Program-made: the position numbers and the translations under genes
Part shown: positions 1 through 64,000 of the stretch, one piece after another
Layout of the letters: every line of letters begins with the position of its first letter
How positions within the stretch are numbered: the first letter of the stretch is position 1
NCBI RefSeq assembly: GCF_037893185.1
Contig: NZ_CP140772.1
Span: 62,001-126,000, forward strand
Length of the DNA: 64,000 bases
Reading direction: 5' to 3'
Origin: Chitinophaga sp. 180180018-3
GTDB lineage: Bacteria; Bacteroidota; Bacteroidia; Chitinophagales; Chitinophagaceae
The notes under the pieces: model-generated
Told to the model about the DNA's origin: nothing
Seen by the model: only the letters and a program-made list of their open reading frames with translations
Databases searched by the model: none

Positions 1-156
1 GCCTATTATGCTTCCGAGAAAAAAGCGGGATTCACTGACCTGAATGGAGCGATATTTACCAAAGGTAAAAATGAATACTTCCCGATTCCGCAACGTCAGA
101 TTGACCTTACATTACAGGCAGGAAAACCTGTACTGAAGCAGAATACAGGATACTAG
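1..156 (+). CDS. SusD/RagB family nutrient-binding outer membrane lipoprotein, C-terminal end (partial)
   Basis: The window opens inside this gene; only the last 51 codons are present and they end at TAG 154-156. The visible end reads FPIPQRQIDLT followed by LKQNTGY, which is the usual SusD C-terminus (FPIP-x-x-EI-x-x-N-P-x-L-x-QNPGY). SusD proteins are surface lipoproteins that cap a SusC TonB-dependent channel and bind oligosaccharides or other nutrients. The partner SusC would lie upstream, outside the window. A palindromic repeat starts five bases after the stop and may act as terminator. The substrate cannot be told from this fragment. Confidence 0.85.
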   Translation, partial: AYYASEKKAGFTDLNGAIFTKGKNEYFPIPQRQIDLTLQAGKPVLKQNTGY

Positions 157-160
157 TTAA

Positions 161-287
161 GAATTGGTAATGAAGAATTAAGAAACAACGCGAAGGCCTC
201 AGTGAATAGTAATAATTGCTAAGGTCTTCGTGCTGTTTCCTAATTCTTTTATCTTCGCTCTGTTGCTTAATTCCTCATTCCCAATTC
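161..287. repeat. Palindromic intergenic repeat E1 (with duplicated right arm)
   Basis: The left arm (161 to about 200) contains GAAGAATTAAGAAACA followed by CGCGAAG. It is mirrored twice on the right: once at about 219-247 (CTAAGGTCTTCG...GTTTCCTAATTC) and again at about 250-287 (TCTTCGCTCTGTTGCTTAAT...CCAATTC). The left arm shares GAAGAATTAAGAAACA with element E3 (36572-36707), and the right side shares TCTTCG and CTGTTTC. It lies just after a SusD stop codon and could end transcription. Confidence 0.7.
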
Positions 288-299
288 CTGATTTTCTCT

Positions 300-1796
300 A
301 TGCGTATCTTCCTCCTCTCTTTACTACCTTTTTTATTTGGATGTCATCAGACTTCGCCGGATGCAAAAGGAAAAGCATTGGTAGAGAAATATTGTTCCGG
401 CTGTCATTTGGCGGTATCACCGGATATGCTGGACAAAGAAACCTGGACAAACCATGTGCTGCCTGCTATGGCGCCGCGGTTGGGGATCAGGGTGTGGAGT
501 GGTAACAAATATTATCCTCCTATGCCCGGAGAAGCGCCGGCACAGCTTTCCATTACGGAATGGACAGAGTTGGTGGCGTATTTCCAACGCTGTGCTCCTG
601 AGAAGCTCATACCTGCCCGGCCGTCGGTGCCGTTGCAGCGCGACTGGGCCTGTTTCTCCCTGAAAAAGCCGGTAGTAAAGGATACGCAGACAGTAGCGGC
701 TACTACGATGGTGGCCTTCCTGCCCGATGGAAACGGGATACTCAGCAGCGATGGAAATAATACACTTACCCGCTGGAATAAAGAGCTGCAACCGGTATAT
801 ATCCGGAAATTGCATTCCCCGGCTGTAAGTGTCATTTATACACCTGATAGCACTGGCCAATCCCAGGCAGTGCTGACGGAAATTGGTCACCTGCGCGCAC
901 TGGATGTGCCCGCTGGAATTGTCACCAGGATTGATCTTGACAAACCGGATGTTAGCCAGACAGACCTCATGCCATTCCTGAAACGCCCGGTGCAGACGCT
1001 GGCTGCGGATTTTGATAAAGACGGACTTACAGATCTGCTGGTATGTGCTTTCGGTCATAACCAGGGTGGATTATACTGGCTGAAACAACTGCCCGGCCAT
1101 CATTACAGGCAGATGCCGATATGGGAAGTACCCGGAGCAATTCACGCAGAACTGAGAGATTTTAACAATGACGGCTATACGGACTTTATGGTGCTGTTTG
1201 CCGCAGGAAATGAAGGAATATGGTTGTTTGAAAATGATAAAAAAGGTGGTTTTATATCCACAAATCTGCTGCGATTTCCGCCGCTATATGGATCTACAAG
1301 TTTCCAGCTGGCCGATTTTAACGGAGATGGTAAACCAGACATACTTTATACCTGTGGTGATAATGCAGATTTTTCCATGATCCTTAAACCTTACCATGGA
1401 TTATATGTCTATCTGAATGAAGGAAATAACAAATACAGCCAGGCCTGGCATTATCCGGTCAATGGTTGTACTAAAGCTGTAGCGATGGATTTTAATGGCG
1501 ATGGCAGACTGGATATTGTTTCTATCGCATTCTTCGCAGATTTCCGCGACCGTTCCGGGGAAAAGTTCATTTACTTTGAGGGAGGCAGCAAGCCGCTGCA
1601 ATTTACACCACACTCGCCGCCACTGGAGCACGAAGGCCGCTGGCTTTGTATGGATGTAAATGATGTTGATGGAGATGGAGATCCGGATATTGTACTTGGA
1701 AACTATGCGCAGGGATTTATGATACTCGATCATTATAAGCCAGACTGGAAAGAGTATCAGCCGTTTATAGTACTACAGAATAATTCGAAGCGATAA
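300..1796 (+). CDS. Lipoprotein with an N-terminal cytochrome c haem site and FG-GAP/VCBS repeats
   Basis: The chosen start (ATG 300, MRIFLLSLLPFLFGCHQ) gives a classic lipoprotein signal with lipobox LFGC. The open frame extends upstream to 216, but that part lies in palindromic repeat E1 and encodes no plausible signal. The mature protein begins with a single CxxCH motif (YCSGCH), so one covalent c-type haem is expected. It is followed by several Asp-rich calcium-binding repeats (DFDKDGLTD, DFNNDGYTD, DFNGDGKPD, DFNGDGRLD, DVDGDGDPD), which typically fold as a beta-propeller. It is probably anchored in the periplasm or on the cell surface. Redox partner and substrate are unknown; the propeller suggests binding of a polymer or protein. 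It stands alone, with no operon partner on either side. Confidence 0.75.
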   Translation: MRIFLLSLLPFLFGCHQTSPDAKGKALVEKYCSGCHLAVSPDMLDKETWTNHVLPAMAPRLGIRVWSGNKYYPPMPGEAPAQLSITEWTELVAYFQRCAPEKLIPARPSVPLQRDWACFSLKKPVVKDTQTVAATTMVAFLPDGNGILSSDGNNTLTRWNKELQPVYIRKLHSPAVSVIYTPDSTGQSQAVLTEIGHLRALDVPAGIVTRIDLDKPDVSQTDLMPFLKRPVQTLAADFDKDGLTDLLVCAFGHNQGGLYWLKQLPGHHYRQMPIWEVPGAIHAELRDFNNDGYTDFMVLFAAGNEGIWLFENDKKGGFISTNLLRFPPLYGSTSFQLADFNGDGKPDILYTCGDNADFSMILKPYHGLYVYLNEGNNKYSQAWHYPVNGCTKAVAMDFNGDGRLDIVSIAFFADFRDRSGEKFIYFEGGSKPLQFTPHSPPLEHEGRWLCMDVNDVDGDGDPDIVLGNYAQGFMILDHYKPDWKEYQPFIVLQNNSKR

Positions 1797-2000
1797 ATGC
1801 AGAGTTAAATGCAACGTAAAAATCGATTGTTTATTTGGAATAAAGGTAGAAATATGTATCTTACGGCCGTATTTTCTTTGCTACGCACAAAGGATACTTT
1901 TAGCGAGTCTTGGCTTATAGAGAACAGAGCACTAATATGTTAATGATCTTTTAAAGTACATCGTTCTTGTTCAGCGTTTTCCCGATATATACCTTATTTT

Positions 2001-2104
2001 CTGGCGTCCGCTGCTACAGCAGGGGGTGACATAAAGATATCCTGATGTATAATCAGGTTTTAGAATGGCGGAAGGAGAGGCAGTAATGCCTCTCTTTTAT
2101 TTTA
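2001..2104 (+). ncRNA. Candidate small structured RNA ending in an intrinsic terminator
   Basis: The gap 1797-2252 (456 bases) holds no credible coding frame. Within it, 2041-2057 folds as CCTGAT-gtata-ATCAGG, and 2075-2094 is a perfect 8-bp stem GAGAGGCA-gtaa-TGCCTCTC followed by TTTTATTTT, a good intrinsic terminator. A longer pairing TCCGC (about 2006-2010) with GCGGA (about 2068-2072) could enclose the first hairpins. The upstream gene ends 200 bases earlier, so this may be an independent transcript rather than a simple 3' end. No known RNA family was recognised. Confidence 0.35.
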
Positions 2105-2252
2105 TATAATATTGTCATTCAACAGCTGATGTGCACGGTTAGATATTCTTTTTTACCTTCTATCATAAAAAAAGCGCAGAATTCTGAAAATCCGGTTATT
2201 ACGGATTAATTTTAGTCTGAAATAAGCATTATTATCTTAAAAGGATATCTCA

Positions 2253-3155
2253 GTGGCTGAATATGCATTCGATCAGATTAAGGTGAGCACGCTGCTTGGT
2301 ACGATCATCAGGAATAATGGTAACGAAAAAGCCAACACCTGGCTGCAACAAAGGTTACAGCTGCAACAGGAAACCGGTGCCATTTCTCCCTTCAACCAGA
2401 CTTTTACGGCAATTCCACGTTTCACAGGTAAAGCCATCATTGCAATTACCCGGGAAGAAGATGAACTGCTGCAACAGCTGTTGCCTTCTTTTTTCGTACA
2501 TGGCTGGACGTTAGATCGTCTCACAAGGGTTTGGTGGTTGTTACAATTACCAACAACAGATAAAAGATTATATATAGATACAATAGAGCAATTGTTCAAT
2601 GCAGCTGAAATGAATGAATTGGCTGCCTTGTATAGCGCATTGGCGCTTTTTCCATGGCCGGAAGAATGGACTGCCCGCACATCAGAAGGCATCCGCTCAA
2701 ATATCGGCATCGTGCAGGAAGCAATCATGTTGAATAATCCTTACCCTGCCAGGTATCTTTCAGAGCTTGCCTGGAATCAGCTGGTAATGAAAGCAATATT
2801 CACTGACAAACCGTTGCACCTGATAACCGGACTGGATGAAAGGGCTAACGCCAACCTGGCTGCGATTCTGGTAGATTTTGCCCGGGAACGCTGGGCTGCA
2901 GGCCGCACCCTCGATCCGATGCAGTGGCGCCTGTTGGGAGATTATGTGAATGCAGAGAATTTTTTCGCCATCAAACGTGTGTGGGATTCCGAACATAGTG
3001 TGGAAAAAGAAGCGGCCGCATTGGTTTGTATGCAAAGCAATTACCAGCCTGCAAAAGAGTTGTTAGCTCAGGCGCCTGCTTTACTTGAGGAGATACAATC
3101 CGGCCGTCTTACCTGGAATACTATTGCAAAGAAAACATCAAAACAACTCATTTAA
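2253..3155 (+). CDS. eboA: EboA domain protein, first gene of the ebo cluster
   Basis: This 300-residue soluble protein has no signal peptide and is assigned to EboA by its place at the head of a complete ebo gene set and by the family-like N-terminus (LLGTIIRNNGNEKANTWLQQ). The GTG start at 2253 is supported by AAAAGGA about nine bases upstream; no in-frame ATG lies close. EboA has no known biochemical activity. Established: ebo clusters occur in cyanobacteria, Bacteroidota and some eukaryotic algae, and in Nostoc they are needed to deliver the scytonemin precursor to the periplasm. Inference: here too the cluster makes or moves a small, possibly prenylated, metabolite. EboB follows after 12 bases. 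Confidence 0.85.
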   Translation: MAEYAFDQIKVSTLLGTIIRNNGNEKANTWLQQRLQLQQETGAISPFNQTFTAIPRFTGKAIIAITREEDELLQQLLPSFFVHGWTLDRLTRVWWLLQLPTTDKRLYIDTIEQLFNAAEMNELAALYSALALFPWPEEWTARTSEGIRSNIGIVQEAIMLNNPYPARYLSELAWNQLVMKAIFTDKPLHLITGLDERANANLAAILVDFARERWAAGRTLDPMQWRLLGDYVNAENFFAIKRVWDSEHSVEKEAAALVCMQSNYQPAKELLAQAPALLEEIQSGRLTWNTIAKKTSKQLI

Positions 3156-3167
3156 AACTGATCAGAT

Positions 3168-4154
3168 ATGTGTGGAATTCATGATTTAACAGAGAAAGAT
3201 CTTCAACCGTTAACTTATACACCCGATTATCTTAATAAAATAAAAGGCATGCGTTTCTTTGATCCGCATGTGCATATGACCTCCCGTACTACCGACGATT
3301 ATCAGGCAATGGCCGATGCCGGAGTGGTAGCACTCATTGAGCCCGCATTCTGGCTCGGACAGCCAAGAACCGGGGTAGATACCTTCCGCGATTATTTCAG
3401 CAGCCTGTTGGGTTGGGAGCGTTTCCGCGCTTCCCAATTTGGTATTAAACATTACGCTACCATAGGATTGAATTCCAAAGAAGCCAATAATGAAAAGCTG
3501 GCCGAAGCAGTAATGGAAATCCTGCCACAATTCATCTATAAAGAAGGAGTAGTGGGTGTGGGAGAAATTGGTTTCGATGATCAGACTGCACTGGAAGAAA
3601 AATATTACCGCGCACAATTGGAGCTGGCCAAAGAAGCCGGCCTGCCCGTGCAAATACATACCCCTCACCGCGATAAAAAGAAAGGAACCCAGCGTAGTAT
3701 GGATATCGCCCTGGAACATGGTTTAGCGCCTCACATGATCATTGTAGATCATAACAATGAAGAAACAGTGAAGGAAGTACTGGATCGTGGCTTCTGGGCT
3801 GCGTTTACCATCTATCCGTTCACTAAAATGGGGAACGAACGCATGGTAGCGGTAGTGAAACAGTATGGAAGCGAACGGATCATGGTCAATTCCGCTGCCG
3901 ATTGGGGTATCAGCGATCCGCTTGCCGTACCGAAAACAGCTGCCCTCATGCACGAAAGTGGTATTGACATGAATGACATTCATTTGGTAACTTACGCCAA
4001 CGCTGTAAAAGCTTTTGCACAGAGCGGCCAGATTAACGAAGCGGATTTTGACTTAGCAGGAAATATCGATCAAAGTGAGAAATTTAACGGAAGCTCTATA
4101 CTTCGGGGAGGACAACAGCCCCGGATCAATAAAAATACGACCATTATCCGGTAA
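3168..4154 (+). CDS. eboB: TatD-family metal-dependent hydrolase EboB
   Basis: A 328-residue amidohydrolase-fold protein. The metal site expected for TatD-like hydrolases is visible: HxH in FDPHVHM (residues 30-36), a Glu in GVGEIGFD, a His in QIHTPHR, and a His in IVDHNNEE. No signal peptide is present, so it should act in the cytoplasm. The start at 3168 (MCGIHDLTEK) puts 27 residues before the catalytic strand; an internal ATG at 3249 (MRFFDPH) would remove them, but the 12-base spacing to eboA favours the first start. The substrate is unknown. It is the second gene of the ebo operon, followed by eboC after 54 bases. Confidence 0.88.
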   Translation: MCGIHDLTEKDLQPLTYTPDYLNKIKGMRFFDPHVHMTSRTTDDYQAMADAGVVALIEPAFWLGQPRTGVDTFRDYFSSLLGWERFRASQFGIKHYATIGLNSKEANNEKLAEAVMEILPQFIYKEGVVGVGEIGFDDQTALEEKYYRAQLELAKEAGLPVQIHTPHRDKKKGTQRSMDIALEHGLAPHMIIVDHNNEETVKEVLDRGFWAAFTIYPFTKMGNERMVAVVKQYGSERIMVNSAADWGISDPLAVPKTAALMHESGIDMNDIHLVTYANAVKAFAQSGQINEADFDLAGNIDQSEKFNGSSILRGGQQPRINKNTTIIR

Positions 4155-4208
4155 CAGCCAGACAGTATCATTTCTGCTGGCAATAAATCTTGAAAACCTG
4201 TTTACGCG

Positions 4209-5129
4209 GTGAGTTATATTGTTAGCAAATTGATAGGATATCTGCGCCTGATGAGGCCAGCCAATATTGTTACCGCCATCGCGGATATATTGGCCGGCGT
4301 GGCAATTTCCGGCTATTTCGTAAATGTTACATTCAGTACTGTTACACTCGATCTTACACTCCCCGTAGTTTGCCTTTGCCTGGCTACGATTGGTTTGTAT
4401 GGAGGCGGTGTGGTGTTCAATGATGTATTTGATGCTGCACTCGATAAGGTAGAGAGGCCGGAAAGGCCTATCCCCAGCGGTGTTATTTCCAAAACGCAAG
4501 CCGTGATCCTGGGCGCTTACCTCCTGCTCGTGGGAATCCTCGCCGCATTTTCTGTTGGCCGCCTCACCGGCTGGGCCGGATGGCTGGCTATAGGCGTAGC
4601 CGCAAGCGCACTGGTATACGACAAATGGGGAAAACATCACAACTTCCTCGGGCCATTCAACATGGGACTCTGCAGGGGCCTCAACCTGCTGCTCGGGATC
4701 AGCATAGTACACGAAGCCCTCGCAACATACTGGTGGATGGGCCTGATCCCAGTCATTTACATAGCCGCTGTAACCAATATCAGCAGGGGGGAAGTACATG
4801 GTGGTAGCATCCGGAGCCTGCGCCTTACCGCATGCTGCTATGCCGGTGTTTACATCACCATGACCATACTCGCGATCTTACATGGCAAACTCCTGGCTGC
4901 ATTGCCTTTTATCTTTCTGTTCGCAGTAATGATCAACAAGCCTTTGTTCCGGGCTATGAAAGATCCTTCCGGACCAAACATCGGCAAAGCCGTAAAAGGT
5001 GGTATCGTAGCCCTGATTGCCATGAACGCCGCCTGGGTAGCTGCTTTTGCCACCCAACCCTTTGCCATCGCCGTAATCCTGTTATTGCCGGTTTCCCTGT
5101 TGCTGGGAAAATTGTTCGCGATAACATAA
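4209..5129 (+). CDS. eboC: UbiA-type prenyltransferase EboC
   Basis: A 306-residue integral membrane protein with about eight hydrophobic segments. The UbiA Asp-rich site is clear at residues 71-75 (NDVFD) with the adjoining DKVERPERPIPSG, where magnesium and a prenyl diphosphate bind. A second polar site is less canonical (VYDKWGKHH region). UbiA enzymes join an isoprenoid chain to a cyclic or polar acceptor in the membrane. Its presence in the cluster suggests that the ebo product is membrane-tethered or lipid-modified. The GTG start at 4209 gives MSYIVSKLIGYLRLMRPANI, the usual N-terminus up to the R-P-x-N motif. A terminator-like hairpin follows before eboD. Confidence 0.88.
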   Translation: MSYIVSKLIGYLRLMRPANIVTAIADILAGVAISGYFVNVTFSTVTLDLTLPVVCLCLATIGLYGGGVVFNDVFDAALDKVERPERPIPSGVISKTQAVILGAYLLLVGILAAFSVGRLTGWAGWLAIGVAASALVYDKWGKHHNFLGPFNMGLCRGLNLLLGISIVHEALATYWWMGLIPVIYIAAVTNISRGEVHGGSIRSLRLTACCYAGVYITMTILAILHGKLLAALPFIFLFAVMINKPLFRAMKDPSGPNIGKAVKGGIVALIAMNAAWVAAFATQPFAIAVILLLPVSLLLGKLFAIT

Positions 5130-5251
5130 AAACAGCGCGCCTATCGTAGAACTACGCAATCTTAAAATTCGTGGTTTCTACTGTTGCCACTATCCCATAA
5201 ATTAAATTCCTTTGTATACCGATAAAGTTTCTATAGTCTAACCCCAAAAAT

Positions 5252-5273
5252 AAGCTCCGATTCTTCGGAGCTT
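5252..5273 (+). terminator. Hairpin between eboC and eboD
   Basis: AAGCTCCGA-ttct-TCGGAGCTT is a perfect 9-bp stem with a 4-base loop, preceded by AAAAAT and followed by TATTCTTTAT, so it could work in both directions. It divides the ebo genes into ABC and DEF. Either expression drops across it or eboDEF has its own promoter in 5274-5368. The loop and inner stem (CCGATTCTTCGG) recur in the terminator at 14771-14796. Confidence 0.65.
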
Positions 5274-5368
5274 TATTCTTTATAGCAGCTTATTCTTTAT
5301 GAAAAATCTCAATTTTCTGCGTACTTTTAGAAGCTATAGTTTTTTTGTCAGATGATGCGGAATTAGCC

Positions 5369-6523
5369 ATGGAATATATTCAACAAAATTTCGATGTTAA
5401 CTTTTCTTACGGGGTATTTTTTAGCAGCCACTTATTTGATCCTGCCAATAACTGCTTAGCTTCTTTCCTGGAGTCTAAAGCAGAAGATGCCTTTGTTAAG
5501 AAATTGCTTGTTGTCCTGGATGGCGGAGTAGCCGCTCACCACCCGGACCTGATCCAACAGATGAACACGTATTTCCGCAATGTGCGCGGATTTCAACTGG
5601 CACCGGAAATCGTTACCCTCAGCGGTGGCGAAAGCGTGAAGAACGACCTTGCCCATCTCTTTGAGGTGGTAGATGCGATCGATAAATATGGAATCGACCG
5701 CCACTCCTATGTGATCGGTGTCGGAGGTGGCTCTCTGCTCGATCTCGTGGGCTTTGCCGCTGCGATTTCTCACCGTGGTGTGAAACATATCAGGATTCCT
5801 ACCACTGTGCTGTCGCAGAACGATTCCGGTGTGGGCGTGAAAAATGGGGTGAACTATAAAGGCAAGAAAAATTTCCTCGGTTCCTTTGCCCCACCCGCTG
5901 CGGTGTTCAATGATGAGGTATTCCTCACTACACTCGACTCGCGCGACTGGCGCTCCGGTATGGTGGAAGCGGTGAAGGTGGCGCTTATTAAAGATGCCGT
6001 ATTTTTCCGTCGTATCGAGGAAAATGCGGTAATACTTACTGCCGGCGATATGCCTGCTATGAAAGAACTGATCTACCACTGTGCAGCCTTGCATGTACAG
6101 CATATCGGCGGCGCCGGTGATCCGTTTGAAAGCGGATCTTCCCGTCCACTCGATTTTGGCCACTGGAGCGCCCATAAGCTGGAACAACTCACCAACTTTG
6201 AACTACGCCACGGTGAAGCAGTAGCGATTGGTATTGCTGTTGATAGCGTGTACTCGTTCCTGTTAGGCTGGCTGCCGGAGAAAGATATGCAGCGGATTCT
6301 GACAGTGCTGAAACAAATGCAGCTGCCCATCTGGCATCCATTAATGGAAATGCAGGATGGCAAGCCATCTCCCGTGATAGCCGGACTGGAAGAATTCCGT
6401 GAGCATCTCGGCGGGCGGTTAACCATCTCACTGCTGAGGGCAGTAGGGAAAGGAGAGGAAGTCCATGAAATGAACCTGGAGCTACTGTATAAAGCAGTAG
6501 AAATCTGTAAAAATAATCAGTAA
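5369..6523 (+). CDS. eboD: Dehydroquinate synthase-like sugar phosphate cyclase EboD
   Basis: The start is placed at ATG 5369 (MEYIQQNFDVNFSYGVFFS), giving 384 residues; an upstream TTG at 5345 is less likely. The protein has the dehydroquinate synthase fold: NAD-binding GGGSLLD, the stretch PTTVLSQNDSGVGVKNG, and likely metal ligands Glu in MVEAVKV, His in FGHWS and His in RHGEAVA. EboD relatives are closer to 2-epi-5-epi-valiolone-type cyclases than to shikimate-pathway AroB, so a C7 sugar phosphate is the likely substrate, giving a cyclitol. The stop codon overlaps the eboE start (TAATG), so the two are translationally coupled. Confidence 0.88.
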   Translation: MEYIQQNFDVNFSYGVFFSSHLFDPANNCLASFLESKAEDAFVKKLLVVLDGGVAAHHPDLIQQMNTYFRNVRGFQLAPEIVTLSGGESVKNDLAHLFEVVDAIDKYGIDRHSYVIGVGGGSLLDLVGFAAAISHRGVKHIRIPTTVLSQNDSGVGVKNGVNYKGKKNFLGSFAPPAAVFNDEVFLTTLDSRDWRSGMVEAVKVALIKDAVFFRRIEENAVILTAGDMPAMKELIYHCAALHVQHIGGAGDPFESGSSRPLDFGHWSAHKLEQLTNFELRHGEAVAIGIAVDSVYSFLLGWLPEKDMQRILTVLKQMQLPIWHPLMEMQDGKPSPVIAGLEEFREHLGGRLTISLLRAVGKGEEVHEMNLELLYKAVEICKNNQ

Positions 6524-7737
6524 TGAAAACAGCATTCGGGCATCTTAGCTATTGTACAAATATTCATCCCGGTGAAAACTGGGACGATCATTTCGCTCAG
6601 CTGAAGAAATATATACCGGCTGTAAAACAACAGGTATCGCCGGATCAGCCCTTCGGTATAGGCTTGCGCCTCGCTAACACCGCCAGCCTTGAGCTGAGCA
6701 AGGAACATAACCTGACCGCATTCCGGCAATGGCTGAAAGAAGAAGACTGCTATGTTTTCACTATGAACGGATTTCCTTACGGGGGCTTTCATAATGTAGT
6801 AGTGAAAGATCAGGTGCATGCACCCGACTGGACCAGCGCCGACCGTGTTGCTTACACCATCCGCCTGTTCAGGATACTGGCAGCACTGCTCCCGGAAGGG
6901 ATGGAAGGCGGAATTTCCACCAATCCCCTGGGATACAAATATTGGTGCAACCGCTGTGAAGAAGAAAAAAACTCCTACACAGAAAGCGCAACCCTGAACA
7001 TGTTGCTGGTACTGGAACAACTGGTACGCATACACAGAAATGGCGGCCCGCTGATGCACCTCGATATAGAGCCGGAACCAGATGGTATGATGGAAAATAC
7101 CAGCGAGTTTATCAGCTGGTATTTCGAAAGTCTGCTGCCTGCCGGCATCCCTTTTTTAAAGGAGAAATTTAATGTAGACGACCAGGCAGCAGCTGATCTC
7201 ATCAAATCGCACATCTGCCTGTGCTATGATGTATGCCATTTTGCACTGGTATACGAAGCCCCCCACAGGGTACTCGACCGCATCAGGCATTATGGTCTGA
7301 AAATAGGTAAACTGCAAATCAGCGCTGCGCTGAAAGCTGATATGCCCGCTGATCAGGACGCACGGCATAAAGTAACCGCCGCCTTCAGGCAGTTTAACGA
7401 GCCCGTGTACCTGCACCAGGTGATCGCCCGCCGCAATGATGGAACCTTTCTTCATTATCCCGATCTGCCCGAAGCATTGGCCGATGAAGAAAATCCGGAT
7501 GTTACAGAATGGCGCTCACACTTTCATGTACCCGTTTTCCTCGACCGGTTCGATGTGTTGCAATCCACGCAGGAAGACATCAGGCAGGTGCTTGCCTTAC
7601 AGCAGCAACAGCCGTTTACAGCACATATGGAAGTGGAAACGTATACCTGGGATGTATTACCTCCTGCATTGAAACAGGAAATGGCGGCGTCGGTTTCCAG
7701 GGAACTATTGTGGTGTAAGGAAACGCTCAACGCCTGA
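6523..7737 (+). CDS. eboE: Metabolite traffic protein EboE (TIM-barrel sugar isomerase-like)
   Basis: A 404-residue soluble protein whose start ATG overlaps the eboD stop as TAATG. Motifs of the AP-endonuclease-2/xylose-isomerase-like barrel are visible: HLDIEPEPDG and CYDVCHFALVYE carry the acidic and His residues expected at a divalent metal site, with another His in YLHQVIAR. It probably isomerises or epimerises a sugar-like intermediate acting with EboD. The name 'metabolite traffic' comes from family annotation, not from a demonstrated transport activity. An 86-base gap precedes eboF. Confidence 0.88.
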   Translation: MKTAFGHLSYCTNIHPGENWDDHFAQLKKYIPAVKQQVSPDQPFGIGLRLANTASLELSKEHNLTAFRQWLKEEDCYVFTMNGFPYGGFHNVVVKDQVHAPDWTSADRVAYTIRLFRILAALLPEGMEGGISTNPLGYKYWCNRCEEEKNSYTESATLNMLLVLEQLVRIHRNGGPLMHLDIEPEPDGMMENTSEFISWYFESLLPAGIPFLKEKFNVDDQAAADLIKSHICLCYDVCHFALVYEAPHRVLDRIRHYGLKIGKLQISAALKADMPADQDARHKVTAAFRQFNEPVYLHQVIARRNDGTFLHYPDLPEALADEENPDVTEWRSHFHVPVFLDRFDVLQSTQEDIRQVLALQQQQPFTAHMEVETYTWDVLPPALKQEMAASVSRELLWCKETLNA

Positions 7738-7838
7738 GCAGCCGGAAATAGCATCAGACTGTGCAATAGCATAAACCAGCTTGTTTTTTCCCGGGCTGAA
7801 TTTTAGCTTTACGCCGGAATTGAATGGCCATAGAATCT

Positions 7839-9206
7839 ATGAAAAAAACAGTAGTAATTGACGTTGTAGGGCTCTCTTCTTCATTGTTGGAGCACCTGCC
7901 TTTTTTAAAGGCTTATACACAACAACGGCACCTGGCAACGGTGAATCCTATGCTGCCTGCAGTAACCACTGCAGTACAGAGTACCTATCTTACCGGGCAA
8001 TGGCCCAGTGAGCATGGTATTGTAGGCAATGGCTGGTACGACAGAACAGATGCGGAAATTAAATTCTGGAAGCAATCCAACAAACTGGTGGATGCTCCAA
8101 AAATCTGGGACCGCGCACGGAAACTGGATCCCTCCTTTACCTGCGCGCAAATGTGCTGGTGGTATAATATGTACGCCAATGTGGATTACTCGCTGACTCC
8201 CCGACCCAACTACCTCTCTGATGGTCGTAAAGTGCCGGATTGTTATACTACTCCATCCTCACTGAGAGATCACCTGACAGAACAGCTGGGACGCTTTCCA
8301 CTGTTCAATTACTGGGGGCCTACCGCCAACATCAAATCTTCCCAATGGATAGTAGATGCTACTATCATCACCGATAAAATGTACGATCCTACACTCACGT
8401 TTGTATATCTTCCCCACCTCGACTACTGCCTGCAGAAATTTGGTCAGGATCCGGTACGAAATGCAAAGGAGCTGAAGGAAATCGATGATCTCTGTAAACA
8501 ACTCATCTCTTATTACCAGCAAAAGAACTGTGAGCCCATCGTTCTCTCTGAATACGGTATCACCAATGTGAATAACCCGGTTCATCTTAACCGGATCCTC
8601 CGGCAGGAAGGCCTGCTGGCGCTCCGTGAGGAAAACGGATTGGAACTATTGGATGCAGGGGCATCCAAAGCCTTTGCAGTGGCCGACCACCAGCTGGCGC
8701 ATATCTATATCAACGATCCTTCCTGCTATAAGAAAGTGCGCACCATACTGGAAAATGTTCCCGGTGTACAACTGGTGCTCGACCGGGAAGGGAAGAGGCA
8801 ACATCAGCTGCATCATCCGCGTGCGGGGGATCTCATTGCGGTGGCCGATTCCAACAGCTGGTTTACTTATTACTACTGGCTGGACGACAAAAAAGCGCCG
8901 GACTTTGCCCGAATCGTCGACATTTTCCGTAAACCCGGATATGATCCGGTTGAGATGTTCATGAATCCGGCAGATCCATTTGTTAAACTGAAGGCTGGTT
9001 TTAAGCTGCTGAAGAAAAAACTGGGTTTCCGCTACCTGATGAACGTGATCCCGCTGGATGCTACCCTCATTAAAGGATCGCATGGCCGTTTGGAAGAAAA
9101 CCCGATTTACCACCCGGTCGTGATCAGCCCCCGCGCGCTTTCCAAAACCAGTCTGGATGCAGTTGACGTATATGAAGTGATATGGAACCAGCTCACTGGT
9201 AAATAA
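7839..9206 (+). CDS. eboF: Alkaline phosphatase superfamily hydrolase EboF (nucleotide pyrophosphatase-like)
   Basis: The start is set at ATG 7839 (MKKTVVIDVVGL), since the core strand KTVVIDVVGL begins the family; an in-frame ATG at 7824 would add five residues. The motif LPAVTTAVQSTYLTG contains the Thr expected as nucleophile, with further metal-site candidates in LPHLDYCLQ, VADHQLAH and GSHGRL. Members of this superfamily split phosphodiester or pyrophosphate bonds. No signal peptide is visible, so it acts in the cytoplasm. It is the last canonical ebo gene, and the next gene begins five bases after its stop, suggesting co-transcription. Confidence 0.85.
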   Translation: MKKTVVIDVVGLSSSLLEHLPFLKAYTQQRHLATVNPMLPAVTTAVQSTYLTGQWPSEHGIVGNGWYDRTDAEIKFWKQSNKLVDAPKIWDRARKLDPSFTCAQMCWWYNMYANVDYSLTPRPNYLSDGRKVPDCYTTPSSLRDHLTEQLGRFPLFNYWGPTANIKSSQWIVDATIITDKMYDPTLTFVYLPHLDYCLQKFGQDPVRNAKELKEIDDLCKQLISYYQQKNCEPIVLSEYGITNVNNPVHLNRILRQEGLLALREENGLELLDAGASKAFAVADHQLAHIYINDPSCYKKVRTILENVPGVQLVLDREGKRQHQLHHPRAGDLIAVADSNSWFTYYYWLDDKKAPDFARIVDIFRKPGYDPVEMFMNPADPFVKLKAGFKLLKKKLGFRYLMNVIPLDATLIKGSHGRLEENPIYHPVVISPRALSKTSLDAVDVYEVIWNQLTGK

Positions 9207-9211
9207 ATGGT

Positions 9212-9805
9212 ATGTATAAATATAGCCTGACCCTGTTTACAGTATTATTGCTGGCGCTCAGCCTGCGGGCACAGGATACCGCCTTTCTCCGTTCCTTTAA
9301 TCAGGAACGCCTGCAAACCACCCGCAATGCCATGCTGGTGCTGGGAGGCTGGTCAGTTGCCAATATAGCAGTCGGGCTCACGGCGATGGGCAACACAAGT
9401 GGAGAAGCGAAATATTTTCATCAGATGAACGCCATCTGGAATGGGGTGAACCTGGGCATCGCTATTGCCGGTTACTTCGGCAACCGCAGGCTCGATCCCT
9501 CCGGATATAATATGCAGCAAAGCATCCACGAACAAAATAAGATCGAGAAAATATACCTGATTAATGGTGCGCTCGATATCGCGTATATAATGGGCGGCCT
9601 CTACGCCCGGGAATACGGCAAAAACCAGTCGGGCAAAGAGCAGGACCGCTGGAAGGGATATGGTACTTCCATCATTTTCCAGGGAGGTTTCCTGCTGCTC
9701 TACGATATCGTTAATCTGAGCGTTCATCATCGGCACGGAAAAAAATTATACCATCGCTTTGATAATATGCAGCTGGGGCTGGGAAAGATTGCCGTCCGCT
9801 TCTGA
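9212..9805 (+). CDS. Small predicted membrane protein of unknown function, linked to the ebo cluster
   Basis: A 197-residue protein with a signal sequence (MYKYSLTLFTVLLLALSLRAQ) and three or four hydrophobic helices: around 43-58 (LVLGGWSVANIAVGL), 75-92 (WNGVNLGIAIAGYFGN), 115-130 (LINGALDIAYIMGGLY) and 152-168 (IIFQGGFLLLYDIVNL). The C-terminus carries HHRHGKKLYHRF, rich in His and basic residues. Its function is not recognised. It starts five bases after eboF, so it is probably expressed with the cluster and could be a membrane component for the ebo product. Similar small proteins may exist only in Bacteroidota. Confidence 0.7.
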   Translation: MYKYSLTLFTVLLLALSLRAQDTAFLRSFNQERLQTTRNAMLVLGGWSVANIAVGLTAMGNTSGEAKYFHQMNAIWNGVNLGIAIAGYFGNRRLDPSGYNMQQSIHEQNKIEKIYLINGALDIAYIMGGLYAREYGKNQSGKEQDRWKGYGTSIIFQGGFLLLYDIVNLSVHHRHGKKLYHRFDNMQLGLGKIAVRF

Positions 9806-9860
9806 TAATAAGCAGTTCATAAAAAATTTTCCCCTTCCCTGATTTATTTTTCTACTTTCA

Positions 9861-9874
9861 TGCAACCGATTGCT
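9861..9874. promoter_or_regulatory. LacI-type operator before the Gfo/Idh/MocA gene
   Basis: TGCAACCGATTGCT closely matches the palindrome TGCAANCGNTTGCA, a form typical of LacI-family operators with a central CG. It lies 45 bases before the start codon at 9920. Near-identical sites occur at 16251, 16350 and 61730, all before sugar-metabolism genes. Confidence 0.7.
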
Positions 9875-9919
9875 TTTTTGTCCAACCAACTATAAAACGA
9901 GTAAATCAATAATGTTGTT

Positions 9920-11257
9920 ATGAAAAGAAGAGACTTTCTGAAAACCGGTGGTATGGCCGGTTTAGGAGCCGGACTGACGATCCTCAATTTTCCTGTTTTC
10001 GGGAAAAATGCGCCCAGTAACAAACTGGTGCTGGGTGTAATGGGAGTAAATTCCCGTGGTAACTGGCTGGCACAATGTGCAGCGAAGCTTCCCGGAGCGG
10101 AAATCGGCTATGTATGTGATGTGGAAGAAGGCGCTATTGCCAAAGGTCTCAAAGCTATAGCCGGCGCCCAGGACCGCAAACCGGAGGTGATTCGGGACAT
10201 CCGTAAACTGCTGGAACGCAAGGATTTCGATGCCCTGTTTGTGGCTACGCCGGATCACTGGCATGCGCCTGCAGCCATCATGGCTACTGCTGCTGGTAAG
10301 CATGTGTATGTAGAAAAACCATGTGCCCATAATCCACATGAAGGCGAACTGCTGTTAGCTGCCGCAAAAAAATACAACCGCCTCGTACAAATGGGGAACC
10401 AGCGCCGCTCCTGGCCTAATCTGCAACAGGCCGTCAAAGAAGTCAAGGAACAACAGGTATTGGGTAAGGTATATTACGGGCGGGGATGGTATGTGAACAA
10501 CCGGGCTCCTATCGGTATCGGGAAAAAAATACCGGTGCCGAATACCCTGAATTGGGATCTCTGGCAGGGACCTGCTCCGCGCCGCGATTACCTCGATAAT
10601 ATCGTGCATTACAACTGGCACTGGCGCTGGAATTGGGGCACTTCCGAAACCTGTAACAACGCCACTCATGAGCTGGACTGCCTCCGCTGGTTCATGGATG
10701 TTGAATTCCCGACCAAAGTTACTTCCGCGGGCGGACGCTATGCCTATCCTCAGGACGACTGGGAAACGCCGGATACGCAAACCCTCAACTTCGAGTTCGA
10801 AGGAGGAAAGGCCATCGCCTGGGAAGGCCGCAGCTGCAGCCCGTTTGAACTGGAAAACAGCGGCCGCGGATTCGCCCTTTTCGGCGAACATGGCAGCCTC
10901 TATAACTCAGGTGGCGATAGCTATAAACTGATTGATACAAAAGGAAAGGTTATCAAAGAAGTAAAACAGGCCGCTAATCCTAATCAGAGTGTAACCAATA
11001 CCGTTAGTCCTGCCGGCGAATTTTACGATGCCGTTCACATCAACAACTTCCTGGAAAGTATACGGGGTAACGCTAAGCTGAATTCAGAAATCAATATCGG
11101 CTACCGCAGCAGCCTCCTTTGCCTGCTCGGAAATATCGCACAACGTACCGGTCATATCCTTCATACAGATCCCTCCAATGGTCATATCCTGAACGATAAA
11201 GACGCCATGAAGCTGTGGGAGCGGGAATACGAAAAAGGTTGGGCACCTAAGGTCTGA
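9920..11257 (+). CDS. Tat-exported Gfo/Idh/MocA family oxidoreductase
   Basis: A 445-residue protein with a twin-arginine signal (MKRRDFLKTGGMAGLGAG), so it is probably folded and loaded with NAD(P) before export to the periplasm. The Rossmann domain starts at about residue 35 (VLGVMGVNSRGNW), and the family signature EKPCAHN carries the catalytic-site Lys. A C-terminal alpha/beta substrate domain follows. Established: secreted Gfo/Idh/MocA enzymes pair with DUF1080 hydrolases in Bacteroidota to oxidise sugars at C3 and cleave 3-keto-glycosides. A DUF1080 tandem protein is encoded at 14836-16203 under the same operator type, which supports such a role. The substrate is not determined. Confidence 0.85.
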   Translation: MKRRDFLKTGGMAGLGAGLTILNFPVFGKNAPSNKLVLGVMGVNSRGNWLAQCAAKLPGAEIGYVCDVEEGAIAKGLKAIAGAQDRKPEVIRDIRKLLERKDFDALFVATPDHWHAPAAIMATAAGKHVYVEKPCAHNPHEGELLLAAAKKYNRLVQMGNQRRSWPNLQQAVKEVKEQQVLGKVYYGRGWYVNNRAPIGIGKKIPVPNTLNWDLWQGPAPRRDYLDNIVHYNWHWRWNWGTSETCNNATHELDCLRWFMDVEFPTKVTSAGGRYAYPQDDWETPDTQTLNFEFEGGKAIAWEGRSCSPFELENSGRGFALFGEHGSLYNSGGDSYKLIDTKGKVIKEVKQAANPNQSVTNTVSPAGEFYDAVHINNFLESIRGNAKLNSEINIGYRSSLLCLLGNIAQRTGHILHTDPSNGHILNDKDAMKLWEREYEKGWAPKV

Positions 11258-11268
11258 CGACCGGCCTC

Positions 11269-11315
11269 ATTCCGGTGGATTTTTTCAAAAATGATTGGAG
11301 ATTATCCACCGGAAT
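11269..11315 (+). terminator. Inverted repeat after the oxidoreductase gene
   Basis: ATTCCGGTGGAT (11269-11280) and ATCCACCGGAAT (11304-11315) form a perfect 12-bp stem with a 23-base loop, beginning 11 bases after the stop at 11257. The position fits a transcription terminator, although the downstream T-run is weak (TATTAACTTT). Confidence 0.5.
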
Positions 11316-11507
11316 TATTAACTTTGCCTGCCTTGAAACCCCTTCTCCTATTAGGTTTATAGACTTTAAATAAATATAATAACTTGTTATGCCCCATAAC
11401 TTTTAGTTATCTGTATTATTAATAATGTTCCCCTACTTTTGGCCAACTGTAATTTTTCGTAACCAACCACACCCACCAGCAATTTTACGTTCCGGAGGAA
11501 TGAAAGA

Positions 11508-12290
11508 ATGGAATTTATACACCAACCTGAACACCTGTCGGTATTACTGATAGGTTTAATCGTAGGATATTTGTCCGGTTTATTGGGCAAAGGCGGCAGC
11601 GCCATCAGCACTCCTGCGCTGCAGATCTTCGCGGGCGTAAACCCGTTTTATGCACTGGCATCTCCCCTGCCTGCATCTATTACGAGTACATTGTCTGCTA
11701 CCGCGGTTTACAGCCGGGAAAAACTATTCAATAAGCGTGTGATACTGATAGGAGCCGGTTGCGGCATACCGGCAACGATAATAGGCTCCGTGCTCAGCAG
11801 CTACCTGCCGGGGAAATCCCTGATGATCATGACCGCCCTTTTCATTGTGTCTGTTGGTGGAACCCTGATGTATTCTTTTCTCAGGGCTAAAACATTGACC
11901 GAAAACCCGGTTAGCTGTGATGAAGTGCCCATGGGAAAACTGATAGCCGCTTCTTTGTTTATAGGCTTTTTGTCGGGGTTGCTGGCTAATGCAGGCGGTG
12001 TGCTCTTCAGCTCTTTCTTCATAAAAAAATTGAAAATGCCCATTAAGCAGGCTTTGGCCTGTGCAGTGGTGTTATCGGCATTGCTGTCGGTTCCCGGGGC
12101 GCTGACACATTGGTGGTTGGGGCACATTGATTGGAACATTGCGCTGCTGCTGGCGCTTACGGCGTTTCCGGCTTCCTGGCTGGGAGCAAAGACAGCCGTA
12201 AAAATGAAAACACCTGCCCTGGAAAAACTGTTTGCACTTACCCTGATCGTATTCGGCTTATACGATATCTTCTTTACTATCTGGAAATAA
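11508..12290 (+). CDS. TauE/SafE family sulfite or organic-anion exporter-like membrane protein
   Basis: A 260-residue protein with about eight membrane segments. The N-terminal repeat carries the family glycine-rich signature (GYLSGLLGKGGSAISTPAL), echoed in the second half (GFLSGLLANAGGVLF), which is the typical inverted duplication. The start at 11508 is supported by a strong GGAGGA ten bases upstream, unusual in this window. TauE/SafE proteins are proposed to move sulfite, sulfoacetate or similar anions; the substrate here cannot be assigned. It stands alone and converges with the YjbR gene, whose end is 7 bases away. A second family member lies at 59030-59869. Confidence 0.85.
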   Translation: MEFIHQPEHLSVLLIGLIVGYLSGLLGKGGSAISTPALQIFAGVNPFYALASPLPASITSTLSATAVYSREKLFNKRVILIGAGCGIPATIIGSVLSSYLPGKSLMIMTALFIVSVGGTLMYSFLRAKTLTENPVSCDEVPMGKLIAASLFIGFLSGLLANAGGVLFSSFFIKKLKMPIKQALACAVVLSALLSVPGALTHWWLGHIDWNIALLLALTAFPASWLGAKTAVKMKTPALEKLFALTLIVFGLYDIFFTIWK

Positions 12291-12297
12291 TCAGCGC

Positions 12298-12654
12298 TTA
12301 TGCGTGCGCTTTCATCTTATGAATGACTTCCTGCTCATAAGGAGGCAGGGTGCTCACGATGATTTCATAGGCGTTCTGCAGAAATGTTTCCAGTTCCTGC
12401 GAAGGCAACATATCTTCCTGTTTTAGCTGTACCCAGTGATAGCGGGCCAGATGAGGAGCCGGTACTATGCCAGGCCGGGAAATCAATTCATGAAACTGGC
12501 GCTGATTGCACTTGAAGGAAACCCGGTGTGGGGGATCCATGGAAATCATACAAAACAGCTTTTCGCCTACGTAAAAGCGCAGCTCATTGTCCCACTTTTG
12601 TTCAGTGATGACAGCCGGTAGCGAACGGCACATTTCAAGGGTGTGATCAAACAT
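12298..12654 (-). CDS. MmcQ/YjbR family protein
   Basis: A 118-residue protein with the CyaY-like fold of YjbR proteins: the N-terminal LEMCRSLPAVITEQKWDNELRF, the strand pair KLFCMISM and RVSFKCN, and the C-terminal HWVQLKQ ... FLQNAYEIIV helix are all recognisable. Some family members bind DNA through a double-wing surface, but no cellular role is established. It converges with the TauE gene. The full family length is present and the frame is intact. It appears to be a single-gene unit. Confidence 0.8.
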   Translation of the reverse strand: MFDHTLEMCRSLPAVITEQKWDNELRFYVGEKLFCMISMDPPHRVSFKCNQRQFHELISRPGIVPAPHLARYHWVQLKQEDMLPSQELETFLQNAYEIIVSTLPPYEQEVIHKMKAHA

Positions 12655-12859
12655 AGCAGCAGGTTTTTAAGAATATTATCAGATGCCGTTTTTTTACGAC
12701 GGCTTGTGTCAAAAGTTTACTTGCACAGACTAACATATTTAAATATGAAGTATGTGTGGTTAACGCAATGCTGAGCTGTAAATAGTGAATGAAACTGCTC
12801 TATAAAAGTAGGAAATAAAAAGCAATACTGAATGTTAAAAAGAAGCGAAGCTTTTTTTC

Positions 12860-12929
12860 AAAAAAAGCTTACCCGGAACTGTATTAGATCTGTAGGAAGT
12901 TTGTTAATCATAATTTAATTCCGGGTAAG
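12860..12929 (-). terminator. Long-loop terminator of the DUF885 gene
   Basis: CTTACCCGGAA at 12868-12878 pairs with TTCCGGGTAAG at 12919-12929 (11 bp, loop about 40 bases). Read on the minus strand, the stem is followed by CTTTTTTTG, and it starts eight bases after the DUF885 stop codon. Confidence 0.65.
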
Positions 12930-12936
12930 CGGAGGG

Positions 12937-14721
12937 TTATTGCCGGGCAGCCCAGCGGGCCATTTTTTGTTCCAGTACTGAAAGCGGCACACAGCCATCT
13001 TTCAGCAACTCGTCGTGGAAAGACGAGAGGTGAAATTTGTTGCCCAGCTCCGTAGTATACTTATTCCGTAGTTCACGGATCTTCAGTTCTCCGATCTTGT
13101 ACGATAATGCCTGCGCCGGAATAGCCATATAGCGCTCTATTTCGGCGGTAGCTTCCTGTTCGGAGAGGGGTTCGTTATCCATCATGTATTTGATGGCCTG
13201 CTCCCGGGTCCAGCCTTTGGCATGCATACCCACGTCTACTACCAGGCGGATGGCGCGGTGTATTTCATCCGTCAGCCGGCCGAAGTACATGTAAGGATCT
13301 GTATAAAGACCCAGTTCCTTGCCCAGGCTTTCACAATAAAGGGCATACCCTTCGCCATAGGCCCCGATCCAGGAGAAGCGACGGAATTTAGGCAGGGAAT
13401 CGTTTTCCTGCTGCAGCGAGATCTGGAAATGATGGCCGGGAATGGCTTCGTGCAGGAACAGGCATTCCATACCGCTATAGGGGAATTCCGCTGCATTCAG
13501 GATCGGTACGTAGAATACACCTGGACGGGTACCATCTGCACTGCCCTGTATGTATTCCGCGGAAGCAGATGCAGCCCGGTAGGCCTCTGTCTGGCGTATC
13601 TCGAAAGGCGTTTTAGGCAGATGTCCATACATTTTTTTCACGCCGGGCATGATCTTGTTTTCAATGGCTTTGAAAGAATCCAGGATGGCTGCCGGGGTTT
13701 TGAAGATGCGTAGTTTTTTATCACTTCTTACAAAAGCAAAAAAAGCTGGCAGGTCTCCTTTAAAGCCGGCATCGCTTTTAACCGTTTCCATTTCCCCGCG
13801 AATACGCGCCACCTCTTTTTCGCCGAGGGAAAATATTTCTTCCGGGCTAAGATTGGTGGTTGTCCAGCTTTTGATCAGAAACGCATAGTAAGGCTTTCCA
13901 TCCGGGATGCCCTCTATTCCGCTGCTGGTGCGGGCTTTAGCCAGGTATTCGTCTTGCATGAACTGGTGCAGCTTCGCGTAGGAAGGCAGTATATATGTTT
14001 CAATAGCATTGGTGTAATCCTTTACCAGACCGGCTTTGTCGGTTCCGCTGATAGCCGCTGGTATGGCTTTCAACGGAGAATAATACACGTTGGCGGCGGT
14101 ATCTTTTTTTGCCAGATCGGCCAGCTGCGGCAGGGTTTTCACCACCAGGCTTCCTGGCAGTACATATCCGGTTGCCATACCACGGCGCATATTAGCGATG
14201 GCGGTATCGGTCCAGGCAGCGAAGCCTTTCATGCGACTGATGAAGTTGTGGTAATCCTTCACTGTTTTGAACGGCTGGGCAGAGGTGCCGGAGCCATACT
14301 GGGCCAGTGTCAGCGGCAGGCAGGTGAATTGTTGTACCGGCATCAGGTTGTCGTGGAACGAAAGGGCTTCCCGGTTGATATCAAATTCCCGCCTCAGCAT
14401 ATCGTAGGTGATACGGTCGTTGCCGGAAAGTGCCGCTGTATCAACTGTCTTGATAGCCTGCTGATAGCGGGCATAAAAAGAATCCAGTCTGGCCCGGTAG
14501 CTGTCGCTGATATCAGCCGGCAGCTGATCGTTGTATTGATTTTCCCCGTTTTGGGTGGCCTGCACGGGATTGAGTGCCATGTTTTCGTCGTAGTAACGGG
14601 CGGCCAGGTGGTGCAGTGAATCCTGGGTAGCGCCGGAACCGCCGTGGCCGGGCTGCTGACAAGCACCCGCCAACATAGCTCCCAGTAGCCAGAAGTAGCC
14701 TTTTTGTTGTAACATGTTCAT
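12937..14721 (-). CDS. DUF885 family metallopeptidase-like lipoprotein
   Basis: A 594-residue protein with a lipoprotein signal (lipobox LAGAC, then QQPGHGGSG), so it is probably anchored in the periplasm or outer membrane. The conserved motif HEAIPGHHFQ in the C-terminal half resembles a zinc-binding HExxxH-type site of DUF885 proteins, which are thought to be peptidases. The length is normal for the family. ATG at 14721 is used; a second ATG two codons later is possible. A terminator-like hairpin belonging to the upstream DUF1080 gene separates the two, so it is probably transcribed on its own. The substrate is unknown. Confidence 0.82.
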   Translation of the reverse strand: MNMLQQKGYFWLLGAMLAGACQQPGHGGSGATQDSLHHLAARYYDENMALNPVQATQNGENQYNDQLPADISDSYRARLDSFYARYQQAIKTVDTAALSGNDRITYDMLRREFDINREALSFHDNLMPVQQFTCLPLTLAQYGSGTSAQPFKTVKDYHNFISRMKGFAAWTDTAIANMRRGMATGYVLPGSLVVKTLPQLADLAKKDTAANVYYSPLKAIPAAISGTDKAGLVKDYTNAIETYILPSYAKLHQFMQDEYLAKARTSSGIEGIPDGKPYYAFLIKSWTTTNLSPEEIFSLGEKEVARIRGEMETVKSDAGFKGDLPAFFAFVRSDKKLRIFKTPAAILDSFKAIENKIMPGVKKMYGHLPKTPFEIRQTEAYRAASASAEYIQGSADGTRPGVFYVPILNAAEFPYSGMECLFLHEAIPGHHFQISLQQENDSLPKFRRFSWIGAYGEGYALYCESLGKELGLYTDPYMYFGRLTDEIHRAIRLVVDVGMHAKGWTREQAIKYMMDNEPLSEQEATAEIERYMAIPAQALSYKIGELKIRELRNKYTTELGNKFHLSSFHDELLKDGCVPLSVLEQKMARWAARQ

Positions 14722-14770
14722 ATAGAAGGGTTGTGTATCCTTAGTAAATTACCGCTTTCCGGAAGAAAAA

Positions 14771-14796
14771 AAGCATTCCGAAGAATCGGAATGCTT
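14771..14796 (-). terminator. Terminator of the tandem DUF1080 gene
   Basis: AAGCATTCCGA-agaa-TCGGAATGCTT is a perfect 11-bp stem with a 4-base loop. On the minus strand it is followed by TTTTTTTC. It lies 40 bases beyond the DUF1080 stop at 14836. Confidence 0.85.
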
Positions 14797-14835
14797 ATTT
14801 AGAACAGTGAACAATGAAAAAAAAGATAAAAAATA

Positions 14836-16203
14836 TTATTTAAGGACTTTTATCTTGATGCTTTTGAAAGAGACTTCGTTACCATGGTCCTGTAAAAGGA
14901 TGTGCCCTTCAGGCCACAGGCCAAAATTCTTCCAGTTTTTGTACTTGCTGATAGCTATCAGATCCTTGAAAGCCTGGGAGCCACGCTCATATTCAAGTAC
15001 TTTGAATCCGTTTAACCAGTGCTCTACGTGGTTATTTGGATACACAATAATACGACCTTTGTTCCATTCTCCAATGGGATTAATAGCCCGTTTTTCCTGT
15101 TTTCTTGTCATGAGGTCGTAAAGACTTGCTAATGTGCGGTTTCCATCGCGTCCCAGCTTCGCATCCGGATGTTTTTCATCATCCAGAATCTGGTATTCCA
15201 GGCCTATCGCCGACTTGCCACCGGTTTCATATGTTTCGCTAACGAAGTATTTGACACCGCTGTTAGCGCCCGGCGTGAGTTTGAACGTAAATTCCAGCTC
15301 GAAAGCGCTGTATTGTTTATCAGTGATGATATCGCCACCACTGCCTTCTTCATTTCCATTGGAATGCTCAATGGTAAGTATACCATCCTTCATCACCCAT
15401 CCGGCGGTCGGGAAATCCTTTTTATACACGCCTCTCCAGCCTTTGCTGGATTTTCCATCCCAAAGCAGCTGGTAGCCGTTTTTCTTTTCCTGACCAGAAA
15501 CATCGTTATCCACATTATTCACTACGAAAATATTGTCGTAGGGAGAATATTGTGAGGCAGCAGGGTTTTCGATGATACGGAGGTTTTTCCAGTAGATGTT
15601 CTTGTTATCATCAGCTGCATTTTTCCCGATACCATGTACCTGGAGGGCAATAAAGCCTTTGGGCAGCGCGGTATCCACCAAGTGGGCGGCAGGCACGCCG
15701 TTCACCCAGGTGCGCATCTCATTGCCCCGGCACTCGATACGGTACTTGTTCCAGCCATCTTTCTTAAAGGCTTCTTTCGCAGTCGGGTTCAGCTCCAGCG
15801 GATACTGCCAGCCCCTGCGGCCTTCTTCATAAATACCCCCGCTCCATTTGCGGTCGGATGGATCAATTTCCATCTGGTAGCCAAACACACGGCCATTCTG
15901 GTAGTCGGACCGGCTTTGGCTGCGGAACTGGATACCGGAATTGAATTCCTTACCCAGCTTAAATTCCAGCTCCAGGATAAAGTTGCCATACTCCTTGTCT
16001 GTGGCCAGGAAGGAATTAGGCGTATTCATCACCGTGGTGCCCACAATTTCACCATCTTCTACATGGTACTTCGCTTCACCTCCCAGCTGTTTCCAGCCTT
16101 TCAGGTCCTTACCATTGAAAAGCTGCTTCCACTGCGCTTTCTGCGCAAAAAGGCCTCCGTACATACACAGCAGGGAGCCACATAAGAGAATCGTCTTTTT
16201 CAT
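14836..16203 (-). CDS. Secreted protein with two DUF1080 (3-keto-disaccharide hydrolase) domains
   Basis: A 455-residue protein with signal peptide [20 protein letters not shown]. The first DUF1080 domain runs from about 25 to 215 ([11 protein letters not shown] at its start, [11 protein letters not shown] in its middle), the second from about 240 to 455 ([25 protein letters not shown]). The fold is a concanavalin-like beta-sandwich. Established: family members hydrolyse 3-keto-glycosides made by Gfo/Idh/MocA dehydrogenases. The gene is divergent from a SusC/SusD pair, with LacI-type operators between them, so all three are likely induced by one sugar. A single-domain relative sits at 25626-26240. 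Confidence 0.85.
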
Positions 16204-16250
16204 AAAAAAAAAGGAATGAGGTGACCAAAATAAACAATGAAAATGATTTT

Positions 16251-16264
16251 TACAACCGATTGCA
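16251..16264. promoter_or_regulatory. LacI-type operator, DUF1080-proximal
   Basis: TACAACCGATTGCA matches TGCAANCGNTTGCA at all but one defined position. It lies 48 bases upstream of the DUF1080 start codon (16203, minus strand). The partner site at 16350 is exactly 99 bases away. Confidence 0.7.
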
Positions 16265-16349
16265 AAGAATTGATCTTTTTATTTTTTTAAAAAAAGAAGC
16301 TACTCCCCACAAGGTCGCCTTTTAGACGTACTATAAATAAAAATATTCA

Positions 16350-16363
16350 TGCAAACGATTGCA
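16350..16363. promoter_or_regulatory. LacI-type operator, SusC-proximal
   Basis: TGCAAACGATTGCA is a full match to the palindrome TGCAANCGNTTGCA. It lies in the divergent gap between the DUF1080 gene and susC (start 16486). With the site at 16251 it could allow looping or independent control of the two promoters. Confidence 0.8.
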
Positions 16364-16485
16364 AAATTCCAAAATTGTATTATTTTGTTACCCGAAGAAC
16401 TAAGTAGCGAATTGCCAAAATCTAACTTGGATCCAAAATCTGATTTTAATCCAGCCCTTTAATCCACAATTACATAAACAACGTT

Positions 16486-19400
16486 ATGAAAAAAACTTGT
16501 TCACGTCTTCTATGTATGATAGCATGCTTGCTATTTTATCAATTTTCCCCCGGACAGGGGAAGCCCATTACCGTTGAAGGCAATGTACTCGATGCCCAGA
16601 AAATGCCATTGGTAGGGGTAACTATTGCTATTAAAGGCAAAAATAGCGGTACCCAGTCGGACCCCAAAGGCCATTACCGGCTCCAGATAGCCGATCCCGC
16701 CAATGCCGTACTGGTATTCACTTTTATCGGTTACGCAGCACATGAAGAACCTGTTAATGGTCGTGCAATCGTTTCCATAGTAATGGGAGAGGATCATAAA
16801 AAACTCGACGAAATTGTAGTAGTCGGATATGGTCAACAGCGGAAGAAAGATGTAACCGGCGCCATCTCTACCGTAAGCGCAAAGTCGATACAGGATGTAC
16901 CTGTAACCAACCCCCAGCAGGCTTTACAAGGCCGCGCACCCGGTGTGGAAGTTATTAATAACAGCTCCAAGCCTGGAGATGAGCCACAGGTACGTATCCG
17001 CGGCTCCCGCTCCCTCAACGCCGGAAACGATCCCCTCTATGTAGTAGACGGAATTCCTTACGCCGGCAGCCTCAATGATATCGGCACGGGAGTAATACAA
17101 TCGATGGATATTTTGAAAGACGCCTCCGCCACTGCCATTTATGGATCCAGGGGCGCCAATGGCGTGATCCTCGTAACTACCCAACGTGGCAAAGAAGGAA
17201 AACCCATGGTGTCGTACAGCGGATCCTATGGCATCGTTCATCAGCTGGGCGAAACGGATATGATGCATGCTTCCCGCTTCATTGAAATGCGCCGCGAAGC
17301 TTACCGCACTATCGGGAAATATGATAATAGTAATCCGGATGCTTCCGATCAGAAAATCTTCAACTCAACGGAATATGCCAATATCAAGAAAGGTGTGGAT
17401 GTAGACTGGCAGAAACTCATGATTTCACAGGGATACCAGACTAACCACGGCGTAAACGTTTCCGGCGGCTCTGATAATACCAGGTATAACATCGGCCTGG
17501 GATACTTTAAAGACCAGGGTGTATTGAAGCTGCAGAGTTACGAACGTTACAATTTTAATATGTCCCTGGATCAGCGTATAGGCGACAGGGTTAGAGTGGG
17601 AGCCACCTTGCTGGGTTCATACAGTCTTCGCAATGGTGAAACTTACAACGGTATCGACAACGCGCTGAAAATGCTGCCTATTGCGGCGCCATATGACGAT
17701 AACGGTAAACTGATCACCTACCCGACCGGCGATAACCAGCAGCCCAACCCGCTGCTCGACTATGTAGATGGTAACCGTGTTGAACTGATGAAACGTTTGC
17801 GTGTATTCACCAGTTTATACGGAGAAGTGGAAATTATCGACGGATTGAAATATCGCCTCAATGTGGGGCCGGATATTCAATCCTATAACTATGGCCTGTT
17901 CCAGGGGAAAAATAATACCAACCTCCTGATCGGCGGCGGCGATGCAACTGCTACCAAAAGCAATGCCTCCGTAATTGCCTACACGATTGAAAATCTCCTT
18001 AATTATAATAAACTGGTGAAGAAACATAATATCGGGGTAACCGGCCTGTATAGCGTACAGCGCCAGACTACCGATATTTCAGGCGCCAACGTAAGAGGTA
18101 TCCCCATTGAATCCCAGCAATACTATAACCTCGGACAGGCACTCAATGTGACCGGATTGAACAGCAGTCTTAGTACATGGACGATCCTCTCTTACATGGG
18201 CCGCGTGAACTATGGTTACGACGATCGTTACCTGTTAACACTGACGTTACGTGCCGATGGTTCTTCCCGTTTTGCACCCGGAAAGAAATGGGGGTATTTC
18301 CCTTCCGTGGCAGTGGGCTGGAACATCATGAATGAAGCGCCTTTCAAAGGTCAACATGTGATGGATAACCTGAAACTCCGTGCCAGCTACGGCCGTATAG
18401 GCAACACCGGTATTAATCCATATGCTACACAGGGCGCCCTGCAAAGGATTCCGTATTCATTCGGAAATAAAGGCGTACTGGGCTATGTGCCCTCCGACCT
18501 GCGTAATCCTTCCCTTACCTGGGAAACAACTACTTCTGCAGACATTGGGCTCGATTTCGGCTTTTTCAATGGCCGTATCAGTGGTGTGATAGAATGGTAT
18601 AATCAGCGTACTACTGATCTGTTGATGCCGCAAACGCTGCCTTACAGCAATGGTTTCAACCAGGTACTGATGAACCTGGGTACCAGCCGGAACAGGGGCC
18701 TGGAAATTGGCATCTCTGCTACCGTGATCGATAATCCCAATGGATTCTCCTGGAAAATGGATGTTAACTATTCCCGCAACCGGTCCAGGATTTTGTCGCT
18801 CGGCGATGGAAGATCAGCGGATATTGGTAATGCCTGGTTTGTTGGTCAACCTACCTATGTATACTACGACTTTAAAAAGATCGGTATCTGGCAGGATAAA
18901 GATGCTGCACTGGCCGCCAAATATGGGGTGAAGCCAGGGGAGATAAGATTGGAAGATGTGAATAAGGATACCGTAATCGATGCCAAGAACGATCGCCAGA
19001 TCCTGGGTGCTCCTGAAGCGAAATGGCAGGCAGGAACTACACAGCGTTTTTCCTATAAAGGTTTTGAATTATCGGTGGTGGCGTTTGCACGTTGGGGAAG
19101 TATGATTAAGAGCGATTTCTACTCCAACTACAACACCCTGTTTGGTCGTTATAATAACCTGGATGTTAATTATAACACACCATCCAATCCTTCCAACGAT
19201 TTCCCGCGGCCGAATGCCAATCAGGAAAGGCCGAGCAACTATCAATCGCTCAGCTATTTTGATGGTTCATTCTTCAAGATCCGTAACATCACCCTGGCTT
19301 ATTCCTTGCCGGATAAAGTGGTTCGCAACTGGTCGATGCGGGATCTGCGCTTTACCGTAGGTGTGAAGCAGCCATTGATCCTGGCGCCTTATCGTCAGAA

Positions 19401-19494
19401 ATGGAAAGGAATTGATCCGGAAGATGTGAATGTGATCGGTATCGATGCACCTGCCACCTGGATGCTGCAATTCGGTATAAATGCGAAGTTTTAA
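16486..19494 (+). CDS. SusC/RagA family TonB-linked outer membrane channel
   Basis: A 1002-residue protein. After the signal peptide comes a carboxypeptidase-like domain (VEGNVLDAQKMPLVGVTIAIKG at its start), then the SusC signature DEIVVVGYGQQRKKDVTGAI, the plug domain (LQGRAPGVEVI, RIRGSRSLNAGNDPLYVVDG) and a 22-strand barrel ending in FGINAKF. SusC channels import SusD-captured nutrients using TonB energy. The partner SusD gene follows after 20 bases. The upstream region holds two LacI-type operators instead of an ECF sigma/anti-sigma pair, so control by a cytoplasmic sugar-responsive repressor is likely. The neighbouring DUF1080 gene hints at a glycoside substrate. Confidence 0.93.
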   Translation: MKKTCSRLLCMIACLLFYQFSPGQGKPITVEGNVLDAQKMPLVGVTIAIKGKNSGTQSDPKGHYRLQIADPANAVLVFTFIGYAAHEEPVNGRAIVSIVMGEDHKKLDEIVVVGYGQQRKKDVTGAISTVSAKSIQDVPVTNPQQALQGRAPGVEVINNSSKPGDEPQVRIRGSRSLNAGNDPLYVVDGIPYAGSLNDIGTGVIQSMDILKDASATAIYGSRGANGVILVTTQRGKEGKPMVSYSGSYGIVHQLGETDMMHASRFIEMRREAYRTIGKYDNSNPDASDQKIFNSTEYANIKKGVDVDWQKLMISQGYQTNHGVNVSGGSDNTRYNIGLGYFKDQGVLKLQSYERYNFNMSLDQRIGDRVRVGATLLGSYSLRNGETYNGIDNALKMLPIAAPYDDNGKLITYPTGDNQQPNPLLDYVDGNRVELMKRLRVFTSLYGEVEIIDGLKYRLNVGPDIQSYNYGLFQGKNNTNLLIGGGDATATKSNASVIAYTIENLLNYNKLVKKHNIGVTGLYSVQRQTTDISGANVRGIPIESQQYYNLGQALNVTGLNSSLSTWTILSYMGRVNYGYDDRYLLTLTLRADGSSRFAPGKKWGYFPSVAVGWNIMNEAPFKGQHVMDNLKLRASYGRIGNTGINPYATQGALQRIPYSFGNKGVLGYVPSDLRNPSLTWETTTSADIGLDFGFFNGRISGVIEWYNQRTTDLLMPQTLPYSNGFNQVLMNLGTSRNRGLEIGISATVIDNPNGFSWKMDVNYSRNRSRILSLGDGRSADIGNAWFVGQPTYVYYDFKKIGIWQDKDAALAAKYGVKPGEIRLEDVNKDTVIDAKNDRQILGAPEAKWQAGTTQRFSYKGFELSVVAFARWGSMIKSDFYSNYNTLFGRYNNLDVNYNTPSNPSNDFPRPNANQERPSNYQSLSYFDGSFFKIRNITLAYSLPDKVVRNWSMRDLRFTVGVKQPLILAPYRQKWKGIDPEDVNVIGIDAPATWMLQFGINAKF

Positions 19495-19514
19495 ATCTCT
19501 AAAAGAAAAACGTT

Positions 19515-21128
19515 ATGAAATATATAATTCCCGCCATGTTGCTGCTGTCGCTGGCCACAGCCTCCTGTAATAAGATGCTGGATGAAAAGGTAGTGACCAA
19601 TGCAACAGACGATTTTTTCAATACCAAAGCTGGTTTCCTGACAGCCGTAAATGGTTCGTATGTATCTATGCGCAACTTTTATAGCACAGAAAGAGGCATC
19701 ACGCTGACGGAAACAGGTACCGATATCGTCACCAACGGATCCGATGGTAACTACAAATTTACCAGTCAATATACCTCGCAGCTGGATTCGCGTTACGATC
19801 ACGTAAGAGAGGTGTGGAACAGCTTTTATCAGACCCTCAATACCTGTAACGTGGCGATCACCCGTGCAGATAAGATCACGGACCTCGACGATGCTTCCAA
19901 AAAGAAAGGAGTAGCAGAAGCTAAATTCTGCCGTGCGCATTATCATTTTGTGCTGATGGAGATGTTTGGTGCTATTCCTTTAAGTCTGAAGGAAAATACC
20001 CAGATATTGCGGGACGCGCATCGCGACTCCGTATCAGCTGTGTATAACGCCGTAATCAACGATCTGCTGGATGCAGAAAAGGATCTGCCCGTAACGCAAT
20101 CAGAATGGGGGCGTGCAACGAAACCGGCCGCAGAGCACCTGTTGGCCAGGGTATATCTCACCAGGGCCTCTTCATCACAGGCACAGGCAACAGACTATGC
20201 GAATGCGGCCAAATACGCCGATATGGTGATCAAAAATTACGGCTTCAAACTGTTGGACGATCCGGGCCAGGTATGGGCGCAGGGTAAGGAAAACAATAAT
20301 GAAACCATCTGGGCTGCGCAGTACACTACCGATCCGCTTTATAATTCCAGTGATAATAATGCCTGCCGCTTTTTCCTGATGCAATACGATGTGTTGCCCG
20401 GCATGAAGCGCGATCTGCCCAATGGTACGCCATGGAAGCGTTTCAGGCCAACGCGTTTTTTGCTGGACACACTGTACAAAGACCGTGTGCACGATACGCG
20501 TTATGAAAAATTCTTCACTACCGTATGGTTCACCAACGCGCCTACTTCTACGCTGAACCTGGGCGATACAGCTGTTTACCTGCCGGGATACGATGTACCG
20601 GCATCCGTTATTGCCAGCAAAAAATACATGCTGGTACCACCGAGATTATATACCGAAAAGCTGTATCCGTCTCTGAACAAATTTGCAGACGCCTTGCGGC
20701 CTGATAACCAGGCATCCGGTGTACGGCCGTTTATCTCCTTCCGCCTGGCGGAAACATACCTGATAGAGTCGGAGGCGATGCTGATGCAGGGCAATGCCCA
20801 GGCAGCAGCCGATCTGGTAAACGTAGTGCGGTTAAGAGCGGCACGCGTGGGCGCCACTGATGCTGAAACGCAGGCAAACCGCACTGCCATGAAAGTTGGC
20901 CCTGCCGACATGACGATCGACTTCCTCCTGGATGAAAGAGGCCGTGAGCTGGTGGGAGAGGAAATGCGCTGGTTTGATCTTGTCAGAACTAACAAACTCC
21001 TTGAAAGGGTACGCCTGCATAATGATGAAGCCCGCGCCAACATCAAGCCTACACATGTACTACGCCCTATTCCGCAGGATCAGATTGACAGATCTGTGAA
21101 TGGGTTCCCACAGAATCCGGGGTATTAA
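19515..21128 (+). CDS. SusD/RagB family nutrient-binding lipoprotein
   Basis: A 537-residue lipoprotein (lipobox ATASC, then NKMLDEKVV). The helical TPR-like scaffold of SusD is recognisable, with ATKPAAEHLLARVYLTRA, FRLAETYLIESEAMLMQG and LDERGRELVGEEMRWFDLVRT, and the C-terminus ends in NGFPQNPGY. It caps the SusC channel encoded just upstream and should bind the same substrate at the cell surface. Length and order are normal. A large palindromic repeat (E2) follows four bases after the stop and may end this operon. Confidence 0.92.
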   Translation: MKYIIPAMLLLSLATASCNKMLDEKVVTNATDDFFNTKAGFLTAVNGSYVSMRNFYSTERGITLTETGTDIVTNGSDGNYKFTSQYTSQLDSRYDHVREVWNSFYQTLNTCNVAITRADKITDLDDASKKKGVAEAKFCRAHYHFVLMEMFGAIPLSLKENTQILRDAHRDSVSAVYNAVINDLLDAEKDLPVTQSEWGRATKPAAEHLLARVYLTRASSSQAQATDYANAAKYADMVIKNYGFKLLDDPGQVWAQGKENNNETIWAAQYTTDPLYNSSDNNACRFFLMQYDVLPGMKRDLPNGTPWKRFRPTRFLLDTLYKDRVHDTRYEKFFTTVWFTNAPTSTLNLGDTAVYLPGYDVPASVIASKKYMLVPPRLYTEKLYPSLNKFADALRPDNQASGVRPFISFRLAETYLIESEAMLMQGNAQAAADLVNVVRLRAARVGATDAETQANRTAMKVGPADMTIDFLLDERGRELVGEEMRWFDLVRTNKLLERVRLHNDEARANIKPTHVLRPIPQDQIDRSVNGFPQNPGY

Positions 21129-21131
21129 TAG

Positions 21132-21233
21132 AATTACGAATTAGGAATTACGAAAATGCCGGGGAGATAGTAGCGAAGTTGATCTTCGCATTTACTATCT
21201 CTCCGGCATTTTCGTAATTCCTAATTCGTAATT
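21132..21233. repeat. Palindromic intergenic repeat E2
   Basis: Arms 21132-21172 and 21193-21233 are inverted copies of 41 bases with one mismatch (built on AATTACGAATTAGGAATTACG then GCCGGGGAGATAGTA). The 20-base centre holds its own small hairpin GCGAAG-ttgat-CTTCGC. The inner part GGAGATAGTAG...TTCGC.TTTACTATCTC is shared with E5 (61874-61958). It follows the SusD stop by four bases. Confidence 0.85.
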
Positions 21234-21271
21234 TCTTAAATTCGGATCCTTGAACCCAAAAACTACCTTTT

Positions 21272-21853
21272 ATGGCACAAAAGAAAATTCTCCTGCTGAC
21301 CGGCGATTTTGCAGAAGATTATGAAACCATGGTTCCTTTCCAGATGTTGCAGATGGTGGGCCACGATGTACACGCTGTTTGCCCCGATAAGGCGGCTGGC
21401 GATAAGGTGAAGACGGCTATCCATGATTTTGAGGGAGATCAGACTTATACCGAGAAACCCGGACATGGTTTTGTACTCAATGCCACTTTCAATGATATTT
21501 CAGGAAAAGATTATGACGCACTGGTAATTGCCGGTGGTCGTGCGCCGGAGTATCTGCGGCTGAATAAAAATGTAATTGAACTGGTAAAGCATTTTTTTGC
21601 TGAAAATAAGCCAGTGGCAGCTGTTTGTCATGGTATTCAGATTCTTACCGCAGCAGATGTGGTGAAAGGCAGAAAACTGACGGCTTATCCGGCGGTAGGC
21701 CCCGAAGTAACTGCCTCCGGCGGCACCTATGTATCCGTAAACGTTTATGAAGCGGTGACCGATGGCAACCTGGTAACAGCTCCGGCCTGGCCAGCTCATC
21801 CGCAGTGGATCGCTGCGTTTCTGCAGGTATTGGGTACTAATATCATATTATGA
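21272..21853 (+). CDS. DJ-1/PfpI family protein
   Basis: A 193-residue cytoplasmic protein. The DJ-1/PfpI nucleophile elbow is visible as AAVCHGIQ with Cys119, and a conserved Glu lies in the N-terminal loop GDFAEDYET. Relatives include PfpI-type proteases, YhbO/YajL deglycases and stress chaperones; the sequence ([28 protein letters not shown]) fits the PfpI/YhbO branch. The precise activity cannot be set from sequence. The gene stands alone between palindrome E2 and the atpG promoter. Confidence 0.85.
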
Positions 21854-21939
21854 TAATCTATATAAATAATTAATTACGAGCTGGATAGCGAAACTTGAAA
21901 TTATCTTTATTGGGATTTTCAAATTAAGTGGCCTTTGCT

Positions 21940-21947
21940 TACCTTTG
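21940..21947 (+). promoter_or_regulatory. Promoter -7 box for atpG
   Basis: TACCTTTG is a perfect match to the Bacteroidota -7 consensus TAnnTTTG. It lies about 100 bases before atpG. The leader between them holds a hairpin (CCCGG-gaaaat-CCGGG, about 21987-22003) flanked by AATTATGA and TCATAATT-like arms, possibly a regulatory stem-loop. Confidence 0.6.
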
Positions 21948-22046
21948 CAGCCAAATTCAGGAGGCTATCCCTGTATTTAATTATGACCCCGGGAAAATCC
22001 GGGTAGATCATTCATAATTTTTAATTCGTAACTCGTATTAATATTT

Positions 22047-22931
22047 ATGTCCGGACAGCTTAAAGAAGTTCGTAACCGAATCAAATCCATTCAATCTGGT
22101 CAGCAGATTACCAAAGCCATGAAAATGGTGAGTGCTGCGAAATTAAGACGTGCCCAGGATGCTATCCTGCAGATGCGTCCTTACGCGGTGAAGCTCCAGG
22201 AAATGTTACAGAATATTGTTTCCAACAGCGAAGGCAATATCGATACACCGCTGGCAGCACAACGTCAGATTGAAAAAGTGTTGATCGTGGTAATTACGTC
22301 CGACAGAGGTTTGTGTGGTGCTTTTAACTCTAACCTGATTAAAACAGCCAAACGTCTTATCCGTGAAAAGTACCAGGATCAATTCGAACAGGGCAATGTA
22401 GAAATACTGCCTATTGGTAAAAAAGGTTACGAAAACTTTGCACAGAACGGCTATAAAGTGAATGATAAATTCTGGCAGCTGTTTGGCAATCTGACTTTCG
22501 AACATGTGAAAGAAGCGGCAGCCATAGCGTTGAATGGGTTTATCAGTGGTACGTACGACGCAGTGGATATCGTATACAGCGAATTCAAAAATGCGGCTAC
22601 TCAGGTATATGTTACAGAACAGTTCCTGCCTATCGCAAAAGTAGAAAACCAGGATAAAGGTGGTCTGAAGGCCGACTTTATCTTTGAACCAGAGAAGGAT
22701 ACACTGATTGCAGAGCTGATGCCTAAGATCCTGAATACACAGTTCTTCAAGGCTGTACTGGACTCTCATGCTTCTGAGCATGGCGCCCGTATGACTGCGA
22801 TGGATAAGGCAACAGAGAATGCGAGCGAATTACTTCGTAACCTGAAGATCTCTTACAACCGCGCCCGTCAGGCTGCTATTACTACCGAGTTGACAGAAAT
22901 CGTGAGTGGCGCTGCGGCATTGGCTGGTTGA
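22047..22931 (+). CDS. atpG: ATP synthase F1 subunit gamma
   Basis: A 294-residue protein with the diagnostic ends of the gamma subunit: N-terminal RNRIKSIQSGQQITKAMKMV followed by SAAKLRRAQDA, and C-terminal YNRARQAAITTELTEIVSGAAAL. These two helices form the rotating coiled-coil shaft of F1. The other ATP synthase genes are not in this window, so atpG is transcribed on its own, with its own promoter and terminator, rather than behind atpA as in many bacteria. A strong terminator follows. Confidence 0.96.
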   Translation: MSGQLKEVRNRIKSIQSGQQITKAMKMVSAAKLRRAQDAILQMRPYAVKLQEMLQNIVSNSEGNIDTPLAAQRQIEKVLIVVITSDRGLCGAFNSNLIKTAKRLIREKYQDQFEQGNVEILPIGKKGYENFAQNGYKVNDKFWQLFGNLTFEHVKEAAAIALNGFISGTYDAVDIVYSEFKNAATQVYVTEQFLPIAKVENQDKGGLKADFIFEPEKDTLIAELMPKILNTQFFKAVLDSHASEHGARMTAMDKATENASELLRNLKISYNRARQAAITTELTEIVSGAAALAG

Positions 22932-22987
22932 TAAAATCACTAGGATTTATTCAAAATCAACAACTGAATTAAATATTTTCAGATTAG

Positions 22988-23022
22988 GGTCAAAGACTGT
23001 ATTTTCGGTCTTTGACCTTTTT
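22988..23022 (+). terminator. Intrinsic terminator of atpG
   Basis: GGTCAAAGAC (22988-22997) and GTCTTTGACC (23008-23017) form a perfect 10-bp stem, followed at once by TTTTTTGT. It lies 57 bases after the atpG stop and before scpB. Confidence 0.9.
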
Positions 23023-23048
23023 TGTAAATCTACTACTTCTGTTATTGT

Positions 23049-24122
23049 ATGGAAATATCACAGATCATTCCGCACGTGGAAGCATTAATTTTTGCCGCCG
23101 ACAGGCCATTGCCTTTGCTGGAAATAGTGGATTTGCTTAATAATGCCCTGGCTTTCCTGGAAGACCGTACCAATCTTGACCAGGTAGAAGCCGCTATGGA
23201 GGCCATCCGGGAGAAATACAGCTCGGAATTCTATGCTTTCGAAATACGCAACAGCGGTGGTGGATACCAGTTCCTTACCAAGAAAGACTATTACCAGACA
23301 GTAGCTCAGCTGAACGGAGATAAATTCCTGAAACGATTGTCGACCGCCGCACTGGAAACACTCGCCATTATTGCCTACCGTCAGCCTATTTCCAAAGGGG
23401 AAATAGAATACATACGTGGTGTGAGCACTGATTATTCCATCCAGAAACTCCTGGAAAAAGAATTGATCGTCATCACCGGACGAAGTGAGGATCTGCCCGG
23501 AAAGCCTTTGCTATATGGGATTTCCCGCTCCTTCATGGACTATTTCGGGATCGCTTCTGCAGCCGATCTTCCCAAACTGAAGGAAATCTTCGATGAAGAG
23601 AGCGTACAGCCAACCCTGATCAACGATGAAACAGCTACCCTCGGACGCGGGGAGCATGGAGGTCATACAGAAACAGCACATTCGCTGATGGTGTCGGAAG
23701 ATGGGGAATTGCTGGATCCGGATCATCAGTTGGATCAGATCACTTCCTCCCCCGATGAAGCCGAAGAAACTCCTGCTTCAGAAGATGAAGAGGTAGAACC
23801 AGATGATGAAATCGTGCGTTTTGAGAATTATGCAGATAAAGAAAATGTGGATGACATCATAGAAGATGCACTGGATGGAAAAAATACTGATACCTCCGAT
23901 GCTGAAGCTGATGAAGATGGAGATGATGTGGTGGAAGATGCGATTAAAGGAGAAGTGGAGGAAGAGGACGAAGAAGAAGATGATGATGAGGAGGAAGATG
24001 AGGATGGAGATGGGATAATGGAAGATGCAATTGATAGTGAAGAAGAGGAAGATGATGAGGAAGATGATGATGGGGAAGAAGATGGAGATAATGAAACCGA
24101 TGATGCTGATCACAAGAAGTAG
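23049..24122 (+). CDS. scpB: SMC-Scp complex subunit ScpB with a long acidic tail
   Basis: Residues 1 to about 190 form the two winged-helix domains of ScpB (IIPHVEALIFAADRPLPLLE, STAALETLAIIAYRQPISKG with EIEYIRGV, LLYGISRSFMDYFG). ScpB dimers bind ScpA and help the SMC complex in chromosome segregation. The usual length is near 200 residues; here about 165 more follow, made mainly of Asp and Glu with runs such as EEEDEEEDDDEEEDEDGDG. Three spaced copies of a short motif stand out in the tail: DDIIEDALDG, DDVVEDAIKG and DGIMEDAIDS. The tail should be disordered. It ends in DADHKK. Confidence 0.93.
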   Translation: MEISQIIPHVEALIFAADRPLPLLEIVDLLNNALAFLEDRTNLDQVEAAMEAIREKYSSEFYAFEIRNSGGGYQFLTKKDYYQTVAQLNGDKFLKRLSTAALETLAIIAYRQPISKGEIEYIRGVSTDYSIQKLLEKELIVITGRSEDLPGKPLLYGISRSFMDYFGIASAADLPKLKEIFDEESVQPTLINDETATLGRGEHGGHTETAHSLMVSEDGELLDPDHQLDQITSSPDEAEETPASEDEEVEPDDEIVRFENYADKENVDDIIEDALDGKNTDTSDAEADEDGDDVVEDAIKGEVEEEDEEEDDDEEEDEDGDGIMEDAIDSEEEEDDEEDDDGEEDGDNETDDADHKK

Positions 24123-24621
24123 TTTGAAGAGACTATCAGGCACTTAGTGTTACGACTGAATAGCTGGCTAGAATTGATGTATGTGTTTATCGGTAATTAA
24201 AAATTGATAAAATATGAGTTCTGGAATTTTTGTTTTTTTATATAGATATAATGCGACTAAATAGAAAACTTAGAGGATTAATGTAGCCAAAGAAAGAAGC
24301 CGTCAATGAGAGATGAAGATGATGCTACGATAGCATTATAAATGCTATTCGGGAGTGTAAAACTGCTATGCTGTCCTGGGCATTTTACCAACCATTTCTA
24401 TAAAAGTAAGTAAACCCTTTATTAATACTGACTATATCTATATTGTTTGAAAAGCTAATTATTTTAGTATTTAATACTAAAATTAATTAGTATATTGTTA
24501 TCGAAAAACTTAGAATGAGATGTTTGTTATAAGCACCCCTCGATAGAAAAGTATTTTTTCTTTTTAAGTAATCCCGCTGCTATTTTCAAGAAAAGATTAT
24601 TAAACCAGTGATATTATACTT
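24123..24621. other. AT-rich intergenic region with a near-perfect palindrome
   Basis: These 499 bases contain no convincing coding frame. The one clear structure is at 24455-24490: TTTTAGTATT and AATACTAAAA face each other around one base, with outer arms CTAATTA and TTAATTAG. The arrangement suits an operator bound by a dimer more than an RNA hairpin. The downstream gene starts at 24622. Confidence 0.4.
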
Positions 24622-25533
24622 ATGAAAAGAATCCTTTTGTCCTTTACTGTACTATTAGCAGTTAACTCCCTGGTCAATGCCCAGAGTACGCTCAGTATTC
24701 CTGACACCAGAGATGTGGCCACTACGCCAATCAGTTATTCAAAATTATTTGGACTTAATTTTAAATGGAGTGAGACGATTGGTTTGACAGGCAAGCTCAG
24801 GCCGAGTTTTGTAACATTAATGGGAATGAGAGGCTGGCTTGCCGGAGATGATAGTGGAGGTAAGTCTCATGAACTGGCTTTTACGGATGACAACTTTATT
24901 TTTATCCGCTCCGGCTATAGCCCCAGATGGGAGCCCTGGCGGAGGATTATTACAGAAGATACTTCAGGGAACATTATGGGAGGCCTCAAAGCAATCGGGG
25001 CGCTTACCAGTACGATTGGAGGAAACGACATCGGTGGTGTTATATCAATCGATAACCCCAACAAAACAGCATTGGGAGCAGCCAGCAGCTGGAAAATATT
25101 TAACATGACCGGAAGTACATACGGCAACAGTCTTCAATTCTGGGCCTATGATAATAAGGTCTGTGATGGAGGGTTGCTGTGTCAGGCCAGGCTGATATTA
25201 ATGGATAATGGAAACGTAGGAATCGGTGCATCGCCAGGTAGTTACAAACTTGCAGTGGAAGGCACTATTGGTGCACGGAAGATCAGAGTACAACAAGGTG
25301 CATGGTCTGACTTTGTATTTAATCATGATTATCAATTGCCCACTCTCCAATTTGTCGAAAGTTACATTAAAGAAAATAAACACTTACCGGATATCCCTTC
25401 CGAGAAGGAAGTAATGGCAAACGGCATAGATCTGGGAGAAATGAATAATAAACTGTTACGGAAAGTAGAAGAGCTGACGTTGTATATTATTGAGATGAAG
25501 AAGGAAATTGAAGCGTTGAAAAAGAAGCACTGA
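24622..25533 (+). CDS. Secreted or surface protein with a Bacteroidota tail-fibre-like C-terminal domain
   Basis: A 303-residue protein with signal peptide MKRILLSFTVLLAVNSLVNA. The C-terminal 95 residues match a domain common at the end of Bacteroidota cell-surface proteins: YKLAVEGTIGARKIRV, DYQLPTLQFVESYIKENKHL, PDIPSEKEV, then a coiled coil (LLRKVEELTLYIIEMKKEIE). The central part is beta-rich without a recognised family. Such proteins resemble phage tail-fibre trunks and probably trimerise. It is a single gene in an AT-rich setting, and its 3' end abuts the remnant of an unrelated dehydrogenase gene, so it may have arrived by local rearrangement. Confidence 0.65.
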   Translation: MKRILLSFTVLLAVNSLVNAQSTLSIPDTRDVATTPISYSKLFGLNFKWSETIGLTGKLRPSFVTLMGMRGWLAGDDSGGKSHELAFTDDNFIFIRSGYSPRWEPWRRIITEDTSGNIMGGLKAIGALTSTIGGNDIGGVISIDNPNKTALGAASSWKIFNMTGSTYGNSLQFWAYDNKVCDGGLLCQARLILMDNGNVGIGASPGSYKLAVEGTIGARKIRVQQGAWSDFVFNHDYQLPTLQFVESYIKENKHLPDIPSEKEVMANGIDLGEMNNKLLRKVEELTLYIIEMKKEIEALKKKH

Positions 25534-25620
25534 CCTTTTCCTTTGCCAGCAAAAGCACCAGCTCACGGCCTATGCCGGAGCTGGTGCCAGTGATCAGCAT
25601 TACCTTATCAGTAAAGGACG
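25534..25620 (-). pseudogene. Remnant of a short-chain dehydrogenase/reductase gene
   Basis: Read on the minus strand, this stretch encodes DKVMLITGTSSGIGRELVLL followed by LAKEKV. This is the first beta-alpha unit of an SDR enzyme, including the NAD(P)-binding TGxxxGIG motif. Only about 29 codons remain. The rest of the enzyme is missing: the next sequence belongs to the oppositely oriented gene 24622-25533. The remnant follows directly after the DUF1080 stop at 25626. The inverted repeat CACCAGCTC...GAGCTGGTG seen here is part of this coding sequence and is probably not a terminator. Confidence 0.7.
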
Positions 25621-25625
25621 ATTGA

Positions 25626-26240
25626 TTAAGACTTCAATGGTACCAGTCTGATGTTTTTCCATCTTACTTTAATACCTCCGCCAGAGTGGATCTGTAATGC
25701 GATCTGGCCATTGACGCTTCCTATTTTCTCATCTTTCAATGTAATCATTTCATGGCCATTCAGCCAGGTAGTTACCTGATCGCCCTGTACACGAACCTTC
25801 ATGGTATTCCATTCTCCCATCTTCAGGTATTGTTCTTTTTCCTTGTCGGGCTGTATGAGCCATCCACGGCCGTAAGATTCGTAGATACCGCCGGTATGTA
25901 AGCCAGGAGGCGCTACTTCTGCCTGCCAGCCGGTGATCTTGGTACCTTCAAGGGATGAATGGAAAAATACGCCGCTGTTGCCGTCAGCTTCCTGTTTGAA
26001 CTGCAGGGTGAGCTCGAAGTTTTTATACTGGCCGTCTGTGCCCAGGTAGCCATATTCCTTATCCGGGCCACTTTCGCAAACCAGTTCTCCTTTATCTACA
26101 TACCATTTTTCAGTTCCATAGATTTTCCAGCCATCCAGGTTTTTCCCATTAAATAATGATTGAGCCTTCTGGGCGTAAGCGCTGCCCGTACCTGCTAACA
26201 GGGCAACGCCCAATAAGCATTTGAATAAGGTTTTTTTCAT
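25626..26240 (-). CDS. Secreted single-domain DUF1080 protein
   Basis: A 204-residue protein with signal peptide (MKKTLFKCLLGVALLAGTGSAYA). It holds one DUF1080 domain: LFNGKNLDGWK at the N-terminus, EADGNSGVFFHSS in the middle, and VRWKNIRLVPLKS at the end. The family hydrolyses 3-keto-glycosides or binds related sugars. It resembles the first domain of the tandem protein at 14836-16203 but has no LacI-type operator upstream, so its control differs. A strong terminator, probably for rny, lies between it and rny. Confidence 0.82.
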   Translation of the reverse strand: MKKTLFKCLLGVALLAGTGSAYAQKAQSLFNGKNLDGWKIYGTEKWYVDKGELVCESGPDKEYGYLGTDGQYKNFELTLQFKQEADGNSGVFFHSSLEGTKITGWQAEVAPPGLHTGGIYESYGRGWLIQPDKEKEQYLKMGEWNTMKVRVQGDQVTTWLNGHEMITLKDEKIGSVNGQIALQIHSGGGIKVRWKNIRLVPLKS

Positions 26241-26276
26241 AACACTGCTAACATTTTGTAAATGAACTATAAAAAA

Positions 26277-26306
26277 GGAGTCCTCCGGGCTTAGCCGGAG
26301 GACTCC
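26277..26306 (-). terminator. Terminator of rny
   Basis: GGAGTCCTCCGG-gcttag-CCGGAGGACTCC is a perfect 12-bp stem with a 6-base loop. On the minus strand it is followed by TTTTTTAT. It lies 38 bases past the rny stop. Confidence 0.92.
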
Positions 26307-26344
26307 AATATAAGGTCTAATTTCTGAATTTCTAAATCGGGTGC

Positions 26345-27910
26345 TTATCTTGCTATATTCACTGCTCTCTTTTCACGGATGACAGTTACTTTAATCTGGC
26401 CAGGATACTGCATTTCTGTCTGTATCTTATTGGCTACTTCAAAAGATAAACGGTCGGCATCACTATCGGAAACTTTATCACTTTCTACAATGATACGAAG
26501 TTCCCTGCCCGCCTGGATGGCATATGCTTTTTCCACGCCATCGTGTGCCAGGGCCAGGTTTTCCAGGTCCTTGATACGTTGCAGGTAGCTCTGCATGATC
26601 TCGCGGCGGGCACCTGGACGGGCACCGCTGATGGCATCACATGCCTGAACGATCGGAGAAATAACATACTGCATTTCCATTTCATCGTGGTGGGCGCCAA
26701 TGGCGTTCACTACTGCTGCATGTTCACCATATTTTTCAGCGAGCTTCGCACCCAGCAGGGCGTGGCTCAGTTCTGTTTCTTCATCAGGTACTTTGCCAAT
26801 ATCGTGCAGAAGACCAGCACGTTTGGCAAGTTTCGGGTTTAAGCCCAGTTCTGCAGCCATAATGGCACAGAGATTAGCTGTTTCTTTAGAGTGCATCAGC
26901 AGGTTCTGACCATAAGATGAACGGAAGCGCATCTTACCAACCAGGCGCACCAGCTCTTTATGCAGGCCGTGGATACCCAATTCAATAACGGTTCTTTCAC
27001 CGATATCCATCACCTGTTCTTCCAGTTGTTTCTTGGTTTTTTCCACTACTTCCTCAATACGGGCAGGGTGGATACGGCCATCCTGTACCAGGCGCTGGAG
27101 CGACAATCGGGCGATTTCGCGGCGCAGTGGATCGAAAGAAGACAGTACAATAGCCTCAGGAGTATCATCCACAATCAGATCCACACCGGTAGCAGCTTCA
27201 ATGGCGCGGATATTACGGCCTTCACGACCAATAATCTGACCTTTGATTTCATCGCTTTCAAGGGTAAATACAGTGATGGTATTCTCGATGGTTTGCTCAG
27301 CCGCAGTACGCTGGATAGATTGTATGATGATCTTTTTGGCTTCCTTGTTGGCTTTGGATTTGGCGTCCTCAATGATCTCCTGGATATGAGACAGGGCCTG
27401 TGTGCGTGCTTCTTCTTTTAAGCTCTCTACCAGCTGGTGTTTGGCTTCTTCAGCTGTTAAGCCGGCTACTTTTTCAAGACGGCGGATATGCTCTTCCTGG
27501 TGCTTCTCGAGTTCGGTACGTTTGATGGTAACCAGTTCCATCTGACGGTTCAGGGTTTCCTTGATCGCGTCGTTTTCATTTATTTGTTTCTGTACCTGCT
27601 CATTTTTCTGATTTAATGCCTGCTCTTTCTGTTTGATGCGGTTTTCAGATTCCGCCAGTTTCTGGTTGCGTTGCAATACGTCTTTGTCGTACTCGCTTTT
27701 TAACTGGAGATATTTCTCCTTTGCTTCCAGCATTTTGTCCTTCTTGAGATTTTCCGCACTCACCTGTGCGTCTGCAACGATCTTTTTTGCCTGCTGCTCG
27801 GCTTCTTCCAGTTTATGCTGTGTATTTTTGGCAAAGATCACCTTCCCCAGCAAAATCCCAATAATCAATGCCACAATTGCAGCTATTGTCGTGATTAGTG
27901 TAACATCCAT
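26345..27910 (-). CDS. rny: Ribonuclease Y
   Basis: A 521-residue membrane-anchored endoribonuclease that starts bulk mRNA decay. Visible parts in order: an N-terminal membrane helix ([20 protein letters not shown]), a long coiled coil (about 30-200), a KH RNA-binding domain ([20 protein letters not shown]) and an HD metal domain ([12 protein letters not shown]) with downstream [17 protein letters not shown]. It is the last gene of the group pheT, coiled-coil protein, zapA, rny, all on the minus strand. The gap before it (27911-28092) holds a TATTTTCG box preceded by TTTTTTTG on the minus strand and a weak CCCC/GGGG stem, so rny may have its own promoter and leader. Confidence 0.96.
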
Positions 27911-28092
27911 ATGAATTATTTATACTTTATTTATGTAGTATCCTCATCCCCAGTCCGATGCTAAAACACAACAGGGGCGAGAACTGACCCGCGAAAATAC
28001 AAAAAAATAGCAGTTAAAGCGTCTTTGGTACGTGGTAACTAGCTAATTGTAACAGAAATCAGCAATTGGCTGTTTAGCAACGGGTAACGTGG

Positions 28093-28386
28093 TCAACCCA
28101 ATGCCTGGTTGATAACTTCTTCCAGCTTTTCCAGTTTCTCCTGTAAAAACGGAGTTGTGCTGGCCTGGGCTTTACCACCGCTGGTTACAGGGTGCGTGGC
28201 GTACATAATAAGGGCCATAGCTATATAGTCCTGCAGGTCTTTTCCGGCATAAGCCGTTTTGAACTCGACAATCTTCTCGTTTACTTCCTTCATAATACGG
28301 CGTACTTCTTCCTCTTCTTCCGGCTTGATCTTAATGCGGTAAGAGCGGTCAGATACTACTATATTAACGGGAATGAGTTGTTCCAT
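28093..28386 (-). CDS. zapA: Cell division protein ZapA
   Basis: A 97-residue protein that binds FtsZ and stabilises the Z-ring. The N-terminus LIPVNIVVSDRSYRIKIKPE followed by EEEEVRRIMKEVNEKI is the ZapA domain, and the C-terminal part (FLQEKLEKLEEVINQAL) is the dimerising coiled coil. The middle carries YAGKDLQDYIAMALIMYA, typical of Bacteroidota ZapA. It follows the coiled-coil gene after 15 bases, so they are very likely co-transcribed. Confidence 0.9.
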   Translation of the reverse strand: MEQLIPVNIVVSDRSYRIKIKPEEEEEVRRIMKEVNEKIVEFKTAYAGKDLQDYIAMALIMYATHPVTSGGKAQASTTPFLQEKLEKLEEVINQALG

Positions 28387-28401
28387 CGCGTATAAGTTTT
28401 A

Positions 28402-28710
28402 TCAGCTGTTCAGCAGTGCGATACAACGGTCAATTTCCTTGATGTAATCATTGATTTTGCCGCGTATTTCCTTTCTGAACGCATCATCTTCTGCTGCTAT
28501 ATGGGTGCCTCCCTGGGCGGTAGATGCAATTTTCATCAGTTGCAGTCTTTCCTCCAGGTTTTGTAGTGCCTCCTGCTGCTGTTGCAGTTCCTGTTGCTGT
28601 GTTTTTACTTCTTCCTTCAGCAATACATTCTCCGCCTGCACCTGCTGTAACTTCTTTACCAGCAAATGTAATTTTTCTTCTATGCGTTGAATGTATTGCT
28701 CCAGAATCAT
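28402..28710 (-). CDS. Small coiled-coil protein between pheT and zapA
   Basis: A 102-residue protein, almost wholly predicted coiled coil from residue 5 to 65 (heptads in RIEEKLHLLVKKLQQVQAEN, Gln-rich QQQELQQQQEALQNLEERLQ), followed by a short helical C-terminus (KINDYIKEIDRCIALLN). It resembles ZapB in size and composition but sequence identity cannot be judged. The conserved order pheT, this gene, zapA suggests a cell-division role with ZapA; this is an inference. Confidence 0.7.
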   Translation of the reverse strand: MILEQYIQRIEEKLHLLVKKLQQVQAENVLLKEEVKTQQQELQQQQEALQNLEERLQLMKIASTAQGGTHIAAEDDAFRKEIRGKINDYIKEIDRCIALLNS

Positions 28711-28741
28711 ATTTAAAGTTACAATTAACGGATTTCTTACC

Positions 28742-31171
28742 TTATTTCCTTATTTCTGCCTGTAATTGTGTTTCAAAAGTTTTGACAAGCTTATCCATTA
28801 CACTGTCGATCTCTTTATCAGTAAGCGTTTTCTGGGGGTCCAGGAATGTGAAACTTACAGCATAAGATTTTTTATCTGCACCCAGTTTTTCGCTCTCGAA
28901 TACATCAAACAGGTTGACCTGTTGTAACAGGCCGGATTTCACGCTGCGGGCGGCTGCTTCCACCGCGGCAAACTTAACCTGTTTGCCCAGTACCAGCGCC
29001 AGATCCCTGCGAACGGCCGGGAACCGTGGGATTTCCCTGTAAAAATTATCACTTTTTTGTAAGAGCCCCACTATCTTATCCCAGTTAAAGGTGGCATACC
29101 AAACCGGTTGTTTGATATCGAACTGTTTCAGTTTGGCAGGTGTAACACCACCCAGAGTTACCACTACCTGATTTTTTACCTTGATATCCCAGGATGGCTG
29201 CAGCGCCGGTTCTGCACTCTCTGCCCAGGTAAGCTGGTTGTAACCCAGCTGCTGCAGGATATTGATCACAAAGCCTTTCAGGAAGTAGAAATCAACCGGA
29301 CTGGATTTATGCATCCATGTTTCAGCTGTTTTCTTCCCCGTAAGATATAATACCAGGTGATTATTTTCCGCAAATCCTTTTTCGAGCACCCGGTAGGTTT
29401 TACCGAATTCGAAGAACAACAGGTCTTCGTTTTTCCGGTTCAGATTGTGCGCAATGCTTTCCAGGCCGGTTTCCAGCATGGAGGGGCGCATGATATCCAG
29501 CTCTACTGTGAGGCTGTTCATCATTTTAACAGCATGTTCCAGTACTTCCGGCGTATAGTATTGACTGTTAGTGATGGAGTTGGTAAAGATTTCATTGAAA
29601 CCGTTACCAGCAAGGTAATCTGCTATTTTTTCCTTCACCCGTTCACCGTCCGGCTGTGCGGAAAGTGCCGGTGAAATGCTGATCTTTTTAGGGATCTCGA
29701 TGTTATCGAGACCATCAATCCGCATGATTTCCTCCACCAGGTCGGCTGGCAGACTGATATCCGGTTTGCTGAAAGGAACAGATACTTTCAGTCCTTCAGT
29801 GGTTTCATGCAATATTTCGAAGCCAAGACTGCGCAGGATATTTTTGATCTTCGCTTCCGGGTAGTTACTGCCACTAAGCTTGCGGATGTAGCTGTAGCTG
29901 GTTTCTACCTGGGTTTTTATTTTAACGGAAGGATATACATCGATGATATCCGACGCGGTTTTGCCGCCGGCGATCTCGCAGATCAATGCTGCTGCGCGTT
30001 GCAGGGCGTATGTTACATTGGAAATATCCACACCTTTTTCGAAGCGGGTGGCAGCATCGGTACGCAGGCCATGCCGGAAGGAAGTGGTACGGATACCACC
30101 GGCGCTGAAGAAAGCGCTTTCCAGGAATAGGTTTTGGGTAGTATCGCTCACGCCCGAATGCAGGCCTCCGAATACACCTGCAATGCACATCCCTTCACCG
30201 GCGCCGTTACAGATCATCAGGTCGGAAGCATCCAGTTTCCTTTCTTTTTCATCGAGTGTAACGAAAGGCGTGCCCTGGGGCAGGTTTTTTACGATCACCG
30301 CATTGCCTTTGATAGCAGTAGCATCGAAGGCATGCAGTGGTTGCCCGGTTTCGTGGAGCACGAAATTGGTAATATCCACGATGTTGTTGATAGGTCTTAC
30401 GCCGATAGCGCTGAGCCTGGATTTCAGCCATTCAGGGGAGGTGGTCACTTGTATGCCGGTGATGGATATCCCGGTGTAACGTGGACAGGCATCCGTATTT
30501 TCGATGGTTACGCTGATGGGCAGTGTAGCATCTGCCTTTGGCAAGGTTCCAATTTCCGGAACTTTAACCTGGTATTGCAGTGTGTTTTCGCGGTTGTTCA
30601 GATACGCGCAAACATCTTTTGCCACGCCGATATGGCTCATGGCGTCCATACGGTTGGGCGTCAGCCCGATTTCGTAGATATAGTCCTGTGCAGGTTTAAA
30701 TACTTCGCTGGCAGGTGTACCTGGCTGCAGGGAAGCGTCCAGTACCATGATCCCGTCATGGCTGTGGCCGAGTCCTACTTCATCTTCCGCACAAATCATT
30801 CCCTGGCTTTCTTCGCCGCGGATCTTCGCCTTTTTCATGGTAACGGGTTCTCCGCCAACAGGGTAGATCGTGGCGCCGATAGGAGCTACTACTACTTTTT
30901 GTCCAACTGCCACATTGGGCGCACCGCAAACAATATTCAGCGGTTCGCCGTTACCGGTGTTCACAGTGGTTATCCTGAGCTTGTCTGCGTTGGGGTGTTT
31001 TTCTGCTGTCAGCACTTCTCCAATCACCAATCCGGCCAGACTTCCCTTTACAGCTTCAAATTTTTCAAGACTTTCTACCTCCAGTCCGATGCTGGTTAAT
31101 ATGGTAGACAGTTCCTCCGGTGTTGGCTTTACCGGTAAATAATCACATAGCCAGTTGTATGAAATCGTCAT
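28742..31171 (-). CDS. pheT: Phenylalanine-tRNA ligase beta subunit
   Basis: An 809-residue subunit of the alpha2-beta2 PheRS. Domains in order: the N-terminal core and tRNA-binding OB fold (LVIGEVLTAEKHPNADKLRI), the B3/B4 editing domain (GISITGIQVTTSPEWLKSRL, NIVDITNFVLHETGQPLHAF), B5 (VDLVEEIMRIDGLDNI-like segment ADLVEEIMRIDG), the catalytic-like core, and the C-terminal anticodon-binding ferredoxin fold (FREIPRF-type stretch YREIPRFPAVRRDLALVLGK). The full normal length is present. The alpha-subunit gene is not adjacent. It diverges from dnaB across a 567-base region with DnaA boxes. Confidence 0.96.
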   Translation of the reverse strand: MTISYNWLCDYLPVKPTPEELSTILTSIGLEVESLEKFEAVKGSLAGLVIGEVLTAEKHPNADKLRITTVNTGNGEPLNIVCGAPNVAVGQKVVVAPIGATIYPVGGEPVTMKKAKIRGEESQGMICAEDEVGLGHSHDGIMVLDASLQPGTPASEVFKPAQDYIYEIGLTPNRMDAMSHIGVAKDVCAYLNNRENTLQYQVKVPEIGTLPKADATLPISVTIENTDACPRYTGISITGIQVTTSPEWLKSRLSAIGVRPINNIVDITNFVLHETGQPLHAFDATAIKGNAVIVKNLPQGTPFVTLDEKERKLDASDLMICNGAGEGMCIAGVFGGLHSGVSDTTQNLFLESAFFSAGGIRTTSFRHGLRTDAATRFEKGVDISNVTYALQRAAALICEIAGGKTASDIIDVYPSVKIKTQVETSYSYIRKLSGSNYPEAKIKNILRSLGFEILHETTEGLKVSVPFSKPDISLPADLVEEIMRIDGLDNIEIPKKISISPALSAQPDGERVKEKIADYLAGNGFNEIFTNSITNSQYYTPEVLEHAVKMMNSLTVELDIMRPSMLETGLESIAHNLNRKNEDLLFFEFGKTYRVLEKGFAENNHLVLYLTGKKTAETWMHKSSPVDFYFLKGFVINILQQLGYNQLTWAESAEPALQPSWDIKVKNQVVVTLGGVTPAKLKQFDIKQPVWYATFNWDKIVGLLQKSDNFYREIPRFPAVRRDLALVLGKQVKFAAVEAAARSVKSGLLQQVNLFDVFESEKLGADKKSYAVSFTFLDPQKTLTDKEIDSVMDKLVKTFETQLQAEIRK

Positions 31172-31401
31172 TTATCTGCTCGGTTTATTATAAGTGGCGT
31201 AAAGTTAGTGTAAAGCGCGTAAAGCGGAAAGCCTAATACAAAAAGCTGTTGAAGCCGGTAACAGCGCGGAATGCCCGGGTGCAGGTCTTTTTGATATATT
31301 ATCTTTTTAGATATTGTTTATTCTTTTAACATAGCGGTTAATAACATGGGCTAAAGGGGCTAATTGCCTTCAAACCGCTGCTGGGAAGGCATTTCAGGTG
31401 A

Positions 31402-31521
31402 TGTGGAAAATCTTTTTACACAATGTGTGTGAATAATCGGACCTTAGCGTAGGAATTTCCGGTATTTTCGTGGATAACCCGGGTGGTGTCAGTGGATAAC
31501 TGACATTTTGCTTGTGGATAA
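31402..31521 (+). other. DnaA-box cluster with exact 22-base phasing (candidate origin or dnaB control region)
   Basis: The 567-base gap 31172-31738 has no gene. Three nonamers in the same orientation lie at 31469 (CGTGGATAA), 31491 (AGTGGATAA) and 31513 (TGTGGATAA, perfect DnaA box), each 22 bases from the next. Weaker copies are at 31402 (TGTGGAAAA) and 31428 (TGTGAATAA). The middle box sits in a palindrome TGTCAGT-GGATA-ACTGACA (31487-31505). AT-rich stretches lie on both sides (about 31288-31345 and 31536-31580). dnaB, the helicase loaded by DnaA at origins, follows. Confidence 0.65.
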
Positions 31522-31547
31522 GCTGTGTACCAGGCTTAATAAATTTA

Positions 31548-31599
31548 GTACAAACCAAGGGGGATTAAATTAAAAAAATGCCATTACCTTAGTTTGTAC
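31548..31599. repeat. Inverted repeat between the DnaA boxes and dnaB
   Basis: GTACAAACCAAGG (31548-31560) and CCTTAGTTTGTAC (31587-31599) are inverted copies with one mismatch in 13, enclosing an AT-rich centre (GGGATTAAATTAAAAAAATG). Together with the neighbouring DnaA boxes this could be part of an origin or a protein-binding site controlling dnaB. Confidence 0.6.
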
Positions 31600-31738
31600 G
31601 GCTTGAAAAAGTTTACAATTTCTTAAAGTAGCTTACCCCTATTGAATGCGGGAAAATGCAGATATCGATTGTAAAAACAACTGGAAAGGCCCATCGACAG
31701 TACCCTTTTATTAACTTTTTTTAATACACTAACCATAA

Positions 31739-33307
31739 ATGGATCTCAATCTTAAGAAAGACCGCAATGTGCGTAGAAAACCGTCCATTGATGTGTCGTC
31801 CTTGGTGTATGGCAAGATACCACCACAGGCAAAAGAATTGGAAGAAGCTGTTTTGGGAGCCGTAATGCTGGAGAAAGGTGCATTTGACACCGTTGTAGAG
31901 ATATTGAAAGGAGAGTGTTTTTATGTAGAAGCTCACCAGATTATTTTCAATGCGATGACCCGCCTGGCGGGAAAATCGATGCCGGTGGATATCCTTACTG
32001 TCACGGAAGAGCTGAGGTCTATGGGATCACTTGAACAGATTGGTGGTCCGTTTACGGTCATGAAGCTTACGAACATGGTGGTATCGTCCGCCAATATCGA
32101 AGCACATGCCCGTATCATTCTGCAGAAGTTCATTCAGCGGGAACTGATCCGTATTTCGGGAGAGATCCTGACAGAGTCTTATGAAGATACAGCTGATGTG
32201 TTTGATCTGTTGGATAGTGCGGAGTCGAAGCTGTTTGAGGTAACCAATAACCACCTTCGTAAGAACTATGATTCGATCGACCGGGTATTGGTGAATACCA
32301 TGAAGCGTATCGAGGACTTACGTAATAAGGGAGATGATATTACGGGAGTACCTTCCGGATTTCCGTCGCTCGACAAGGTGACTTATGGCTGGCAGTCTAC
32401 GGATCTGATCATTATTGCGGCCCGTCCTTCTGTGGGTAAGACGGCCTTTGCACTGAACCTGGCGCGTAATGCGGCGCTACATCCGCGTTTCCCGAAAGGG
32501 GCAGCGGTATTTTCGTTGGAAATGTCGTCCGGCCAGATTGTACAACGTATTCTCTCGGCCGAGTCTGAAATAAAGCTGGAAAAGATTTCCCGTGGTAAGC
32601 TGGAAGAGTATGAGATGAAGAAGCTGATGACCCACGGTATCGAACGGCTGGCCAAGGCGCCCATTTTCATTGATGATACGCCTGCGCTTAACATCTTCGA
32701 ATTAAGGGCTAAATGCCGGAGGCTGGTACACAATCATGGAGTGGGGGTTATTATCATCGACTACCTGCAGCTGATGAGTGGTAGCGGCGATGGAAAGGGC
32801 ACTAACCGTGAACAGGAAATTAGTAAGATTTCCAGGGATCTGAAAGGTCTGGCGAAGGAGTTGCAGGTACCGGTAATTGCACTGTCGCAGTTGAGTCGTG
32901 ATGTGGAAAAACGTAAGGATGGGAACAAGATGCCGCAGTTGAGTGACCTTCGTGAATCCGGAGCGATCGAGCAGGATGCGGACATGGTAATGTTCCTTTA
33001 CCGTCCTGAGTATTACGAAATCAACGCCAATGAAATGGGCGAATCCAATAAAGGTGAAACCCACGTTCGTATAGCGAAACACCGTAACGGTCAGCTGGAT
33101 ACCATCAAACTGAGGGCAGTACTGGAATTCCAGCGTTTCGAAGATGATGGCAGCCTTGAAAACCCGGGTGGTGGCGGCAGTCCTTTCGCTGGCATGAGTC
33201 GCCCGCAACATGGCGGTGGCAATGACGAAGCGAAGTTGTATATCCAGAAAGGATCCCGCATGAACGACATGAATTTCGATGAGGGATTTGAAGATGCTCC
33301 CTTTTAG
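31739..33307 (+). CDS. dnaB: Replicative DNA helicase DnaB
   Basis: A 522-residue hexameric helicase. The N-terminal collar domain (KIPPQAKELEEAVLGAVMLE) is followed by a linker and the RecA-like motor with Walker A ARPSVGKTAFALN, Walker B VGVIIIDYLQLM, and SQLSRDVEKRKD with LRESGAIEQDADMVMFLYRP downstream. No intein interrupts the Walker motifs. The C-terminal tail is Gly-rich and ends in NFDEGFEDAPF, typical of Bacteroidota. It stands alone: upstream is the DnaA-box region, downstream a strong hairpin. Confidence 0.96.
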   Translation: MDLNLKKDRNVRRKPSIDVSSLVYGKIPPQAKELEEAVLGAVMLEKGAFDTVVEILKGECFYVEAHQIIFNAMTRLAGKSMPVDILTVTEELRSMGSLEQIGGPFTVMKLTNMVVSSANIEAHARIILQKFIQRELIRISGEILTESYEDTADVFDLLDSAESKLFEVTNNHLRKNYDSIDRVLVNTMKRIEDLRNKGDDITGVPSGFPSLDKVTYGWQSTDLIIIAARPSVGKTAFALNLARNAALHPRFPKGAAVFSLEMSSGQIVQRILSAESEIKLEKISRGKLEEYEMKKLMTHGIERLAKAPIFIDDTPALNIFELRAKCRRLVHNHGVGVIIIDYLQLMSGSGDGKGTNREQEISKISRDLKGLAKELQVPVIALSQLSRDVEKRKDGNKMPQLSDLRESGAIEQDADMVMFLYRPEYYEINANEMGESNKGETHVRIAKHRNGQLDTIKLRAVLEFQRFEDDGSLENPGGGGSPFAGMSRPQHGGGNDEAKLYIQKGSRMNDMNFDEGFEDAPF

Positions 33308-33330
33308 CAGGTAACATGAAAAAGATATTG

Positions 33331-33369
33331 CTAAAGAGCCGGCATCGATATCAGATGCCGGCTCTTTAG
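33331..33369 (+). terminator. Terminator hairpin of dnaB
   Basis: CTAAAGAGCCGGCATC (33331-33346) pairs perfectly with GATGCCGGCTCTTTAG (33354-33369), a 16-bp stem with a 7-base loop. It starts 23 bases after the dnaB stop. The U-run is weak, but the stem itself ends in CTTTAGGTTT. Confidence 0.8.
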
Positions 33370-33448
33370 GTTTAACCTATAGCCATTGACTTATGGTAGC
33401 AGCTACTGATATACAGTAGCCGGTGGTTTAAAAACAACAGATCGATCT

Positions 33449-34804
33449 ATGAAACAACTGTTAGCAAAGTACAAATGTCATTACAAAGACAATTTCAGTC
33501 TGGCCTATCCGGTAGTTATTTCACAATTAGGACATACCCTGGTGGCGTTATCAGACAGTATTATTATCGGGCATACAGGTAAAGTGCCATTGGCGGCGGT
33601 ATCGTTGGGCAACGGATTGTTCAACGTATTTATGGTAGCAGGGATTGGTATGTCGTATGGCTTAACCCCGTTGATCGCGCAGGAGAACGGGCGGGGCAAC
33701 AAGGGAGCCATCGGCCACTTACTGAGTCATAGCCTGATCATTAACATGATAGTAGGCGTACTGTTATCGGCAGTGATCTATATCGGCAGTGCGCATCTGG
33801 GAGTGTTGCACCAGGAAGGAGATGTGGCGGAACAGGCCAGGCCTTTCCTGCGTTTCCTGGGCTTTTCCTTTATTCCCCTGATGTTGTTCCTTTCCTTTAA
33901 GCAGTTTGCGGAAGGGCTGGGATTTACCCGTCAGGCGATGAACATCAGTATTATCGGGAATGTGCTGAATATCATAATTGGCATAACCCTGGTTTACGGG
34001 TTGTTTGGCATGCCTAAAATGGGAGTTATCGGTGTGGGGATAGCCACCTTTACCGACCGGCTGATCATGGGAATTACCATGGCGTTTTACGTGCTGAAGG
34101 CGCCCCGTTTCAAACCATATCTGCATACATTTGGGTTCAAACATCTGCAGTGGGCATCTATAAAAAAAATATTAGGAATAGGCACACCGGTAGCGTTACA
34201 GTATCTCTTTGAAGTAAGCGCATTCAGCGGCGCTGCTGTAATGGTGGGCTGGATGGGTGCCGCGGAGCTGGCTGCGCATCAGATTGCGCTGAGTCTCGCT
34301 GCTATGACCTACATGATGGCAAGTGGTATTTCTGCTGCTGCCGGTATTAAGAGCGGTAATAATTTTGGCAGGAGAGATTTTAAAGAACTAAGGCTATCGG
34401 CTATTGCCAGTTATCACATGGTGCTGTTGCTGATGGGAATTGCGGCGCTGATTTTTACAGTTGGCAAACATATCCTTCCGTCTTTCTACATACAAGACCC
34501 ACAGGTAATAGATATCGCTTCCCGCTTGCTGATCATAGCTGCCTTTTTCCAGTTGTTTGATGGTATGCAGGTGGTCGGGCTCGGGATATTGCGAGGGCTG
34601 GGAGATGTACGCATTCCTACCGCCATCACACTGCTGGCTTACTGGGTATTGGGTATTCCGCTGGGGTATTTGCTGGGTATCAAAATGGGCTATGGTGTGG
34701 AAGGCGTCTGGTGGGCGTTGTTACTGGGGCTGCTGGCTGCATCGTTGCTGTTATTTGCGCGCTTTCATAACAAAACAAAGAAACTTGCCGGCGAGCAGCT
34801 TTAA
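33449..34804 (+). CDS. MATE family multidrug efflux transporter
   Basis: A 451-residue protein with twelve predicted membrane helices in two related halves. The N-terminal stretch (LAYPVVISQLGHTLVALSDS with IIIGHTGKVPLAAVSLGN) is typical of the NorM branch, and the second half repeats it (LGIGTPVALQYLFEVSAFSG). MATE proteins export cationic drugs and metabolites in exchange for Na+ or H+. It is separated from rsmE by 41 bases and a promoter box, so it is probably transcribed alone or as the first of two. Confidence 0.9.
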   Translation: MKQLLAKYKCHYKDNFSLAYPVVISQLGHTLVALSDSIIIGHTGKVPLAAVSLGNGLFNVFMVAGIGMSYGLTPLIAQENGRGNKGAIGHLLSHSLIINMIVGVLLSAVIYIGSAHLGVLHQEGDVAEQARPFLRFLGFSFIPLMLFLSFKQFAEGLGFTRQAMNISIIGNVLNIIIGITLVYGLFGMPKMGVIGVGIATFTDRLIMGITMAFYVLKAPRFKPYLHTFGFKHLQWASIKKILGIGTPVALQYLFEVSAFSGAAVMVGWMGAAELAAHQIALSLAAMTYMMASGISAAAGIKSGNNFGRRDFKELRLSAIASYHMVLLLMGIAALIFTVGKHILPSFYIQDPQVIDIASRLLIIAAFFQLFDGMQVVGLGILRGLGDVRIPTAITLLAYWVLGIPLGYLLGIKMGYGVEGVWWALLLGLLAASLLLFARFHNKTKKLAGEQL

Positions 34805-34815
34805 TGTTAAAAGAG

Positions 34816-34823
34816 TAGTTTTG
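34816..34823 (+). promoter_or_regulatory. Promoter -7 box for rsmE
   Basis: TAGTTTTG matches TAnnTTTG and lies 22 bases before the rsmE ATG, which would give a leader of roughly 15-20 bases. No clear TTTG is present at the usual upstream distance. Confidence 0.5.
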
Positions 34824-34845
34824 CCGGGAATTATAAAATCAACGT

Positions 34846-35547
34846 ATGGAGTTGCCGGTTTTTTATGCGCCTGATATCCGGCCGGATCAGGAAATATATA
34901 CGATGAACGAGGATACATCCAAGTATTGTATACAGGTATTGCGGCATCAGAAGGGAGATCAGGTACTGCTGGCCGACGGCAGGGGGCAGAAGTTTACCAC
35001 GGAGATAACGGATGATAACAGGAAGAAGTGTGTGGTAAAGATAACCGGGAGTGAAACGGTACCTCCCCCTGCGCGCGCTTTGCGGGTAGCTATTTCATTC
35101 ACAAAAAATATCTCGCGCATAGAGTGGTTCCTTGAGAAAGCAACGGAAATAGGCATTCAAACCATTATTCCCCTGGTGACCCGGCGTACGGAAAAGGAGA
35201 AGATCAAGGCAGAACGTCTGCAGAATATTCTGGTATCGGCTATGCTGCAATCGCAGCAGTTTTATCTGCCTGACCTGCAGGAGCCGCAGCAATTCGATGA
35301 TCTGGTGAAGCGCAGCAACGATCCGCAGCGCCTGATCGCCCACTGTCTGCCCGATCAAAAGATGGAATTACAGCAGGTCATGCAGGCGAACAAGGATACT
35401 ATTATCCTGATTGGTCCGGAAGGAGATTTTACCCGTGAAGAAATAGATCTGGCCCTGGCGCAGGGTTTTACGTCTGTGTCTTTGGGCAATACGCGTTTAC
35501 GCACCGAAACTGCCGGGTTGGTAGCCGTGGTGTTAATGAATGCTTAA
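34846..35547 (+). CDS. rsmE: 16S rRNA (uracil1498-N3)-methyltransferase
   Basis: A 233-residue SPOUT-class methyltransferase. The PUA-like N-terminus ([19 protein letters not shown]) is followed by the trefoil-knot AdoMet site, seen as [17 protein letters not shown] and [17 protein letters not shown]. It methylates N3 of U1498 in the 16S rRNA of the 30S subunit. The stop codon overlaps the end of the convergent pyrD gene by four bases, so no terminator separates them. Confidence 0.94.
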
Positions 35548-36566
35548 CTCAATCCTTTGCAGATCTTTTTCGCAATGGTGGGCCCTTCGTAAATAAATCC
35601 TGTATAAACCTGTACGAGAGCAGCGCCTGCATCGAGTTTTTCCCGGGCGTCTGCTGCAGTGAAGATACCACCTACAGCAATAATAGGAATGCTGCCCTGG
35701 CTTTTGGTATGAATGTACCGGATCACTTCTGTAGCTTTTTTCTTTACAGGCAATCCACTCAGGCCTCCGGCGCCAATGTCGTTCACTTCTTTGGCGGGAG
35801 TTTTCAGGCCATCCCGGCTGATGGTGGTGTTCGTAGCCACAATACCAGCCAGCCTGGTTTCTTTCACAATTTCAATGATATCGTCGAGCTGCCCGGTAGT
35901 GAGGTCCGGTGCAATTTTCAGCAGTATAGGTTTTTGCTGCGGTTTTTGGGTATTGAGCACCTGCAGGTGATGCAGCAGCTGTTTCAGCGGCTCTTTTTCC
36001 TGTAATGCGCGCAGGTTGGGGGTATTGGGTGAGCTGACATTGACCACGAAATAATCTACAACTTCATAAAGCGCGTGGAAACATTTTTCGTAGTCGCTTA
36101 CAGCTTCTTCATTGGGTGTTACTTTATTCTTCCCGATATTACCGCCTACGATGATACCGGATTTTTTCCGTTGCAGTCTTTTGGCAGCAGCAGCAGCGCC
36201 TTCATTGTTGAAGCCCATTCTGTTGATAAGGGCCTTGTCGTCCGGCAGGCGGAACAACCGTGGCTGCTCGTTGCCTGGCTGCGCCAGTGGCGTCACTGTA
36301 CCAATCTCAACAAATCCGAATCCCAGGCAGGATAGTTCATCAATGTATTTGGCATCCTTGTCGAATCCCGCAGCTAATCCAACCGGGTTCGAGAATTTCA
36401 GTCCAAATACTTCCCGTTCCAGTTCTTTTGTTTTGACGCCGCAAAAAGCTTTTAACATAGTTTTACCAAGCGGCAGCGAGTAAATTGTTTTGACACCACG
36501 CATCACGCTATGGTGGATGTTTTCCGGCGGAAAGCGGAAAAGGAAATTTTTGATCAGATTATACAT
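35544..36566 (-). CDS. pyrD: Quinone-dependent dihydroorotate dehydrogenase (class 2)
   Basis: The start is ATG 36566 ([19 protein letters not shown]), giving 340 residues; a TTG three codons upstream is unlikely. The N-terminal membrane-associating helices mark class 2. FMN and active-site segments are visible: [35 protein letters not shown] with the catalytic Ser region, and KIAPDLT. The enzyme oxidises dihydroorotate to orotate in pyrimidine synthesis, passing electrons to menaquinone. The promoter -7 box (minus strand TATCTTTG) lies at 36573-36580, six bases from the ATG, inside palindrome E3, so the mRNA may be nearly leaderless. Confidence 0.95.
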
Positions 36567-36572
36567 TGGACG

Positions 36573-36580
36573 CAAAGATA
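36573..36580 (-). promoter_or_regulatory. pyrD promoter -7 box in the left arm of E3
   Basis: On the minus strand this reads TATCTTTG, matching TAnnTTTG. The pyrD ATG begins six bases downstream, which predicts a start of transcription at or almost at the start codon. Confidence 0.6.
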
Positions 36581-36698
36581 TGTAGAGAATTAAGAATATA
36601 GAAAGAAGAATTAAGAAACAGTGCGGAGATTTAAGCGAATCAACTAAAGTCTTCGCACTGTTTCTTAATTCTTCTTTCTATATTCTTAATTCTCTACA

Positions 36699-36706
36699 TA
36701 TCTTTG
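36699..36706 (+). promoter_or_regulatory. Sigma factor gene promoter -7 box in the right arm of E3
   Basis: TATCTTTG matches TAnnTTTG and is the mirror image of the pyrD box. The ATG at 36713 begins six bases downstream, again predicting a very short or absent leader. Confidence 0.6.
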
Positions 36707-36712
36707 CTCCTC

Positions 36713-37231
36713 ATGCTGGAGCTCCGAACATTTGAAGTATTATTCAGGGAAAACCATGCTCATTGCCTGGCCTTTGCCACCCATTATACGGGGGATCCTC
36801 ATGTAGCGGAGGAAATAGTTCAACAGGTATTTCTCCGGATATGGGAAAAGAGGGAAACTATTACCATTACAGGCCCGGTAAAAGCATATTTGTTTTCTGC
36901 TATACGTAATACTGCCATCAGTCAATGGCGGAAGGACGTGGTGCGTTCAGAAAAGGAGAATGGATACGGAAAAGGAATGGAAACAACCACCAGAGCCGGG
37001 GAAGAAGTAAAGGAACTGGAGCGATTGTACCGGCAGGCGTTGGAGCGGCTACCGGAGCGCTGCCGGGAGGTGTTTATCCTGAGCCGGCAACAGCACATGA
37101 AATATGCAGAAATTGCTGCAGCCATGAATATTTCCGTGAAAACGGTTGAAAATCAAATGGGTAAGGCCTTGAAGATCCTGCATCAGGAGCTGAAAGAATA
37201 CCTGCCTTTGCTGACAGGGTTGCTATTTTGA
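36713..37231 (+). CDS. ECF-type RNA polymerase sigma-70 factor
   Basis: The start is ATG 36713 (MLELRTFEVLF), giving 172 residues; an upstream TTG at 36704 lies in the palindrome. Region 2 is seen in HVAEEIVQQVFLRIWEKRE and the adjoining YLFSAIRNTAISQWRK, and region 4 as LPERCREVFILSRQQHMKYA with the helix-turn-helix MNISVKTVENQMGKALKIL. It belongs to the Bacteroidota FecI-like group that responds to outer membrane receptors through FecR anti-sigma factors. The FecR gene, a TonB receptor with a signalling domain and a DUF4249 lipoprotein follow, making a complete trans-envelope signalling module. Confidence 0.93.
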   Translation: MLELRTFEVLFRENHAHCLAFATHYTGDPHVAEEIVQQVFLRIWEKRETITITGPVKAYLFSAIRNTAISQWRKDVVRSEKENGYGKGMETTTRAGEEVKELERLYRQALERLPERCREVFILSRQQHMKYAEIAAAMNISVKTVENQMGKALKILHQELKEYLPLLTGLLF

Positions 37232-37330
37232 AAATATTTTCCGGCGCATGGGGGCGTTGGGGTTTTCTATGCGTCTTATAAATAACCACCCGGAAGGGTG
37301 GCGACTGTAAAATTTACAACAACTGAACTA

Positions 37331-38308
37331 ATGACACTATCTTTACCCAAAGAGGCAATGCCTGATGAGGCACTGTATACCTTGCTCTGCAAGTACCTGC
37401 TGAATGAAGCAGATGCTACGGAGCATGCATGGGTGGAAGAATGGAAGGAGCTGGATCCGGGTAATGCCGCTTTGCTGGCTTCTCTTGGTAAGGTGCTCGA
37501 AACGGCTGTCACCAATGAAACCAGGGTGGCTGCAGATACGGAGCATTCCTGGCAGCAGCTGAGAGAGAAGATCGGTGAACAGCCCGTTTTGGTGGCGCTC
37601 AGGCCCAGGTCGCGCTTCCTGTGGCTGAAAGTGGCTGCAGTGCTGCTGGTGGTGATCAGTGCCGGTTGGTGGCTGCTGGTGGGAAGAAAGCCGCAGCAGA
37701 TTTTTGATGGCCCGGTAATGGCCAGTCTGCAGGATGGGAGCCGGGTACAGTTGTCGGATTCCGCCCGGCTGGAAATAGCCAGGGGATTTAATGAAAAGAA
37801 CCGGAAAGTGAGCCTGACCGGCAATGCTACATTTGATGTTAGAGGAAGTGCCGAAAATCCGTTCGTGATTGTACTGGGGCGTACGGAAGTAAAAGTACTC
37901 GGCACACAGTTCAGCATTAATTACAGGCCGGCTACTGCTGCATTGAAAGTACATGTAAGTAGCGGGAAGGTGATGGTGATCGATCATGATAAGGCGGATA
38001 GTGTGTTACTGACAGATGGCATGTTGTTGCAGAAAGAAGGCGACAGGCCGGTTTTTCGTGTAGCCGCTCATGTTAGTGACATCACTAAAAGATCGTTATC
38101 GTTTAAAGACGTTCCATTGGAAGAAGTGCTGCATACAGTTACCGAAGTGTATGATATCAAAGTGGAAGTTGCAAATATGGACCTGTTAAAACTTCCTGTA
38201 AAGGCCGACTTTACAGGTGAATCTGCTGAAGATGTAATCAGGTCGCTTGCATTGATGCTGAATGCCGGCTATGAGAAAGTAAATGATCGTCAGTATAAAT
38301 TAAAATAG
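37331..38308 (+). CDS. FecR-family anti-sigma factor
   Basis: The start is set at ATG 37331 (MTLSLPKEAMPDEALYTLL), giving 325 residues; a GTG at 37298 is possible but less likely. The cytoplasmic N-terminus (YLLNEADATEHAWVEEWKE) would bind the sigma factor. A single membrane helix follows (WLKVAAVLLVVISAGWWLLV, about residues 96-115), then the periplasmic FecR domain (LQDGSRVQLSDSARLEIA, LTGNATFDV) and a C-terminal DUF4974 domain (LSFKDVPLEEVLHTV, YEKVNDRQYKLK) that contacts the receptor. It lies 99 bases after the sigma gene and 58 before the receptor gene. Confidence 0.92.
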   Translation: MTLSLPKEAMPDEALYTLLCKYLLNEADATEHAWVEEWKELDPGNAALLASLGKVLETAVTNETRVAADTEHSWQQLREKIGEQPVLVALRPRSRFLWLKVAAVLLVVISAGWWLLVGRKPQQIFDGPVMASLQDGSRVQLSDSARLEIARGFNEKNRKVSLTGNATFDVRGSAENPFVIVLGRTEVKVLGTQFSINYRPATAALKVHVSSGKVMVIDHDKADSVLLTDGMLLQKEGDRPVFRVAAHVSDITKRSLSFKDVPLEEVLHTVTEVYDIKVEVANMDLLKLPVKADFTGESAEDVIRSLALMLNAGYEKVNDRQYKLK

Positions 38309-38366
38309 GCTACCGGCGCCGTAATGCCCGGCTGCCAAATTCACACTTTTAATATAACAGATAGCT

Positions 38367-41012
38367 ATGTCGTTAGCCGTAAAACTGCTGACGGGAATAT
38401 TATTACTAGGTTTTCCCCTTAAGGTATTTGGGTGGGATTGGCAGACAAGAATTACCATAGTGGTGAGCAACCAGCCTGTTGAAGTGGTTTGCGGAATGCT
38501 GGAGAAAGAATATGGCATTCACTTTTCCTATAGTAAAGAACTGGTCAGTTTATCAAGAAGGGTAACACTGAATGTTCGCCAACAACGTCTGAAAAAATTC
38601 CTGGACGACTTATTTGATCCGGACGATATCCGGTATACCCGTGTGGGAGAGCAGGTAGTATTGTTGCCTGTTCAACGGAATATCCGTACCATCAGTGGCT
38701 ATGTAAGAGACTCCGCCAGCGGTGAAAACCTTATCGGCGCTACTATCTATTCTCCCGGGCTCAGGCAGGGTACTGTTACCAATCAATATGGCTTTTTCAG
38801 TCTTACCACGGCAAAGGATAGCGGCCGGCTTGTATTTTCCTATATCGGATACCAACCCATGGTGAAAAGCATACCTGGCAGAGGCGACAAACTGATCAAC
38901 GTTGAGTTGTCGTCGTTAGGCAGCCTGAAAGAGGTGGTGGTAGTCAGCGGAAAGGAACATACCAAACTACAGGAGCAGACGCAGATGAGCAAACTAAACC
39001 TCAGCACGACTGAATTGCAGGCGATGCCCCGGCTGCTGGGGGAGGTGGATGTAATGCGCACATTACAGTCGCTGCCCGGTGTAAGCGGTGGTATGGATGG
39101 CGCCGGCGGTCTGTATGTAAGAGGCGGTGGCCCCGATCAGAACCTGGTGCTGATAGATGGTACACCGGTGTTCAACTTCTCCCATTTTTTTGGCGTCTAT
39201 TCCCTGTTAAATGCCAACGTGGTTAAAACAACGGACCTTTATAAAGGCGCTTTCCCGGCCCGTTTTGGCGGCCGCCTTTCGTCGGTGGTGGATATTGCCA
39301 TGAAAGAGGGCGATATGAAATCCTGGCATGGAGATGCTTCCATTGGTCTGATATCCACGAAGTTCAATACGGAGGGGCCAATTGTGAAAGACAAAACCTC
39401 ATTCATGTTTTCAGCGCGCCGTTCCTATCCTGATCTTATTCTGAATGCCCTGATGAAACAGGATCATACACTCGGAAAAGGAGGGGATTTTCAGGCATAT
39501 TTTTATGATGTTAATGCTAAAATCAATCACATCTTTTCGCCTAAGGACCGTGTTTTTCTCAGTTTTTACAAGGGCGAAGATAATCTGCTCATTAAACAAA
39601 CCATCGACGACAGTACACAGATCGGCAGTTCCCAGAAATATATCGGGGAAAGTACCAAATTCAGGATGACATGGGGTAATACAATTGCAGCATTGAGATG
39701 GAATCATATCTACAGTCCGAAATTGTTTTCCAATATCACCCTGAATTATTCGCAGTACGCTTTTTCTACCGACTATGAGCACAAATATGTGCTGCCGAAT
39801 ACAGACGAAAAATCGGATGTATCTGGCTATTACAAGTCACGTATGGAGAATAGCGGAGGCCGGGTTGATTTTGATTACCGGCCCAACCCTCGTCATTCCG
39901 TGCGCTTCGGCGTTGTTACTACCCTGCATACATTCAAGCCGGGTAGCTCCTCTTTTCAGGACAAAGACAGCCCGGTGACTCCGCTGGATACGTCTGGAAA
40001 TGCCAACCGGATTACTGGTGCTGAACTGTCGGTTTATGGAGAAGATGACTGGCAGCTGAGGCCTGATCTGTTTGCGAATTTAGGGGTACATGTTTCTGCT
40101 TTCCTGGTGGAAGGCCGTTTTTATTATTCGGTACAACCCAGGCTGGGACTGCGTTATATGCTGCCTCGTAATTGGGCAATGAAGGCGGCCTATACACATA
40201 TGAATCAGTATATTCACCTGTTGTCGAGTAACGGCACCGCGCTCCCCACTGATATATGGGTGCCCTCCACTCAGCGTGTGGCGCCGATGTTTTCCAGACA
40301 GGTTGCATTAGGAATCGCTAAAACTTCCACTAACCTGAAGTATGAATTTTCGCTGGAAGGTTATTTCAAATCCATGAACAACATGATTGAGAACATGGAA
40401 GGTAACAATATCGTTGGGCCTCAGGTAGCCCGGTGGGACGAGAAGGTAACTGTAGGGAAAGGATGGAGTTACGGGGCCGAGCTGATGCTGCAAAAGAAGA
40501 AGGGACCTGTTTCCGGGTGGATCGGCTATACATTGTCGTGGTCATCGCGGCGATTCCCGGGGATCAACAACGGAGATATCTTTCCTGACAAATATGATCA
40601 CCGGCACGATATAGAAGTAGTGCTGGTACAGCAACTGGGCAGGCGCTGGGAAATTTCGGCTTCGTGGCATTATAATTCAGCAACGCCGTTTACGTTGCCG
40701 GTGGCCAGTTATGGCGGTTCCGGTACCGCTTCGCCTTTTGAACCGGGAGGAGGTATTGTTCGCATCGACCGTTATGATAAATGGAACAACTATCGTGGTG
40801 CTGATGTACACCGGCTGGACATAGGCATCACCAATACCAAACAGCATAAAGGATGGAGCCGTAGCTGGAACGTTAGCGTGTTCAATGTATATAACCGGAA
40901 GAATCCTTTTTACTATTATATAGGAGAAAATACGGCAAACAACAAGCGTTACCTTACAAGAGTAACGCTGTTGCCGATTTTACCAAGTGTTACCTATTCA
41001 GTTAAATTCTAA
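38367..41012 (+). CDS. TonB-dependent receptor with N-terminal signalling (STN) and carboxypeptidase-like domains
   Basis: An 881-residue outer membrane receptor. After the signal peptide comes an STN-like signalling domain (VVCGMLEKEYGIHFSYSKEL), then a carboxypeptidase-regulatory-like domain (ISGYVRDSASGENLIGATIY), the plug (MPRLLGEVDVMRTLQSLPGV with GAGGLYVRGGGPDQNLVLID) and the barrel ending in PSVTYSVKF. The STN domain should contact FecR when ligand binds and release the sigma factor. The partner is a DUF4249 lipoprotein rather than SusD, a pairing often seen in Bacteroidota; the ligand is unknown. Confidence 0.92.
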   Translation: MSLAVKLLTGILLLGFPLKVFGWDWQTRITIVVSNQPVEVVCGMLEKEYGIHFSYSKELVSLSRRVTLNVRQQRLKKFLDDLFDPDDIRYTRVGEQVVLLPVQRNIRTISGYVRDSASGENLIGATIYSPGLRQGTVTNQYGFFSLTTAKDSGRLVFSYIGYQPMVKSIPGRGDKLINVELSSLGSLKEVVVVSGKEHTKLQEQTQMSKLNLSTTELQAMPRLLGEVDVMRTLQSLPGVSGGMDGAGGLYVRGGGPDQNLVLIDGTPVFNFSHFFGVYSLLNANVVKTTDLYKGAFPARFGGRLSSVVDIAMKEGDMKSWHGDASIGLISTKFNTEGPIVKDKTSFMFSARRSYPDLILNALMKQDHTLGKGGDFQAYFYDVNAKINHIFSPKDRVFLSFYKGEDNLLIKQTIDDSTQIGSSQKYIGESTKFRMTWGNTIAALRWNHIYSPKLFSNITLNYSQYAFSTDYEHKYVLPNTDEKSDVSGYYKSRMENSGGRVDFDYRPNPRHSVRFGVVTTLHTFKPGSSSFQDKDSPVTPLDTSGNANRITGAELSVYGEDDWQLRPDLFANLGVHVSAFLVEGRFYYSVQPRLGLRYMLPRNWAMKAAYTHMNQYIHLLSSNGTALPTDIWVPSTQRVAPMFSRQVALGIAKTSTNLKYEFSLEGYFKSMNNMIENMEGNNIVGPQVARWDEKVTVGKGWSYGAELMLQKKKGPVSGWIGYTLSWSSRRFPGINNGDIFPDKYDHRHDIEVVLVQQLGRRWEISASWHYNSATPFTLPVASYGGSGTASPFEPGGGIVRIDRYDKWNNYRGADVHRLDIGITNTKQHKGWSRSWNVSVFNVYNRKNPFYYYIGENTANNKRYLTRVTLLPILPSVTYSVKF

Positions 41013-41016
41013 ATAG

Positions 41017-41877
41017 ATGTGTATGAAATATATTTTCGTAGTAGCGTTACTGTTAGGTGTTTTTCTGATAGCATGTGAACGGAATGAAGATATTAAGATG
41101 CCCTATGAAGGAGATAAAATAGTAGTGAACTCATTGATTCAGCCAGATAGTGTAATATACATCCGGGTAACGCGCAGCATACCTTCTAACAAATTTGATG
41201 ATGCCGGTTATGCTGATATTAAGGAAGCAACAGTTTCTCTTTCGGCCGATGGAGTACCGGTGGCGCCTCTTACTGCTCAGCAGATAAATGGTCGTTACTA
41301 TTATGTGTCAGCACAAACGGCTGCATTGGGAAGAAAGTACACAATACAGGTAGCCGCACCAGGACTCTCACCCGTAGCAGGTACTGATACGCTGCCCGCT
41401 GCTCCTCAGGCAGGTAATGCAGCCGGACAGAGTAACAGCAGTCGTATTCAGTTTACGTTGAAGGATAATCCGCTGTCGAAAGACTACTACAAAATCCGGC
41501 TTTATAAAACAGATACTTCCGGTAATAACGGAAGTTTCCTGAATTTCCGGCTGGATCCTGCTTTTAATAATAATCTCGTCGATTTTTTTACGAAGGGCGA
41601 CTACAGTATGCTGATCATGGACGACGAGCGCTTTGACGGCAAGCGCGTAAATTTTGTGTTACAGACGGAGAACCTGCTTACTGGTCCGGCTAAAATAACA
41701 GTGGAAGTAAGTGCGCTGACGTTTAGTTCCTACCAGTACTTCAACAGCCTGCAGGCACAAAAGGAATCAGGCAGGGGAGTGGTGCCATACCCTATCCGCG
41801 TGTACTCCAATATTACCAATGGCTATGGCATTGTTGGAGGAATTAATACTAAAAGGATGACATTCAATATACAGTAG
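41017..41877 (+). CDS. DUF4249 family lipoprotein
   Basis: A 286-residue lipoprotein (lipobox LIAC, then ERNEDIKMPYEGDK). The N-terminal half has the beta-sandwich pattern of DUF4249: KIVVNSLIQPDSVIYIRVTR and YADIKEATVSLSADG. It starts four bases after the TonB receptor stop, so the two are coupled. An ATG two codons later is an alternative start. DUF4249 proteins are the usual partners of this receptor class and may act as the surface ligand-binding subunit, in place of SusD. Confidence 0.88.
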   Translation: MCMKYIFVVALLLGVFLIACERNEDIKMPYEGDKIVVNSLIQPDSVIYIRVTRSIPSNKFDDAGYADIKEATVSLSADGVPVAPLTAQQINGRYYYVSAQTAALGRKYTIQVAAPGLSPVAGTDTLPAAPQAGNAAGQSNSSRIQFTLKDNPLSKDYYKIRLYKTDTSGNNGSFLNFRLDPAFNNNLVDFFTKGDYSMLIMDDERFDGKRVNFVLQTENLLTGPAKITVEVSALTFSSYQYFNSLQAQKESGRGVVPYPIRVYSNITNGYGIVGGINTKRMTFNIQ

Positions 41878-41882
41878 TTACT

Positions 41883-41899
41883 GTTCCCGGAGCGGGAAC
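41883..41899 (+). terminator. Hairpin after the DUF4249 gene
   Basis: GTTCCCG-gag-CGGGAAC is a perfect 7-bp stem five bases after the stop at 41877. There is no clear T-run, so termination here is uncertain. It lies immediately before the haem-operon regulatory motifs. Confidence 0.45.
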
Positions 41900-41904
41900 C
41901 GGAA

Positions 41905-41969
41905 TTTCCCGATTTGTCATAAAATTTCCCGATTTGATCATCTGGTTACAATTTTATGACGTAAGTTTG
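41905..41969 (+). promoter_or_regulatory. hmuT promoter with two copies of a shared haem-locus motif
   Basis: TTTCCCGATTTGATCA (41925-41940) is followed after 21 bases by TAAGTTTG (41962-41969), a perfect TAnnTTTG box. A second, partial copy TTTCCCGATTTGTCAT begins exactly 20 bases upstream at 41905. The same motif and the same 21-base spacing occur at 46035 and 52322. The motif would sit just upstream of or over the -33 region, as expected for an activator site. Which protein binds it is unknown. Confidence 0.75.
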
Positions 41970-41972
41970 TTC

Positions 41973-42207
41973 CAGCATAATTTACTCCGCTACAAATAAA
42001 TCCGGATGCTTCATCACCCGTGAAGCAGTCGGTGTTTTCATCACAGTTAGAATAAATATTCACAAAAGAAATTGACCGGCGCTTTTAAACGGGCGTTTCC
42101 GGAAGGGGATATTTTGTCCCTGTTACTTTAACCTGTAGGAACATGGCGGAGTAAAGATTGTTCCTGCGGGCCATGGTTGCCCTATCCCGGGTAGGGCAAT
42201 CTTTTTT
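41973..42207 (+). ncRNA. Structured leader RNA of the hmu operon with a terminator before hmuT
   Basis: About 235 bases run from the predicted start of transcription to a terminator. TTTACTCCGC (41981-41990) is perfectly complementary to GCGGAGTAAA (42146-42155). The latter lies in the loop of another stem, GTAGGAAC (42135-42142) with GTTCCTGC (42160-42167), so a pseudoknot is possible. A hairpin GCTTCA...TGAAGC sits at 42008-42026. The end is a strong terminator TTGCCCTA-tcccggg-TAGGGCAA followed by TCTTTTTT (42177-42207), 53 bases before the hmuT start. GGGCC upstream could compete for the terminator stem. It matches no riboswitch class recognised by eye. Confidence 0.6.
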
Positions 42208-42260
42208 CCTTTTATCATCGCAAACCAATTCATACTACATAATTAAAACATAAACCGAAC

Positions 42261-43103
42261 ATGAAATTGTTGTTACGGTGGAGCGCCGTATTGCTCCTGC
42301 TATGCTTTAGTGTAAGCGTGCACGTTAGTGCGCAGTCAACTGCGTATAAAAAAATCGTATCCCTGAATGGTACAGTAACCGAGATTCTTTGTGAGCTGGG
42401 TTTTTGTCAACAGATAGTGGGAGTGGATGTAACGAGTACTTTCCCATCGGAAATAGCGAAAGTGCCGAAGGTTGGCCATAACCGGAATATTACCGCAGAG
42501 CCGGTATTAGCGTTGCAGCCGGATCTTATTATATCTACCACTAATTTTCTCAGTCCGGCTGTGGTAGCCCAGTTTAAACAGGTGGGTGTACATCATGTGA
42601 TGGTAGAGCAGGAATACTCGGTAGCGGGAACAAAGAAACTGATTACACAAATTGCGGCGGCGCTGCATGTTCCGGAAAAAGGGGCCGCCTTGTGTAAACA
42701 ACTGGAACAACAGCAGCAGGTGCTGAAAGTAGTGCCACAACACAAGAAAGTACTGTTTATCTACGCGCGTGGCGCGGGCACTATGATGGTGGCCGGTGCG
42801 GCAACTCCAATGGATAAAATGATTACGCTTGCCGGTGCAGAAAATGCTGCCACAGGATTTAATGATTTCAAACCGTTGACAGCCGAGGCCATGGTGGCAG
42901 CCAATCCTGATGTAATACTCCTTTTCGATTCCGGCCTGCAAAGTTTGGGTGGGATAGATGGGTTACTGAAAGTGCCTGGCGTTGCACAGACCAATGCCGG
43001 AAAGAACCGGAAAGTGATAGTGATGGATGGGCAACTACTGACAGGATTCAGTCCGCGTGTGATTACAGCCATTAAAGAATTATCGCAAAAGATCAGTGGA
43101 TAA
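42261..43103 (+). CDS. hmuT: Haem ABC transporter substrate-binding protein HmuT
   Basis: A 280-residue periplasmic protein with signal peptide MKLLLRWSAVLLLLCFSVSV and cleavage near SAQS. It has the class III binding-protein fold: KIVSLNGTVTEILCELG at the start, VGHNRNITAEPVLALQPDLI in the first lobe, a long linking helix, and ARGAGTMMVAGAATPMDKMI in the second lobe. The order substrate-binding protein, FecCD permease, ATPase, HmuS is diagnostic of haem import. It collects haem in the periplasm for the HmuUV importer. The leader upstream holds a terminator, so expression may be attenuated. Confidence 0.9.
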   Translation: MKLLLRWSAVLLLLCFSVSVHVSAQSTAYKKIVSLNGTVTEILCELGFCQQIVGVDVTSTFPSEIAKVPKVGHNRNITAEPVLALQPDLIISTTNFLSPAVVAQFKQVGVHHVMVEQEYSVAGTKKLITQIAAALHVPEKGAALCKQLEQQQQVLKVVPQHKKVLFIYARGAGTMMVAGAATPMDKMITLAGAENAATGFNDFKPLTAEAMVAANPDVILLFDSGLQSLGGIDGLLKVPGVAQTNAGKNRKVIVMDGQLLTGFSPRVITAIKELSQKISG

Positions 43104-43116
43104 AGAAAACGTGTTG

Positions 43117-44169
43117 ATGCAATTATCAAAGAATTACAGCATACCAGGCATACTTGTAATAGTACTGATTGCCGCTGTGTTTCTGGCTACAGGCAGTGGC
43201 GCTATGCATATCTCTCCCGCACAGATACTGGCTATCCTGTTGCACAGGATACATATTGATATTCCTGTGCATTACGATAATAGTATGGAGGCCGTGTTGA
43301 TGATCATACGCCTGCCGCGGGTAATATTGGGCGTATTAACAGGTGCCGGTTTAGCTACCGCCGGCGCCGCGTTGCAGGGGTTGTTCAGGAACCCGATGGC
43401 TGATCCCGGTCTTATCGGGATCAGCTCCGGAGCGTCAGCAGGGGCTGTATTGATCATCGTTTTTCAAGCCAGCCTGCCGCTCTGGCTCAATACGGGCTGG
43501 GTACATTACTATGCAATGAACATCGCTGCTTTTGCCGGGGCATTTATAGCCGCCTGGTTAATTATTCGTATAGCCGGTACCGGTAGTGGTTCGATGGTGA
43601 TGCTGATGTTGCTGGGGGGCATCGCTATTAACGCGCTGTGTATGGCATTTACATGGCTGATGGCGTATTTGTCGACCAACGAACAGATGAGGAGTATCAT
43701 ATTCTGGACAATGGGCAGCCTGGGCGGCGCTACCTGGGAAACGGTGACGGCCGTATTTCCCTTTCTGCTGCTGCCTTTGATACTACTGCCCCGCACAGGC
43801 GCGGCGCTGGATATTTTTTCTTTGGGAGAGCAGGAAGCCAGGCATATAGGCGTGAATATTCAACGTCTGAAAATGCAGCTGCTGTTATTATCTACGATGG
43901 TGATTGCTGCCAGCGTAGCAGTGGCAGGCGTAATTGGCTTTGTAGGCCTGGTTGTGCCACATATTGTCAGGCAATTCACCGGACCATCCTACAAATTATT
44001 GTTTCCCTGTGCAGCACTGGCCGGTGCTATATTACTGACCTTGGCGGATCTTATCAGCAGAACAATTGTAGCTCCGGCAGAACTGCCGGTAGGGGTAGTG
44101 ACAGCTATATTGGGTGCTCCGTTTTTTATATGGTTGATTCTGAAAGAAAAACGCACATTGATGATATGA
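43117..44169 (+). CDS. hmuU: Haem ABC transporter permease HmuU (FecCD family)
   Basis: The start is placed at ATG 43117 (MQLSKNYSIPGILVIVL), 13 bases after hmuT, giving 350 residues; a GTG at 43096 overlapping the hmuT end is possible. About ten membrane helices are predicted. Family motifs include LPRVILGVLTGAGLATAGAA, FRNPMADPGLIGISSGASAG and IGFVGLVVPHIVRQFTGP, the last near the coupling helix that meets the ATPase. As a dimer it forms the inner membrane channel for haem. Its stop overlaps the next start (ATGATATGATG region). Confidence 0.92.
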   Translation: MQLSKNYSIPGILVIVLIAAVFLATGSGAMHISPAQILAILLHRIHIDIPVHYDNSMEAVLMIIRLPRVILGVLTGAGLATAGAALQGLFRNPMADPGLIGISSGASAGAVLIIVFQASLPLWLNTGWVHYYAMNIAAFAGAFIAAWLIIRIAGTGSGSMVMLMLLGGIAINALCMAFTWLMAYLSTNEQMRSIIFWTMGSLGGATWETVTAVFPFLLLPLILLPRTGAALDIFSLGEQEARHIGVNIQRLKMQLLLLSTMVIAASVAVAGVIGFVGLVVPHIVRQFTGPSYKLLFPCAALAGAILLTLADLISRTIVAPAELPVGVVTAILGAPFFIWLILKEKRTLMI

Positions 44170-46013
44170 TGTTAGATATAGAACATATTTCCCTGAAGCT
44201 ATCGGGCCGGCTGGTATTGGACCGGATCACCCTTCAGGCTGCAGGCGGCGAGCTGTGTGTGTTGATGGGCGCCAATGGTGCAGGAAAATCATCGTTGTTG
44301 AAGGTACTTGCCGGCGAGTATACCAACTATTCAGGGAAAGTATGGCTGAACGAACAACAGCTACGTGAACAATCACCGGCAGAACAGGCGGCCTGCAGGG
44401 CCGTATTATCGCAACGTACCGGGTTGACGCTGCCTTTTACTGTACGCGAAGTAGTTGCTATGGGCAGATATATTCATCCGCCCGACCCGGTATTGAATGA
44501 TGCTATTATTACCTATGCCATGCAGCGGCTGCAGGTCAGTGATTTAAGCGATCGCAGCTGGCTGCATCTTTCCGGAGGGCAACAGCAGCGGGTGCAGATG
44601 GCGAGGGTATTGGCCCAGTTGCTGGATGCTCCCGAATTGAAACACCGCTCCGGCGGAAAGATGCTGCTGCTTGATGAGCCGGTAACGGGAATGGATATAC
44701 GCCATCAGCATATCGCTTTACAGCTGGCCAGGGAGCTAAGCAATAACGGTGTACTGGTAGTGGCTGTATTACACGACTTTCAGCTGGCAGCAGCCTATGC
44801 CGATCGTGTTGTTATGCTACATCACGGACGTTTGATGGCTGTTGGAGATGTAGCTGCTGTATTAACCGAAAACAATATCAGACAATGCTTCGGAACAGAT
44901 GTAAAAGTGCTGGAGCATCCTGATTACGATCATCCTATTATTATAACTTCTTTTAACACTCATCTCAAAAAAAAATATTACCAGATGGAAACAATTATCA
45001 CTCCGCTTAAAGCGCAATGGCTGGCTTACCAGCAACAACATCCGAAAGTACGCATCCGTGACGCTGCAAAAGCATTGAACGTAACAGAAGCCCGGATAAT
45101 AGCAGCGTGTACCGGAGACCTGGTCAGGCATATGAAAACAGACTTCCCTGCCTTGCTGCATAAATTGCCGGCGCTTGGCCGCGTAATGGTGTTAACGAGA
45201 AATGAGAGCTGTGTGATAGAACGAAAAGGCACATTCGAAAACGTCAATACAGAAAGTAAACATGTGGCATTGGCAGTAGGAAAAGATATTGACCTGCGCA
45301 TGTTTATCAATAAGTGGACAATGGCCTTTGCATTGGAGAATGATACTGCTACGGGTTTTAAAACATCCATACAGATATTTGACAGCGCAGGCGATGCCAT
45401 CATGAAAATATATGCACAGCCGGAAACGGATATGCAACAATGGAACGGGTTGGTACAGGAATTTACGGCAGCAGCCCAGTCTGATACAATACAGGTAACC
45501 GCCCGGGTACCACAACAACGGGGCATGACCGGAAATGTAGATCGGGAAGCATTCCTGAGCGATTGGGCAATATTAAAAGATACACATGATTTTTATCCTA
45601 TGTTGATGAAATATCGTATCGACAGATTACATGCATTGGAGCTGGCCGAAGGTCGTTTTTCCCGCCGTATTTCTTCCGGTAGTGTAAAAACCATTTTGCA
45701 AAACGCAGCTTCAGGTGGTCTGGAAATTATGGTGTTTGTGGGAAATCATGGGAATATAGAAATTCATACCGGCCAGGTTCACAGGGTATTGGAGATACCG
45801 GAATGGATCAACGTCATGGATGCAGATTTCAACCTGCATGTTAAAACAACTGATATCGCTTCCTGCTGGGTAGTAGACAAACCAGCGGAGGGCGGCGTTA
45901 CTTCTGTGGAAGTGTTCGATAAAGCTGGTGAAATGATCATACAGTTTTTCGGAAAACGTAAGCCCGGAATACCGGAACTGCCTGAATGGCGGGCTTTGCT
46001 GGCGCAGTTGTAA
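44166..46013 (+). CDS. hmuV: Fused haem ABC transporter ATPase HmuV and hemin-degrading factor HmuS
   Basis: One uninterrupted frame of 615 codons. Residues 1 to about 255 are a haem-type ABC ATPase: Walker A GANGAGKSSLLK, signature LSGGQQQRVQMARVL, Walker B MLLLDEPVTGMD. From Met274 (ATG 44985) onward, 342 residues match a full HmuS/ChuS-type protein (VRIRDAAKALNVTEARIIAA at its start, NESCVIERKGTFENVNTE), built from two related halves. In most bacteria these are separate genes. The linker is encoded by a run of nine A (44967-44975). One extra A would stop HmuV about 14 codons later and leave HmuS as a separate product from its own ATG. HmuS could receive haem in the cytoplasm directly at the importer. 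Confidence 0.85.
   Translation: MMLDIEHISLKLSGRLVLDRITLQAAGGELCVLMGANGAGKSSLLKVLAGEYTNYSGKVWLNEQQLREQSPAEQAACRAVLSQRTGLTLPFTVREVVAMGRYIHPPDPVLNDAIITYAMQRLQVSDLSDRSWLHLSGGQQQRVQMARVLAQLLDAPELKHRSGGKMLLLDEPVTGMDIRHQHIALQLARELSNNGVLVVAVLHDFQLAAAYADRVVMLHHGRLMAVGDVAAVLTENNIRQCFGTDVKVLEHPDYDHPIIITSFNTHLKKKYYQMETIITPLKAQWLAYQQQHPKVRIRDAAKALNVTEARIIAACTGDLVRHMKTDFPALLHKLPALGRVMVLTRNESCVIERKGTFENVNTESKHVALAVGKDIDLRMFINKWTMAFALENDTATGFKTSIQIFDSAGDAIMKIYAQPETDMQQWNGLVQEFTAAAQSDTIQVTARVPQQRGMTGNVDREAFLSDWAILKDTHDFYPMLMKYRIDRLHALELAEGRFSRRISSGSVKTILQNAASGGLEIMVFVGNHGNIEIHTGQVHRVLEIPEWINVMDADFNLHVKTTDIASCWVVDKPAEGGVTSVEVFDKAGEMIIQFFGKRKPGIPELPEWRALLAQL
44967..44975 (+). other. Run of nine A at the HmuV-HmuS junction
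   Basis: CTC followed by nine A encodes L-K-K-K in the zero frame, which stays open into HmuS. With ten A the frame ends at a TAA after about 14 codons; with eight A a third frame is entered. Such runs are known sites of transcriptional slippage and of sequencing error, so the number of A decides between fusion and two separate genes. Confidence 0.6.
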
Positions 46014-46034
46014 TTTACGGGTTGCGCAATAAAT

Positions 46035-46079
46035 TTTCCCGATCCGATCAAATGGATAAGATCCAACCAATTATTTTTG
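46035..46079 (+). promoter_or_regulatory. Promoter of the haem receptor/HmuY operon with the shared motif
   Basis: TTTCCCGATCCGATCA (46035-46050), then 21 bases, then TATTTTTG (46072-46079). Motif and spacing are the same as at 41925 and 52322. The leader also carries TTTACTCCGC (46093-46102), the same ten bases found early in the hmuT leader, and a small stem CGCCTG-aaaa-CAGGTG near 46157-46172. Confidence 0.72.
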
Positions 46080-46215
46080 CATTGCATTTTTATTTACTCC
46101 GCCCGTAAACACAACCCGGAAAAACATTTGTTTAACTGACCGATGACTGATAGTAACGCCTGAAAACAGGTGTGGATAGCTATTGCTGATATATAACTAT
46201 AACGACTATACGGAA

Positions 46216-46929
46216 ATGAAATTACGTACTTCTGTTCCATTACTGTTGCTGATAGCAACGGGCATGATACTCTATGCCTGCAAGAAAGTGACTGATGCGC
46301 CGCTGTTGCCGGAGAACCGTATTCTTCAGTTTACTGTAACCAATGCTGCAGATGGGCCTATACAAGGAGTGATCAATAATAACGACACCTCGATAGTATT
46401 GTATATCCCTTACTACACAGCACTGATTACCATACTCCCGGATATCAAACTGCCCACCGGCGCCACTGTTACACCTGCGAGTAATACCCTGCTGCAGAAC
46501 TGGATGGTGAAGCAGGCCATGGATACTCCTATCATCTACACAGTAAAAGCCGGTAATGGTAACACTGCGGCGTATCGGCTGAAAGTAGACGGGCAACAAC
46601 CTGATATGATAGTGAATGAATTTTCTACTGATGCCGCTAATCCGGTAGTGATCACACATCGTCACAAATCTGAAAGCGACATGATGGGAATCAGTGGCGA
46701 TAACCTGGTACCTAATACGAAAACTAATTTCATTACGCTGGTGAGCGAATCGGGCCGTGGATATACGCTGGAAACGAAACCTAATAGCGTAATAGGGTAT
46801 AAGTATTTTACCGGTTCCATTCCGCCTGACTCTAATGCACTGCCTTCCGGCAAATATTATATCAGGGTTACCTGTTTTAGCAAGACAGCAAAACTCAAAA
46901 ACCCGGTTATTATTAAACAGTTGCCATAG
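46216..46929 (+). CDS. Lipoprotein with a DUF5018-like domain, haem locus
   Basis: The start is ATG 46216 (MKLRTSVPLLLLIATGMIL), giving 237 residues; an upstream TTG at 46183 would spoil the signal. The lipobox is LYAC followed by KK. The N-terminal part (ILQFTVTNAADGPIQGVINN, then LPTGATVTPASNTLLQNW and YTVKAGNGNTAAYRLKV) is a small beta domain like DUF5018. The C-terminal half is another beta domain ending in YYIRVTCFSKTAKLKNP, of IPT/TIG type. It is the first gene of the receptor operon and resembles the product of 47742-48650. Role unknown; surface contact with haem proteins is a possibility. Confidence 0.7.
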   Translation: MKLRTSVPLLLLIATGMILYACKKVTDAPLLPENRILQFTVTNAADGPIQGVINNNDTSIVLYIPYYTALITILPDIKLPTGATVTPASNTLLQNWMVKQAMDTPIIYTVKAGNGNTAAYRLKVDGQQPDMIVNEFSTDAANPVVITHRHKSESDMMGISGDNLVPNTKTNFITLVSESGRGYTLETKPNSVIGYKYFTGSIPPDSNALPSGKYYIRVTCFSKTAKLKNPVIIKQLP

Positions 46930-46995
46930 TAATCCAAGTATGCCTGTAACGGCTTTTCGTAACAGCATTTTATCATAAATAAATCCTTGAAAACA

Positions 46996-47652
46996 ATGAC
47001 AAATTTGTTGAAAAAAATAGCAGCCGTAGCAGTGGTTGCATTCGTAGTTGCCTCTTGTCAGCGGGAAAATTCTGTACAGCCGCTGAGAGGCAATACACAG
47101 GAAACCCTTGCATCGAAGCAGGCTTCAGGTAGCGTTGCCTTGCTGGCACGCACTATTGACGTCGGAGATACCGCGCAGATACGTAACCTGAAAAGCGACA
47201 GCGTTATTCCGCCATCTACCCCTGCACCCTTCTATTACAGCCTGAGTACAGAGTCGAAGGTGACCGCGGTGAGCAGTGCAAGAGCTGTATTGTTCGATGG
47301 CTACTTTAACGCAGATATCAGTGGCGTGAACGGCTTTCAGCTCGGATTCATTGATGCTGTTTCATATGCCGGCATTACTGCTTCCAATGCCATCAGCAGC
47401 ATGACGGCTGCAACCGGAAATAAGATGGGATATAACAATGTTAATCCCGGATGGTATAACTACTATTTTAACGATAATCACAAAGTACTGCCAGTTGCCG
47501 GCAGAACGCTTATTGCTTACAAGCAATCCGGCGGTACTGTAACAGAGATCTACAAAATAAAGATGCTGAGTATTTACAAAGATATGCCGGCTAATCCTAC
47601 AGGTACTGAACCTATTCCTTACCTGTCGTTTGATTACCAGCGTTTGCAATAA
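46996..47652 (+). CDS. HmuY-like haem-binding lipoprotein (first copy)
   Basis: The start is ATG 46996 (MTNLLKKIAAVAVVAFVVAS), giving 218 residues; lipobox VASC. The C-terminal half matches HmuY: PGWYNYYFNDNHKVLPVAGR, then YKIKMLSIYKDMPANP and LSFDYQRLQ. HmuY of Porphyromonas is a surface hemophore that takes haem from host proteins and hands it to HmuR. The N-terminal half here lacks the clear 'WDLAF' strand seen in the two other copies, so this is the most divergent of the three. Confidence 0.72.
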   Translation: MTNLLKKIAAVAVVAFVVASCQRENSVQPLRGNTQETLASKQASGSVALLARTIDVGDTAQIRNLKSDSVIPPSTPAPFYYSLSTESKVTAVSSARAVLFDGYFNADISGVNGFQLGFIDAVSYAGITASNAISSMTAATGNKMGYNNVNPGWYNYYFNDNHKVLPVAGRTLIAYKQSGGTVTEIYKIKMLSIYKDMPANPTGTEPIPYLSFDYQRLQ

Positions 47653-47657
47653 AAAAA

Positions 47658-47713
47658 TACCGGCCCGTTTAAAACAGAACACCCTGGGAAGTGTGATGTA
47701 ATAAAGGCCGGTA
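47658..47713 (+). repeat. Inverted repeat between the first HmuY-like gene and the next lipoprotein gene
   Basis: TACCGGCC (47658-47665) and GGCCGGTA (47706-47713) face each other across about 40 bases, and the left arm starts just after the stop codon in a run of seven A. It may be a processing or partial termination site that separates expression of the lipoprotein from the genes downstream. Confidence 0.45.
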
Positions 47714-47741
47714 CAGGCATTTTGGATAAAATTATTATAAA

Positions 47742-48650
47742 ATGAACACTTTGAATAAATATTTTCTGGCTGGTTGTGTTTTCATGCTATGCGCTTGTAA
47801 AAAGGAAACGGCCAGGTTGCCTTATAACCAGATCACGTCTTTCGTGATTCCAGATGCAGATGGAAAGTCACTGGAGGCGGCGGTCAGCGGCCAGGATATC
47901 ATTGTGTACTGGCCATTCGGACAAGCGCAGCCCGCAGAGGTCAGTCCGCAGATTACGGTCACTGAGAAAGCTACTGTTAAACCTGCATCTGGTGAAAAAA
48001 TATCCTTCAACGGCGATGCTATTTACACAGTAACCGCTGAAAGCGGTGCTACAGCTACCTATCGTTTAAAGATTGTTTCCAATCAGCCTGTTCCTGTCAT
48101 ACGAGGTATGGATGGAGGTTCAGAGCAGATAGGACCAGGTGGAACGCTGTACACCGGGCATCTTTATTTATTGCAGGATAAATCCCGTAATAAGATATCG
48201 CTGATATCAAAAAGCGGTGAGCAGCTTCCCTGTACCATAAAAGAAATTACCCGCGACAGGCTCGCCTTTCAGTTTCCTGCAAAGCTGGATACCGGAAGAT
48301 ATAATCTCCAAATCACTTCCGGAAACTATACAACGATCGTAAAAAAGATATTTCTCTACCGGCTTGGGAATCCGGAGCTATATGATTACGGCCAGCTGAC
48401 GGTAAAGCGTGGACAAACTTTTACAGTAAACGGAAATTATATATCAGCAGTAACGAAAGCTGTGTTGTACCTGGATTTCAGCAGGAGCCTTCCGATAGAA
48501 GTAGTAGGTAATACAGCCACTACCATCACCCTGCGGATTCCGCAGAACTTCCCGGTAGGTACCTGTCAGGGTGGGATGTTACTCACCAATACTTATTACA
48601 ACATAACAGATGATTTTGGATTAGATGTGCCTGTCACCATAACTGAATAA
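47742..48650 (+). CDS. Lipoprotein with DUF5018-like and IPT/TIG-like domains, haem locus
   Basis: A 302-residue lipoprotein (MNTLNKYFLAGCVFMLCAC, lipobox LCAC). The first domain (ITSFVIPDADGKSLEAAVSG, then ATVKPASGEKISFNG and YTVTAESGATATYRLKI) repeats the layout of the protein from 46216. Two further beta domains follow, the last starting near LTVKRGQTFTVNGNYISAVT and typical of IPT/TIG folds. It stops six bases before the haem receptor start, so the two are coupled. A role as a surface accessory to the receptor is inferred from position only. Confidence 0.7.
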   Translation: MNTLNKYFLAGCVFMLCACKKETARLPYNQITSFVIPDADGKSLEAAVSGQDIIVYWPFGQAQPAEVSPQITVTEKATVKPASGEKISFNGDAIYTVTAESGATATYRLKIVSNQPVPVIRGMDGGSEQIGPGGTLYTGHLYLLQDKSRNKISLISKSGEQLPCTIKEITRDRLAFQFPAKLDTGRYNLQITSGNYTTIVKKIFLYRLGNPELYDYGQLTVKRGQTFTVNGNYISAVTKAVLYLDFSRSLPIEVVGNTATTITLRIPQNFPVGTCQGGMLLTNTYYNITDDFGLDVPVTITE

Positions 48651-48656
48651 AATTTG

Positions 48657-50783
48657 ATGCGCTACTGTCGACTCTTTAGCCTATGCGTTTTGTTGCTCAG
48701 CACAACAGTCTGCCGGGGTCAGTCAGATTCCGGTGCTGTTCGTAGTTTGAGAGGAGTAGAGGTTACTGCCTTAAAACCTGCCACCGAAAGTTTGGTGAGC
48801 AAGGCTGCTATGCCCGTTACCATTATCTCCCGTAAAACATTGGATATGATGGGCAGCCGCCGCCTGGATGAGGTATTGCGGGAGCAAACAGGATTGGCGG
48901 TCGTCAATGATATTAAAGGAGGCGCGCGGGCAGTTGGTTTGCAGATGCAGGGATTCAGCGCTGCCTATACGATGATATTGATAGATGGTCAGCCTATGAT
49001 CGGGCGAAATGCCGGCGACTTTGATCTGTCACGTATAACCGTTTCCGATATAGAGCGGATTGAAATCATTAAAGGAGCTTCTTCCAGCCTGTTTGGAAGC
49101 GAGGCGCTGGCAGGCGTGATCAACATTGTTACCCGGCAGCATATTACCCGCGCGCAGGCGCTGGCAGCAGTTCGTTATGGCTCGCTGAATAATGCCGATG
49201 CTACACTGGAGGGAGAAACGCCCATCCGTAAAGGGAAAGGGGCAGCTTACCTTTCAGGCAACTACTATCATACTGATGGATTCAGTGTGAATCCCTATCT
49301 CACAAAGGGAGCAACTGTTCCTCCCTATAATAGTTTTACACTGCAGGGGAGAGCAAGATATTCGCTGAGTTCCGCAACATCACTGAGTTTCGCCGGCAGA
49401 TTTGCCAACAGGAAATCTGTAGCGGTGAACAGCTATGGTAAAGAGGAACAACATACCAGCAGAGACGCATTGGATGAAGGCGATATGAATGCTTCTCTGA
49501 TGATGAATAATAGTTTCAGGCATGGTATGCATTTGAAAACGCAATACTACCTGACACGCTATGCTTCAAATCAGACCACTACCATGATGGAATCGGGTGT
49601 GGTGAATGCCCGGAATATTTTTACGCAATACCTGCACCGGCTGGAAGTGCAGGGCTCCAGGAAATTCGACGATGCGTGGAATGTTACTGCAGGAGCTGGA
49701 GGTACGCTGGAAACCATGAATAGTGAAAACTATAAAGGCACCGGTAATATGAACAGCGTATTCGGATATGTACAGGCCGACTGGAAGCCATTGGAAAAAT
49801 TCAATGCCTTGGCTGGTGCCAGGTATGATTATCATAACAATTTTGGCGGACGATTGAATCCCAGTTTCGGGTTGAGATATACACCAGCTTCATTTATTAC
49901 ATTAAAGGCATCCGTCGGCACTGGTTTTAAAACACCCGATTTTAAAGAACGTTACCAGGTTTTTACCAATCCCCAACAGGGATATACAGTATTGGGTGCC
50001 GCGGTATTGGATGCCACTTTAAAGGAAATGAAGGATGCCGGACAGATCAGCGAAATAAGGCTTGTTGCCGATCGCATAGCCAGAGAACTGAAGGCGGAAA
50101 CTTCTGTGTCTTATAATGCAGGTGTGGCTGTTAGTCTTCCGGGAGCAGTGAAGATAGAAGTCAACGGCTTCTATCATAACGTACATAACCTGATTAATAC
50201 GATTCAGGTAGCAACTAAAACCAATTACCAGCAGGTGTTTTCTTACATGAACCTGAACCGGACTTATATGACAGGGCTGGAAGCCAGTGCCCTGTGGAAG
50301 CCGCTGGAGGGCCTGGAAGTATCAGCAGGGTACCAGTTACTTTATGCGAAAGACAGAGGCGTAATGGATTCTATTCGTGCCGGTGTATGGCCATATAAGA
50401 ACATCAGGAATAATAATACGGGAGAATCAAGACAGGCGAAGGTATCGGATTATTTCGGTCTGGAGAACAGATCGCGCCATATGCTGAACCTGCGCATATT
50501 TTACGAATATGCTCCCTGGAGCATCACTGCTTCTGTCAGGGCTAATTACCGCAGCCGCTATGGTTTTGATGATGCTAACGGCAACCGTTATATCGACCGG
50601 TATGATACTTATGTAAAAGGCTATTGCCTGCTGTTTGCCTCTGTGGAAAAGAAACTTTTTAATAAACATTTATCTATACAACTGACAGCTGATAACGTAT
50701 TCGACTATACGGATATGTTGATGCCAGCGCAGCCCGGACGTATTATGATGGCCGGGTTTTCCTGGCGGTTTTTCAGGGATTAA
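48657..50783 (+). CDS. hmuR: TonB-dependent haem receptor HmuR
   Basis: The start is ATG 48657 (MRYCRLFSLCVLLLSTTVC), giving 708 residues. The plug domain is clear: MPVTIISRKTLDMMGSRRLD, LQMQGFSAAYTMILIDGQPM, and IERIEIIKGASSSLFGSEAL followed by AGVINIVTR. The 22-strand barrel ends in MMAGFSWRFFRD. The setting between HmuY-like genes and next to the hmuTUVS operon marks it as the haem receptor; the fold alone would fit other ligands. It carries haem through the outer membrane with TonB energy and passes it to HmuT. Confidence 0.88.
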   Translation: MRYCRLFSLCVLLLSTTVCRGQSDSGAVRSLRGVEVTALKPATESLVSKAAMPVTIISRKTLDMMGSRRLDEVLREQTGLAVVNDIKGGARAVGLQMQGFSAAYTMILIDGQPMIGRNAGDFDLSRITVSDIERIEIIKGASSSLFGSEALAGVINIVTRQHITRAQALAAVRYGSLNNADATLEGETPIRKGKGAAYLSGNYYHTDGFSVNPYLTKGATVPPYNSFTLQGRARYSLSSATSLSFAGRFANRKSVAVNSYGKEEQHTSRDALDEGDMNASLMMNNSFRHGMHLKTQYYLTRYASNQTTTMMESGVVNARNIFTQYLHRLEVQGSRKFDDAWNVTAGAGGTLETMNSENYKGTGNMNSVFGYVQADWKPLEKFNALAGARYDYHNNFGGRLNPSFGLRYTPASFITLKASVGTGFKTPDFKERYQVFTNPQQGYTVLGAAVLDATLKEMKDAGQISEIRLVADRIARELKAETSVSYNAGVAVSLPGAVKIEVNGFYHNVHNLINTIQVATKTNYQQVFSYMNLNRTYMTGLEASALWKPLEGLEVSAGYQLLYAKDRGVMDSIRAGVWPYKNIRNNNTGESRQAKVSDYFGLENRSRHMLNLRIFYEYAPWSITASVRANYRSRYGFDDANGNRYIDRYDTYVKGYCLLFASVEKKLFNKHLSIQLTADNVFDYTDMLMPAQPGRIMMAGFSWRFFRD

Positions 50784-50794
50784 TCATTATCACC

Positions 50795-51493
50795 ATGAAA
50801 ATGAAATGTATTGTTTTACTGGCGCTGGTGGCAGGAATGGTTTCCTGTAAGAAAGATGATAACAGCGCGCCGGGTCGTTCTTATGAAGACGGCAAAAGCA
50901 CAGTTATTTATGATATGGCCGGCGATACCCGGGCGTCAGTAGGAGATGGCATCGATGGTAAAGAAAAGCGCCCCTTTGCCACCTTTTTGTTCAGTCTGAA
51001 AACCGGCAGGCAATCGTGGGATACTACTGCTGCGAATCTTCGTAGCAATAGTTGGGATCTGGCATTTACTGATCTCTATAACTCGCTTTTAATCGTTAAC
51101 AATGGCACTAAGACCAAAAGCCCGGGTCGCGGCGGAAACGGACAAGGTGCTATTGTATTGGTGGATAAACCATATGCCAGCGTCACCGTTGCTCCGGACG
51201 ATGAATACTTCAGCACCAACGACCTGGTAAGTATAGGCTGGGATGGATATCCCCAGCCGACAAATAAAGGCTGGTATTTTTACAGTCTTACTACCCACCT
51301 GGCCAGGGCCATTCCCAATCGCACCTTTGTATTGCGCACCGCTGAAGGTAAATATGCAAAGCTGGAATTGATCAGTATGTACAAGGGCAACCCTCCGGCT
51401 GTAACAGACCTGTTATGGCCGGCACCTTATTTCACGATCAGGTATTTTCTGCAGGAAGATGGAAGCCGGAACCTGAATACTCCAACTAAATAA
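50795..51493 (+). CDS. hmuY: HmuY family haem-binding lipoprotein (second copy)
   Basis: A 232-residue lipoprotein (lipobox MVSC, then KKDDNSAPG). The HmuY pattern is complete: FATFLFSLKTGRQ, NSWDLAFTDLYNSLLIVNNG, NKGWYFYSLTTHLARAIPNR and TFVLRTAEGKYAKLELISMY followed by KGNPPA, with the final strand YFTIRYFLQEDGSRNL. It lies 11 bases after hmuR. As a surface hemophore it should deliver haem to HmuR. An ATG two codons later is an alternative start. The next gene is a related but different copy. Confidence 0.85.
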   Translation: MKMKCIVLLALVAGMVSCKKDDNSAPGRSYEDGKSTVIYDMAGDTRASVGDGIDGKEKRPFATFLFSLKTGRQSWDTTAANLRSNSWDLAFTDLYNSLLIVNNGTKTKSPGRGGNGQGAIVLVDKPYASVTVAPDDEYFSTNDLVSIGWDGYPQPTNKGWYFYSLTTHLARAIPNRTFVLRTAEGKYAKLELISMYKGNPPAVTDLLWPAPYFTIRYFLQEDGSRNLNTPTK

Positions 51494-51506
51494 AAAACAA
51501 ATAAAT

Positions 51507-52289
51507 ATGAGATACTATTTTCCAATAGCCGTTGCCGTTATTTCACTACTGGCAGCCTGCTCCAAAAGTAATGACGATAAAACCACGCCTCAGCCACCTG
51601 CTGGCGACGATGTGAAAACAGGCGTATATGTGATCAGCAATATGGCAGCTGATACTTCGGCAACTTCAGCTGTAAATGCTACCACCATTTACTATAGTCT
51701 TGAACAGAATAAAATAGTACCCGCATCGCTTGCACAAACCAGCAGCTGGGACGTAGCTTTTACGGGAATATACAATAGCAGTATTGCGGTTAATAATGGA
51801 AAGGCACCCAATAGCCCCGGATTCGGAGGCCCTGGGCAGGGGGGCTTATATCTTTACAGAAACGATGGAGTAGAAGCGGCATCCTTTGATAATAATACCT
51901 TCAAACCGCTGAGTATTCCCATTGATCAAAACCTGTTCAATACTTCCTTCAACGCCGTGAAATCCGTTACCATATCAGATGCGGATTTTGTGGCAAACGA
52001 TTTTATCGGCATCGATCATTTTATGGGAACAGGATACGGCTACGCCTACTATGATTTCTATGGAGCCTTCTTTCCGAACGATAAGAAGAAAGCACATATC
52101 GTATACACGCTGCCGCGCACTATTATCGTTAAAACAGCAAAAGGGAAATACGCGAAGCTCCAGATTACCAGTGTCTATAAAAACAGCCCGCAAAGCCCCA
52201 GCCGCGACGATAAAACCGGCTATCTTTCCTTCAGATTTGCCATTCAAATGGATGGAACAAAGAACCTGGACATAGCAGTGAACCGTTAG
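51507..52289 (+). CDS. HmuY family haem-binding lipoprotein (third copy)
   Basis: A 260-residue lipoprotein (lipobox LAAC, then SKSNDDKTTPQPPAG). It shares the HmuY pattern (IYYSLEQNKIVP, SSWDVAFTGIYNSSIAVNNG, TIIVKTAKGKYAKLQITSVY, LSFRFAIQMDGTKNLD) but differs enough from the second copy, including a longer central part rich in Tyr, Phe and Gly (GIDHFMGTGYGYAYYDFYGA), that it may bind another porphyrin or host protein. It follows the second copy after 13 bases and ends the operon. Confidence 0.83.
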   Translation: MRYYFPIAVAVISLLAACSKSNDDKTTPQPPAGDDVKTGVYVISNMAADTSATSAVNATTIYYSLEQNKIVPASLAQTSSWDVAFTGIYNSSIAVNNGKAPNSPGFGGPGQGGLYLYRNDGVEAASFDNNTFKPLSIPIDQNLFNTSFNAVKSVTISDADFVANDFIGIDHFMGTGYGYAYYDFYGAFFPNDKKKAHIVYTLPRTIIVKTAKGKYAKLQITSVYKNSPQSPSRDDKTGYLSFRFAIQMDGTKNLDIAVNR

Positions 52290-52321
52290 TATTCCTTAAT
52301 TTTCCCCTTTGCGTAATTCCT

Positions 52322-52366
52322 TTTCCTGATCTGATCATTACACGCAGCGCCTCTTATCTACATTTG
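52322..52366 (+). promoter_or_regulatory. Third promoter with the shared haem-locus motif
   Basis: TTTCCTGATCTGATCA (52322-52337), then exactly 21 bases, then TACATTTG (52359-52366). The arrangement is the same as at 41925 and 46035. The leader of about 135 bases to the next gene holds a strong hairpin at 52462-52482. Confidence 0.72.
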
Positions 52367-52461
52367 TACCTGTAACGATGCCCGGAGTATTTAGCTGTAC
52401 ATAAAATAAGTCCGTTGTTTGAAACTGCCAGATTAATAAGAGTGATGAATTAAGTCCTGAC

Positions 52462-52482
52462 GGCGGCCATCCAATGGCCGCC
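52462..52482 (+). promoter_or_regulatory. Leader hairpin before the small cysteine protein gene
   Basis: GGCGGCCAT-cca-ATGGCCGCC is a perfect 9-bp stem with a 3-base loop, followed by GGAGG (52483-52487) and the start codon at 52507. An in-frame ATG at 52474 lies in the right half of the stem and is thus a poor start. Without a T-run it is more likely a translational control or stability element than a terminator. Confidence 0.5.
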
Positions 52483-52506
52483 GGAGGCACAACAAACCCA
52501 ACGCAG

Positions 52507-52833
52507 ATGTGTAATTACCAGACATTGTATCACGGAAAGTCAGGATACGTTATCCGCTGTCCGCATTGCAAAAGTATCCAGATTGCATTCGGTACTACTG
52601 TTGTTAACCTTGATGCAAACGAATTTGAGTACTTCAGAAAAATGACCATTCATATGGCCAATGATCATCATTATCTATCCGATCATGAAAAGATAGTGTG
52701 TGTGCCTTTACCGGCCGATCATGTAATGATGTTGCTGACACCGGCGGAGGTGGTGGAATTGGCCGGCATGACGTCGGAAGTTCAGGCCTTGCTCGATACT
52801 TACGAAATCCTTGAGAAATTGCCAGGGCGTTAG
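52507..52833 (+). CDS. Small conserved Bacteroidota protein with a CxxC motif, part of the haem regulon
   Basis: The start at ATG 52507 (MCNYQTLYHGKSGYVIRCPH) gives 108 residues. Cys2, Cys18 and Cys21 (RCPHCKSIQIAFG) lie near the N-terminus and several His in HMANDHHYLSDHEK, so a metal- or haem-binding site is plausible. It looks like the DUF6686 family, from memory only. No signal peptide, so cytoplasmic. No function is known. Its promoter carries the same motif and spacing as the two haem operons, which links it to haem or iron supply; it could be a sensor or a metal chaperone. Confidence 0.7.
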   Translation: MCNYQTLYHGKSGYVIRCPHCKSIQIAFGTTVVNLDANEFEYFRKMTIHMANDHHYLSDHEKIVCVPLPADHVMMLLTPAEVVELAGMTSEVQALLDTYEILEKLPGR

Positions 52834-52885
52834 TGCCAGCGGCTCCCGATATAAACCTGTGATCACCCTATTTTAATTTTAAAGC

Positions 52886-52904
52886 CCGGCAGGCCACCTG
52901 CCGG
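52886..52904 (+). terminator. Hairpin after the small cysteine protein gene
   Basis: CCGGCAGG-cca-CCTGCCGG is a perfect 8-bp stem about 50 bases after the stop. No T-run follows (TAAACCGG), so its role as a terminator is uncertain. The rest of 52834-53107 shows no other feature. Confidence 0.4.
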
Positions 52905-53107
52905 TAAACCGGATACACCAGATCTGAATATCCGACGGCATTTTAAAGAAACATTCTATACAACTCATTGTTATTTTATTTCTTTTTTTGAAATTGCAGC
53001 TGAAACCATATACCGGCCCCAGGAAACATCAACAATAAATCCGGAGATGATATCAGGAGCTGCTTAGTGCATTTTTTAATTCTGACTATCTGCAAAAATC
53101 AAAAAAT

Positions 53108-54109
53108 ATGAAATTCGTAGCGCCATTGCTCCTTCTTGTTCTGGGAGTGTCGACCCTTTATGCCCAGAAACATAATAAACCCGCTGATTTTAAGACCGTC
53201 GTCAACGAAGCCTATAGCTTCTTCAAAGATGAAAAGTCAGGAAAGAACGCAGACTATATCCCTTACCTGGCCGATGTTAAACCAGATCTGTATGGTATTG
53301 TAATTGTAACCAGAGATGGGAAAATATACCAGGCGGGCGAAAATAAATTCGAATTCGGTATTGAATCTATTGAGAAGGTTTTCACGCTTTGTGTGGCAAT
53401 GGATCTTTTTGGAGATACCGCTATTCTCCGCAAAGTAGGCGCCAATCAGACCGGCATGCCTTTCAACGCAGTAGCAGCCATTGAAAGCGAAGGCCAGCAG
53501 CCATCCAATCCCCTGGTGAATGCAGGTGCATTGACTACCGCCAGTATGTTGACTGGTTATTTCGGACATGCTGATGCCTGGAATAAAATGGACAACTATT
53601 TCGCCAGGTTCGCTGGCCGCCGGCTGAAAGTAATTGATGAGTTGTACAAATCGGAAGCTGCTACCAATGCTCATAATCAGGCAATAGCCATGTTATTGAA
53701 ATCGTATGGCTATATGTACGACGACCCGTTGTTTGCCTGTGATTTCTACACCAAACAATGCTCTTACGGCGTTACTACCCGTGACCTGGCTGTTATGGCG
53801 GCTACCCTGGCAAATGGTGGCGTAAACCCGCTGACCCGGGAAAGAGTGATGCAGGAGGCAAATGTTGCTAAAGTGCTGGCTATAATGGGAACTACAGGGC
53901 TATACGAAAATACAGGCGAGTGGATGTTTAAGGTGGGATTGCCCAGCAAGAGCGGTGTTGGTGGCGGTATTATTTCAGTGGTACCCGGGAAATACGCGAT
54001 CGCAGTGTTTTCACCTCCATTGGATAAAGCCGGAAACAGCGTGCGGGCGCAACGGGCCATTCAATATATTTCTGACCGCTTGAATGCAAATATCTATAGG
54101 AGCTTTTAG
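53108..54109 (+). CDS. glsA: Periplasmic glutaminase A
   Basis: A 333-residue protein with signal peptide MKFVAPLLLLVLGVSTLYAQ. The serine-dependent beta-lactamase-like fold is indicated by the SxxK pair Ser87-Lys90 in GIESIEKVFT, the stretch NPLVNAGALTTASML, and the conserved CSYGVTTRDLAVMAATLANG with GLPSKSGVGGGI. It hydrolyses glutamine to glutamate and ammonia. Most GlsA enzymes are cytoplasmic; the signal peptide here suggests a periplasmic place, feeding on external glutamine. It stands alone. Confidence 0.9.
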   Translation: MKFVAPLLLLVLGVSTLYAQKHNKPADFKTVVNEAYSFFKDEKSGKNADYIPYLADVKPDLYGIVIVTRDGKIYQAGENKFEFGIESIEKVFTLCVAMDLFGDTAILRKVGANQTGMPFNAVAAIESEGQQPSNPLVNAGALTTASMLTGYFGHADAWNKMDNYFARFAGRRLKVIDELYKSEAATNAHNQAIAMLLKSYGYMYDDPLFACDFYTKQCSYGVTTRDLAVMAATLANGGVNPLTRERVMQEANVAKVLAIMGTTGLYENTGEWMFKVGLPSKSGVGGGIISVVPGKYAIAVFSPPLDKAGNSVRAQRAIQYISDRLNANIYRSF

Positions 54110-54176
54110 CTAATAGCTTTCCCGGTTAATTCGTAAATTCATAAAACAAGTTATCACTTTAACATGTTTTAGTGCT

Positions 54177-55124
54177 ATGGATGTAAAGGATTATTATAAG
54201 ATACTGGGAGTAGAGAAAACCGCGACAGCAGAGCAGATTAAGAAAGCCTACCGGAAACTGGCCGTGAAGTATCATCCTGATAAGAACCCCAATGATAAGG
54301 CTGCTGAGGATAAATTCAAAGAGATCAACGAAGCGTATGAAGTACTGAGCGACGAGGAGAAACGCAAGAAATACGATCAGTTCGGAGAAAACTATAAACA
54401 TTACGAACAACATGGAGGCCGGCCGGAAGACTTTGACTGGTCACAGTTTGGCGGAGGTGGCGGGCGCAGCCGTACATATAACTACGGCAGCGGCAACATG
54501 GAAGATATCTTCGGTAGTGGAGAAGGCAGTTTCTCCGATTTTTTTGAACAGCTCTTTGGCAGCAGTTTCTCAGGAGGCCGGCGGCAGCAGCAGGGCCCGG
54601 GCCGTGGCCGGGATGTACAGGCAACGATGGACGTATCTCTCGAAGATGCCTATTCAGGCGCAACGCGACAAGTGGAAGTAGGGGGCAGTAAGCTTAATAT
54701 TAAACTGAAGCCCGGCTTGCACGAAGGCCAGGTGATCAGGCTGAAAGGGAAAGGTGGCGCCGGCCGTAAAAGCGGCGAAAACGGGGATTTGCTGATCACC
54801 ATAAAAATAGCTCCACATCCGCAATTTGAGCTGAAAGGTCTGGATATCCACACAGAACTGGCAATACCTTTGTACACGGCGATACTTGGAGGTAAACTAA
54901 CCATCAACACACCGGGGCCTTCCCTTAGTATGAATATACCGGCCGGAACTGATAGCGGGAAAATATTCCGCCTCAAGGGAAAGGGGATGCCTGCTTTTGA
55001 TAATAAAGGAACCGCAGGCGACTTGTATATAAAGGCAATTGTGCATATTCCGGCAAACCTTTCCGATAAAGAAAAAGAATTGTTTCAGCAACTTTCACAA
55101 TTAAATAAGAATGGCCATGCTTAA
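54177..55124 (+). CDS. cbpA: DnaJ-family co-chaperone of CbpA type
   Basis: A 315-residue protein. The J domain (residues 1-70) contains the HPD motif in [10 protein letters not shown], which stimulates DnaK. A Gly/Phe-rich linker follows ([16 protein letters not shown] region), then two C-terminal substrate-binding beta domains ([39 protein letters not shown]). The cysteine zinc repeats of true DnaJ are absent, so it belongs to the CbpA/DnaJ type II class. The MFS gene follows after 30 bases. Confidence 0.92.
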
Positions 55125-55154
55125 ACATTTTGACTACCTGAAGAAAGGCAAAGT

Positions 55155-56576
55155 ATGAGAGACGTCAACCGGACAGGCGTTCTGGTAGTGGTGATCATGG
55201 GCACTACCATGGCCGGCATAGATTCGAGCATTGTTAATATATCCCTTCCCGTTATGAGCAAGCAGTTTAACTGTACGCTCGACGAGATAGAATGGGTGAT
55301 CACGGCCTATATGCTGAGTTTTTCAGTGCTGATGCCATTGACGAACTGGCTGAAGAACAGAATAGGTTTTTTCAATCTGTATGTTGGCGCTGTGTCCCTT
55401 TTTACATTGGGCTCACTGATGTGTGCATTATCTACCAGCCTGGGATCGCTGCTCGTAGCAAGGGTCATACAGGCATTGGGAGGAGGCGCCATGGCGCCGG
55501 TTTCCATGGCCATCATTTCTTACATATTTCCCGCCCGGGTGAGAGGCTCCGTGTTGGGATGGTGGGGATTGGGAAACCTTGTAGGGCCAGCGATCGGACC
55601 TACGCTGGGGGGTGTATTGACGGAGAAGTTTGGATGGCCGTCTATCTTCTATATTAACCTCCCTGTTGGGCTGGTAACGGTACTGCTGGCCTTCCGCTTT
55701 CTGAATGTACTCCGCAAACAGCCTAAGCTTAAACTTCCATTTGACCTTACCGGTTTCATCGCATTGACTATTTTCCTGGTATGCCTGCAATATGGCGTGG
55801 CACGGGCAGAGGTAACAGGAATCAATTCCCCGGAAATACTCGTTACGCTGGGAGTGGCGCTGGTGGCTTTTGCTTTTTTTATATGGGTAGACAGACAGAA
55901 AAGCGAGCCGATTATTAATCTCGATCTCTTTTCCAACTACTCATTTGTAAGTTGTATACTGGTGACCATATCCCGGTCGGCCGCCCTTTACGGCGGCCTG
56001 TTCCTGATGCCTTTCCTGCTGCAGGAACAGATGGGTTTTTCAGAAGGAATTTCAGGGCTGCTTATATTGCCTAACTCCGTGTTTATGGCGGCGCTGATGC
56101 CGTTCGCCGGAAAATGGTCGGATAAGCATGGCTCAAGGGAAGTATCTATTATGGGACTCTTTCTGCTGGCCGTGTCGATGTATCTTTTCTCATGGCTCGA
56201 CAGGGGAAGCAGCATCCATGGAGTTATCGCCGCGATGGTGGTCAGGGGAATAGGAATGGGGTTACTGGTGGCGCCATTGAATGCGGCAATACTTAGCTCT
56301 GTGAAGCCCAGTGAAGTAACAATGGCTTCTTCTATCAGTACCCTGATGCAACAGGTGGGCGGCGCCATCGGCATAGCAGTGCTGGCAATTATTACACAGG
56401 CTGCATATAACCGGCATGTGCTGGAAGGTATTGCTAACCTCACTGCGCATCATATGGCGCTCCGGGAGGGATTTCTTATCTCGCTGGCCATACTGCTGGT
56501 GTCTATTGTACCAGCCTGGTTTCTGCCACGGAGGAATGTGGCGTTGAAAGATGCGGATGCTCATATCGACACCTGA
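55155..56576 (+). CDS. DHA2-family MFS drug efflux transporter (EmrB/QacA type)
   Basis: A 473-residue protein with 13-14 predicted membrane helices. Family marks: TTMAGIDSSIVNISLPVMSK in helix 1, the A-type loop and ARVIQALGGGAMAPVSMAII in helix 4, and the helix-5 motif GWWGLGNLVGPAIGPTLGGV with LTEKFGWPSIFYINLPVG after it. Such pumps export drugs or metabolites using the proton gradient. No EmrA-like membrane fusion gene is adjacent, which is unusual for the EmrB branch, so it may work across the inner membrane only. It could be co-transcribed with cbpA. Confidence 0.9.
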   Translation: MRDVNRTGVLVVVIMGTTMAGIDSSIVNISLPVMSKQFNCTLDEIEWVITAYMLSFSVLMPLTNWLKNRIGFFNLYVGAVSLFTLGSLMCALSTSLGSLLVARVIQALGGGAMAPVSMAIISYIFPARVRGSVLGWWGLGNLVGPAIGPTLGGVLTEKFGWPSIFYINLPVGLVTVLLAFRFLNVLRKQPKLKLPFDLTGFIALTIFLVCLQYGVARAEVTGINSPEILVTLGVALVAFAFFIWVDRQKSEPIINLDLFSNYSFVSCILVTISRSAALYGGLFLMPFLLQEQMGFSEGISGLLILPNSVFMAALMPFAGKWSDKHGSREVSIMGLFLLAVSMYLFSWLDRGSSIHGVIAAMVVRGIGMGLLVAPLNAAILSSVKPSEVTMASSISTLMQQVGGAIGIAVLAIITQAAYNRHVLEGIANLTAHHMALREGFLISLAILLVSIVPAWFLPRRNVALKDADAHIDT

Positions 56577-56619
56577 CCAGCATGATTATTGGTAGTTATA
56601 CGATAATATTTTCCCGGTT

Positions 56620-58068
56620 ATGCCCTTAAGTAGCAAGAAACATATTCTGATGATCGATGATGACGAAGATGATTTTTTCCTCGTAAACGCTTTGTTGCAG
56701 GATATTTCGCCAGATCAGTATGTTTTGCAGTGGGTATCGTCCTATAAAGAAGGGCTGCTGGCAATTGAATCCCGGGCACATGATCTGTACCTGGTAGACT
56801 ATCGGTTGGGAGCTCACACGGGAATCGACGTGTTGCATCATTTCCGCAATCTGGGCTATAAAGCCCCGGTTATATTGTTTACCGGGAAAGGCGATTACCT
56901 GATCGATAAGGAAGCTATGCAGGCCGGTGCGGCCGATTATCTGGTGAAGAGTGAAATCACTGCTGCCCTGCTGGAAAGGGCGATACGTTATACCCTCGAT
57001 AAGTTCGGCCACCTGCTGGCAATTGAGAAAAGTGAGAAACGCTACTTCAGCATCTTCGAAAAATCGAACGACCTGATTCTGCTGGCAGATGCAGGCCTCC
57101 GGATTGTGGCCGCTAATCCCGCTGCACTGAACATCCTGAAATACGAGGAAGAAGAATTGTATAGCTGCCACCTGCATCATCTTTTTGCAGATGAAAGCCT
57201 GGTGAAGGAATTCCAGGAACAGCTTCAAACCAATGAAGGAGTTGTGCAGAAGGAATACATCTTCAAAAGTAAATTACGGCAGCAACTGGATGTCATGATC
57301 AACGCTTCTCTATTGGATGAGAAGAAACAATTATACCTCATCATCATCCAGGATATTACCGCCCGTAAGCGTAAGGAACGGGAGAAGCAACAGCAGGAGA
57401 AATTCGCCATTACCGGGCGTATAGCCAGGCTGATTGCACATGAAGTACGTAATCCGCTTACTAATATACTGCTGGCAGTATCGCAGCTTAAAATTGAACC
57501 TGCAGGCGCTACCGAAGATGCACAACTGTACCTGGATATCATGGAGCGGAACTGCCACCGTATCAATCACCTGGTAACAGAATTGCTGCAGTCTACAAGG
57601 ATGACGGAATTGAATATGCTGCCGCAGGGACTGAATGTATTATTGGAAAAAGCATTGCTGCTGGCCGCCGACAGGTTGCAGCTGAATAATATTACAGTCA
57701 GCCAGGTCTGGTGTGATCCGGATTGTATGATATTAGCCGATGAAGACAAATTGCTGATCGCTTTCCTGAATATCATTATTAACGGCATTGAGGCCATGAA
57801 GGCGGGCGAAGGTCAGCTTAGCCTGCAATCCTGGCAGGACTCCGACCGTGCATTTGTTCGTATATCCGATAACGGTAGTGGAATCTCTCAGCAGAATGTA
57901 CCCAAATTATTTGAACCATTTTTTACCAGCAAAACCAAAGGCACAGGGCTTGGACTTACAGCTACTCAAAACATCATCCTACAGCATAAAGGCACGATAG
58001 CAGTTGACAGCGAGCTGGGAAAAGGCAGTACCTTTATTATCAGTTTCCCGATTGCGGATAATGATTAG
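56620..58068 (+). CDS. Receiver-PAS-histidine kinase hybrid signalling protein
   Basis: A 482-residue cytoplasmic protein. Domains in order: receiver (LMIDDDEDD, phospho-acceptor Asp60 in LYLVDYRLG, Lys in DYLVKSE), PAS (FEKSNDLILLADAGLRIVAA), HisKA with the phospho-His in LIAHEVRNPLTN, and HATPase (IAFLNIIINGIEAM, ISDNGSGI, TKGTGLGL). The receiver comes first, so it may act as a downstream element of a phosphorelay, with its input from another kinase. No membrane segment and no partner response regulator are nearby. Its end overlaps the convergent cvfB by four bases. Confidence 0.92.
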   Translation: MPLSSKKHILMIDDDEDDFFLVNALLQDISPDQYVLQWVSSYKEGLLAIESRAHDLYLVDYRLGAHTGIDVLHHFRNLGYKAPVILFTGKGDYLIDKEAMQAGAADYLVKSEITAALLERAIRYTLDKFGHLLAIEKSEKRYFSIFEKSNDLILLADAGLRIVAANPAALNILKYEEEELYSCHLHHLFADESLVKEFQEQLQTNEGVVQKEYIFKSKLRQQLDVMINASLLDEKKQLYLIIIQDITARKRKEREKQQQEKFAITGRIARLIAHEVRNPLTNILLAVSQLKIEPAGATEDAQLYLDIMERNCHRINHLVTELLQSTRMTELNMLPQGLNVLLEKALLLAADRLQLNNITVSQVWCDPDCMILADEDKLLIAFLNIIINGIEAMKAGEGQLSLQSWQDSDRAFVRISDNGSGISQQNVPKLFEPFFTSKTKGTGLGLTATQNIILQHKGTIAVDSELGKGSTFIISFPIADND

Positions 58069-58895
58069 TGGTCCGCTTTGCGGATGCCTCCCTGCGTAAG
58101 TTCTATTTTACGTTGCTTATACAGGCTACCGATGGTCATCTTGAAGGTTTTCTTGCTCATGCCAAAGAATTCCTGTATTTCTTCCGGGGTGGATTTGTCG
58201 TAATAAGGTAGGTAGCCATTGTTTTCCTCCAGCAGACGCAGGATTTTTTCACCCTCATCTTCTACTTTATCAAATCCTGGTTTACCAGCTATGACATCTA
58301 TTTTACCATCACGGATCTGGCGGATGAATCCAGTGAATTTATCGCCGATATCAACGGCACGGAATATCTCATTATGATGTAATATCCCGGTATGCTGGTT
58401 GTTGATGATCACCACATAGCCGATATCTGTGCGGCGGTACGCGACCAGATCTACCTGGTCTTTTTCTTTTATAGTGAGGTTTTCGTTGCTGAGGTACCGG
58501 TCGATTTTTTCGGTAGCGGCAAGCCGGCCGGTCAGTTCATCGATGTATATTTTTACGAGGTATTCCTGGCCGGGAGCCATGCGGGTCAGTTGTTGCGACT
58601 GTGGCACGAAAAGGTCTTTCATCAGGCCCCAGTCGAGGAACGCTCCCTGCCGGGTGGCGCTGACTACTTTGAGCATTACAATATCTCCGGCTATACCGTA
58701 AGGACGCTGGGTGGTGGCAATAAGCCGGTTTTCAGAGTCGTGGTACAGAAACACTTCCAGCTCGTCACCGATTTTGGTTCCTTTAGGTACAAACCTCGAC
58801 GGGAGCAATATTTCCTGGTCTACTCCTTCCAGGTATACGCCAAAATCTGCTTCTTTTTTAACCCTCAACAGGTTGTATTCACCCACCTTTATCAT
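58065..58895 (-). CDS. cvfB: CvfB-type S1 RNA-binding regulator
   Basis: A 276-residue protein of the CvfB/YitL family: several S1-like OB folds (LLRVKKEADFGVYLEGVDQE, LKVVSATRQGAFLDWGLMKD, VVIINNQHTGILHHNEIFR) followed by a C-terminal winged helix (STPEEIQEFFGMSKKTFKMT). In Staphylococcus CvfB binds RNA and influences virulence gene expression; in Bacteroidota its role is untested but is likely RNA-related regulation. It is convergent with the histidine kinase gene, with a four-base overlap, and has its own promoter region shared with the divergent TauE gene. Confidence 0.87.
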   Translation of the reverse strand: MIKVGEYNLLRVKKEADFGVYLEGVDQEILLPSRFVPKGTKIGDELEVFLYHDSENRLIATTQRPYGIAGDIVMLKVVSATRQGAFLDWGLMKDLFVPQSQQLTRMAPGQEYLVKIYIDELTGRLAATEKIDRYLSNENLTIKEKDQVDLVAYRRTDIGYVVIINNQHTGILHHNEIFRAVDIGDKFTGFIRQIRDGKIDVIAGKPGFDKVEDEGEKILRLLEENNGYLPYYDKSTPEEIQEFFGMSKKTFKMTIGSLYKQRKIELTQGGIRKADH

Positions 58896-58960
58896 AAAAC
58901 TTAGTTATATATGGCTGCAAGTTACTTATAGATTGCGGATTACCGGAATCATATTCTACT

Positions 58961-58968
58961 TACTTTTG
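58961..58968 (+). promoter_or_regulatory. Promoter -7 box for the TauE/DUF1634 pair
   Basis: TACTTTTG matches TAnnTTTG, about 60 bases before the ATG at 59030. The upstream -33 element is not clear. Confidence 0.5.
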
Positions 58969-59029
58969 TAAGAACCAGCTTTCGGCTCCTGTAATTCCCG
59001 ATGCTGTATAAAAACCAACCTGACACCTT

Positions 59030-59869
59030 ATGACTATTCTATCATTCACCCTGGTCCTTTTATGCGGGGCTTTCATTGCTGGTCTGTTGGGATCGCTGAC
59101 CGGTTTAGGCGGAGGTGTTGTCATCATTCCCCTGCTTACCTTACTATTTCACGTCGACATCCGTTATGCCATTGGAACAGCCCTGGTGGCATCTATTGCA
59201 ACTTCTTCCGGTTCAGCTTCTGCTTATGTGCGGGAAGGGATTACCAATATACGGTTGGGAATGTTCCTCGAAATAGCCACCACTACGGGTGCGGTCGTCG
59301 GTGCCTTCATTGCGGTATATATGCCTACCAATGTAGTGACGATTATTTTCGGACTCGTGCTGATTTTTTCATCGCTGATGTCGTTCCGCAGGAAGATGGA
59401 GCAAACAACAGATGACGGCAAGAGCCAGCTGGCTGCCCGTTTACGTCTTAATAATAATTATCCTGGGGAAGATGGGAAAGAAGTGGATTACAAAGTGCAC
59501 CATGTGCCGGGAGGATATTTCATGATGACATTCGCAGGTATCATGTCGGGCTTACTAGGTATAGGTTCCGGGGCTTTAAAAGTATTGGCGATGGATGGCA
59601 TCATGCGTATACCCTTTAAAGTATCCACTACTACCAGCAATTTTATGATCGGCGTTACGGCGGCAGCCAGTGCAGTTGTATATCTGCAGCGGGGTTACAT
59701 AGCGCCTGGTTTGTGTATGCCGGTAGTATTGGGCGTACTGGCAGGTGCGTTGGCAGGATCGCGGATGCTTACCCGGGCTAATGTGAAATGGTTACGTATA
59801 GTCTTTAGCGTAGTGATCAGCTTTCTGGCACTGCAGATGATCTACAATGGTATAACCGGAAAATTATAA
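59030..59869 (+). CDS. TauE/SafE family permease (paired with a DUF1634 protein)
   Basis: A 279-residue protein with about eight membrane helices and the family glycine motif near both starts of the internal repeat: GLLGSLTGLGGGVVIIPLLT and AGIMSGLLGIGSGALKVLAM. It probably exports sulfite or a related anion; the substrate is unproven. The next gene, four bases downstream, encodes a three-helix DUF1634 protein. This pair is recurrent in bacteria and suggests a two-component permease. It differs from the shorter single TauE protein at 11508-12290. Confidence 0.88.
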   Translation: MTILSFTLVLLCGAFIAGLLGSLTGLGGGVVIIPLLTLLFHVDIRYAIGTALVASIATSSGSASAYVREGITNIRLGMFLEIATTTGAVVGAFIAVYMPTNVVTIIFGLVLIFSSLMSFRRKMEQTTDDGKSQLAARLRLNNNYPGEDGKEVDYKVHHVPGGYFMMTFAGIMSGLLGIGSGALKVLAMDGIMRIPFKVSTTTSNFMIGVTAAASAVVYLQRGYIAPGLCMPVVLGVLAGALAGSRMLTRANVKWLRIVFSVVISFLALQMIYNGITGKL

Positions 59870-59873
59870 TCCT

Positions 59874-60269
59874 ATGAAGAAGTTATTTTCAAAATTTCTC
59901 CGTGATCAGGATATTGAGCAGTTCATCGGACTGCAACTGCGTGTAGGCGTTATCGTTTCCAGCATTGTTGTTTTTATAGGTGGCGTGATATATCTGATCC
60001 GTCATGGCCACGAGCAGCCTTCTTATTCTACGTTTACAGGGGTAAGAGAAGGGCTGAATAACCTGCAGGGGATATGGCAGGGCGTGTTAGAGAACAAAGG
60101 CATGAACATTATTCAACTGGGGGTTGTGTTGCTGATTGCCACTCCGATCATTCGTATTGCTTTCTCTGTTATTGCATTCCTGTTGGAAAAAGATTATCTC
60201 TATGTGGGGCTTACGCTTGTAGTGCTGGGGGTTATTGCATACAGTATGCTGGGAGGGATAGCTGGATAG
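59874..60269 (+). CDS. DUF1634 family membrane protein
   Basis: A 131-residue protein with three predicted membrane helices: LRVGVIVSSIVVFIGGVIYL (about 24-43), IIQLGVVLLIATPIIRIAFS (about 79-98) and YVGLTLVVLGVIAYSMLGG (about 110-128). It starts four bases after the TauE gene and so is translated with it. DUF1634 proteins have no known activity of their own; the conserved pairing points to an accessory subunit. Its stop codon falls in the outer arm of palindrome E4. Confidence 0.85.
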   Translation: MKKLFSKFLRDQDIEQFIGLQLRVGVIVSSIVVFIGGVIYLIRHGHEQPSYSTFTGVREGLNNLQGIWQGVLENKGMNIIQLGVVLLIATPIIRIAFSVIAFLLEKDYLYVGLTLVVLGVIAYSMLGGIAG

Positions 60270-60340
60270 TCTTTAGCAAATGCAGCGGAGATTAACATAT
60301 GATCTTCGCTGCATTTGTTAATGACTCAGCGCTAAAGACT
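60268..60340. repeat. Palindromic intergenic repeat E4
   Basis: Outer arms AGTCTTTAGC (60268-60277) and GCTAAAGACT (60331-60340) are perfect inverses. Inner arms AAATGCAGCGGAGA (60278-60291) and TCTTCGCTGCATTT (60303-60316) differ at one position. The right side carries an extra 14 bases (60317-60330). The arms overlap the stop codons of both convergent genes. It shares GCGGAGA...TCTTCGC with E3. Confidence 0.8.
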
Positions 60341-61708
60341 CACAGCTATTACCGAATCTATATTATCCGGTGCTTTATCCGGCAAACTTACTACCAGTTC
60401 GTTGTTGCTGACGGAGGTAGGTAATTGTTTGTTATTCGCCAGCAGGCGGGCCTGGGTTACAGTGCCTTTTATGCCTGGTACATGGAGCTGGCCATTGGCA
60501 GGCCAGTTAAATACATGCAGGTAGATGATGGTTTTGCCGTTTTCTTCTTTTGCTGTGCACCGGCCCCAGTCCTGTGTGGGAAGCGGGCTGCCTTTGGTGC
60601 CATAGATGGATGCGCCGTTTATCTTCATCCACTGCCCGATGCCTTTCAGGGCAGTAAGACTACCCTCAGGGATCTGACCCAATGCATCCGGCCCTACGTT
60701 CAGCAGGTAATTCCCATTCTTGGACGCGATGTCAACAAGATTTCGTATAAGCGTTTCCGTGCTTTTCCATTTAACATCATAACTTTTATATCCCCAGGTG
60801 CCATTCATGGTCATACACGTTTCCCAGTCGCTGCCATCCAGTTCCGCGGCGTTCGGGATCTTTTGTTCAGGGGTTTTATAGTCGCCCGGGAAATTGGGGC
60901 GCTTCAGCCGGTCGTTGGTAATGATATTGGGTTGCAAAGTCAGCACCTCCTGTAGCTTTTGGGCATATTCATCTGTCATGTTGGTAGGAGTATCCCACCA
61001 GAGTACAGCTACTTCGCCGTAATTGGTGAGGAGTTCTTTTACCTGTGGAACCGCTACTTTGTTGATGTATTCCGACATGGAGACAGATGTTTGCACGGGA
61101 TCCCAATGCCCGGAATGTGCCTGGGTGTATTCGTCTATCCTGGTGGAATCGGGATTGGGCCAGCCTTCAGCAGCTATCTTGCGGGCAGCAGCGCCACCTG
61201 GATTATTCCAGTCCTGCGCCTGGGAGTAATAGAAGCCTAGTTTAATACCATATTTCTTACACGCTGCAGCGAGCGGTTTCAACACATCTTTACCGTAAGG
61301 AGTGGCATCTACGATATTCCATTTGCTGGCGGCTGATTTGAACATCGCAAAACCATCGTGGTGTTTGGCGGTAATAACAATATATTTCATGCCGGCATCA
61401 CGGGCAGCTCTTACCCAGGCATCCGGGTCGTATTTCACAGGGTTAAACTCCCGGGCATATTGCTGATATTCAGCAACCGGTATTTTAGCCCGATTCATGA
61501 TCCATTCTCCTCCGCGTCCTACCTGATGCCCTTTGTAGTTACCTGCCAGTACAGCATAATCGCCCCAATGAATGAACATCCCGAACCGGGCTTCCCGCCA
61601 CCACTGCATCCGCTGGTCGCGGGACTGGTTACTCTGAGCCGGTAGCCATATCGCTGGCGCCAGCAAGACCATTGATAATAGTAAGCGCTTTAGGTTTTTA
61701 GCATTCAT
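60332..61708 (-). CDS. Alpha-L-fucosidase, glycoside hydrolase family 29
   Basis: A 458-residue secreted enzyme (signal around LLLSMVLLAPAIWLPAQS). GH29 marks: REARFGMFIHWGDYAVLAG near the start, YIVITAKHHDGFAMFKS, and VAVLWWDTPTNM, where Asp239 is the likely nucleophile. The acid/base residue is not obvious, as usual in this family. It removes alpha-L-fucose from glycans in the periplasm or outside. A perfect LacI-type operator lies 22 bases upstream, linking it to the susCD/DUF1080/oxidoreductase genes. The stop lies in palindrome E4. Confidence 0.9.
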   Translation of the reverse strand: MNAKNLKRLLLSMVLLAPAIWLPAQSNQSRDQRMQWWREARFGMFIHWGDYAVLAGNYKGHQVGRGGEWIMNRAKIPVAEYQQYAREFNPVKYDPDAWVRAARDAGMKYIVITAKHHDGFAMFKSAASKWNIVDATPYGKDVLKPLAAACKKYGIKLGFYYSQAQDWNNPGGAAARKIAAEGWPNPDSTRIDEYTQAHSGHWDPVQTSVSMSEYINKVAVPQVKELLTNYGEVAVLWWDTPTNMTDEYAQKLQEVLTLQPNIITNDRLKRPNFPGDYKTPEQKIPNAAELDGSDWETCMTMNGTWGYKSYDVKWKSTETLIRNLVDIASKNGNYLLNVGPDALGQIPEGSLTALKGIGQWMKINGASIYGTKGSPLPTQDWGRCTAKEENGKTIIYLHVFNWPANGQLHVPGIKGTVTQARLLANNKQLPTSVSNNELVVSLPDKAPDNIDSVIAVSL

Positions 61709-61729
61709 AAAGTGGATATTTTGTATTTA

Positions 61730-61743
61730 TGCAAACGATTGCA
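61730..61743. promoter_or_regulatory. LacI-type operator before the fucosidase gene
   Basis: TGCAAACGATTGCA is identical to the site at 16350-16363 and matches TGCAANCGNTTGCA fully. It lies 22 bases before the fucosidase start (61708, minus strand), a position that would block transcription when occupied. Confidence 0.8.
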
Positions 61744-61873
61744 TTCTTTGCGTAAAAAATAGGCGTATAACGCCATTTATATGAAAGACATACTCTAATA
61801 TCCGCTAAAAAAACAAGAAAAGGTGAATTGATTTTATCAGAGAAAGATAGTTTTTTATCAATTGAGAATGTGG

Positions 61874-61958
61874 AATTAAGAAATAAAGCGGAGATAGTAG
61901 TGGATTGGTGTTCGCGTTTACTATCTCCGCTTTATTTCCTGGTATTTTGTGCTTAATT
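61874..61958. repeat. Palindromic intergenic repeat E5
   Basis: AAATAAAGCGGAGATAGTA (61881-61899) is perfectly inverted at 61919-61937. Outer AATTAAG (61874-61880) matches CTTAATT (61952-61958) after an extra 14 bases on the right (61938-61951), the same 14-base offset as in E4. The right arm holds the mqo stop codon. The inner sequence is shared with E2. Confidence 0.82.
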
Positions 61959-63476
61959 TTCCGCGATTTTTTCTTTTTCGCTCAATCCCAGCACGGCTGT
62001 GGTCCAGTTGCGAAGTTCATCGCAGAGGGCCGGATTGTTGAGCAGTGACTGACCATAAGAAGGGATCATTTTTTTCAATTTGATCTGCCAGGCCTCGGTT
62101 TCCACATCTTCTTTGAAGCAGCGTTTCAGCAGATTGAGCATAATGGAAACTGCGGTAGACGCTCCGGGCGAAGCGCCCAACAGGGCAGCAATAGAGCCAT
62201 CAGCAGCACTTACCACTTCAGTGCCGAACTCGAGTATACCTCCGTGCTCGGGATCTTTCTTAATCACCTGTACCCGTTGGCCTGCTATTTCCAGTTCCCA
62301 GTCTTCCATCCGGGCTTCAGGGAAATATTCTCTCAATGCTTCCAGGCGATCTTCCGGTTTTTGACGTACCTGGGCAATCAGGTATTTCGTCAGGGGAATA
62401 TTATCAAGACCGGCAGAAACCATTGGCCGGATGTTGTTCACTTTAATAGACAGCGGCAGATCCATGAAGGAACCGTTTTTCAGGAACTTGGTAGAAAAAC
62501 CGGCATATGGCCCAAAAAGCAACGCACGTTGTCCGTCGATCATGCGGGTATCCAGGTGGGGCACCGACATGGGAGGAGCGCCCACAGAGGCTTTTCCGTA
62601 TACTTTGGCCTGATGTTGTGCAATGATTTCGGGATTGGTGCAACGCAGCCATTGGCCGCTTACCGGGAAACCACCGAAACCTTTTCCTTCAGGAATGTCT
62701 GATTTTTCGAGTAATGGCAGGGAACCACCGCCTGCGCCTATAAATACAAAGCTGGCGTTAATGTTTTCCTTTTCGCGGGTGTCGCGGTTCTTTACCTTCA
62801 ACAACCAGGTACCGTCGTCCTGTTTCTTGAGATCACGTACATCATAATTGAAGTGCATGGATACGCCATCCAGTTTCTGAAGATGGTTGAACAGCGCGCG
62901 GGTCAGTGCACCGAAATTCACGTCGGTACCCAGTTCCATGCGGGTTGCAGCTACTTTCTGGGAAGCTTCGCGGCCTTTCATCACCAATGGTATCCAGTTT
63001 TCCAGTTGTGCATGGTCTTCGGAATACTCCATGGATTTGAAAAGATGGCACTGTTGCAATGCCTTGTAGCGCTTTTTCAGATAATCCACATTGTCTTCTC
63101 CCCAAACAAAACTCATATGAGGAATGCTTTGAATGAAGCGCTCAGGATCCGAAATGATGTTATTGTCTACCAGATAGGCCCAGAATTGGCGGGATACTTC
63201 AAATTGCTCTGCAATGTTCACCGCTTTCTTGATATCTACTGACCCATCAGGTTTTTGTGGTGTATAATTCAATTCGCAAAATGCGGAGTGGCCGGTACCT
63301 GCATTGTTCCATGCGTCGGAACTCTCAGCAGCAGCCACATCCAGTCGTTCATATATTGCTATGGTTAACTCAGGCTCCAGCTCTTTCAAAAGCATTCCAA
63401 GAGTGGCGCTCATAATCCCGGCGCCGATTAAAACCACATCCGGACCTGTTCCAGCCGTACTTTTGCTTCTAAACAT
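61953..63476 (-). CDS. mqo: Malate:quinone oxidoreductase
   Basis: A 507-residue membrane-associated flavoenzyme. The FAD-binding N-terminus is [20 protein letters not shown], followed by [20 protein letters not shown] and [12 protein letters not shown], which are signatures of Mqo. The C-terminal part has [18 protein letters not shown]. It oxidises malate to oxaloacetate in the TCA cycle and passes electrons to menaquinone, replacing or assisting NAD-dependent malate dehydrogenase. The gene is transcribed alone from a clear TAACTTTG promoter box. Its stop codon lies in repeat E5. Confidence 0.95.
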
Positions 63477-63498
63477 AACCCCATTTTTATTCGAGGTG

Positions 63499-63506
63499 CA
63501 AAGTTA
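63499..63506 (-). promoter_or_regulatory. Promoter -7 box of mqo
   Basis: On the minus strand this reads TAACTTTG, a full match to TAnnTTTG, 22 bases upstream of the mqo ATG. A TTTTG lies a few bases further upstream but not at the usual -33 distance. Confidence 0.6.
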
Positions 63507-63690
63507 CAATCAAAACATTTATGCAGGTAGGAGAAAATGGTCCTTTGGGACACAATTAACAATATTATTACAATTCTTTCTGAACGGATTGAAAGTTTTG
63601 AATTCATGGATTCTTATATATAATTTTATCTTTTAGTTAAGCATCTGGCACTGAAATAATTGACAGCCTTGAAAATGTACTTTTACTCCT

Positions 63691-64000
63691 ATGATGAACA
63701 GAAGAACTTTCCTGAGAGGAGTGTCTGCAGCAGTGGCAATTTCCGCCGCCGGAAAAATAGCCACCGCCGTTACTCCCCGGCACTTTAGCCGCAAAACCGT
63801 ATTCCGTTTTGCTGTTGGATCCGACCTGCACTACGGAGAACCTAAAACCCAGTATGATCAGTTTTTCCAGGATCTGCAGTCGGCCTTTCACCAGTTTGAG
63901 CGGCAGCATCCCTGCGAGTTCTTTGTATTCAACGGCGATATCTTTCATAACGACCCGGCACTGCTGCCCACAGCTGCGGCTAAGCTGAAAACGCTGCACC
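63691..64000 (+). CDS. Tat-exported metallophosphoesterase, N-terminal part (cut by the window end)
   Basis: The first 103 codons of a gene that runs past the window. The start ATG 63691 gives MMNRRTFLRGVSAAVAISAA, a twin-arginine signal; a second ATG follows at once. The mature part opens with the calcineurin-like phosphoesterase motifs FAVGSDLHYGEP (D-x-H) and FFVFNGDIFHND (GD), so a two-metal centre is expected. It probably acts in the periplasm as a phosphatase or phosphodiesterase. A TACTTTTA box lies five bases before the ATG, so the mRNA may be almost leaderless. Confidence 0.8.
   Translation, partial: MMNRRTFLRGVSAAVAISAAGKIATAVTPRHFSRKTVFRFAVGSDLHYGEPKTQYDQFFQDLQSAFHQFERQHPCEFFVFNGDIFHNDPALLPTAAAKLKTLH

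Follow-up and report, generated by a model that had tools for sequence, protein, structure and literature searches.

A tandem direct-repeat element at iron- and haem-uptake promoters of Chitinophaga, probably bound by a cysteine-cluster AraC-family activator

Tandem direct repeats 21 bp apart that run up to the -33 region are the classical layout of an AraC-type activator site. In Escherichia coli, AraC activates araBAD in class-II fashion from two 17-bp direct-repeat half-sites (araI1-araI2) spaced 21 bp apart, and the Fur regulon of Proteobacteria has a palindromic repressor box and, in RyhB, an iron-linked small RNA. According to PMC8725597, YbtA and PchR each work beside Fur on the siderophore system to which they belong; the ligand domain of YbtA is rich in cysteine (11 Cys), and its target promoters contain repeat sequences. 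The molecular mechanisms of the Bacteroidetes iron stimulon are still scarcely known according to PMC10434189, which deals with control of hmuYR in Porphyromonas and lists CdhR as a response-regulator-type factor whose operon also encodes a hemerythrin-domain protein.

We propose that a 16-bp motif at three promoters of the window (the whole stretch of DNA analysed, 64,000 nucleotides of Chitinophaga sp. 180180018-3) is probably the half-site of a cysteine-cluster AraC activator on iron- and haem-uptake promoters; binding, activation and iron sensing by this protein are what we infer from sequence patterns. The arrangement resembles that of E. coli AraC at araBAD in having direct repeats 21 bp apart with a proximal half-site that reaches the -35 region, and in the proposed class-II activation; it differs from it in the presumed signal, in the Bacteroidota -33/-7 promoter, and in the cysteine cluster, which E. 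coli AraC is not known to have. The kinds of target genes are like those of the Proteobacteria Fur regulon, perhaps together with an iron-linked small RNA comparable to RyhB, whereas direct repeats and probable activation stand in place of a palindromic repressor box. As with YbtA and PchR (PMC8725597), the candidate belongs to the AraC family, is linked to iron acquisition and, like YbtA, has a cysteine-rich region and repeats in its presumed target promoters; unlike those regulators it has sites before feoB family-wide, its gene lies outside any siderophore locus, and the source genome gave no Fur recognisable as the iron type. With CdhR/Hmu of Porphyromonas (PMC10434189) it shares the phylum Bacteroidota and presumed haem-uptake targets of the hmuYR type, but CdhR is listed as response-regulator-type and the candidate here is an AraC protein. 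The open-access literature searched, which included parts of PMC10434189, PMC8725597 and PMC10393863, yielded no description of the regulator, the site or the RNA discussed below. Should the cysteine cluster prove to sense iron, an activator would here do work that mostly falls to Fur-type repressors. A single DNA element together with a candidate protein and a candidate RNA makes up a regulon that can be tested across the family.

In the window, TTTCCYGATYYGATCA occurs at 41925, 46035 and 52322, and in all three places a gap of exactly 21 bases leads to a TAnnTTTG box without mismatch. The sequence-only reading had given these positions and this spacing, as well as a partial extra copy 20 bases upstream at the first promoter; the former are exact and the latter is real. 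All elements lie on the forward strand. At promoter 1 the upstream half-site TTTCCCGATTTGTCAT (41905..41920) is 20 bp upstream of the proximal half-site TTTCCCGATTTGATCA (41925..41940), and the -7 box TAAGTTTG (41962..41969) follows 21 bp past the latter. Promoters 2 and 3 have weaker upstream copies, each 21 bp upstream of the proximal one: the degenerate TTTACGGGTTGCGCAA (46014..46029) ahead of TTTCCCGATCCGATCA (46035..46050) and the box TATTTTTG (46072..46079), and TTTCCCCTTTGCGTAA (52301..52316) ahead of TTTCCTGATCTGATCA (52322..52337) and the box TACATTTG (52359..52366). The window holds three exact matches to the 16-mer, none with one or two mismatches and two with three, and a scan of both strands for half-site plus box (at most 4 half-site mismatches, gap 20-22 bp) returned only the three known promoter places. 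A TTTG at the usual -33 spacing is found in none of the three promoters. The 3' part of site 3, TGATCTGATCA, is a short inverted repeat, and at this site alone a symmetric dimer may be conceivable.

The 8.13-Mb genome has five exact copies of the 16-mer, and each of them is followed at N21 by the box with no more than 1 mismatch. The two copies outside the window provide the independent test of the spacing, with chance probabilities of ~0.005 each and ~2e-5 together on an estimate of 19/4096 per site that assumes equal base frequencies. Among seven one-mismatch copies, one has the box, one serves as the distal member of a tandem pair and five show neither feature. With up to 2 mismatches the loose 16-mer has 88 genomic matches, of which 7 have an N21 box (counted within 3 mismatches in all) and 81 do not; the many boxless matches that the sequence-only reading had named as speaking against a regulatory site are thus a property of the loose 16-mer and not of the full element. 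The latter, defined as a pair of TTTCC half-sites at 21-bp spacing together with the -7 box, gave 220 matches and is present in 59 of 60 Chitinophaga genomes, compared with 5 matches for the reversed pattern and 13 when the box was moved by 5 bp. These controls rule out chance as its source, and the suspicion that identical spacing is hard to explain by chance was well founded. In most cases two half-sites, 21 bp apart, make up the unit. The family-wide element is a direct repeat, and its wider consensus TTTCCYNATNTCGTAA is no palindrome. Variant halves (TTTCCGnATCTCGTAA) occur in some tandem matches. Some of the tandem matches may serve AraC paralogues, and some with one mismatch resemble chance.

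When 30 tandem places among the matches listed (out of 220) were read by eye, 14 preceded TonB-receptor-like genes, 5 PepSY genes and 2 a response-regulator-like ORF, 5 were small-RNA promoters, and 4 (L207, L210, L229, L230) had no sensible downstream gene. The TonB-receptor-like call of which we are least sure is L227. Pfam searches with ten downstream proteins, drawn from 46 tandem loci (these 30 and a further 16 with at most one mismatch), found TonB-receptor domains in seven, PepSY_TM in two and no family in one. A similar element, again read by eye, stands ahead of an hmuT-like gene in G106 (L040) and G006 (L054). The putative targets include FeoB, FecCD, HemS, HmuY, TonB receptors and PepSY_TM proteins, and by the genes it precedes the element is the mark of a putative iron-acquisition regulon, not of a haem regulon, because feoB and TonB/PepSY systems carry it too. 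The search of whole and related genomes that the sequence-only reading had advised shows an element conserved with fixed spacing, mostly before iron-uptake genes, which supports the iron side of the predicted haem- or iron-responsive regulator and rules out a haem-only regulon. The three window promoters belong to this wider iron/haem-uptake set, whose common element is probably where one activator docks.

The likely binder, as judged from sequence, is an AraC-family protein of 307 aa encoded outside the window (G000:C1:7905056-7905979). Its N-terminal half has the cysteine cluster C74-X6-C81-X4-C86-X4-C91-X7-C99, and its C-terminus a double HTH (HTH_18). At least four cluster cysteines are kept in all 31 sequences of alignment A1, which comprises the query and 30 sequences chosen among 120 listed relatives. 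A haem regulatory motif is ruled out, since the reference protein contains no Cys-Pro dipeptide. For the N-terminal half, where a cupin-like ligand domain would be expected in this family, a fold search gave no clear match, and the absence of a listed family from such a search carries no evidential weight. Direct repeats about 21 bp apart with the proximal copy at the -33/-35 region are what an AraC/XylS site should have, and these sites have them; the tie between site and protein is drawn from co-occurrence and from linkage in Chitinophaga.

Tandem sites lie downstream of the araC gene in 53/53 Chitinophaga-type loci. A TTTCC pair at spacing 21 is present in all 53, and no other spacing between 15 and 27 turns up in more than 2; the site starts 3-325 bp past the araC match in 52 of them and ~1 kb past it in L093. 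Two of these loci come from records named Flavihumibacter (L130) and [Flexibacter] (L133), where protein identity is 83% or more; L141, which has no site and a protein identity of 59%, was left outside. L048 and L049, from two genomes belonging to another genus, show the same order of araC followed by site. Linkage outside Chitinophaga is rare, the tandem element being found in 1 of 54 araC loci of other genera (L074; the set is L066-L092, L141, L145 and L148-L172), and a looser site search across L066-L092 found none, which lowers our confidence in the proposed explanation. In the source genome the araC gene was not seen behind a site. By eye, its surroundings in L061 (9 kb) hold an ORF of 560 aa, one for a small secreted protein and one resembling ileS, and those in L048 gyrB-like and ileS-like sequence.

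The association extends to feoB in genomes held out from the building of the consensus. The first 30 feoB loci served to derive a second consensus (26 of these 30 genomes were usable in one comparison), the remaining 106 genomes were held out, and each genome was classed by presence or absence of the full-length protein before scoring. Matches to feoB occurred in 138 genomes, and 136 of these entered the scoring, with G088 and G129 excluded for a feoB match without the N-terminus; second matches in G063 and G142 were unused. Among the held-out genomes, a site preceded feoB in 62 of the 80 that have the protein at full length vs 3 of the 26 that do not (p ~2e-9, with neither group consisting of independent lineages), and was missed under the rule used in the other 18 of the 80. 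The gap profile peaks at 21 (45/80) and 22 (15/80), with at most 3 at any other gap from 8 to 35. The Chitinophaga consensus alone gave a weaker contrast at 5 mismatches (41/80 vs 2/26) and 15/80 vs 1/26 at 4 (p 0.11). The site-bearing exceptions are G016, whose protein match is cut by a contig end, and G112 and G131, which are 69% and 80% complete.

We envisage that two AraC monomers would sit on the direct repeats, two helical turns (21 bp) apart, with the proximal half-site ending ~21 bp ahead of TAnnTTTG at the position of a -33 element. The activator would replace this element as the class-II contact, a role suggested by the missing TTTG at the -33 distance in each window promoter. The class-II type of site proposed in the sequence-only reading thus gains in plausibility, with the spacing fixed family-wide and a half-site where the -33 element would lie. 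Loss of iron or of an iron-sulfur cluster from the cysteines would switch the protein on at low iron, and it would drive, besides iron- and haem-uptake genes, a ~200-nt RNA encoded downstream of araC. A bolder version, which we offer tentatively as a possibility, has the apo-protein activate iron and haem uptake via the tandem 21-bp repeats as the single regulator that replaces Fur in Chitinophagaceae iron homeostasis and senses iron directly by a cysteine cluster that binds metal or Fe-S; the Chitinophaga RNA would be switched on by it and act in a RyhB-like, iron-sparing role.

One or more other AraC paralogues might bind the sites instead, the conserved neighbour merely adjoining the small RNA. 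The genome has 139 PF12833 matches, a tandem match at 5948759 lies near an AraC gene at 5948192, a same-strand AraC ORF stands behind the receptor at 493054, and the variant halves and the rarity of linkage outside Chitinophaga point the same way; we nevertheless consider this unlikely, since the presence of a feoB site tracks this very protein across genera and linkage holds at every Chitinophaga-type locus and recurs in another genus. The protein might also be a repressor or dual regulator whose sites are released at low iron, as a protein over the -33 region could block the polymerase and give the same net iron response. This we consider unlikely too, given that the repeats have the classical activator layout and that the missing TTTG suggests that the window promoters need help.

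That a Fur- or DtxR-type metal-dependent repressor uses the motif is very unlikely, even with one FUR-family and two DtxR-family genes in the genome and the inverted repeat within site 3, as the family-wide element is a non-palindromic direct repeat. The only FUR-family protein (45.3 bits) is encoded two genes away from one for a CobW-type GTPase, a neighbourhood that makes it look Zur-like, and FUR matches are missing from 16 of 60 family genomes (13 of the 54 of good quality), the site-bearing G014 among them. Hardly credible is the idea that an alternative sigma factor recognises the motif as part of an extended promoter: the -7 box does stand at a fixed distance and an ECF sigma/FecR pair lies nearby in the window (36704-38308), yet a second copy stands two helical turns upstream, the box is an ordinary TAnnTTTG, and the element co-occurs with the AraC protein.

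In Chitinophaga-type loci the tandem sites downstream of araC stand before a candidate structured RNA of ~200 nt that is, as far as earlier descriptions could be found, undescribed. Rfam searches with six sources, five of them with the Chitinophaga RNA (L061, L127, L115, L104, L136), gave nothing above the gathering score; the one sub-threshold overlap, in L136, was to suhB (22.7 bits vs 41), and a known riboswitch or small RNA is ruled out by the absence of a match worth keeping. A search of 147 genomes, run with stricter filters that lose weak matches, found the RNA at E <1e-35 in the three Chitinophaga and weakly (E 1.8e-4 to 0.0099) in ten others; two further weak matches are L158 and L160. 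RNAalifold recovered only the terminator, and the remaining structure was taken from single-sequence folds and then counted, a derivation that biases it over the slid control. Alignment A2 has 35 sequences: that of G000 and a further 34 with clean ends, selected among the 53 loci.

The genes behind the window promoters are all on the forward strand where strand was recorded. Promoter 3 leads to a DUF6686 protein (52474..52833, +). The first gene past promoter 2 is by eye a lipoprotein-like ORF with no Pfam match (46216..46929, +); further downstream come a TonB receptor (48654-50783) and a pair of HmuY genes (50795-51493 and 51507-52289). Behind promoter 1 are an hmuT-like periplasmic binding protein (Peripla_BP_2; 42261..43103, +), a FecCD-type permease (43096..44169, +) and an open frame for an ABC ATPase fused to HemS domains (43638..46013, +), whose true start is probably near 44150. 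The hmuT gene has a structured leader of ~290 nt (41970..42260, +) with no Rfam match worth keeping (one weak GibS, 15.9 bits vs a cut-off of 115), in which a long-range helix pairs 41981-41990 with 42146-42155 and a terminator-like hairpin lies at about 42175-42207.

The sequence-only reading had reported three copies of a 16-mer in the window (41925, 46035 and 52322), each followed after exactly 21 bases by a TAnnTTTG box, and all of these were borne out when the window sequence was re-read. No further copies with one or two mismatches are present in the window, nor did scanning both of its strands give an additional half-site with a box, and TTTG at the usual -33 spacing is absent from all three promoters. 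The first promoter is followed by the genes of a haem ABC system, namely a binding protein, a FecCD permease and an ATPase-HemS fusion; the second by an operon for a TonB receptor and two HmuY proteins that opens with a lipoprotein-like ORF; and the third by a DUF6686 gene. The partial upstream copy described for the first promoter is also real, and all three promoters have such a second half, usually weaker, 20 or 21 bp upstream. Immediately before the haem locus (window:36704-41877) stand genes for an ECF sigma factor, FecR, a TonB receptor and a DUF4249 protein, and these lack the motif.

The genome-wide search that the earlier reading had called for covered 8.13 Mb, of which the window is C1:62001-126000. 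The 16-mer matches 88 times (5 exact copies, 7 at one mismatch, 76 at two); all five exact copies have the box but 81 of the 88 do not, and the 16-mer by itself is therefore not specific. Combined with the N21 box (up to three mismatches overall) it gives seven matches, which include the five exact copies with 0 or 1 mismatch, compared with none for the reversed control, and the extra members precede TonB receptors at 493054 and 1999938 and feoB at 7420323. The unit of the element is usually a tandem pair of half-sites, and pairs exactly 21 bp apart occur at 1999917/1999938 and 7906036/7906057. Across 60 Chitinophaga genomes, the pattern TTTCC, N16, TTTCC, N32, TnnnTTTG has 220 matches in 59 genomes, versus five when reversed and 13 (in 12 genomes) when the last gap is 5 bp shorter. 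By eye, among 30 loci kept from the 220, TonB-receptor-like genes follow at 14, PepSY genes at 5 and a response-regulator-like ORF at 2; 5 are the promoter of a small RNA, and the remaining 4 lack any sensible gene downstream. A Pfam scan of 10 downstream proteins, chosen from these loci and from matches to the pattern with up to one mismatch, gave seven TonB receptors, two PepSY_TM proteins and one without a family.

We propose that a 307-residue AraC-family protein (G000:C1:7905056-7905979) is the likely regulator acting at the tandem sites. The pair at 7906036 starts 57 bp past the stop codon of its gene, and all 53 Chitinophaga-type loci keep this order, with the araC gene first, then the tandem sites, then a box that ends in TTTG; in all of them the TTTCC pair is spaced by 21, with every other spacing from 15 to 27 seen in at most two. 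This order is also seen in two genomes of a second genus, whose version of the protein shows 44% identity. The linkage is weakened by the remaining genera, where just one (L074) of 54 more loci has the element near the araC gene; L141 among them, from a 46-59% relative, has none. In L163, from a Thermoflavifilum MAG, two TTTCC copies 21 bp apart lie about 7 bp past the araC stop, but their half-sites have diverged and no box stands at the proper spacing. The N-terminal half of the protein contains C74, C81, C86, C91 and C99, and in an alignment of the query with 30 sequences chosen from 120 listed, at least four cysteines fall within this stretch in 31/31 sequences and at least five in 27/31. 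The AlphaFold model has a mean pLDDT of 81.5 and a pTM of 0.56, with the cysteine loop ill-defined.

Matches to this protein occur in 140 of 147 family genomes, classed from the match table as 109 full-length and 31 covering mainly the DNA-binding part. At 30 exploratory feoB loci (up to five mismatches, gap 20-22), 18 of the 22 genomes encoding the full-length protein had a site, versus none of the eight without. The second consensus derived from these loci, TTTCCYNATNTCGTAA, was found with up to four mismatches in 62/80 held-out feoB promoters with the full-length protein versus 3/26 without (106 promoters; Fisher p about 2e-9, uncorrected for relatedness). The gaps peak at 21 (45/80) and 22 (15/80), no other gap between 8 and 35 accounting for more than three, and the three site-bearing exceptions are incomplete or contig-cut genomes. 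Against the association, 18 of the 80 genomes lack the feoB site, and the Chitinophaga consensus alone gives 41/80 versus 2/26 at five mismatches and a non-significant 15/80 versus 1/26 at four.

If TAnnTTTG is centred near -7, the two half-sites span roughly -69 to -54 and -48 to -33, a layout that matches class-II activation by AraC. The apo-protein would activate at low iron. Iron control by a DtxR-type repressor is also possible in this genome, which encodes two DtxR-family proteins with FeoA domains. Its one FUR-family protein appears Zur-like by neighbourhood, with a CobW-type GTPase gene two genes away, and no iron-type Fur was recognised; FUR matches are missing in 16/60 family genomes and in 13/54 of good quality. 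AraC activators of iron uptake are a known kind, exemplified by PchR and YbtA (PMC8725597). The literature searched yielded no version like the candidate here, which is family-wide, tied to feoB, conserves a cluster of cysteines and is accompanied in Chitinophaga by a structured RNA of its own.

This candidate new RNA (G000:C1:7906102-7906299 in the source genome) is conserved in Chitinophaga, where it follows the tandem sites and a TTTCTTTG-like box and runs for about 200 nt to a terminator-like hairpin at its end; it is present in 53/53 loci, 52 by alignment and L093 by model. In an alignment of 35 sequences, both sides changed in 27 of the 50 pairs proposed, double-change cells number 136 compared with a mean of 58 in shuffles, the covariation score is 0.263 versus 0.07-0.11 with partners slid, and the terminator has compensatory changes in 8/10 pairs. 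A covariance model run on 147 genomes found it at E below 1e-35 in the three Chitinophaga with weak matches elsewhere, and no Rfam family reached its gathering score. Its nearly invariant stretch, AAGCTTCCTTAT and AGATTTGACC, may pair with targets, and an iron-sparing action is our guess. In another genus (L048:1545-1620), tandem sites beside the araC gene precede a different stretch of about 75 nt, perhaps a counterpart RNA, that ends in a GC-rich hairpin and a T run.

Structured elements also occur in the window. A very long near-perfect hairpin (window:36572-36707; -100.8 kcal/mol, z -20.7) immediately precedes the ECF sigma ORF that starts at 36704, and it gives rise to spurious microRNA matches. 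The hmuT leader (window:41970-42260, about 290 nt) has a fold z-score of -3.45, a long-range helix in which TTTACTCCGC pairs with GCGGAGTAAA, and a terminator-like hairpin immediately before hmuT. A search of Rfam with this leader gave no convincing match; the leader is a possible attenuator or riboswitch, and two more Chitinophaga genomes (L040 and L054) show a comparable arrangement. TTTACTCCGC is found again shortly after the -7 box of the second promoter (window:46093-46102), and CGGAGT lies just after that of the third (window:52383-52388).
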